DNA of 26,768 bases from a virus. A program made the position numbers and the translations under genes. The stretch is from positions 1-26,768 of IMG/VR virus record IMGVR_UViG_3300042308_000076; one strand, 5' to 3'. Shown here piece after piece: positions 1-26,768 of the stretch; positions within the stretch are counted from its first letter, which is position 1; each line of letters begins with the position of its first letter. The notes beneath the pieces are model-generated. The model was given only the letters and a program-made list of their open reading frames with translations, was not told where the DNA came from and did no database searches.

Positions 1-396
1 CAAGAGAGCGAATCCAAGAAGACTGCCAAGACACCTACCAAGCGTACAAAGAAGCCAAGCGGCTTGGGTGATACCATTGAGCAAATCACAACCGCCACAG
101 GCATCAAGGCTGCGGTAGATTGGTTTAGCGAAGCCACAGGCGTTGACTGCGGTTGTGATGCCCGTAAGGAGAAACTGAACAAGCTATTTAGGTACAGGAA
201 GCCTGAATGCTTGACCAAAGAAGAATACGAGTTTGTTGGCAAGATGCGCGGTCGGAACACCGTGACCGCCATTGAGCAGACGGAAGTGAATAAAATCTAC
301 AACCGTGTGTTCAAAGACTCCGTGAAGCCAACTAACTGCGGCTCTTGCTTGAGAGGTAGGTTGCAGGAGCTTGAGACCCTTTACAACGCTTACTGA
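1..396 (+). CDS. Cys-rich phage protein, 5'-truncated by window edge
   Basis: The frame is open from base 1, so the real start lies upstream and the TTG at 64 is only an internal candidate. The visible N-terminus is a Lys/Thr/Pro-rich linker of about 20 residues. It is followed by a compact domain with a CGCD motif, a KEKLNKLF stretch and a C-terminal C-x2-C pair (NCGSC). The cysteines suggest a small metal-binding fold. I recognise the CGCD...KEKLNKLF pattern as recurring in Bacteroidota phage proteins of unknown role, but I cannot assign a function. The stop overlaps the ATG of the next gene (TGATG), which suggests translational coupling. Confidence 0.8.
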   Translation, partial: QESESKKTAKTPTKRTKKPSGLGDTIEQITTATGIKAAVDWFSEATGVDCGCDARKEKLNKLFRYRKPECLTKEEYEFVGKMRGRNTVTAIEQTEVNKIYNRVFKDSVKPTNCGSCLRGRLQELETLYNAY

Positions 397-788
397 TGAG
401 CGAGCAGGAGTTGTTTGATTATCTCCAAAAAAATCACATACCAGATTTAGAGATGAGCGATGAGCCTATGTCGCATTGGGATTGTTATTCTGCAAAGTAT
501 CAATATGACATAGAGTTAAAATGCCGAAGAACGCACTACGATGATTTGCTTATTGAGAAAATGAAGTATGATAATTTAATAAAACGAGCTGCGAGGTTTG
601 GCACAACGCCAATCTACATCAACTCCACCCCAGTTGGCATCTATGTTTTTAATTTGTCTGCGGTTGAAATAGATTGGCAGACCAAAAAAATGCCCGCAAC
701 AACCGACTTTGCAAGAAAAGAAAAGGTAGACAAGGTTGTTGGTTTCTTAAATCTAACAAAAGCAAAAAAGATATATGCCAATACCTAA
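396..788 (+). CDS. PD-(D/E)XK nuclease-like small protein
   Basis: This 130-residue protein has the layout of a compact PD-(D/E)XK nuclease core. An acidic residue (D29) precedes the strand motif DIELKCR, with E40 and K42 in the E-x-K position. A helix (LLIEKMKYDNLI) and a further strand pair (PIYINSTPVGIYVFNL) follow. Family knowledge: folds of this type in phages act in recombination, resolution or DNA processing. The catalytic role is inferred from the motif only, and a nuclease-like protein without activity is possible. The start overlaps the preceding stop, and the end overlaps the next small gene by 14 bases. Confidence 0.6.
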   Translation: MSEQELFDYLQKNHIPDLEMSDEPMSHWDCYSAKYQYDIELKCRRTHYDDLLIEKMKYDNLIKRAARFGTTPIYINSTPVGIYVFNLSAVEIDWQTKKMPATTDFARKEKVDKVVGFLNLTKAKKIYANT

Positions 789-912
789 AGTTAAAAGTGG
801 TGAGAAGCAATCCGAATACATCCAACGCTGCTTGGAGGCTATCGGGAGCGAGTACCCAGATAAAGACCAAGCGGTAGCAGTTTGCTACACGCAATTCAGA
901 GAGGGCAAGTAG
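775..912 (+). CDS. 45-residue phage protein, YPD...AVC motif
   Basis: A short ORF starting at ATG 775 inside the end of the preceding gene and ending in TAG at 910-912. The protein contains EYIQRCLEAI, then EYPDKDQAVAVCYTQ. This matches a pattern I know from Bacteroidota phages (RC...EYPD..Q..AVC..Q), seen alone or at the end of structural proteins. Two cysteines are the most conserved-looking positions. Function is unknown. The stop codon sits in the loop of the terminator that follows, so this is the last gene of its operon. Confidence 0.65.
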   Translation: MPIPKVKSGEKQSEYIQRCLEAIGSEYPDKDQAVAVCYTQFREGK

Positions 913-925
913 TCCTCTTTTTTTT
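898..925 (+). terminator. Rho-independent terminator closing left operon
   Basis: AGAGAGG at 898-904 pairs with CCTCTTT at 914-920, with one G-U pair, and a run of T continues to 925. The stem overlaps the last codons of the 775-912 gene. The following 70 bases are noncoding and AT-rich. Confidence 0.65.
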
Positions 926-942
926 ATTTATTTTTATTTTGA

Positions 943-975
943 TTGTTAATAATCCAAAAAGTTGTATTACATTTG
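943..975 (+). promoter_or_regulatory. Candidate Bacteroidota-type promoter
   Basis: TACATTTG at 968-975 is an exact match to the Bacteroidota -7 pattern TAnnTTTG, with TTG at 943-945 in a plausible -33 position (22-base spacer). It lies just after a terminator and 24 bases before the start of the 999 gene, so it would open the methyltransferase/exonuclease unit. The match is by eye. Confidence 0.5.
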
Positions 976-988
976 GAGAACATTTAAT

Positions 989-996
989 ACCAATCA
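989..996 (+). promoter_or_regulatory. ACCAATC start-adjacent element, copy 1
   Basis: ACCAATCA lies 2 bases before the ATG at 999. The same word sits at 1420-1427, 2419-2426 and (as ACCAATCG) 3355-3362, each next to a gene start that is not coupled to an upstream gene. Confidence 0.5.
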
Positions 997-998
997 GA

Positions 999-1091
999 AT
1001 GAAACTACTACTTAAAAACATCACTTACTTCTGCGCTCTTGCGCTGACGTTTTGGGCATACCTATGGACTCTTGAACTTCTTGGGATATGA
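999..1091 (+). CDS. 30-residue single-pass membrane microprotein
   Basis: Starting at ATG 999 gives a short basic N-terminus (MKLLLKN) followed by one hydrophobic helix through residues 8-28. A longer version from TTG 882 would read through the terminator and promoter region, so the ATG next to the ACCAATCA element is preferred. The stop overlaps the next ATG (ATGA), as with many gene pairs here. It could be a membrane microprotein or a leader peptide that couples translation into 1088-1414. The sequence gives no specific function. Confidence 0.5.
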   Translation: MKLLLKNITYFCALALTFWAYLWTLELLGI

Positions 1092-1414
1092 TATTTACAT
1101 ACAACGACCTAAAGTTTTGGCTCGAAGATTCCGACCTGCTACCGCAGTCTTACTGGGATGCCCTTGAGGACTACAACCCCGATGACAAGAACTCCGATGA
1201 GATTCTTGCCAAGTGGCTTGGCTTTGCCCACGTTGCTGACTTCTACGAGTACGAGATGCAAATCACATACATAGAGGAGTCATACAACGAGGATGGCTAC
1301 ACCAACACCACCGCATACCCTACCACATCCATTTACAGGGATATACCAAACCTTGCCAATGACATCTACATCAAGTGGATGAACTGGGCAACTCAAGTAG
1401 CATCCGAAGAATAA
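1088..1414 (+). CDS. Acidic phage protein of unknown function
   Basis: A 108-residue protein, strongly acidic and rich in Tyr and Trp (LKFWLEDSDLLPQSYWDALE near the N-terminus, EYEMQITYIEESYNEDGY in the middle). No cysteine motif, membrane segment or catalytic signature is visible. Small acidic phage proteins are sometimes DNA mimics or inhibitors of host DNA-binding enzymes; that is only a possibility here. It is coupled to the 30-residue membrane peptide by ATGA and precedes the small protein encoded just before the DNA methyltransferase. Confidence 0.7.
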   Translation: MIFTYNDLKFWLEDSDLLPQSYWDALEDYNPDDKNSDEILAKWLGFAHVADFYEYEMQITYIEESYNEDGYTNTTAYPTTSIYRDIPNLANDIYIKWMNWATQVASEE

Positions 1415-1419
1415 TTAAA

Positions 1420-1427
1420 ACCAATCA
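1420..1427 (+). promoter_or_regulatory. ACCAATC start-adjacent element, copy 2
   Basis: AAAACCAATCAA runs directly into the ATG at 1429. This copy decides the start choice for the 57-residue gene, because the longer frame from ATG 1375 would have no such leader and would overlap the preceding gene by 40 bases. Confidence 0.5.
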
Positions 1428-1428
1428 A

Positions 1429-1602
1429 ATGAAATACCAAACTATATCACAACTGCTCCGAGAGCTGAAGTCAGTAGACATATCTGAGTCAATCCTCAAA
1501 GACATAGAACAGATTGAGAAGGTCACCTTGCGTATGGCCTACCACGATGCGTTAATTCGTGTTCCCTTTGAAGAATGGTACGAAGCAACATTCCAAAAAT
1601 GA
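1429..1602 (+). CDS. Small helical protein upstream of DNA methyltransferase
   Basis: A 57-residue, mostly helical protein (QTISQLLRELKSVDI, then ILKDIEQIEKVTLRMAYHD) ending in an aromatic segment (FEEWYEATFQK). No known motif is visible. The start at 1429 is chosen because the ACCAATC element lies two bases upstream. Its TGA overlaps the ATG of the cytosine methyltransferase, so the two are likely made together. A role as accessory or regulator of the methyltransferase is possible but rests on position alone. Confidence 0.65.
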   Translation: MKYQTISQLLRELKSVDISESILKDIEQIEKVTLRMAYHDALIRVPFEEWYEATFQK

Positions 1603-2414
1603 AGATTAACCACCTTGATTTGTTTAGTGGGATAGGTGGATTCCATTTAGGCTTTGAGAGAGCAGGATATGAAATAACATCCTACTTCTCGGAGATAGAC
1701 AAACACGCAATCGCAGTTTACAAACATCAATTCCCAACCTCAACCTATGTCGGTTCAGTTACCAATGTTCGAGGAGCAGACCTTCCAAGAATCAACCTCA
1801 TCACTTTTGGAAGTCCTTGCCAAGATTTCTCATTGGCAGGAAAGCGAAAGGGGATGGAAGGACAAAGAAGTTCTCTTATCCTCGAAGCAATCCGTCTTAT
1901 TAGCGAATGCCGACCAAGTGTATTTGTCTGGGAAAATGTTAAAGGGACATTCTCCTCAAATGATGGCGCAGACTTTTGGGCGATTATCCAAGCCTTTGCC
2001 GACATTGGGGGTTATAGACTTGAATGGCAACTGCTTAATACAAGTTGGTTTCTACCCCAAAATAGAGAGCGGATATACCTTGTCGGATATTCTACAACCA
2101 CAGGAGGAGATTGGGGAGGGGTATTCCCTATCAGCCCTCGCTGTCGAGCGAATAATCACAAAGCAAGAAGCGAAAGTGACACCTCTCTTACCATCACCAA
2201 GCGATACTACGGAGCAAAAAGTCAAGGGACTTACATTGGTTCAAGTAACCAAATTCGTATAATGACCGAGATAGAATGCGAGAGGCTTCAAGGATTCCCC
2301 GATAATTGGACATCTTGTATTAGCAAGCCTCATAGATATGAAACTTTAGGCAACGCAGTAACTGTGGATGTCATAGCAGCACTCGCTAAAAAATGCATAC
2401 CTTTATTTAATTAA
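1599..2414 (+). CDS. DNA (cytosine-5) methyltransferase
   Basis: Transfers a methyl group from S-adenosylmethionine to carbon 5 of cytosine in DNA. The canonical motifs appear in order: motif I DLFSGIGGFHLGFERAG (residues 7-23), motif IV GSPCQDFSLAGKRKG (71-85) with catalytic Cys74, motif VI ENV (112-114), motif VIII QNRERIY (154-160), then ECERLQGFP and GNAV (251-254). At 271 residues it is short but complete, with a small target-recognition region. The start is ATG 1599, overlapping the upstream stop; an upstream in-frame start at 1575 is less likely. No restriction endonuclease lies beside it, so it probably protects phage DNA from host restriction or changes gene expression. A long +1 frame runs inside this gene (see 1747-2262). 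Confidence 0.95.
   Translation: MKINHLDLFSGIGGFHLGFERAGYEITSYFSEIDKHAIAVYKHQFPTSTYVGSVTNVRGADLPRINLITFGSPCQDFSLAGKRKGMEGQRSSLILEAIRLISECRPSVFVWENVKGTFSSNDGADFWAIIQAFADIGGYRLEWQLLNTSWFLPQNRERIYLVGYSTTTGGDWGGVFPISPRCRANNHKARSESDTSLTITKRYYGAKSQGTYIGSSNQIRIMTEIECERLQGFPDNWTSCISKPHRYETLGNAVTVDVIAALAKKCIPLFN
1747..2262 (+). other. 171-codon +1 frame inside methyltransferase gene
   Basis: This frame starts at an ATG, stays open for 171 codons and ends at TAA, wholly within the methyltransferase gene. The translation begins MSVQLPMFEEQTF, is rich in Ser, Leu and Lys, and contains SGYTLSDIL and GYSLSALAVERI. These segments are exactly the +1 reading of the methyltransferase motifs QNRERIYLVGY and GGVFPIS. 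I recall separate phage and metagenome proteins carrying similar SLSDIL...YFLS motifs. The frame may be an overprinted gene, or just a shadow forced by conserved motifs; no start signal is evident beyond the ATG. Confidence 0.2.
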
Positions 2415-2418
2415 CAAA

Positions 2419-2426
2419 ACCAATCA
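2419..2426 (+). promoter_or_regulatory. ACCAATC start-adjacent element, copy 3
   Basis: AACAAAACCAATCAAA directly precedes the ATG at 2429. The gap to the upstream methyltransferase stop is only 14 bases and is almost entirely this element. Confidence 0.5.
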
Positions 2427-2428
2427 AA

Positions 2429-3199
2429 ATGAAAATTATAGAACTTTTAGACGGCAGCACTTGGGATATGGAGACAGTCCTTGAAAAGATGCAAGATGAT
2501 GACTTTTACTACGGAGTACTGGGTAAGAACGCCCTATCCTCCTCTGCTTGCAAGCTGCTGCTCACATCACCAAAGACGTACCACTACGTCACAAAGTATG
2601 GCAGCGAGGAGTCCGATGCGTTTGCCGTAGGCAGGCTCGTTCACCTTATGGCTCTTGAGCCGCACCGCGTAGCGGAATACGAGGTGATAGAAGTCCAGAG
2701 CAAGAACGCAAAGGCTTGGCAGGATGCAAAGGGCAAGCGTAACCTATGCACCCGTAAGGAGTACAACGAAGCACAACGAATATCTGATGCGCTCCTGCGC
2801 AACGAGAACGTACTGGGTCTGCTTACTGGTTGCGAGTTTGAAGTGCCGAAGATTGGTATGATTGGCGGGCTGCCCTTTAGGGCGAAGGCTGACATCTATG
2901 CTGATGGATTCTTGGCTGACTTAAAAACAACAACCGACCTACGAGCATTCCCTTATTCTGCAAAGAAGTACGGCTACGATGTGCAGGCATTTATCTACAC
3001 CCGATTGTTCGGAGTACCGATTGACAAGTTCTTCTTTGTAGCTATTGACAAGGCAAGCCTTGACATAGGCATCTACTCGGTGAGTCCAGAGTTCGTGGCA
3101 GAGGGTGAGCGCAAGACTTTAGAGGCTATTGAAATGTACAAGCAGTTCTTCATCTTGGGTGAGGACTTGGATTCGTACACAGTTGTTGGCACGTTATGA
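2429..3199 (+). CDS. RecE-like PD-(D/E)XK exonuclease
   Basis: A 256-residue protein with the architecture of phage exodeoxyribonuclease VIII/RecE-type nucleases. An N-terminal region (LSSSACKLLLTSPKTYHY) is followed by FAVGRLVHLMALEP (residues 66-79), the metal-binding segment GLPFRAKADIY with D155, the D-x-K motif FLADLKTTTD (D164, K166), and the Q-x3-Y motif YDVQAFIY (Q186, Y190). Enzymes of this family resect double-stranded ends to give 3' single strands for annealing-type recombination. The usual partner, a RecT-like annealase, is not in the window and may lie upstream. The stop overlaps the next ATG (ATGA). Confidence 0.85.
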   Translation: MKIIELLDGSTWDMETVLEKMQDDDFYYGVLGKNALSSSACKLLLTSPKTYHYVTKYGSEESDAFAVGRLVHLMALEPHRVAEYEVIEVQSKNAKAWQDAKGKRNLCTRKEYNEAQRISDALLRNENVLGLLTGCEFEVPKIGMIGGLPFRAKADIYADGFLADLKTTTDLRAFPYSAKKYGYDVQAFIYTRLFGVPIDKFFFVAIDKASLDIGIYSVSPEFVAEGERKTLEAIEMYKQFFILGEDLDSYTVVGTL

Positions 3200-3348
3200 C
3201 CGACATCACCAAATGCACAGGAGAGGGCTGCGCTCTCAAAGAAACCTGCTACCGCTTCACCGCACCTGCCGAAATGTACCAATCATTCTTTGTTGGCATA
3301 CCCATCAAGCACGGCCAATGCGAATACTATTGGAACATCAAACTTTAA
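3196..3348 (+). CDS. Four-cysteine 50-residue phage protein
   Basis: Short ORF starting at ATG 3196 (ATGA overlap with the exonuclease) and ending at TAA 3346-3348. The protein is MTDITKCTGEGC, then LKETCYRFTAPAEMYQSFF, then HGQCEYYW. Its four cysteines are spaced like a small zinc-binding or disulfide fold. I recognise the KCTGEGC...CYRFTAP...C pattern as a recurrent microprotein of Bacteroidota phages. Function is unknown; being the last gene coupled to the exonuclease, it may assist recombination, but that is inference from position. Confidence 0.7.
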   Translation: MTDITKCTGEGCALKETCYRFTAPAEMYQSFFVGIPIKHGQCEYYWNIKL

Positions 3349-3354
3349 CATAAA

Positions 3355-3378
3355 ACCAATCGTTGCATTTTTTGCAAC
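3355..3378 (+). promoter_or_regulatory. ACCAATC element copy 4 with adjoining hairpin
   Basis: AAAACCAATC at 3352-3361 is followed immediately by a perfect hairpin: GTTGCA (3362-3367), TTTTT loop, TGCAAC (3373-3378). In the other three copies a start codon lies 2-3 bases after ACCAATC. Here the next codon-like triplet is TTG at 3363, in frame with the downstream gene and buried in the stem. The hairpin may control initiation at the head of the sugar/methyl cassette. Confidence 0.4.
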
Positions 3379-3398
3379 ACCTAAAATACCAAAGAATA

Positions 3399-3554
3399 AT
3401 GCAAGACCAATTTATGAGGATAGCTATGGCGCAGCTCCGTAGCACCTACCCGTTCAAGCCCCAACGCAGAGCAGTAGCTGCTCGGATGTGGGTGAAGTTT
3501 CTTGAGCGCAAAGCGATGGCGCAATGGTTCAAAGACCAAGAGGCTAATTTATGA
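3399..3554 (+). CDS. Basic helical microprotein heading glycosyltransferase cassette
   Basis: A 51-residue basic protein from ATG 3399 (MQDQFMRIAMAQL...) with an arginine-rich middle (QRRAVAARMWVKFLERK). An alternative start is TTG 3363, directly after the ACCAATC element, which would add 12 residues. The stop overlaps the ATG of the GT-B glycosyltransferase (ATGA). No recognised domain. The basic, amphipathic character could suit nucleic-acid or protein binding, but there is no specific evidence. Confidence 0.6.
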   Translation: MQDQFMRIAMAQLRSTYPFKPQRRAVAARMWVKFLERKAMAQWFKDQEANL

Positions 3555-4489
3555 TTAGACCCTTTGTGCTTGCCTTCCACAAGCAGAACTCTGGAGTCTC
3601 TCACCACAGGACATTTGCCCCCTTGATATGCCACAAGGATGTAGATGTTTTTTTTATTGAGAAGATTACCGACATTGACCCCGAGATGTGGCCGAAGGTT
3701 ACGCACATCTTTGCAAGCCGTGCATTCCCTGTTGAGCCGTTTGATGACTTTGTAAAGCTCTGCCGTAAGGAAGGCATCAAGCTAATCGTTGATAACGATG
3801 ATTGGTGGGTGCTGCCTCCTACGCATCCCCTGCAAGGCTTGTACGTTGAGCAGATGAGAACTCGTATCGTGCGCTCTATGAAAGCTGCTGATGAGGTATG
3901 GGTGACAAACAAGCACCTTGCCTCAAAGGTCAAGAAGTACAATAGCAACATCCGAATCATCCCCAATGCCATCAGCGTACCAACGTGGCAAGTAGAGAGA
4001 GAGCCAAGCGAGGAAGTGCGCTTTGGATATGTGGGTGGCAACCACCACGCAGCAGACGTAAAGGATTCCACAATCAACCTTGAAGGATATCAAAGCTATG
4101 TTGCAGAAGTGGATGGGTACCCTGAAATAATGAGGGCAAGCTACAAGCTACCCACGATGCCACCAACACACTACCACAAGCTCTACGAGTTCTTTGATGT
4201 GAGCCTTGTGCCGTTAAGCACTTCCGAGTTTGCCAAGTGCAAGTCCCACCTAAAGATGTTGGAGGCAGGGTTTAGCAAGTGCGCTCTGATAGTGAGCAAC
4301 ACCCAACCATACTCACCCTATATCACAAAGGATAACTGCATTGCCATTAAGCACCCGAGCGAATGGGCAGGAGCAATCAAGAGGCTAAAAGAAAACCCCA
4401 ACCAAGTGGCTGACCTAACAGAATCGTTATATGAGTTTGTGCAGGACTTCACGATGGATAAGATAAACGAACTACGATGCTTTACATAG
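3551..4489 (+). CDS. GT-B glycosyltransferase (GT4-like)
   Basis: A 312-residue protein with the two-domain pattern of a GT-B fold glycosyltransferase. The N-terminal half contains KLIVDNDDWWVLPP (residues 78-90) and VWVTNKHLA. A linker RIIPNAI is followed by the C-terminal nucleotide-sugar domain, beginning RFGYVGGNHHAAD (157-169) and continuing with YEFFDVSLVPL and SHLKMLEAGFSKCALIVSN (E238 in the usual donor-binding position). Family knowledge: such enzymes move a sugar from a nucleotide-sugar donor. The acceptor (phage DNA, virion protein or host glycan) cannot be read from the sequence. It overlaps the next glycosyltransferase gene by 13 bases in a chain of coupled genes. Confidence 0.8.
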   Translation: MIRPFVLAFHKQNSGVSHHRTFAPLICHKDVDVFFIEKITDIDPEMWPKVTHIFASRAFPVEPFDDFVKLCRKEGIKLIVDNDDWWVLPPTHPLQGLYVEQMRTRIVRSMKAADEVWVTNKHLASKVKKYNSNIRIIPNAISVPTWQVEREPSEEVRFGYVGGNHHAADVKDSTINLEGYQSYVAEVDGYPEIMRASYKLPTMPPTHYHKLYEFFDVSLVPLSTSEFAKCKSHLKMLEAGFSKCALIVSNTQPYSPYITKDNCIAIKHPSEWAGAIKRLKENPNQVADLTESLYEFVQDFTMDKINELRCFT

Positions 4490-5004
4490 TCACGCCCTGC
4501 TCACGCCCTCATAACCTCGTAAGGCTAAAACAACATATCCCTGCCTATGCAACGTGGGTGGTGATGATGGATGCCTCTACCAACTACAAGGGAGCAACAA
4601 GCGCATCAGTCACACACTACTCTAAACGCACAGGGGATATGGGTAACCCACTCCGCAATGAGTTCCTTGACTTGTATGCTGACTCCTTTACCAAAGAAGA
4701 TTGGGTTTACTATTTGGATGATGACAATGTGCTGCATCCAAAATTCCTTGAGGAGTGGAACAACCTAAATGCTTTGGACTGTTCTATCGTAACGTGGGGG
4801 CAGATAGGTAGGCTACGCCCTACCGACCAACCCCAAGTCGGCAACATAGATACCGCCTGCTATATGTTCAAGCCATACGACCTGCCCAACCTACGCTTTG
4901 AAATGACCTACGAGGCAGATGGCACCTTTGCCCAAGCAGCATCCGAGCAAGGAACACTTATCTGCGTAGAGCAGTACCTTTGTTATTACAACGCCTTAAA
5001 ATGA
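4477..5004 (+). CDS. Small GT-A glycosyltransferase (GT2-like)
   Basis: A 175-residue protein opening with LYIVTPCSRPHNL, typical of the first strand and turn of GT-A enzymes. The metal/nucleotide-binding motif VYYLDDDNVLHP has its acidic triplet at residues 81-83 (DxD-type). NPLRNEFLDLY earlier fits the donor-binding helix. It is shorter than most GT2 enzymes (often 230-300 residues), so it is a minimal version or lacks the C-terminal part. Lying between a GT-B enzyme and a methyltransferase, it probably acts on the same glycan. The stop overlaps the next ATG. Confidence 0.75.
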   Translation: MLYIVTPCSRPHNLVRLKQHIPAYATWVVMMDASTNYKGATSASVTHYSKRTGDMGNPLRNEFLDLYADSFTKEDWVYYLDDDNVLHPKFLEEWNNLNALDCSIVTWGQIGRLRPTDQPQVGNIDTACYMFKPYDLPNLRFEMTYEADGTFAQAASEQGTLICVEQYLCYYNALK

Positions 5005-5528
5005 AAACGAGCAAACAAATAGACGGGTGGTTCAACCACCAAGCAGCATACGACTACCTCCTTGCCAATATGCCCGAAGACGGCACATTCGTTGAACTAG
5101 GTGCGTGGCTCGGTAAGTCATCGGCCTACCTATGCGACAAAGCAACACACCAAAACATCACAATCATTGATTCTTGGAAGGGTTCACCAAACGAACTAAC
5201 CACCACCCACAAGCTCGCAACGGAGGTAGACATCTACGAGCTATTCTTAGAGAATATGGGAGAGCGTAAATACAATGTAATCAAAGGAACATCCAAAGTA
5301 GCTGCAAAAATGTTTCTCAAGGAATCCCTTGACGTGGTGTTTATAGACCTCACCCATACCTATGAGGCGGTAAAGGAGGATATCAAGCTATGGCTGCCCA
5401 AAGTAAAGAAGGGAGGCTTCATCGCAGGAGATGACTACCACGAACATTGGAAGGGAGTAATCCAAGCCGTTGATGAACTGCTGCCACGCGCTACGTTCAT
5501 TGATGACTGTTGGATTTACCAAAGGTGA
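5001..5528 (+). CDS. Class I SAM methyltransferase (Methyltransf_24-like)
   Basis: A 175-residue Rossmann-fold methyltransferase. Motif I is TFVELGAWLGKSSAYL (residues 29-44), TIIDSW (55-60) follows as the acidic strand-2 residue, and VVFIDLTHTYEAV (112-124) plus GGFIAGDDY (138-146) form the later strands. This set is typical of small methyltransferases often found beside glycosyltransferases, where they methylate sugars. The start at ATG 5001 overlaps the previous stop, and an earlier in-frame start at 4980 is less likely. The stop TGA at 5526-5528 overlaps a GTG start. The substrate is inferred from context only. Confidence 0.8.
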   Translation: MKTSKQIDGWFNHQAAYDYLLANMPEDGTFVELGAWLGKSSAYLCDKATHQNITIIDSWKGSPNELTTTHKLATEVDIYELFLENMGERKYNVIKGTSKVAAKMFLKESLDVVFIDLTHTYEAVKEDIKLWLPKVKKGGFIAGDDYHEHWKGVIQAVDELLPRATFIDDCWIYQR

Positions 5529-6382
5529 AAACTGTAAACTCATTGTCGGGAGGCAAGACCTCCTCTTTTATGTCGGTGCATTATCCTGCGGACATTGAGC
5601 TATTCTCTCTTGTGAGAACAACGCACCCAAAATCTTTATTTCCCGATGCGGCAATAAGGCAAGAGGTATCTGACCGAATCGGTCACGAGTTTGTCGGAAC
5701 GCTTGAGCAGGATGAAATCATCTACACGATGCTTGACCTTGAGCAGTACATAGGGCGCAAGATTCATTGGATTAGCCCCAAGTCATTTGATGAGGTGCTT
5801 ACAAAGACAAGAGGCACAAAAGCAGATGGAACCGAATATCGGCACTTGCCGAATGTAATGATGAGGTACTGCACCACCGAGTTAAAAGTAAAGCCCATCA
5901 CGCAATGGCTATACGAGAACACAGAGCTGCCTGTGACTATGAGGATGGGCTTTCGTGCCAACGAGCAAGGCAGAGCGCAGCGTATGCTTGAACGTCAACT
6001 TGACGGAGTAGAGTATGCAAAGGTAAAAACAGGAAGGAGCAACAACCGATTCAAATGGACTAACGTAAAATACCGAGTAGTAGAGTTCCCATTGATAGAA
6101 GCAAACACCTACAAGGATACCATAGAGTCCTACTGGAAAGACAAGCCTGTGCGCTTCGCCTATATGAACAACTGCGTAGGATGCTTTCACCGAAACCCAA
6201 TGCTACTAAAACATATGAGCGACAAAGAGCCTAATAAGTTTGATTGGTTCGTGGAGCAGGAGCAACACGGAGCGCAATGGAAAAAAGAAACAACATACGC
6301 CAAAATAAAAGACCATCAAACGCAACATACGCTTTTTGATAATGACTTTGATTCCTGTGATACGGGATACTGCGGACTATGA
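5525..6382 (+). CDS. PAPS-reductase-like PP-loop ATPase family protein
   Basis: The start is GTG 5525, giving MKTVNSLSGGKTSSFM with the PP-loop SGGKTSS at residues 8-14 and a GTGA overlap with the upstream stop. Downstream, VMMRYCTTELKVKPI (C116) is typical of phosphoadenosine-phosphosulfate reductase-like and DndC-like proteins. NNCVGC (C217, C220) and CDTGYC near the C-terminus (C278, C283) could bind zinc or an iron-sulfur cluster. Family members adenylate a substrate or transfer sulfur. In phages, roles proposed range from sulfur metabolism to nucleic-acid modification, and no Dnd partners are seen here. At 285 residues it is full length. Confidence 0.8.
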   Translation: MKTVNSLSGGKTSSFMSVHYPADIELFSLVRTTHPKSLFPDAAIRQEVSDRIGHEFVGTLEQDEIIYTMLDLEQYIGRKIHWISPKSFDEVLTKTRGTKADGTEYRHLPNVMMRYCTTELKVKPITQWLYENTELPVTMRMGFRANEQGRAQRMLERQLDGVEYAKVKTGRSNNRFKWTNVKYRVVEFPLIEANTYKDTIESYWKDKPVRFAYMNNCVGCFHRNPMLLKHMSDKEPNKFDWFVEQEQHGAQWKKETTYAKIKDHQTQHTLFDNDFDSCDTGYCGL

Positions 6383-6639
6383 AGAACCACACAAAGGTCT
6401 ACCTAAAAGGGATGGGCTACACTACAACTGACTTCATACCCTGCGAGGTATGTCAAGCCCAAGCGCAAGACATTCACCACATAGAATCACGCGGAATGGG
6501 TGGAAGCAAAATTGCTGATACCATAGAAAACCTGATGGCACTATGCCGAAATTGCCACGTTGCCTATGGTGACATCAAAGAGTTTAAGGAGCGACTTAAA
6601 GCAACACACAACCACCACCTATCAAAAAGGGTTATTTAG
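6379..6639 (+). CDS. HNH endonuclease
   Basis: An 86-residue HNH nuclease with all expected parts: a zinc-binding C-x2-C (C22, C25), the DIHHIESRGMGG core (H33, H34), IENLMALCRNCH with N51, and a second C-x2-C-H (C56, C59, H60). Its small size and position just before the terminase genes resemble phages in which an HNH protein acts with terminase in DNA packaging. A free-standing homing-type role is an alternative. It is coupled to the PP-loop gene by ATGA and is the last gene of the cassette. Confidence 0.88.
   Translation: MKNHTKVYLKGMGYTTTDFIPCEVCQAQAQDIHHIESRGMGGSKIADTIENLMALCRNCHVAYGDIKEFKERLKATHNHHLSKRVI
6624..6638 (+). promoter_or_regulatory. AAAAGG(G)TTATTTA element, copy 1
   Basis: AAAAAGGGTTATTTA spans the end of the HNH gene, 32 bases before the putative small terminase start. 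It resembles AAAAGGTTATTT at 8110-8121 and 18561-18573, which lie a few bases before start codons. Because this copy partly encodes the HNH C-terminus, it is the weakest of the three. Confidence 0.25.
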
Positions 6640-6670
6640 ATACAACCGAAAAAAACGGAACTGAACGGAT

Positions 6671-6970
6671 ATGAAAGATGACAAAGGCAGGTTCATAGCA
6701 GGCAACACAGGAAGACCCGCAGGAACACCAAACAAGACCACCAACAAAATACGGGAGGCATTCCAAACCCTCATAGAAGCCAACCTTGAGAATATGACCC
6801 TATGGCTCACCCAAGTTGCTGCTGATGACCCAAAGGGCGCACTTGACCTGTTGAACAAGATGGCAGAGTACACGACTCCCAAACTCGCAAGGGTGGAAAA
6901 CTCACACGAGGTATCGGATGAGCTAACGAAAATCAAGGTAGAGATTGTCCGAGCTAAACATCAAGAGTAG
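6671..6970 (+). CDS. Putative terminase small subunit
   Basis: A 99-residue protein starting MKDDKGRFIAGNTGRPAGTP, an N-terminal signature found in many phage proteins encoded immediately before terminase large subunits. A helical stretch follows (NKIREAFQTLIEANLENM, then GALDLLNKMAEYTTPKLARV). The small subunit would recognise packaging sites on phage DNA and hand it to the ATPase. The assignment rests mainly on position and the N-terminal pattern; sequence similarity among small terminases is low. The last 26 bases overlap the large-subunit frame. Confidence 0.6.
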   Translation: MKDDKGRFIAGNTGRPAGTPNKTTNKIREAFQTLIEANLENMTLWLTQVAADDPKGALDLLNKMAEYTTPKLARVENSHEVSDELTKIKVEIVRAKHQE

Positions 6971-8105
6971 CGAACTCTTTGAGAAGAACTACACCGCGCC
7001 AACTCGGATAGTAGTCAATCAAGGCGGCAGCCGTTCTGGTAAGACCTACTCCATTTTGCAGATGCTCATCGTGATGGCGATGGAGGATAGAGGCAAGGTG
7101 TATTCTATCGTGCGCAAGTCTCTGCCGTCTCTGAAGATGACGGCCTATCGTGACTTCTTTGAGATTCTAAATGCCAACGGTCTCTATGATGAGGCACGGC
7201 ATAACAAGAGCGACTACACCTACGAGCTGAATGGTAATCTCTTTGAGTTCATCAGCCTTGACCAACCGCAAAAGAAACGTGGAGCAAGACGTGACTACCT
7301 ATTCTGCAATGAAGCCAACGAACTTACTTGGGAGGATTTCTTTCAGTTGTTGATTCGTACCACAGGCAAGATATGGGTTGACTACAACCCCTCAGATGCG
7401 TTCCATTGGATATACGACAAGCTGCTTACGAGGGATGATGTCACCTACATCCAGTCCACCTACCTTGACAATCCGTTCTTGGATGCCTCTATTGTTGAGG
7501 AGATAGAAAGGCTGCAACATACGGACAATGACTATTGGAGAATCTACGGACTCGGAGAACGTGGGATGAGCAGAGCCACCATCTTCCAATACGGGCAGGC
7601 AGAGATACCAACGGATGCAACGCTCTTATGTCACGGTATGGACTTCGGATACACCAATGACCCTACCGCACTTGTGGCGGTTTACAAGTCGGGGGACAAT
7701 CTTTATGTGGATGAATTGATTTACCGCACGGGTATGACCAACCCAGACATCAGCAACGTACTTGCCTCACTTGGCCTTGACCGAAGGGCAGAGATATATG
7801 CTGACTCTGCTGAACCCAAATCTATTGAGGAGCTGCATCGTATGGGATGGAACGTGAAACCCACGCAGAAGGGCGCAGATAGCGTCATAGTGGGCATTGA
7901 CGTGCTGAAGCGGCACAAGCTATTCGTAACCCCACGAAGCAGCAACCTAATCAAGGAACTTCAGAACTACAAATGGGTAGAGGATAAGAACGGCAACCTG
8001 CTCAACAAACCCATAGATGCATTCAACCACGCCATAGATGCGCTTCGCTATGCAACCTACAACAAACTCAGCAGACCTAACTTTGGCAGGTATGCCATAC
8101 GCTAA
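6945..8105 (+). CDS. terL: Terminase large subunit
   Basis: The packaging motor ATPase and headful or site-specific nuclease. Walker A is GGSRSGKT (residues 27-34), Walker B with catalytic Glu is YLFCNEANE (118-126), and the RNase H-like nuclease domain carries D233 (GMDFGYTNDPTAL), D287 (YADSAEPKS) and the DAFNHAIDALRYA motif (358-370). At 386 residues it fits the compact PBSX/Terminase_3-like group. No ATG precedes the ATPase motif, so the start is taken as TTG 6945, inside the upstream gene; a weak start nested in the small-subunit gene could keep the large subunit scarce. Confidence 0.95.
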   Translation: MSELNIKSSELFEKNYTAPTRIVVNQGGSRSGKTYSILQMLIVMAMEDRGKVYSIVRKSLPSLKMTAYRDFFEILNANGLYDEARHNKSDYTYELNGNLFEFISLDQPQKKRGARRDYLFCNEANELTWEDFFQLLIRTTGKIWVDYNPSDAFHWIYDKLLTRDDVTYIQSTYLDNPFLDASIVEEIERLQHTDNDYWRIYGLGERGMSRATIFQYGQAEIPTDATLLCHGMDFGYTNDPTALVAVYKSGDNLYVDELIYRTGMTNPDISNVLASLGLDRRAEIYADSAEPKSIEELHRMGWNVKPTQKGADSVIVGIDVLKRHKLFVTPRSSNLIKELQNYKWVEDKNGNLLNKPIDAFNHAIDALRYATYNKLSRPNFGRYAIR

Positions 8106-8109
8106 AACT

Positions 8110-8121
8110 AAAAGGTTATTT
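8110..8121 (+). promoter_or_regulatory. AAAAGGTTATTT element, copy 2
   Basis: AAAAGGTTATTT lies in the 21-base gap after the terminase gene, with ATG following 5 bases later. An identical 12-base word precedes the gene at 18580. AAAGG could act as a weak Shine-Dalgarno at a spacing of 11, or the element could be a transcription signal. Confidence 0.4.
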
Positions 8122-8126
8122 TAATA

Positions 8127-8840
8127 ATGGAACTAAAGGTAATTGTACCCACCGCCCTATCAGAGATAACGCTTGACCAATACCAACGCTTTGCGAGGCT
8201 TGAGGGCGATGAGGAGTTTTTGACCCACAAGATGCTTGAGATATTCTGCGGAGTGCCTCTTGCCAATCTTCCGAACGTACGCATCAAAGATGTGAGCCAT
8301 ATCAGCAAGCACATTAGTGCGATGATAAACGAGAAGCCAAGCCTCACGCCAACCTTCACGATGGGGGACACCAAGTACGGGTTCATCCCAGAGCTTGACA
8401 ATATCACATACGGTGAGTTCGTTGACCTTGACGGCTACCTGCAAGACGTACAAGACCTGCACAAAGCGATGGCGGTATTGTATCGCCCTATCACAAGCGA
8501 GGTCAAGCATCGGTATCTAATAGAGCCATACGAGGGAGCAGGGAAGTACTCGGAGCAGATGAAGCAAGCCCCGATGAGTGTTGCTATGGGCGCAACGCTT
8601 TTTTTTTGGCATTTAGGGAACGAGTTACTGCAAGCTATGCTGACCTCTTTGGAGGCGAAGAATCAAACGAATACTCCAAGCAAGGACAATTCGCCAAGCA
8701 ATGGGGATGGTATGCAACAATCTATCAACTCGCTAAGGGAGACATTAGGCAGTTTGAGTCAATTACACAACTTCCCATCCACCAGTGCTTACACTTCCTC
8801 ACCTTTGAAAAGCAAAAGCAAGAGGTTGAAAACGACCTAA
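8127..8840 (+). CDS. Tail assembly chaperone-like protein, frame-0 product
   Basis: A 237-residue protein of a type I recognise in Bacteroidota phages: MELKVIVPTALSEITLDQYQ, then FIPELDNITYGEFVDLDGYL and LHKAMAVLYRPI. Residues 1-160 look like a folded domain. After a run of nine T at 8599-8607 the frame stays open, but the tail soon becomes Ser/Thr/Asn/Lys-rich, while the -1 frame carries a better-looking domain to 8860. This is the layout of the gpG/gpG-T tail assembly chaperones, where a minor frameshifted form recruits tube subunits to the tape measure. Unusually it directly follows terminase, not the tape measure. Confidence 0.75.
   Translation: MELKVIVPTALSEITLDQYQRFARLEGDEEFLTHKMLEIFCGVPLANLPNVRIKDVSHISKHISAMINEKPSLTPTFTMGDTKYGFIPELDNITYGEFVDLDGYLQDVQDLHKAMAVLYRPITSEVKHRYLIEPYEGAGKYSEQMKQAPMSVAMGATLFFWHLGNELLQAMLTSLEAKNQTNTPSKDNSPSNGDGMQQSINSLRETLGSLSQLHNFPSTSAYTSSPLKSKSKRLKTT
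8599..8607 (+). promoter_or_regulatory. T9 slippery site for -1 frameshift
   Basis: Nine T residues. In frame 0 the codons are CTT TTT TTT TGG, so a T-TTT-TTT heptamer (8600-8606) is correctly phased for a -1 shift. The shifted product would be join(8127..8606, 8606..8860), 244 residues. No strong downstream stem is evident by eye. Confidence 0.65.
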
Positions 8841-8860
8841 TAAAAAAGTCAATAAAATGA
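8606..8860 (+). CDS. -1 frame extension of tail assembly chaperone
   Basis: An 84-codon frame with no ATG anywhere, beginning inside the T9 run. The protein (YADLFGGEESNEYSKQGQF, KQWGWYATIYQLAKGDI, then HQCLHFLTFEKQKQEVEND) looks like a real folded domain, and I recall similar domains with the GWY motif in related phages. Its TGA overlaps the ATG of the next gene (ATGA), the junction seen between many genes here, whereas the frame-0 stop at 8838-8840 does not. It is best read as the C-terminal part of a frameshift fusion rather than a free gene starting at TTG. Confidence 0.65.
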   Translation: MAFRERVTASYADLFGGEESNEYSKQGQFAKQWGWYATIYQLAKGDIRQFESITQLPIHQCLHFLTFEKQKQEVENDLIKKSIK

Positions 8861-9324
8861 GACAGTTCTACGACATCACCACCAAGCTGAAAGATACCCT
8901 TGAGGCCAATAGCCAAGTCAACGTGGTAACGACAGGGGATATTTTTGACATAGACCTAAACAAGCAAACCATCTTCCCTTTGTCGCACATCATCATCAAC
9001 CAAGCAACATTTGAAGGACAAATAGTCCGTATGAATGTAAGCATCGTTTGTATGGACTTGGTAGATGAGACCAAAGAGAACCCACGCTTGCAGGCAGAGC
9101 CGTTCTACGGCACGAGCAACGAGCAAAACATACTGAACACTCAACTCGCAGTAATCAATGATGTGGTGACAGAACTGCGCAGGGGTACTCTGTACACCGA
9201 CCTTTACCAGTTGGATGGCACCGCTTCTTGTGTTCCTTTTAGCGAGAGGTTTGAGAACCTGCTTGCAGGGTGGACTGCCACGTTTGACGTGCTGCTTGCA
9301 AACACCGAGATAAGCATCTGCTAA
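8857..9324 (+). CDS. Putative tail terminator/tail completion protein
   Basis: A 155-residue protein (MRQFYDITTKLKDTLEANSQ, then VVTTGDIFDIDLNKQTIFPL). The alternating strands and the position between the chaperone pair and the gp10-like gene resemble tail terminator or minor tail proteins that cap the tail tube. I recognise the N-terminal pattern (FYD.T..LK..L......V..GDI.DID) from phage neighbourhoods, but no catalytic or metal motif is visible. The function is inferred from context. The start overlaps the stop of the -1 frame. Confidence 0.5.
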   Translation: MRQFYDITTKLKDTLEANSQVNVVTTGDIFDIDLNKQTIFPLSHIIINQATFEGQIVRMNVSIVCMDLVDETKENPRLQAEPFYGTSNEQNILNTQLAVINDVVTELRRGTLYTDLYQLDGTASCVPFSERFENLLAGWTATFDVLLANTEISIC

Positions 9325-9325
9325 A

Positions 9326-9823
9326 ATGGCACGGGAGGACTTGATTGCTGCGGTACTTATTAAGTTTGGCAAATATGTCATTCAACAGGCGAGGAGTAAT
9401 CTCACCAAAGGCAAGCACAACTTCAACAAGACCCTTTACAATTCACTTCGGTATAGCGTGTACTACTCAAATGATAAGTTCTCAATGAGTTTCTTTATGG
9501 AGGACTATGGTGAGTTCCAAGACAAAGGAGTAAAGGGCGCAGGAGGCACAAGAAAGACTACAAGCGCATTTAAGAGAACAAACAACAAGGGCAAGATTTG
9601 GAAGCAGAAGGCATCCAACAGTCCATTTGCCTACAAGGACAAGAAGCCGCCAGTATCTGCATTCAAGGCTTGGGCAGAGAGCAAAGGGCTGAATCCTTAT
9701 GCGGTGCGTGAGTCGGTATATCGGCAGGGTATCACTCCAACTAAATTTTTCAGCACTCCATTTAATATCGCAATCAACAAACTGCCACCAGATATTGCTA
9801 ACGCAATAAAAAATAGTTTCTAA
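9326..9823 (+). CDS. HK97 gp10-like head-tail/tail completion protein
   Basis: A 165-residue basic protein with YGEFQDKGVKGAGG, SPFAYKDKKPPVSAFKAWAE and YRQGITPTKFFSTPF. The order of a hydrophobic N-terminal helix, the Y-G-x-F-x-D-x-G segment and a C-terminal P-x-x-F-F-x-x-P-F motif (here PTKFFSTPF) is what I associate with HK97 gp10-like tail completion proteins. They sit at the head-tail interface. It follows the previous gene by one base. Family assignment is from pattern memory. Confidence 0.5.
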   Translation: MAREDLIAAVLIKFGKYVIQQARSNLTKGKHNFNKTLYNSLRYSVYYSNDKFSMSFFMEDYGEFQDKGVKGAGGTRKTTSAFKRTNNKGKIWKQKASNSPFAYKDKKPPVSAFKAWAESKGLNPYAVRESVYRQGITPTKFFSTPFNIAINKLPPDIANAIKNSF

Positions 9824-9826
9824 AAA

Positions 9827-11062
9827 ATGAGTACACCAACTTTATCACGCCCTGCAAGTTTGTCAATGGGTCGCAGCCCTTTGTTTATCACGGGCAAGAA
9901 TAACGCTTTGACAAACGATTCGCTTGATGCGATGTCATTGCAGCTAAAGATTTACTACGGAGCAAAGACATTACCCGCAGGAACGGCAAACTATACTCTA
10001 AATAAGACGTACTCTATCAACGAGGTAATCAACTACGAAATCAGCGACCTTGTGCGCTCGGAGTTCTACCACGACTTTATCGTATGGAATGACATAGGAT
10101 TCACGCAGAGTCCTCCTGCGGAGGTATTGTGGGTTGCGCCTCTTGGTGATTGGACATACTCTAACAATGGAACTGCCCCTGAAACTGCGGTATGGTCAAA
10201 CTCCAACGCTCAAGCCTTTATCGCAACCGATGGGTGGGCAACCCGTGATAACATCGCCCCTGTTGCGGTATCGCAGTTGGTGCTTGCAACGGATAGAGAT
10301 AGGCAGGTGCTTGTCGGCAACTACGAATCCCTTGCGTTAAATAATAGCGTAGCTAATGCTTTGGGTGCAATCCGCATCACTTGGCAGGGTGGAGCCACCG
10401 CGTTACTGACAAACACAGGGGGGGGCAGCACAACGCCACCCAACCCATCAAGCAACAACTCGCAAGACCTCGTAATCTATGCAGGCGTAGGTGCTGCTAA
10501 CCTTGAGAACAATGGTAACCTACCTGCGGAAGTAAAGCCAAGCGCACAGACCGATGGTGGCGTAGGCAGTTACTACGATGTAATTCTCTTGGATAACGAG
10601 GACTCTCCAAACGAGATAGGGCGAGTTCGCTACTATGTAATCTGCGAACCCAAGTACGACCCTGTGCAGGTGGCCTTTATCAACCGCTTTGGAGTTGCTG
10701 ACTTCATCACGTTCTTCAAGCGCAGCGATGAGCGTGGGAACTTCACGCAGGACTCCTACCAAAAGAGCATCTACAACGATGGCTTCACCACCCCTTCATT
10801 GGAGATAGGCAAGTACCAATCCTTCAACGTCAACTCTCGCAACACCCTAACTCTAAACACAGGGTTCGTTGACCAAGACTACGATGAAACCATTGAGGAC
10901 ATTCTGATGAGCGAGTATGTTGCGGTCTATACCAATAGTAACTGGGTGAGTGCAGTTCCGAATCGTGGAAGCATAGAGTATCAAAAGAGCGTGAACACAA
11001 AGCTTATCAATTACACGATGTCCTTTGACTTCGGATTTGATGAGCGCAGCTTGGTACGATGA
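9827..11062 (+). CDS. Tail structural protein with Gly/Ser/Pro hinge
   Basis: A 411-residue, Asn/Thr-rich protein. The N-terminal part (about 1-195) and the C-terminal part (about 215-411, including RFGVADFITFFKRSDERGNF and YQKSVNTKLINYTMSFDF) are joined by a Gly/Ser/Thr/Pro/Asn linker near residues 198-214, encoded across a run of eight G (10418-10425). I recognise the FFKRSDERGNF region from Bacteroidota phage tail clusters but know no assigned function. Its C-terminus overlaps the 718-residue tail protein by ATGA, so the two probably form one sub-assembly. It is not a recognisable sheath. Confidence 0.6.
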   Translation: MSTPTLSRPASLSMGRSPLFITGKNNALTNDSLDAMSLQLKIYYGAKTLPAGTANYTLNKTYSINEVINYEISDLVRSEFYHDFIVWNDIGFTQSPPAEVLWVAPLGDWTYSNNGTAPETAVWSNSNAQAFIATDGWATRDNIAPVAVSQLVLATDRDRQVLVGNYESLALNNSVANALGAIRITWQGGATALLTNTGGGSTTPPNPSSNNSQDLVIYAGVGAANLENNGNLPAEVKPSAQTDGGVGSYYDVILLDNEDSPNEIGRVRYYVICEPKYDPVQVAFINRFGVADFITFFKRSDERGNFTQDSYQKSIYNDGFTTPSLEIGKYQSFNVNSRNTLTLNTGFVDQDYDETIEDILMSEYVAVYTNSNWVSAVPNRGSIEYQKSVNTKLINYTMSFDFGFDERSLVR

Positions 11063-13215
11063 ACAAGGTTGATATTTACGTTAATGGCTTTCGCCTTGAC
11101 ATCTTTGATGATGAGGAGATAAGCATCAACCTATCGGTGCAGAACGTGCAGGACATCAGCAAGGTGTTCACGGACTTCACGCAGGGGTTTACCATTCCTG
11201 CAAGCCCACGCAATAACGAGATACTTCAGCACTACTACAACGCCAATATCACGGAGTCGCTAATCACTACCGAGACAGGCGGCAGCCCCGTATGGAATAA
11301 CATAAACATCACTTGGAATACTTTTAACACGGCTTGGAACGCAGGTGCAACTACGACAAGCACAGTTAACACTTTTGATGGTCGGTTAAGGCAAGAAGCA
11401 AGAATCGAAATAAACTCCTTGCCATTCCGCACAGGGGTGATAGAGGTGGAGAACGTGCAGTTGAAAGGCACAGAACCGTATGCTTACACGCTGACGTTCT
11501 ATGGGGATGTTGTAACGCTTACCGACTTATTTGGCGAGGACTATTTGTACGACCTTAACTTCAGCGACTACGACCACGAGTACACCGATGATGCGGTCTT
11601 TGAAAGGCTTACTACTGACAATTACGCTCCGTTGTTTTATCCGCTATGCAGTCCTGTAAAGAATTGGTTTTATCAAAGTGCGGGAGCAGGTGCTGATGAC
11701 ATTAACAACATTGCTCACAAAGCAGGTGGTGGCAGTCAAGGGGAGCGTGGCATCCGTTATTTTGAGTTAAAGCCTGCTCTAAAGGTTACGGCTATCCTTG
11801 ATGCTATGGAGCAGAAGTACGGAATCACGTTTACAGGAGCGTTCTTGAGTGCTACTCCGTTTGTTGATTTGTCGTTATGGCTACACAGGTTTGAGGGCTA
11901 TCTATTTGCAGGGGGCAACGACATTGCCTATCAGTTAATAAATATGAATCGCAATACGGGCAGCGGTTCGCAGTTCGATTTGGCTACCGATACTTGGACT
12001 CCATTAAATGTTACTTCGCCATATCAAGTAAATGTAACAATACAGAACGCTTCAGAGCCCTATGAACTTGCTCTTTTTTTAAATGGAGTATTTCAACAAT
12101 CAATTCTAATAGCTTCTCACCCTGCCTCTTCAGTAACATCTATATTCCCCTTTATATCTGTTGATGGCCCAAGCACACTCGGTCTGACCGCTACGGTACA
12201 ATTATTTATTAGACCGCAGCAGCCAACTGCGATGACATACCAATGCACGGACTACAAGGCAACAAATATCAGCACATCGGTTGTTGCATTTGAAGTAGAC
12301 CAAACCGCATCGGCAAGCTATTCCTTCAGCGTAGTTGTTTCAGATATAATGCCCGAAATCAAGGTCAAGGACTTCTTGGCAGGCATTCTCAAGATGTATA
12401 ATATGGTGATTGTACCGACTACATCTACGAACTTCCTGCTTCAGCCATTGGAAGATTGGTACGCAGCAGGAACCGACCAAAACTATCAGACCTATCTTGA
12501 CATCACGGAGTACACCGTAAACCGCCCACCGCTTTACAGGGAGATTGAATTTAAGTACCAACCCACAGAGCAGATACTTGGCTTCCAATACCTGCAAACA
12601 AACAACGTAGGATTTGGGGATTTAAATAATACCTTCAATTTTGATGGCGATGAGTTCCTAATTGAGGTTCCGTTTGAATGCCCGTTATTTGAGAGGCTGA
12701 CTGACCTGCATACGGGGGGTCTGACAAACGTACTCGTTTACAAAAGCATCACAAGTGAAGCAAATGAAGATGGTACGTTTAACCCATATTTGGGTGCGCC
12801 TGTTTTATTCTATGGGTACTTTGATGACTACGACTTAACTACAAAACGCTTAACATTTGTAAATGCAGATGGAACTCACAGAGACGTAGTTATCGCTTGG
12901 TACTCTAACACATCAAACAGATACTCAAGTGCAGGCGCATCGCATTCTATTTGCTTTGGCGCAGACATAGACCCATACCACCTGCAATCGGTAAACCAAA
13001 GCCTCTACAACAACGAGTGGAGCGACTACATCACCGACCTGTATGCAAAAGCAAGAAGGGTGTACAACGTAGAAGCCGTATTGCCCATCGGTAAGATTAT
13101 CACGCTGAACCTTCAGAATGCAATCATTTGGAACAACACCAAGTACCTAATCAACAACGTGAGTCTAAATATGACCACAGGCAAAGCATCATTTGAACTC
13201 CTCAACGTAGTATGA
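11059..13215 (+). CDS. Large tail/baseplate protein
   Basis: A 718-residue protein with an N-terminal domain (DIYVNGFRLDIFDDEEISIN, then FTQGFTIPASPRNN) that looks like a virion assembly domain, a long central beta-rich region with aromatic strands, and a C-terminal part (DIMPEIKVKDFLAGIL, then NFLLQPLEDWYAAG and YREIEFKY) resembling hub-type tail tip proteins. No lysozyme, peptidase or coiled-coil motif is seen. Upstream of the tape measure and coupled to a 50-residue gene, it most likely belongs to the tail tip or baseplate. The evidence is context plus memory of similar proteins in Bacteroidota phages. Confidence 0.6.
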   Translation: MNKVDIYVNGFRLDIFDDEEISINLSVQNVQDISKVFTDFTQGFTIPASPRNNEILQHYYNANITESLITTETGGSPVWNNINITWNTFNTAWNAGATTTSTVNTFDGRLRQEARIEINSLPFRTGVIEVENVQLKGTEPYAYTLTFYGDVVTLTDLFGEDYLYDLNFSDYDHEYTDDAVFERLTTDNYAPLFYPLCSPVKNWFYQSAGAGADDINNIAHKAGGGSQGERGIRYFELKPALKVTAILDAMEQKYGITFTGAFLSATPFVDLSLWLHRFEGYLFAGGNDIAYQLINMNRNTGSGSQFDLATDTWTPLNVTSPYQVNVTIQNASEPYELALFLNGVFQQSILIASHPASSVTSIFPFISVDGPSTLGLTATVQLFIRPQQPTAMTYQCTDYKATNISTSVVAFEVDQTASASYSFSVVVSDIMPEIKVKDFLAGILKMYNMVIVPTTSTNFLLQPLEDWYAAGTDQNYQTYLDITEYTVNRPPLYREIEFKYQPTEQILGFQYLQTNNVGFGDLNNTFNFDGDEFLIEVPFECPLFERLTDLHTGGLTNVLVYKSITSEANEDGTFNPYLGAPVLFYGYFDDYDLTTKRLTFVNADGTHRDVVIAWYSNTSNRYSSAGASHSICFGADIDPYHLQSVNQSLYNNEWSDYITDLYAKARRVYNVEAVLPIGKIITLNLQNAIIWNNTKYLINNVSLNMTTGKASFELLNVV

Positions 13216-13364
13216 AGACAGGATATTTAAGTTATTTAATTGAAATACTAAACTCGGATGAGTGGCTTGGCGCAGGTGACTGCGTTGAAATTGCCAAAGG
13301 CAAGAACAAACTACCCGAAGGATGGAACGAATATATTAAGCTACAATGGCGGCAGTTGAAATAA
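13212..13364 (+). CDS. 50-residue protein between tail protein and tape measure
   Basis: A short ORF beginning at ATG 13212, overlapping the previous stop (ATGA), and ending at TAA 13362-13364, 19 bases inside the tape measure gene. The sequence MKTGYLSYLIEILNSDEWL, then GDCVEIAKGKNKLPEGW and YIKLQW is compact and non-repetitive. Double overlap with flanking genes and no conflicting signals support a real gene. Function unknown; its place in front of the tape measure would suit a tape-measure chaperone or tail accessory protein. Confidence 0.65.
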   Translation: MKTGYLSYLIEILNSDEWLGAGDCVEIAKGKNKLPEGWNEYIKLQWRQLK

Positions 13365-15163
13365 TTGAGATTAAAGGGGATGCCACATCCGCTATTGCTG
13401 CGCTTAAAGCCGTAGGGATAGAGGCTGACAAGACCCAGAGCAAAGCCAAAGAGACAAACGAGGCTATCAGTAGCGGCCTTGAGGCATTAGACAAGCGCAC
13501 AGGCGGTGCGGTATCTGCGTTCAAGAGTTTGCAGGGTGGCATTGGTAGTGCGGTAAAAGCATTCGGCACACTCAAAGGAGCAATCATTGCAACTGGCTTG
13601 GGTGCGCTGCTTGTCGCGGTAACATCGCTTGTCACTTACTTTAAGAACACCGAGCGTGGTGGTGATGCATTAGCGGTTGTTCTTGGCGCACTTGGTGCAG
13701 TCGTTGGTAAACTTACGGATGTACTCATTAAACTTGGAGAAGCATTATTTAAGACCTTCAGCGACCCAAAGCAAGCATTGATTGACTTTGGCAACGCCCT
13801 TAAAGAAAACATTTTTAACCGAGTTGAAGGTTTGCTTGAGTTGCTTCCTGCTCTGGGTAAAGCAATCAGTCTTGCGTTAAAGGGTGAGTTCTCCGCAGCA
13901 GCGAAGACCGCAGCCGATGCAGCAGGCAAGGTTGCGCTTGGAGTTGAGAACGTCACCGACAAGGTTGCAGGTGCAGTCAATGCAATCGGTGAACTCGGCA
14001 AGTCAGCAATAGCAGCAGCCAAAGAGGGAGCAAGAGTCGCAGGATTATTAAATGACGTAGAAGATGCGGAACGTGCGCTAATCGTACAACGTGCAAAGGC
14101 CAACAAGCAGATTGCAGAGGCACGATTCATTGCTGATGACCTAACCAAAAGCACAGAAGAACGTATCGCTGCGGTAGAGAGAGCAGGAGCGTTAGAAGAA
14201 TCTGTAGCCTCCAAAGAAATAGCAAACCAAAAGTTGAGGCTTTCAGCTCTTAAAGCGCAGTCAAGAATATCGGAGGTAAACGAGGAGCAGTTGGTAGCCA
14301 TTGCAGAGGCAGAGGCTCGCGTTTCAGAGTTAGAGCAGGCAAGCATCGCTCGCAAGCGCAGGCTTGGTACTGAAGTAAAGGGATTGAGGGCAGAGGAGAA
14401 AGCAGCAGCCGATGAGAAGATAAAGGCCGAAGAAGCCTTTGCAGCATTGCAGGAGAAGGCATTATCAGACTTTGATTTGCAGCAGAGCGCATCATTGGAT
14501 AAGGCATACGAGATGCTACTCACCGACCAACAACGTGAGATAAATGCAGTCCGTGATAAGTACTTTGCCTTGCTTCAGTTGGATGAATTGTCGGCAGAAG
14601 ATAGGATTGCTCTTGAGAAGAAGCAGTCGGCAGAGATTGTCGCTATCACAGAGAAGACAACGGCTGCTCAAACGGCATTGGAGAAGGCGGCACAAGATGC
14701 AAAGGCCGCAATGGTTAATCAGTCCATTGATGCGGTACAGGGTGCGCTTGGTGCATTATTCAAGAATAGCAAAGCCGTAGCATCAGCAAATGTGCTTATA
14801 GATGCAGCGCAAGCAGCAGTCGGAATCTTTAAGAATAGCACATCACTCCCCGAACCCTTTGGTTCAATAAATAGGGGCATTCAGTTGGCGGCACTTGCAG
14901 CAACAACCGTTGCATCAATTCGTGACATTAACCGCGCGCAGCCTACGGGAGGCGGCTCACCGCCATCCACACCTACATCTACCCCAACCGCGCCATCACA
15001 ACCACCGCAGTTTAACATCGTAGGACAGGGTGGCGTGAACCAACTTGCACAGAGCATAGGAGGTCAGTTCAGCCAACCCATCCGTGCATACGTTGTGGGT
15101 GGTGATGTAACGACCTCGCAACAACTACAACGCCAAAGAGTAAGAACCGCAACATTCGGATGA
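13346..15163 (+). CDS. Tape measure protein
   Basis: A 605-residue, Ala/Lys/Glu-rich helical protein. A short N-terminal region (EIKGDATSAIAALKAVG) is followed by hydrophobic segments (about residues 72-95 and 105-130), a long coiled-coil region (about 230-470 with many AEA/EEK heptads), and a Pro/Thr/Ser linker (about 530-555). The C-terminal motif has FNIVGQGGVNQLAQSIGG and AYVVGGDVTTSQQLQ. This layout is standard for tape measure proteins, which set tail length and leave the tube with DNA at infection. At about 0.15 nm per residue it would specify a tail near 90 nm. The start ATG 13346 lies inside the 50-residue gene. Confidence 0.85.
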   Translation: MAAVEIIEIKGDATSAIAALKAVGIEADKTQSKAKETNEAISSGLEALDKRTGGAVSAFKSLQGGIGSAVKAFGTLKGAIIATGLGALLVAVTSLVTYFKNTERGGDALAVVLGALGAVVGKLTDVLIKLGEALFKTFSDPKQALIDFGNALKENIFNRVEGLLELLPALGKAISLALKGEFSAAAKTAADAAGKVALGVENVTDKVAGAVNAIGELGKSAIAAAKEGARVAGLLNDVEDAERALIVQRAKANKQIAEARFIADDLTKSTEERIAAVERAGALEESVASKEIANQKLRLSALKAQSRISEVNEEQLVAIAEAEARVSELEQASIARKRRLGTEVKGLRAEEKAAADEKIKAEEAFAALQEKALSDFDLQQSASLDKAYEMLLTDQQREINAVRDKYFALLQLDELSAEDRIALEKKQSAEIVAITEKTTAAQTALEKAAQDAKAAMVNQSIDAVQGALGALFKNSKAVASANVLIDAAQAAVGIFKNSTSLPEPFGSINRGIQLAALAATTVASIRDINRAQPTGGGSPPSTPTSTPTAPSQPPQFNIVGQGGVNQLAQSIGGQFSQPIRAYVVGGDVTTSQQLQRQRVRTATFG

Positions 15164-16095
15164 TGAAACTAATTGAACTAATACTTGATGAATCAATGCT
15201 GCTAACTGGCATTGATGCAATCTCCCTTGTAGAATATCCTGCGATTGAGGAGGACTTCATAGCCCTCAACTCACAACGGGTTGAGTTCGCTACGCAGAGC
15301 GATGAGAAGCGCATCCTTATGGGAGCAGCACTCGTACCCAACAAACCCATCTACCGAGCCGAAGGCGAAGATGAGTTCTACGTTTACTTCAGCGAAGCCA
15401 CCATCCGCAAAGCCAGCGAGATGTTCTTTCAGAAGTCCAAGCAGAACAACGCTACGCTTGAACACGAGGTAGGCATCAACGGCCTCACGGTTGTAGAGTC
15501 TTGGATTATTGAAGACGAAGTCCACGACAAGAGCAAGAAGTACGGCTTTGATTTGCCTGTTGGAACGTGGATGGTATCTATGAAAGTCAACAACCCCGAA
15601 ATTTGGACAAACTTTGTCAAGACAGGAAAGGTCAAAGGATTCTCTATTGAGGGGTACTTTGTGGACAAGCTAAACCTTGCTAAGCAAGAGATGGCGCATC
15701 TTGAGGAGCAGGAAGCAGCATTGATGCTTGCGCAGATTGTTGCAATCATAAAAAGAGATGGTCGTAAGAAGTCGGGAACACGCACCGAGATGGAGTCGTT
15801 CTCTGACTACCCCGATGCGGTACGCAACAACGCCAAGCGTGGCATTGAACTAAACGAGAAGAACGGCAACAAGTGTGCAACGCCTGTCGGTAAGGTAAGG
15901 GCGCAGCAGTTAGCACAGGGCAAGCCTGTAAGCGTAGAGACCATTACGCGGATGTACTCGTACTTATCAAGAGCCGAAGAATACTACGATGAAAGCAATA
16001 GCGAAGCCTGCGGTACAATATCGTTCCTATTGTGGGGCGGTCTTGCAGGTAAGCGTTGGGCAGAATCTAAACTAAAAGAACTTAACAATGTATAG
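15160..16095 (+). CDS. Prohead maturation protease with C-terminal module
   Basis: Residues 1 to about 190 resemble XkdF-like or HK97-type prohead proteases: GAALVPNKPIYR, EFYVYFSEATIRKASEMFF, NATLEHE with a likely catalytic His, PVGTWMVSMKVNNPEIWT, and VKGFSIEGYF with a likely catalytic Ser. These enzymes trim scaffold and capsid proteins during head maturation. From about residue 205 a separate module begins (ESFSDYPDAVRNNAKRG, CATPVGKVRAQQLAQG, ETITRMYSYLSRAEEYY, ACGTISFLLWGG), parallel in layout to the portal's C-terminal module. ATGATGA at the start allows either 15160 or 15163. It precedes scaffold and capsid genes, as expected. Confidence 0.75.
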   Translation: MMKLIELILDESMLLTGIDAISLVEYPAIEEDFIALNSQRVEFATQSDEKRILMGAALVPNKPIYRAEGEDEFYVYFSEATIRKASEMFFQKSKQNNATLEHEVGINGLTVVESWIIEDEVHDKSKKYGFDLPVGTWMVSMKVNNPEIWTNFVKTGKVKGFSIEGYFVDKLNLAKQEMAHLEEQEAALMLAQIVAIIKRDGRKKSGTRTEMESFSDYPDAVRNNAKRGIELNEKNGNKCATPVGKVRAQQLAQGKPVSVETITRMYSYLSRAEEYYDESNSEACGTISFLLWGGLAGKRWAESKLKELNNV

Positions 16096-16312
16096 ACCAC
16101 AAAAACTTCCCGTTGCTTCACCGAGAGGTGGCAATCGTGGATGCTTATGCAAAGACAACACCTACAAGTCCACCTGCTGCGATGGCTCATTGCAAGCGCA
16201 AGGGATAGGCTCGTTAGTAGGTCAAGGCATAAGCGTTGTCATACTTGGCGAGGAGTGGCAGACCATCAACACACTATGGGAGTCCACAAATACTCTATGG
16301 CAAGACCTCTAA
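16088..16312 (+). CDS. Cys-containing small head-region protein
   Basis: A 74-residue protein starting at ATG 16088 with 8-base overlap of the protease gene. The N-terminus SPRGGNRGCLCKDNTYKST followed by CCDGSLQAQGIGS is a pattern I recognise in small Bacteroidota phage proteins (RG..RGCLC..G.Y..KCCDG). Four cysteines close together suggest metal binding or disulfides. The C-terminal repeat-like ending has NTLWESTNTLWQDL. Function unknown; its position between protease and scaffold suggests a head-assembly or decoration role. Confidence 0.6.
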   Translation: MYRPQKLPVASPRGGNRGCLCKDNTYKSTCCDGSLQAQGIGSLVGQGISVVILGEEWQTINTLWESTNTLWQDL

Positions 16313-16352
16313 AAATGTTACAAATAATCAAAACCCCTTTAATTAGTTAGAT

Positions 16353-16931
16353 ATGAAAGCGAATAATATACTTAACCGCATCCTTGCTGAACTGTCCTCC
16401 ATCCGCGAGGTTAAGTTTGAGCAAATGACACTTGAGAACGGAGCCGTTCTTGAGGCAGAATCATTTGAAGCAGGTAACGAAGTGTTTGTCATTAGTGGCG
16501 AAGACCGAGTTGCTGCTCCTATTGGCGAACACCTACTTGCTGATGGCCGTATTTTGGTCATCACCGAAGAAGGCGTAATCGCTGAAATTAAAGAAGCCAC
16601 CGCTGAAGCAGAGGTAGAAGTTGAGGTTGAGGCCGAAGCAGCTACCGAACTTGCTGATATGCCAATGGCAGAAGAAGCCCCTGCGGTTGTTGCAATCATT
16701 GAGAGAGTTCTCGAAGAAATTGCAATGATGCGCGAGGAGATGAAAGGAATGCGTGAGGAGATGGGCGGTTACGCCAACAAGGAGGAGATGGCTGCGGTTA
16801 AAGCAGAACTATCTGCCGCACCTGCTGCGAAAGCCATCAAGCACAACCCCGAAACAAAGCAAGTCCAAAAGATGAGTACCAATCGCCCACAAAAAACGAT
16901 TGACCGAGTCCTTGCACGAATCAACAAATAA
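16353..16931 (+). CDS. Putative scaffold protein
   Basis: A 192-residue, strongly acidic, Ala/Glu-rich protein just before the major capsid gene. It has an N-terminal mixed domain (about 1-80), a Glu/Ala/Val repetitive segment (TAEAEVEVEVEAEAATEL, near residue 85), a methionine-rich coiled coil (EIAMMREEMKGMREEMGG), and a basic C-terminus (NRPQKTIDRVLARINK). This acidic helical core with a basic capsid-binding tail is what scaffolds look like. It is probably removed by the protease encoded upstream. The assignment rests on composition and position. Confidence 0.65.
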   Translation: MKANNILNRILAELSSIREVKFEQMTLENGAVLEAESFEAGNEVFVISGEDRVAAPIGEHLLADGRILVITEEGVIAEIKEATAEAEVEVEVEAEAATELADMPMAEEAPAVVAIIERVLEEIAMMREEMKGMREEMGGYANKEEMAAVKAELSAAPAAKAIKHNPETKQVQKMSTNRPQKTIDRVLARINK

Positions 16932-16940
16932 TAAATAAAA

Positions 16941-17867
16941 ATGCCCACAACTACTTCAATCACTACAAACTACGCAGGTATTTTTGCGCAGAAGTATATC
17001 TCTGCCGCACTTCTTTCTGCTAACACTTTGGACAAAGGACTCATTGAGATTCTTCCAAACGTAAACTACAAAACCACCTTGCAGAAGGTAAACACCAATG
17101 ACATCGTAAAAGATGGCACTTGTGATTTCGATGCAACTTCTACTTTGACTTTGACCGACCGCGTACTTGCAGTTGAGCCTTTTCAGGTAAACTTGCAGCT
17201 TTGCAAGAAAGACTACTACTCATCTTGGATTGGTGGTCAGATGGGAGTCTCTGCTTACGATAGCATCCCTGCTTCTTTCGCTGATTTCTTGATTGCCCAC
17301 GTTGCTTCAAAGACTGCCCAAAAGATTGAGCAGAACATTTGGAACGGCAACGCTGCAAGTGCAGGTGAGTTCAGCGGATTCCTTTCTTTGATGACTGCTG
17401 ACTCTGACGTTATTGACGTAACTGCTACTACCGTAACTGCTGCAAACGTAATCACCGAGCTTGGTAAAGTTGTAGATGCTATCCCTTCTGCCCTTTACGG
17501 CAAAGAGGACTTGACCATCTACGTTCCACAAAACGTAGCGAAGGCTTATGTCCGTGCGCTAGGTGGATTCGGAACTTCGGGTCTGGGTGCAAATGGTGTT
17601 GACAATCAAGGCACAATGTGGTACGGCAACGGAGACTTGTACTTTGATGGCATCCGCGTTGCTATGGCAAACGGTCTTCCTTCTAACAAGATGGTTGCTG
17701 CTGAAGCTTCAAACCTATTCTTCGGAACAGGCTTGGCTGATGAGCGTAACGAAGTTCGTGTACTTGATATGGCTGACCTTGACGGAAGTGCCAACATCCG
17801 TGTTATCCTACGCTTCTTCGCAGGAGTTCAGTACGGAATCGGAGCTGACGTAGTCCTTTACTCTTAA
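16941..17867 (+). CDS. Major capsid protein
   Basis: A 308-residue protein preceded by the A-rich leader TAATAAATAAAA. The N-terminus (SITTNYAGIFAQKYISAALL) and the later pattern of KDYYSSWIGGQMG, IEQNIWNGNA, LTIYVPQNVAKAYVRALGG, GIRVAMANGLPSNKM and a strand-rich C-terminus fit an HK97-fold capsid protein. The region around residues 40-100 would be the E-loop. It assembles into the icosahedral shell after scaffold-driven prohead formation. Position after protease and scaffold, and a terminator directly after the gene, suit a very highly expressed structural protein. The fold is inferred. Confidence 0.8.
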   Translation: MPTTTSITTNYAGIFAQKYISAALLSANTLDKGLIEILPNVNYKTTLQKVNTNDIVKDGTCDFDATSTLTLTDRVLAVEPFQVNLQLCKKDYYSSWIGGQMGVSAYDSIPASFADFLIAHVASKTAQKIEQNIWNGNAASAGEFSGFLSLMTADSDVIDVTATTVTAANVITELGKVVDAIPSALYGKEDLTIYVPQNVAKAYVRALGGFGTSGLGANGVDNQGTMWYGNGDLYFDGIRVAMANGLPSNKMVAAEASNLFFGTGLADERNEVRVLDMADLDGSANIRVILRFFAGVQYGIGADVVLYS

Positions 17868-17885
17868 TCCGAGTTAATGTAAATC

Positions 17886-17922
17886 AAGAGGGGGCTTGGG
17901 CTATGTCCTCGCCCTCTTTTTT
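17886..17922 (+). terminator. Terminator after major capsid gene
   Basis: AAGAGGG at 17886-17892 pairs with CCCTCTT at 17912-17918, followed by T to 17922. The loop is 19 bases and may pair further. It would reduce read-through into the tail tube gene. Confidence 0.75.
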
Positions 17923-17945
17923 AATTCTAATAAAACAAAGAAACA

Positions 17946-18494
17946 ATGGCTTGTGATTTAACAAAAGGCAGGGCGGTACCCTGTAAAGACGTAGTAGGTG
18001 GCATCCGTGCCGTGTACTTTGTAGATTATGGTGACTTGGGTACTATTACCCTCACCAACGATGAGGTAACCAACATTAGTGGTACTTTCTCTGCTTACCA
18101 ATACTTGGTAAAAGGCAATAGCTCTTTTGAGCAAACCTTTAACTCAAGCCGTGATAATGGCACAACCTTCTTCACGCAGACTTTGAATTTGACGTTGACC
18201 AAACTTACGAAGGAGGACAACAAAGAATTGAAGTTGCTTGCTTATGGCCGCCCTTACGTTATCGTACAAGACTACAACGGCAACGCATTCCTTATGGGTA
18301 TGAACAACGGTGCTGAAGTAACAGGTGGAACGATTGTAACTGGTGCTGCAATGGGTGACCTATCTGGTTACACTTTGACAATGGAGGGACAGGAGACAAT
18401 GCCTGCCAACTTCATCGCAGGTGCTACTACTGCCAATCCATTCGCAGGACTTGCAGGTGCAACTGACACGATTGTTGTGGGTTCAAACTCGTAA
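17946..18494 (+). CDS. Major tail tube protein candidate
   Basis: A 182-residue protein starting after an A-rich leader (AAAGAAACA). The start MACDLTKGRAVPCKD, then VYFVDYGDLGTITLT, FNSSRDNGTTFFTQTLNLTL, LLAYGRPYVIVQDYNG and TGAAMGDLSGYTLTMEGQE form the alternating strands expected of a tube subunit. I recognise this family from Bacteroidota phages, where I take it for the major tail protein. The single gene is flanked by terminators on both sides, as suits a dosage-critical structural protein. It is separated from the other tail genes, which lie upstream of the head genes. Confidence 0.65.
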   Translation: MACDLTKGRAVPCKDVVGGIRAVYFVDYGDLGTITLTNDEVTNISGTFSAYQYLVKGNSSFEQTFNSSRDNGTTFFTQTLNLTLTKLTKEDNKELKLLAYGRPYVIVQDYNGNAFLMGMNNGAEVTGGTIVTGAAMGDLSGYTLTMEGQETMPANFIAGATTANPFAGLAGATDTIVVGSNS

Positions 18495-18507
18495 CCTACC
18501 GCAAGGT

Positions 18508-18544
18508 AAAATAGTTGAAGGGGCGTAAGCCCCTTTTCTATTTT
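18508..18544 (+). terminator. Terminator after tail tube gene
   Basis: AAGGGGC (18518-18524), GTAA loop of GNRA type, GCCCCTT (18529-18535), then TT. A second flanking pair, AAAATAG (18508-18514) and CTATTTT (18538-18544), extends the structure with a small internal loop. Its symmetry means it could also work on the other strand. Confidence 0.8.
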
Positions 18545-18560
18545 CAAACAAATCTGAATT

Positions 18561-18573
18561 AAAAGGTTATTTA
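18561..18573 (+). promoter_or_regulatory. AAAAGGTTATTTA element, copy 3
   Basis: AAAAGGTTATTTA in the gap after the tail tube terminator, with ATG 18580 beginning 6 bases after it. The first 12 bases are identical to the copy before the 8127 gene. Confidence 0.4.
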
Positions 18574-18579
18574 CTTAAG

Positions 18580-18915
18580 ATGCATATCCTTCAAGTATCA
18601 GCCTCGCCACAAGCAATAGTAATCATACCGCGTGAGTTCCCTGCGAGTGTTACGATTGCGCTGATTGATGAATCAACAAACACCACCGCAACACCTGCGG
18701 TTACTGCTGCCTCTGCGAATGGTTTTATGACCCTCACAGGCACGTTCGTACTTGTCAACAATAGATTCTATGGGTTGAAGGTATTCGCATCGGGAAATCT
18801 AATATATCGGGACAGGGTCTTTGTAACTTCGCAAACAGACTACGAGAAATTTACGATGAACGAAAACGTCTACACCGAAGAAACAAGCTACAACAATGAG
18901 TACATCATCATCTAA
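18580..18915 (+). CDS. Conserved head-neck protein upstream of portal
   Basis: A 111-residue, beta-rich protein (ILQVSASPQAIVIIPREFP, then NNRFYGLKVFASGNLIYRDR) ending in YTEETSYNNEYIII. It reads as an immunoglobulin-like or beta-sandwich domain. I recognise the pattern of ILQVS..P..I.I.PRE and RFY.L.V....LIY.D.VF.TSQ from Bacteroidota phages beside portal genes, without a known function. The last 20 bases overlap the portal start. It could be a connector or decoration component. Confidence 0.6.
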   Translation: MHILQVSASPQAIVIIPREFPASVTIALIDESTNTTATPAVTAASANGFMTLTGTFVLVNNRFYGLKVFASGNLIYRDRVFVTSQTDYEKFTMNENVYTEETSYNNEYIII

Positions 18916-20659
18916 AGTCCACGTTGTGAACTTCAGTTCCTACACCACACCTGTCGTTAAAGAGGTGCAGGGAAAGGATTACGTTGAATACGGAGACAAC
19001 AACGACTACTTCGGCTATCTAATTGACCGCTACAACGGCTCACCTACCAATAACGCCATCCTCAACTCTTTGATGGATATGACCTTTGGTAAGGGCTTGG
19101 ATGCAACGGACTCTGCCAAGAAGCCGAGCGAGTACGCAGCGATGCGTGGCTTGTTCACGAAAGCCTGCTTGCAGAAGGTCGTAGCCGACTATGTGATGAT
19201 GGGGCAATGCTCTTTTCAGGTTGTGTACTCCCAAGACCACAATATGATTGTAGAGGTGCAGCACATACCCGTAGAGACGTTGAGAGCTGCAAGGTGCAAC
19301 GAAGATGGCGAGATTGAGGCGTACTACTACGCAAAGGATTGGGAAGACGTAAAAGGCAGGAGAGAGACTGCGGTACGCATCCCTGCATTTGGCACAAGCC
19401 GTGAGGGATTGGAGATATTGTACATCAAGCCATACCGAGCAGGATTCTACTACTACTCCCCAGTAGACTATCAAGGTGGACTTCCATACGCAGAGCTTGA
19501 GGAGGAGATTGCCAACTACCACATCAACAACATTCAGAACGGCCTATCGCCTTCTATGCTTATTAACTTCAACAACGGGGTACCGAGTGAAGAAGAGCGC
19601 AGGAGCATTGAGCAGCAGATTGCAACGAAGTTTAGCGGTAGCTCAAACTCTGGCAAGTTTATCCTTGCGTTCAACGATAACAAAGACCTTGCTGCAACGG
19701 TTGACCCTGTGCAGCTATCGGATGCTGCCGAGCAGTACCAATTCTTGAGTGCTGAAGCCACGCAGAAGATAATGGTTTCGCATCGTATCGTAAGCCCTAT
19801 GCTTTTAGGGATCAAGGACAATTCAGGACTTGGCAACAACGCAGAGGAACTGAAGACCGCTTCTACGCTTTTGGATAACCTTGTTATTCGCCCCAAGCAG
19901 GAGATTATCATTGACGGCATAGATATGATTCTTGCGTACAATGACATCAGCCTCAACTTGTACTTCAAAACCCTTCAGCCTTTGGAGTTTACGGAAGACG
20001 TAGTTACGCCTATGGATATGGAGACTCGTGAGGAGGAGACTGGCATTAAATTGTCAAGCCAAGAGCCGAGCGATGAGATGTTTGAGGAGGCGTTTGCTGC
20101 TTTAGAAGAAGTAGGCGAGGTCGTGAATATGGATGAGTGGGAGCTTGTAGATGAAAGACCCGTTGACTACGATGCGGAGCAGGCATTAAGCAAGTACGCA
20201 TTCGCATCAACAGGCAGCGCATTCCCTAACGCCAAGAGCGACCAAGACGGGGTAACGGCAGAAGGCAAGAGGTACAAGGTTCGTTATGCTTATGCTCCCG
20301 AATCTACAAAGACCAATAGCCGTGAGTTCTGCAAGAAGATGGTAGCATCTGGCAAGGTCTACCGCAAGGAGGATGTGCTTCGTATGGGAGGCCAAGCGGT
20401 AAACGCAGGTTTCGGTGTAGAGGGAGCAGCAACCTATTCAATATGGTTATACAAGGGCGGTGCAAGGTGTCATCACTTTTGGATGCGTAAGACGTACTTG
20501 GCAAAAGGCGAAGGCGTAACTCCCGATGTAGGCAACCCTAACGCAGAGGTGAGTGTAAACAAGGCAAAGAAGGAGGGCGTGATACTTGAGACCAATCCTA
20601 CAAACGTAGCAAAGCGACCTGTTGATATGCCCAATCAAGGATTTGTAAACCCACGATAA
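18896..20659 (+). CDS. Portal protein with C-terminal module
   Basis: A 587-residue protein. Residues 1 to about 400 fit a portal: the N-terminal segment is VEYGDNNDYFGYLIDRYNGS, followed by SMLINFNNGVPSEEERRSIE, SGKFILAFNDNKD, SHRIVSPMLLGIKDNSGLG and LDNLVIRPKQEIIIDGID. The portal dodecamer is the DNA entry vertex and docks terminase. An acidic linker (about 400-430) leads to a module at about 440-587 with KVRYAYAPESTKTNSREFCK, VYRKEDVLRMGG, YSIWLYKGGARCHHFWMRK and a Pro/Asn-rich tail. This second part is separate from the portal fold; I recall it as a recurring phage module of unknown role. The gene starts 20 bases inside the previous gene. Confidence 0.8.
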   Translation: MSTSSSKVHVVNFSSYTTPVVKEVQGKDYVEYGDNNDYFGYLIDRYNGSPTNNAILNSLMDMTFGKGLDATDSAKKPSEYAAMRGLFTKACLQKVVADYVMMGQCSFQVVYSQDHNMIVEVQHIPVETLRAARCNEDGEIEAYYYAKDWEDVKGRRETAVRIPAFGTSREGLEILYIKPYRAGFYYYSPVDYQGGLPYAELEEEIANYHINNIQNGLSPSMLINFNNGVPSEEERRSIEQQIATKFSGSSNSGKFILAFNDNKDLAATVDPVQLSDAAEQYQFLSAEATQKIMVSHRIVSPMLLGIKDNSGLGNNAEELKTASTLLDNLVIRPKQEIIIDGIDMILAYNDISLNLYFKTLQPLEFTEDVVTPMDMETREEETGIKLSSQEPSDEMFEEAFAALEEVGEVVNMDEWELVDERPVDYDAEQALSKYAFASTGSAFPNAKSDQDGVTAEGKRYKVRYAYAPESTKTNSREFCKKMVASGKVYRKEDVLRMGGQAVNAGFGVEGAATYSIWLYKGGARCHHFWMRKTYLAKGEGVTPDVGNPNAEVSVNKAKKEGVILETNPTNVAKRPVDMPNQGFVNPR

Positions 20660-20662
20660 GAT

Positions 20663-21163
20663 ATGGCAACGGCATTATTTATTAAAAGAGAGGACTTGGT
20701 TCGCAACACCGCAATAGGCGGTAACGTGGACACGGACAAGTTCATCCAGTTCATCAAGATTGCACAGGAGATACACATCCAAAACTATACTGGCACAAAG
20801 TTGTATGACAAGATAAGCGATGACATCATTGCAGGAACTCTTGCCAACCCTTACTTGGCGTTGGTCAACGACTACTTGCAGCCGATGCTTATCCATTGGG
20901 CTATGGTGGAGTACTTGCCTTTTGCTGCTTATACCATCGGCAACGGTGGGGTGTTCAAGCACAACTCAGAGAATAGCACCACCGCAGAAAAGATAGAGGT
21001 GGACTACTTGGTAGGCAAGGCTCGTGACTTGGCGCAGTACTACACCGACAGGTTCATCACATATATGAGCTACAACCAAGCGTCATTCCCTCAATATAAT
21101 TCAAACAACAATGCAGATGTCTACCCCGACACCGATGCGAACTTTGCGAGCTGGGTTCTCTAA
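20663..21163 (+). CDS. Head-tail connector protein (DUF6712-like)
   Basis: A 166-residue helical protein (ALFIKREDLVRNTAIGGNVD, then KFIQFIKIAQEIHIQNYTG and LYDKISDDII). This resembles the gp6-like/DUF6712 connector family that forms the ring below the portal. The order of N-terminal helices with IQNYTGTKLYDKI, followed by LQPMLIHWAMVEYLPFAAY, is typical. It follows the portal stop by 3 bases, which supports an adaptor role. Confidence 0.75.
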   Translation: MATALFIKREDLVRNTAIGGNVDTDKFIQFIKIAQEIHIQNYTGTKLYDKISDDIIAGTLANPYLALVNDYLQPMLIHWAMVEYLPFAAYTIGNGGVFKHNSENSTTAEKIEVDYLVGKARDLAQYYTDRFITYMSYNQASFPQYNSNNNADVYPDTDANFASWVL

Positions 21164-21233
21164 AAAGACCTACGAGCCGAAGAAGAGCAATATCATCAAG
21201 TTAAAGAGTTATTTAAAAGACAATGGCAAATAA
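21135..21233 (+). CDS. 32-residue basic microprotein
   Basis: An ORF of 32 codons (ATG 21135, TAA 21231-21233) that bridges the connector gene and the next gene, overlapping both. The product begins MRTLRAGFSKKTYEPKKSNI, and its middle (KKTYEPKKSNIIKLKSYLK) matches a Lys-rich pattern I recall from many phages at this position. Coverage of an otherwise empty gap and the coding-like sequence support it. Function unknown. Its size leaves doubt. Confidence 0.5.
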   Translation: MRTLRAGFSKKTYEPKKSNIIKLKSYLKDNGK

Positions 21234-21441
21234 TATCAACTGGGGTGAAGTATATTGCTCATCCTACTTTGGCGATGAGGATTACAACACACGCACCTTA
21301 ACGGGTGATGGTGTGCCTGCTTGCTTTGATAATGCCTTTACTTATGCTGAGAAGTATTCTGCTCGTGTTGTGGCAGATGGTGGAACGGTAGAGGCATTTG
21401 CCTGCTTGGTGGATGCAATAGACAGGCTAAACTACAACTGA
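21223..21441 (+). CDS. Small phage protein before tail fibre genes
   Basis: A 72-residue protein (NNINWGEVYCSSYFGD, then GDGVPACFDNAFTYAEKYSA) with three cysteines and an acidic composition. No known motif. It starts 11 bases inside the previous microgene and ends 2 bases before the receptor-binding gene. A structural or adaptor role at the tail tip is possible but unproven. Confidence 0.6.
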   Translation: MANNINWGEVYCSSYFGDEDYNTRTLTGDGVPACFDNAFTYAEKYSARVVADGGTVEAFACLVDAIDRLNYN

Positions 21442-21443
21442 TT

Positions 21444-23252
21444 ATGAGCTATTTCGATGACGCAAGTCTTGTACTGATTCCTTCGGGATACAAGAACGCA
21501 AAGGTGTACTCTGTCAAGCCTACCGATGGTACTGGGGATTTAACCTTCAGCCGTGCCTCTGATGCCACCCGAGTGCAGAGTGACGGCCTAATTGAGAAGG
21601 TGCGGACTAACCTTGTTTTGCAGAGCCAAACCTTTGATAATGCGAGTTGGACAAAAACAACCGATGGTCAAGTAACAATAACTGCAAATGCTGCGGTAGC
21701 CCCAGACGGAACTACGACCGCAGAGAAAATGATACCAAGCGCAATCGCTGGTTTTCACTGCGTTGCTCAAACAATAACTTTAAGCGCATCCGAAACATCA
21801 GTAAGCATTTTTGCAAAGGCGGCAGAGTATTCATTTTTGCAAATCTTTGATTCGCTAACAACTGAATTTGCAAATTTCAACTTAACGACTGGCGTGGTAG
21901 GTTCTACCAATACTTACGTTGCATCTATTGAGTCAGTAGGCAACGGATGGTATCGTTGTAAGGCAACCAAAGCCGCACCAAGCGGTTCATTTACTCTACG
22001 TTATGGCGTAGTTACAAGTGGAACGGCAGTGCGTGGTGAATCGTTTACGGGCAACGGCACCGATGGCCTTTTGATTTGGGGAGCTCAAGCGGAAACTGGC
22101 GTAACTACCGACTACATCGCCACCACCACCGCAGCGGTAAGCGTTGGCCCAGTGAGCGGTTTACCCCGTTTGGACTACCTTAATAGCACTTGCCCTAAAC
22201 TTCTCTTGGAGCCGCAGCGTTCCAACTTAGTCACTTTCTCAGAGAGTTTTAACAATGCGGCCTGGACAAAGCTAAATGCAACCGTAACGGCAAATGCTGC
22301 GGCTTCGCCCGATGGTTATGTAAATGCGGACAAATTGATTGCAAATAGTGGGGCGGTGCTTTCAAGTATTAGCAACTATGCACTTCAAGCAATCACAAAG
22401 GCTGCGAGTGCAATTCAGTACACTTATTCAGTATTTGCAAAACAGAGTGGTCTAAATAGAATAAATATTTTTGCGCAAGGAACAAGTGCAGCCAACCACG
22501 CAATTGTTACAATTTCACTTGTTAATGGTACAATTTCTACCGCTGCCGCATCGGCTGGAACCTTTACTGGCGCTTCCGCTTCGGTATCGGATTACGGGAA
22601 TGGTTGGTATCGCTGCGCTTTGGTTTTCACAACGAATACCGACACGGCTTTAACGGTGCGCAACATCCCAACCGATAGCACTTTAACTACTGGAAACGGA
22701 ACAGATGGCATCCTAATCTATGGGGCACAACTTGAACAAGCCTCCTACGCCACCTCGTACATCCCCACGCTTGGGGCCTCAGTTACAAGGGTTGCGGATG
22801 CTGCTTCAAAAACGGGCATTAGCTCTTTGATTGGGCAGACGGAGGGGGTTCTTTTTGTGGATTATAACTATCAAGCAAACCGAGACACTTCGGGTAGTAT
22901 GCCTATTGTGATTGTAAGCGGTTCCAGTGAAGCATATATATTTATAACGACAGCTGGAGCTTTGCGATTTGAATTGTACAACGCTGGCGTACTGCAAGCA
23001 TTGATAACTGGCACAATAGGCGCAGTAGGTCGCAAAAAAATAGCGTTTGCATATAAAGCAAATGATTTTGCCGCATATATGAATGGAGTACAAATAGGCA
23101 CCGATACGAGCGGAACCGTTGGCGCTATGGCTGCCGTACATATTGGAACTTATTACGTAGCTGGTTATTCAAGTGTAAGCGGGATGAACCAAGCCCTACT
23201 ATTCACGACCCGTTTAACCAACGCCCAATTAGCTGAACTTACCGCCTTATGA
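21444..23252 (+). CDS. Receptor-binding tail protein, duplicated CBM-like domains
   Basis: A 602-residue protein. A short N-terminal attachment segment (1-50) has DLTFSRASDATRVQSDGLIE. Then come two related carbohydrate-binding-like domains at about 56-226 and 261-441. Each contains NLV...SF/TFNNAxWTK, SIFAKA or SVFAKQ, GNGWYRC, and GNGTDGLLIWGAQ or GNGTDGILIYGAQ. Between them lies PRLDYLNSTCPKLLLEPQR. The C-terminal region (about 455-602) reads as a LamG or concanavalin-like lectin domain (GVLFVDYNYQ, GRKKIAFAYKANDFAAYMNG). This layout indicates sugar binding on the host surface. It may be the chief specificity determinant. Confidence 0.75.
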   Translation: MSYFDDASLVLIPSGYKNAKVYSVKPTDGTGDLTFSRASDATRVQSDGLIEKVRTNLVLQSQTFDNASWTKTTDGQVTITANAAVAPDGTTTAEKMIPSAIAGFHCVAQTITLSASETSVSIFAKAAEYSFLQIFDSLTTEFANFNLTTGVVGSTNTYVASIESVGNGWYRCKATKAAPSGSFTLRYGVVTSGTAVRGESFTGNGTDGLLIWGAQAETGVTTDYIATTTAAVSVGPVSGLPRLDYLNSTCPKLLLEPQRSNLVTFSESFNNAAWTKLNATVTANAAASPDGYVNADKLIANSGAVLSSISNYALQAITKAASAIQYTYSVFAKQSGLNRINIFAQGTSAANHAIVTISLVNGTISTAAASAGTFTGASASVSDYGNGWYRCALVFTTNTDTALTVRNIPTDSTLTTGNGTDGILIYGAQLEQASYATSYIPTLGASVTRVADAASKTGISSLIGQTEGVLFVDYNYQANRDTSGSMPIVIVSGSSEAYIFITTAGALRFELYNAGVLQALITGTIGAVGRKKIAFAYKANDFAAYMNGVQIGTDTSGTVGAMAAVHIGTYYVAGYSSVSGMNQALLFTTRLTNAQLAELTAL

Positions 23253-23614
23253 AATTCTTAAAATACGAGTTCACGCCTACCCAGTGGGCAACGGCTAAAG
23301 CCAAGATTGAGACCACCGATGGTGAGGTAACTTGGGATGCTACCAAAGTGACTGCGGTAGTAGAACTCGGGCATCTTTGCACCCAATGGGAAACCGATGC
23401 CGAAGGCAACCAAGTTTGTGAGGTAACATCACCAAAGTACGCAGTTGACATTCTATGGGCTGCGGAGCCTCTGGTTACTTCGTTTGCGTCTTATGTCGTA
23501 TGGCCAGCCCCTTGCGGAGTTCATATCTTCGCTGGATGGGAATCAGCATACGAATCAGAATACTGCGTAGCTAACCCCGATGCTTCTTATTGCCAAGAAC
23601 CAAATAATAATTAA
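23249..23614 (+). CDS. Fibre-associated protein, Cys/Trp-rich
   Basis: A 121-residue protein coupled to the receptor-binding gene by ATGA. It has KYEFTPTQWATAKAKIET, CTQWETDAEGNQVCEV, KYAVDILWAAEPLVTSF, VVWPAPCGVHIFAG and a C-terminus with two cysteines (YCVANPDASYC). I recognise similar proteins after fibre genes of Bacteroidota phages. Function unknown; it may be a fibre chaperone or a minor tail component. Confidence 0.55.
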   Translation: MKFLKYEFTPTQWATAKAKIETTDGEVTWDATKVTAVVELGHLCTQWETDAEGNQVCEVTSPKYAVDILWAAEPLVTSFASYVVWPAPCGVHIFAGWESAYESEYCVANPDASYCQEPNNN

Positions 23615-23616
23615 AT

Positions 23617-24546
23617 ATGGGAACAACACTTACGGGGACAACCCCTCAAGACACATACGATAGCCTTATTAAGGTTACGGACAACGGGCCGATTAGCGGT
23701 ACGCTAAAGGCGTTAAGCGATGGTTTGGGTAATGACTCAACCTTGTCTTTGTCAACGACTGCTGCTTCTATCGCAGGAACTTTGGCGGTAGCGGGTGACG
23801 TATCTATCGCGGACAAGATTGTTCACATAGGCGATACCAACACCGCTATCCGCTTCCCTGCTGCTGACACAATTACTTTTGAAACTTCGGGAGCAGAAGT
23901 AGCTCGTATCACATCTACGGGCAACGTAGGCATCGGCACGAGTGCGCCTGCTTCAAAGTTGCACGTACAATCGGGAGCCTTGCAAGTTTCGGGCAATAGC
24001 ATTGATACAGTAATTTCTTATTCAACTGTTGGCATTGTTGGAACTACCACTGCTCACGACCTACAAATTGTACGCAATAGTGTTGAAATTGCCCGAGTAA
24101 CGGCAAACGGCCTAACCTTCAACGGGGACACCGCAGCAGCCAACGCCCTTGATGACTACGAAGAAGGCACTTTTACTGTTGGTGTTTCGTTTGGTGGTGC
24201 GTCTGTTGGTGTGACTACCTCAATTAATGCAGGAAAATATACCAAGATAGGAAGGCAAGTAACGGTAAATGGGTATATTCAACTAACAAGCAAAGGAAGT
24301 TCTACGGGTGACGCAAGCATTACGGGATTGCCATTTACAATTCCAAATGATTTTGGAAATTACTCTGCCGTTAATTTGTGGCTCTCAGCCATAACTTTTG
24401 CAAATCAATTTCAAGCAAATGGCGTAATTAATTCAACCAACATTTCATTACAGGAGATTACAGAATTAGGTATTGGTACATCCATTACAAATGCTGACTT
24501 TGCAAACAATAGCGCGATAATTTTTTCCTTTACTTACAGCGTATAA
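23617..24546 (+). CDS. Tail fibre protein
   Basis: A 309-residue, Gly/Ser/Thr-rich protein with fibre signatures. TLAVAGDVSIADKIVHIGD and GNVGIGTSAPASKLHV (102-117) are typical of trimeric beta-helical fibres. It ends with a DYEEGTFTVGVSFGG (180-194), KYTKIGRQVTVNGYIQL and SITGLPFT domain, often seen at fibre tips. No intramolecular chaperone (peptidase S74) is present. The start is ATG 23617 after a TAAAT leader. It probably contributes to host recognition with the 602-residue protein. Confidence 0.75.
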   Translation: MGTTLTGTTPQDTYDSLIKVTDNGPISGTLKALSDGLGNDSTLSLSTTAASIAGTLAVAGDVSIADKIVHIGDTNTAIRFPAADTITFETSGAEVARITSTGNVGIGTSAPASKLHVQSGALQVSGNSIDTVISYSTVGIVGTTTAHDLQIVRNSVEIARVTANGLTFNGDTAAANALDDYEEGTFTVGVSFGGASVGVTTSINAGKYTKIGRQVTVNGYIQLTSKGSSTGDASITGLPFTIPNDFGNYSAVNLWLSAITFANQFQANGVINSTNISLQEITELGIGTSITNADFANNSAIIFSFTYSV

Positions 24547-24566
24547 ACAATTAATAATTAGAAACA

Positions 24567-24812
24567 ATGATTGAAGAAGTAATCTACATCAGCGAATTCA
24601 ACGTCAGCCTTGACGGAACTATCGCAGTCCGCAAAACCACAGACGTTACCAAAGACGGAGCCGTAATCGCTTCCTCTTATTGGCGCACCGTGCTTGCAGT
24701 TAACGACCCTGCTGCCGATGAGGTATTGGGAGTTGATGGCTACTACCGCACCCTTGCCAACGATGCTTGGGCAATGATTCCTGCACCCGTTGCAGAAGTT
24801 GTAGCCGAGTAA
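24567..24812 (+). CDS. Small tail-fibre-linked protein
   Basis: An 81-residue protein (EVIYISEFNVSLDGTIAVR, then AVIASSYWRTVLAVNDPAA) starting after TTAGAAACA. It has beta-rich character and an Ala/Val-rich C-terminus. I recall small proteins with the pattern V..SEFNV..DG.I.VR after phage fibre genes, sometimes annotated as tail fibre related. Function not shown by the sequence. The next gene starts with GTG directly after the stop. Confidence 0.55.
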   Translation: MIEEVIYISEFNVSLDGTIAVRKTTDVTKDGAVIASSYWRTVLAVNDPAADEVLGVDGYYRTLANDAWAMIPAPVAEVVAE

Positions 24813-24950
24813 GTGGAACACCTACAACAACGGCTTGAGGCATTAAAGCAGCAAGAGGCGAATCTACTAATGCAATTAGATGAGGTTCGTGTCTTGGTTG
24901 CGGCATACGAAAACACCCTTAACAAAGATGACAAAGGAGTCAGCCGATAG
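24813..24950 (+). CDS. 45-residue coiled-coil protein
   Basis: GTG 24813 follows the previous stop with no gap. The product begins with HLQQRLEALKQQEANLLMQL and then DEVRVLVAAYENTL: a single amphipathic coiled coil. The last 23 bases overlap the holin-like gene. Small coiled-coil proteins at this position are common in phage lysis regions. Function unknown; it may be a lysis regulator or a tail-associated spacer. Confidence 0.6.
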   Translation: MEHLQQRLEALKQQEANLLMQLDEVRVLVAAYENTLNKDDKGVSR

Positions 24951-25098
24951 CGTTTTAACGTCTTGGTCTTTAACGGGAGCAGGACTTCTCGTAAGCTACG
25001 CCCATCAAGCGTTGGGTTTAGCCGTACTTGTAACCTCACTTGCGTACACTCTTTGGAAGTGGCGAAGGGACTACAAGAAGGACAAAGGTGCTAATTGA
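24928..25098 (+). CDS. Holin-like membrane protein
   Basis: ATG 24928 gives a 56-residue protein with a polar N-terminus (TKESADSVLTSW), one or two hydrophobic helices (SLTGAGLLVSYAHQALGLAV, continuing LVTSLAYTL) and a basic C-terminus (WKWRRDYKKDKG). This is a typical small holin topology. Holins open the inner membrane at lysis time so the endolysin can reach the wall. The starts at 24880 or earlier give no sensible N-terminus. It overlaps the preceding coiled-coil gene and the following membrane gene. Confidence 0.6.
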   Translation: MTKESADSVLTSWSLTGAGLLVSYAHQALGLAVLVTSLAYTLWKWRRDYKKDKGAN

Positions 25099-25291
25099 GC
25101 GAATCTTCGGTAACCCGAAGACTACTCTGCTTGGGCTGATTATTATCGGCCTTTGTTTTGTGCTTGTGTTTTACGAGAAGGCCACGCTCACGGAGGTGAG
25201 TGCGTTTATGATGGGTGCGTTCGCACTTTTCTTTTTTAAAGATGGTAAAGAAGATGGCAAAGCAACAGGCGGTAAGCCAACGAATAAGTAA
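25088..25291 (+). CDS. Second small membrane protein of lysis module
   Basis: GTG 25088 gives a 67-residue protein with two hydrophobic stretches (TTLLGLIIIGLCFVLVFY and VSAFMMGAFALFFF) separated by a short loop, and a charged Gly/Lys-rich C-terminus. The pairing with the 24928 gene suggests holin plus antiholin or a two-component holin. Which gene is the true holin cannot be decided from sequence. It overlaps the previous gene by 11 bases, fitting translational coupling. Confidence 0.55.
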   Translation: MLIERIFGNPKTTLLGLIIIGLCFVLVFYEKATLTEVSAFMMGAFALFFFKDGKEDGKATGGKPTNK

Positions 25292-25382
25292 GAGCAAGAA
25301 GCGAGGCAAGCACTCCAAGAGTGCATCTGCTAATAAGGCGAGTAAGAACTACTCCAAGCCTTACAAAAGTCAAGGTCGTTAA
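25254..25382 (+). CDS. Highly basic 42-residue microprotein
   Basis: ATG 25254 gives MAKQQAVSQRISKSKKRGKH, then SKSASANKASKNYSKPYKSQ; ATG 25242 would add four residues. It is one of the most basic products in the window, nearly all Lys, Ser, Asn and Arg. I recall basic peptides of this kind near lysis genes in Bacteroidota phages (KSK.RKG.H.K...NYKK.Y). It could bind nucleic acid, but nothing proves this. It overlaps the preceding membrane gene by 38 bases and ends just before the repeat-rich gap. Confidence 0.55.
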   Translation: MAKQQAVSQRISKSKKRGKHSKSASANKASKNYSKPYKSQGR

Positions 25383-25385
25383 AAT

Positions 25386-25515
25386 GTGCATTAAGGCGCA
25401 CTTTACCTGTTAATGTACGTTTTAATGTACATTATGACTACAAATTGTGCAATAGAAGGCACATTAAGCACTATGCAAAAACTGCAAAGTGTAAACTCAA
25501 ATGAGCATAATGTGT
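25386..25515 (+). repeat. Iteron-like cluster with palindromes
   Basis: The 161-base gap 25383-25543 contains at least five related copies of a word close to GTACATTAA on both strands: GTGCATTAAG (25386-25395), TTAATGTAC (25410-25418 and 25422-25430, period 12), GCACATTAAG (25459-25468) and CATAATGTGT (25506-25515). TAATGTACATTA (25423-25434) is a perfect 12-base palindrome. TGTGC/GCACA (25446-25450 and 25459-25463) and GTGC/GCAC (25386-25389 and 25398-25401) are inverted repeats. Candidate replication origin, operator or late-gene control region. Confidence 0.5.
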
Positions 25516-25543
25516 AAAATGTCCAACTTTTGATATTAAAAAC

Positions 25544-25969
25544 GTGACCAAGAACTTTACCCTCGCAGAACTTACTGCTACAAAAACAGGGCTTCCTAAC
25601 GCTTTACCCAAGCATTTGGAACCCAACCTCCGTGCGCTTGCAGAAAACGTCTTACAACCCACGAGAGATGCCTTAGGTGCGCTCAAAGTGACGAGTGCAT
25701 ACCGCAGCCCTGCGGTTAATAGCAAAGTGGGGGGAGCGAAGACCTCGCAGCACGTACAGGCTCAAGCTGCGGACTTGAAATGCGAAGCAGGCAACGATGT
25801 GTTGTTCCATTGGATTAAGGACAATTTAGACTTTGACCAACTCATTTGGGAATTTGGCTCTGATACTGCGCCATCGTGGGTTCACGTTAGTTATTCTAAT
25901 ACCAAGAACCGCAAACAAATCCTAAAAGCAGTAAAGCACAATGGCAAAACCAAATACCTCACCTTTTGA
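25544..25969 (+). CDS. M15-family peptidase endolysin
   Basis: GTG 25544 gives a 141-residue, single-domain peptidase of the M15 (D-Ala-D-Ala carboxypeptidase/VanY) type. The metal-binding and catalytic set is TSAYRSPAVN (50-59), SQHVQAQAADL with H70 and D77, the QLIWEFG segment with E103, and WVHVSY with H114. Such enzymes cut peptide links in peptidoglycan to release progeny. No signal peptide is present, so export depends on the holin. It follows the iteron-like gap and precedes the spanin-like gene. Confidence 0.88.
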   Translation: MTKNFTLAELTATKTGLPNALPKHLEPNLRALAENVLQPTRDALGALKVTSAYRSPAVNSKVGGAKTSQHVQAQAADLKCEAGNDVLFHWIKDNLDFDQLIWEFGSDTAPSWVHVSYSNTKNRKQILKAVKHNGKTKYLTF

Positions 25970-26054
25970 TAACTGGCTCAATGAACTTGAAACTAAACCC
26001 CAACCGACTTGCAATGTGGACAATCCTGCTGACTGCGACTCTTGCGGTAGTTAG
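25941..26054 (+). CDS. 37-residue Cys-rich microprotein overlapping endolysin and spanin
   Basis: ATG 25941 and TAG 26052-26054 in a third frame, bridging the endolysin end and the spanin start. The product is MAKPNTSPFDNWLNELETKP, then a C-terminal CNVDNPADCDSCGS with three Cys (C-x7-C-x2-C). I recognise a similar ending (C.ID.PDC..CGS) from Bacteroidota phages, which supports a real gene. A small zinc-binding or metal-chelating fold is possible. The function is unknown, and the extensive overlap lowers confidence. Confidence 0.45.
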   Translation: MAKPNTSPFDNWLNELETKPQPTCNVDNPADCDSCGS

Positions 26055-26388
26055 CAGTTGCGCTACTGTGAAACCAGTCCTGCAGAGTGTAGTTGTTCGG
26101 GACACGGTAATTGTCACCAAGACAAAGTACCTAACCGACACTCTAGAACTTTACAAGGACACGACAATTTACCAAGACAAGGTAAGGCTTCAGCTCCAGT
26201 ACATCGACAGAAAGGTGTACGTTGAGGCTACGTGCTTGCCCGATACCATCCGAGTCACACAGACCAAGATTCTAACGAAGGAGAAAAAGCAGAGGGGATG
26301 GACTTTAGAAGGAGCAGCGGTTACGCTTGGGCTTATCCTTGTCGCTGCGTACTTCATAAAGAAGTGGATAGATAAGCTCGTAGAGTAG
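25981..26388 (+). CDS. Probable unimolecular spanin (u-spanin)
   Basis: A 135-residue protein starting at ATG 25981. A lipoprotein signal (MWTILLTATLAVVSSC) has its lipobox cysteine at C27. The middle part (30-105) is beta-rich with Val/Thr/Ile strands, and a single C-terminal transmembrane helix (GAAVTLGLILVAAYF, about 111-125) ends with a basic tail (KKWIDK). One protein with an outer-membrane lipid anchor and an inner-membrane helix is the u-spanin architecture, as in phage T1 gp11. Such proteins fuse the inner and outer membranes at the last step of lysis of Gram-negative hosts. It follows the endolysin as expected. A plain phage lipoprotein is the alternative. Confidence 0.7.
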   Translation: MNLKLNPNRLAMWTILLTATLAVVSSCATVKPVLQSVVVRDTVIVTKTKYLTDTLELYKDTTIYQDKVRLQLQYIDRKVYVEATCLPDTIRVTQTKILTKEKKQRGWTLEGAAVTLGLILVAAYFIKKWIDKLVE

Positions 26389-26454
26389 GTTTATTTGGCT
26401 TCTGCTGCACTTAAATACTAAAATGGTATAAGTGTATGCCTTGAGGTATTTGGA

Positions 26455-26486
26455 TGCGTTAGAACGCAACTTCTTTCTTTTTCTTT
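26455..26486 (+). terminator. Candidate terminator after spanin
   Basis: TGCGTT (26455-26460) and AACGCA (26463-26468) form a tight inverted repeat, followed by a pyrimidine-rich tract from 26471. The loop of two bases would require the end pair to open. The 67 bases between the spanin stop and this structure hold no gene. Confidence 0.4.
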
Positions 26487-26594
26487 GTTAAGTTTCTTTT
26501 TCTTTAAGTTGTTTGGTTAAGTTAAGAGTTGACTAACTACTAACTAATATCAACTTGAAAGTTGATTAAGTTAAGTAACTAACTAAGTTAACTG
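26474..26594 (+). repeat. AT-rich short-repeat region
   Basis: The 275-base gap 26389-26663 contains no gene but many short repeats. TTTCTTTTTCTTT occurs at 26474-26486 and 26493-26505 (period 19). TTAAGTTAAG occurs at 26517-26526 and 26566-26575. CTAACTA occurs in tandem at 26533-26539 and 26540-26546, with related AACTAAC/AACTAAG words to 26588. ATCAACTT-GA-AAGTTGAT (26549-26566) is a perfect inverted repeat. Candidate operator or replication control region upstream of a new transcription unit. Confidence 0.5.
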
Positions 26595-26614
26595 GTAAAA
26601 AAAAAGAAATAAAA

Positions 26615-26643
26615 TTGACATACGCAAGTTCTTATGCTAATAT
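26615..26643 (+). promoter_or_regulatory. Sigma70-like promoter candidate
   Basis: TTGACA (26615-26620), 17-base spacer, TAATAT (26638-26643). The A-rich stretch just upstream (26597-26614) resembles an UP element. It lies 21 bases before the last gene. The form is the general sigma70 consensus rather than the Bacteroidota TAnnTTTG type. Confidence 0.5.
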
Positions 26644-26663
26644 GTAATGATTCTAAATAATGA

Positions 26664-26768
26664 ATGACCATATCTACATTTATTGGGATGACGTACCTTT
26701 GGCTAATGACACCAAAGTACTACATCGGCAAGACGTTGAAGATAGAGGCGAAGGATGTGGTGATGGAC
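26664..26768 (+). CDS. Partial gene at right window edge
   Basis: ATG 26664 opens a frame of 35 codons that runs to the window end: MTISTFIGMTYLWLMTPKYY, then IGKTLKIEAKDVVMD. An overlapping frame from ATG 26660 is also open to the end, but its product (NDHIYIYWDDVPLANDTK, then Glu/Gly-rich) looks less likely. The reading frame is therefore tentative. The gene would start a new unit under the sigma70-like promoter. Function cannot be judged from this fragment. Confidence 0.4.
   Translation, partial: MTISTFIGMTYLWLMTPKYYIGKTLKIEAKDVVMD

Follow-up and report, generated by a model that had tools for sequence, protein, structure and literature searches.

In the lysis module of one virus record, the endolysin gene is preceded by a noncoding spacer that contains two short dyads of the form GTGC-N8-GCAC, which start 61 bp apart. 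We are highly confident that this pair is real, that it is conserved, and that its preferred spacing is 61 bp. The window, i.e., the whole stretch of DNA analyzed here, comprises 26,768 bases of that record, which is itself partial. We lean, with slightly more confidence than doubt, towards reading the spacer as a recombining cassette with a paired operator near a promoter, to which a dimeric DNA-binding regulator would bind. The core of such a cassette would consist of the two dyads at 61 bp, which are separated and flanked by additional short dyads. Here, we infer protein binding, promoter activity, a direction of regulation, and a route of recombination: a putative dimeric protein, encoded by either the host or the phage, would bind both dyads and set the transcription of the downstream gene, in this case that of the endolysin, while the mosaic cassette would be gained, lost, and exchanged through recombination, with the lysin gene behind it being swappable.

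Dyads and short words of the lysis spacer

Judging from its relatives, the phage of the window is a Bacteroidota-type tailed phage. Its terminase, portal, tail protein, and M15-type endolysin were recognized by profile search; the portal shares 40% identity with that of Nonlabens phages P12024S/L, and relatives with overlapping contig ends (G009 and G011) are 30–31 kb long. The closest endolysins in bacterial and archaeal genomes are at most 52% identical and come mostly from Bacteroidota MAGs. As the preliminary description had stated, a noncoding spacer (25383–25543, + strand, 161 nt, 32% GC) splits a basic microprotein gene from the endolysin gene. It begins after the microprotein stop codon and ends with an A-rich leader, GATATTAAAAAC (25532–25543, + strand), immediately 5′ of the GTG start codon at 25544, from which the gene of the M15-type peptidase extends to 25969 on the + strand (phrog_894, E 1.4e-33; PF08291, 59.4 bits). 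Elsewhere in the window, a sigma-70-like promoter sequence, TTGACA-N17-TAATAT, whose second hexamer is preceded by TG, occurs at 26615–26643, in the noncoding gap after a spanin-like gene.

The pattern GTRC-N8-GYAC occurs at three sites in the whole 26,768-base window, and all of them (25386, 25415, and 25447) are located inside the spacer. Dyad C (GTGC-N8-GCAC, 25386–25401) is the first member of the 61-bp pair, dyad D (GTAC-N8-GTAC, 25415–25430) is a middle module, and dyad E (GTGC-N8-GCAC, 25447–25462) is the second member, which starts 61 bp after the start of C; successive dyad starts are thus 29 and 32 bp apart. The GTGC/GCAC inverted repeats noticed earlier therefore correspond to two GTGC-N8-GCAC dyads and one GTAC-N8-GTAC dyad. 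In 46 unique spacers collected through the endolysin, including that of the window, GTGC-Nn-GCAC was found 47 times with n = 8 and seven times with n = 17, and at no other n between 2 and 20. In every one of the 56 unique lysis spacers that contain two dyads, the starts of the last two are separated by 61 bp; in this count, the pattern permits variant right halves and the spacers are related to one another. The middle between the outer dyads varies, being occupied by D, by the TCGGA/TCCGA dyad B, or by neither.

The spacer had initially been described as an iteron-like cluster of related words on both strands, and the cluster itself is real: GTACATTAA occurs five times with at most one mismatch, whereas dinucleotide-shuffled versions of the spacer contain 0.2 on average and none of them (0/1000) reaches five. 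With up to two mismatches, there are five occurrences versus 1.55 in shuffles, and 23 of 1000 shuffles equal that number. When the word is left free, the best 9-mer family (at most one mismatch) has six members, which is matched by 13 of 500 shuffles, so that, with the choice of word allowed for, the clustering is significant, not extreme. The 12-base direct repeat is also present, as TTAATGTAC with copies at 25410 and 25422; across the window, however, this word has seven matches with at most one mismatch versus 6.9 expected, and thus only its clustering is unusual, not its number. The perfect 12-base palindrome TAATGTACATTA (25423–25434) was found as described and forms the right part of dyad D, but 102 of 1000 shuffles of the spacer also contain a perfect 12-base palindrome, which makes it weak evidence when taken alone. 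The combination that was to count against the cluster, i.e., words not conserved in relatives and equally dense in shuffles, was looked for and not found. It is the iteron frame that had to be abandoned. The copies are dyads and not a tandem array; only a single 12-base direct repeat was found where iterons would require tandem repeats near the helical period; and what stays constant is the distance of 61 bp between the starts of the outer dyads.

The 61-bp pair in other phages

The pair recurs in unrelated phages. An early gene led to two loci, L339 and L372 (the latter on a 119-kb contig), which carry the pair at 61 bp with other middles. Among loci not retrieved by the pair pattern, strict pairs, searched at gaps of 20–70 bases, occur at gap 45 only, which corresponds to the 61-bp spacing (22 distinct pairs in five clusters); many of these loci belong to the lysis family or were retrieved by the D or B core. 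A free-gap scan of viral contigs (gaps 38–52) matched at least 119 stretches, and the counts come from the 103 loci among these that were new to the set. Among the matches listed, AT-rich pairs (GC below 0.46) comprise 16 distinct pairs in six clusters at gap 45, versus nine distinct pairs in nine clusters at the other 14 gaps together, namely 1, 2, 2, 2, and 2 at gaps 41, 44, 46, 47, and 50. The 61-bp spacing is therefore strongly preferred, not absolute. When pairs of any composition are counted, gaps 45 and 50 have 19 each and gap 44 has 15 among the matches listed, those at gaps 50 and 44 being nearly all GC-rich. A separate fixed-gap scan yields lower bounds (at least the matches listed) and has no matched control gap.

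The position of the pair is intergenic. Taken together, the matches listed include 62 distinct low-GC pairs in 19 clusters, none of which lies inside a gene (0/19) or between convergent genes, while eight of nine GC-rich clusters lie inside a gene; these assignments were made with a crude gene caller, which labels the left gene of the window antisense, its true left gene being on the + strand. In the L417 family, two copies of the pair are found 307 bp apart, with a gene after each. A cultured carrier is Cellulophaga phage phi4:1, in which the 61-bp pair ends five bases before a tRNA-Ser gene (KC821632.1, 90198–90274; L549, 989–1065) and an annotated hypothetical gene of 34 codons overlaps the first dyad with its end. 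Phage phi17:2 matches this stretch at 99% in a BLAST comparison.

Among 395 genomes of the order to which the genome of L206 (a Flavobacteriaceae MAG) belongs, the pair at gaps 40–50 was matched in three, compared with one of 395 for the backwards control. One match is a GC-rich tandem repeat, one has a gap of 40, and one is AT-rich with a gap of 45; the last (L538) is placed among genes that look chromosomal from their open reading frames. By our estimate, three matches are about what chance would give, and hence they provide no evidence for a cellular version of the pair, which, as far as searched, is a phage feature. The tandem repeat (L537, genome G146) is a 31-bp GC-rich unit containing GTGC-N8-GCAC in a 0.6-Mb genome, and no likeness to the cassette was seen in it.

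A broader proposal, to which we give somewhat less than even credence, is that the pair represents a widespread cis-regulatory element of Bacteroidota phages, recognized by one conserved regulator (perhaps a global regulator of the host) and situated upstream of lysin, tRNA, and small early genes, the element being transferred as a cassette between unrelated phages in one group. That a single regulator serves all pair families belongs to this proposal and is less probable than action of the pair near a promoter.

A polymorphic lysis junction and shared cassettes

The lysis junction was surveyed in 77 relatives in which the match reaches the gene start, taken from the best 80 of at least 594; in the other three (L057, L077, and L079), the match stops short of it. 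Among these 77, the spacer is absent in 24, in which the genes abut or overlap (gap of −4 to 5), C-D-E is present in 25, the 61-bp pair without D in five, and other spacers in 20, while three have no microprotein. In total, 30 module orders, the empty one included, were counted in 78 unique combinations of spacer and lysin type. Near-identical cassettes precede three lysin types distinguished by sequence motif (e.g., L113 versus L029); two of these are M15 types, and one is read as an amidase from its motifs. The lysin is exchanged at the start codon, with L113, L170, and L163 being amidase-like by motif and L104, L105, and L082 carrying the second M15 type. In some relatives, cargo genes of 60 to 226 aa occupy the same junction; genes of 93, 60, and 226 aa were seen upstream of the endolysin in L006, L063, L043, L055, and L061. 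From their sequences, the 226-aa product of L061 and the 237-aa product of L168 look like homing endonucleases.

Such a junction could also be explained without any regulatory role, as a recombination scar or linker, i.e., a noncoding mosaic that only marks a hot spot of lysin and cargo exchange. The occurrence of empty, short, and long variants at a single junction, the number of module orders, the cargo genes at the same place, and the weak correlation between element and endolysin divergence (rho 0.18) are all in its favor. A scar, however, predicts neither constant half-sites nor a preferred 61-bp spacing in unrelated phages, nor an intergenic, non-convergent position, and the element diverges less than third codon positions (0.068 versus 0.18, 25 loci). 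We consider this explanation improbable. The best reading of the spacer in this phage group remains a mosaic cassette that is gained, lost, and exchanged.

The preliminary description had also proposed an origin of replication or an attachment or packaging region, in accordance with the clustered repeats in a noncoding gap. Polymorphism of the junction makes all three very improbable. In 12 of 12 empty-site records (six contigs of 28–31 kb and six fragments of 5–10 kb), no match to the element was found, including G009, whose ends overlap as in a closed circle; an iteron origin would be indispensable, and the same absence argues against an essential packaging site. In G004, the element lies near the maximum of cumulative GC skew and not at the minimum. 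An attachment site is opposed by the finding of a tyrosine integrase (PF00589) in none of ten records, with the controls detected in 14 of 14, in a search confined to the tyrosine type.

The cassette is shared between unlinked loci. A 27-mer of D matches 77 stretches of viral contigs, and 91 of 99 loci with this 27-mer adjoin an endolysin related to that of the window. The remaining eight comprise L113, with its amidase-type lysin, L089 and L106, in which the same lysis locus lies at a contig end, and five loci elsewhere; in these other phages, D is found at another locus, namely in L085, L097, and the 36–60 kb contigs L120, L143, and L152. The L120 cassette is 96–98% identical over 81–94 bases to those of the 32–43 kb records G004, G005, and G010, and 93% identical to that of G008, while the proteins of G001 common to these cassette-sharing groups are mostly 30–75% identical. 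The five scanned carrier records contain one cassette each, a second partial copy in G004 being due to its end overlap. This record (L175–L177) is a 43,350-base contig with a 135-base end overlap containing one mismatch and, from its sequence, is probably a complete circular map. A 231-base cassette stretch gave only two chance-level matches against 50,697 phage records, the exact pattern of the D core was absent from the collection of bacterial and archaeal genomes, and BLAST searches of the cassette and four pair families against named phages returned short weak matches or none.

Module A (CGTAACA..TGTTACG) and module B (TCGGA..TCCGA) are found again in the early regions of L168 and L165, close to a conserved early gene of 95 aa and together with dyads at 61 bp. 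An operator for a regulator of late lysis had been among the initial suggestions; the operator is what fits best, but a restriction to late lysis is not supported, as the same cassette also precedes other genes in other phages. Small proteins common to carriers exist, and one of them is also present in the non-carrier G016. A 178-aa product of L181 (17939–18475) with sub-threshold similarity to Sigma70_r2 (16.3 bits, cut-off 24) is a possible phage transcription factor.

The candidate promoter and related regulatory systems

Downstream of dyad E, the spacer contains a −10-like CATAAT box (25506–25511, + strand), for which we infer a promoter role; the G at 25505, just before the box, is 58 bp after the start of E. 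From the last dyad to a YATAAT box, distances of 28, 37, 57, 58, 88, 89, 90, 120, 133, 195, and 227 bp were recorded, with 58 in 33 of 55 counted spacers. Among the periods tested (5–20), the best is 10.5 bp (R 0.84, p 2e-4); the YATAAT box formed part of the search pattern. With near-equal distances merged, p is 0.002, and the inserted lengths relative to the modal distance alone give weaker phasing (p 0.06–0.14). Three early-locus contexts (the L120 group, L097, and L085) share a distance of 89 bp with other intervening sequence, and L044 has 70 bp (phase 7.0). In the prospective set, L339 is the sole new point, the four other loci being contigs counted before; its distance of 88 bp (phase 4.0) falls at the edge of the predicted 4.0–7.5, and it is homologous to the earlier early-locus cases. 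Several contexts carry more than one candidate box, and L165 has no YATAAT-type box after its second dyad. Phasing at 10.5 bp points to an element that acts from one side of the helix and, therefore, at the level of DNA. Promoter activity itself stays putative, given that a simple sigma-70 scan listed none within the spacer and that the −10-like boxes differ in place between pair families or are absent. A promoter between the two dyads was also considered; TATAAT-like boxes are present there, but their positions vary, and it is not claimed.

The dyads could alternatively act as RNA, forming two short hairpins (4-bp stems with 8-nt loops) in a 5′ leader or intercistronic region that control the stability or translation of the lysin message. 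This rival stays alive through the folding energy of the + strand, which is better than that of shuffles (z −3.07, 1 of 300; −1.98 for the − strand); in addition, a long C:D pairing belongs to the predicted + strand fold, and in some families the second dyad is near the start codon. The fixed 61-bp spacing with unrelated middles is, however, hard to explain for independent hairpins. Nor do the changed right halves opposite GTGC, as we read the half-site pairs, show a strand bias: a G-U pair is retained on the + strand by GCGC and GTAC and on the − strand by ACAC, ATAC keeps one G-U pair per strand, and GCTC and GAAC break the pairing, in totals that also contain unrelated positions. Rfam returned only three miRNA hits for the spacer, all below the gathering thresholds (27.3, 21.4, and 18.4 bits versus 88, 74, and 101). 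The long C:D hairpin was rejected as a conserved unit, as it is broken by C-arm variants such as ATTATATG and ATCGTGC. Overall, we regard an RNA element as unlikely, and action of the pair as DNA near a promoter as probable by a little.

If the pair is the address of one regulator, it marks co-regulated genes in many uncultured phages, and, if this is true, a 77-bp bait could serve to isolate one protein of the host or the phage. The existence of a cultured carrier, phi4:1, makes the proposal directly testable. The alleles of the lysis locus, which may be empty, short, or long, also form a natural series before exchangeable lysins that is useful for studying how lysis is tuned by phages.

Searches of the open-access literature, which leaves out most subscription journals, listed no account of paired GTGC dyads at 61 bp. 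Iteron origins are similar in that several related words occur in a short, AT-rich stretch of noncoding DNA; in contrast to these, the spacer has no equally spaced tandem array and is dispensable in relatives. Paired operators of dimeric repressors or activators include LexA-type 4-8-4 boxes and looping operators. Like them, the element described here has 16-bp dyads with 4-bp half-sites and an 8-bp center, and two similar dyads are found at a constant distance beside a gene start. The LexA box has CTGT, from which the GTGC half-site of the cassette differs, and a distance of 61 bp is tighter than looping normally needs.

The closest mobile regulatory cassettes are the promoter early stem-loops (PeSLs) of T4-like phages (Arbiol et al. 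2010 and Comeau et al. 2014, as cited in PMC4503421). A recurrent cassette of promoter and stem-loop defines them; the present one recurs across loci and phages, and the sigma-70 scan lists no promoter in it. Unlike PeSLs, it is characterized by a pair of dyads with a preferred distance of 61 bp, with no terminator shown, it is present once per record in the five scanned carriers, and it occurs in Bacteroidota-type phages. The portal of the window, nearest to that of the Nonlabens phages at 40%, and relatives of 30–31 kb likewise set it apart from T4-like genomes. What the two have in common is that short intergenic regulatory cassettes with a dyad or stem-loop accompany the shuffling of genes between phages.
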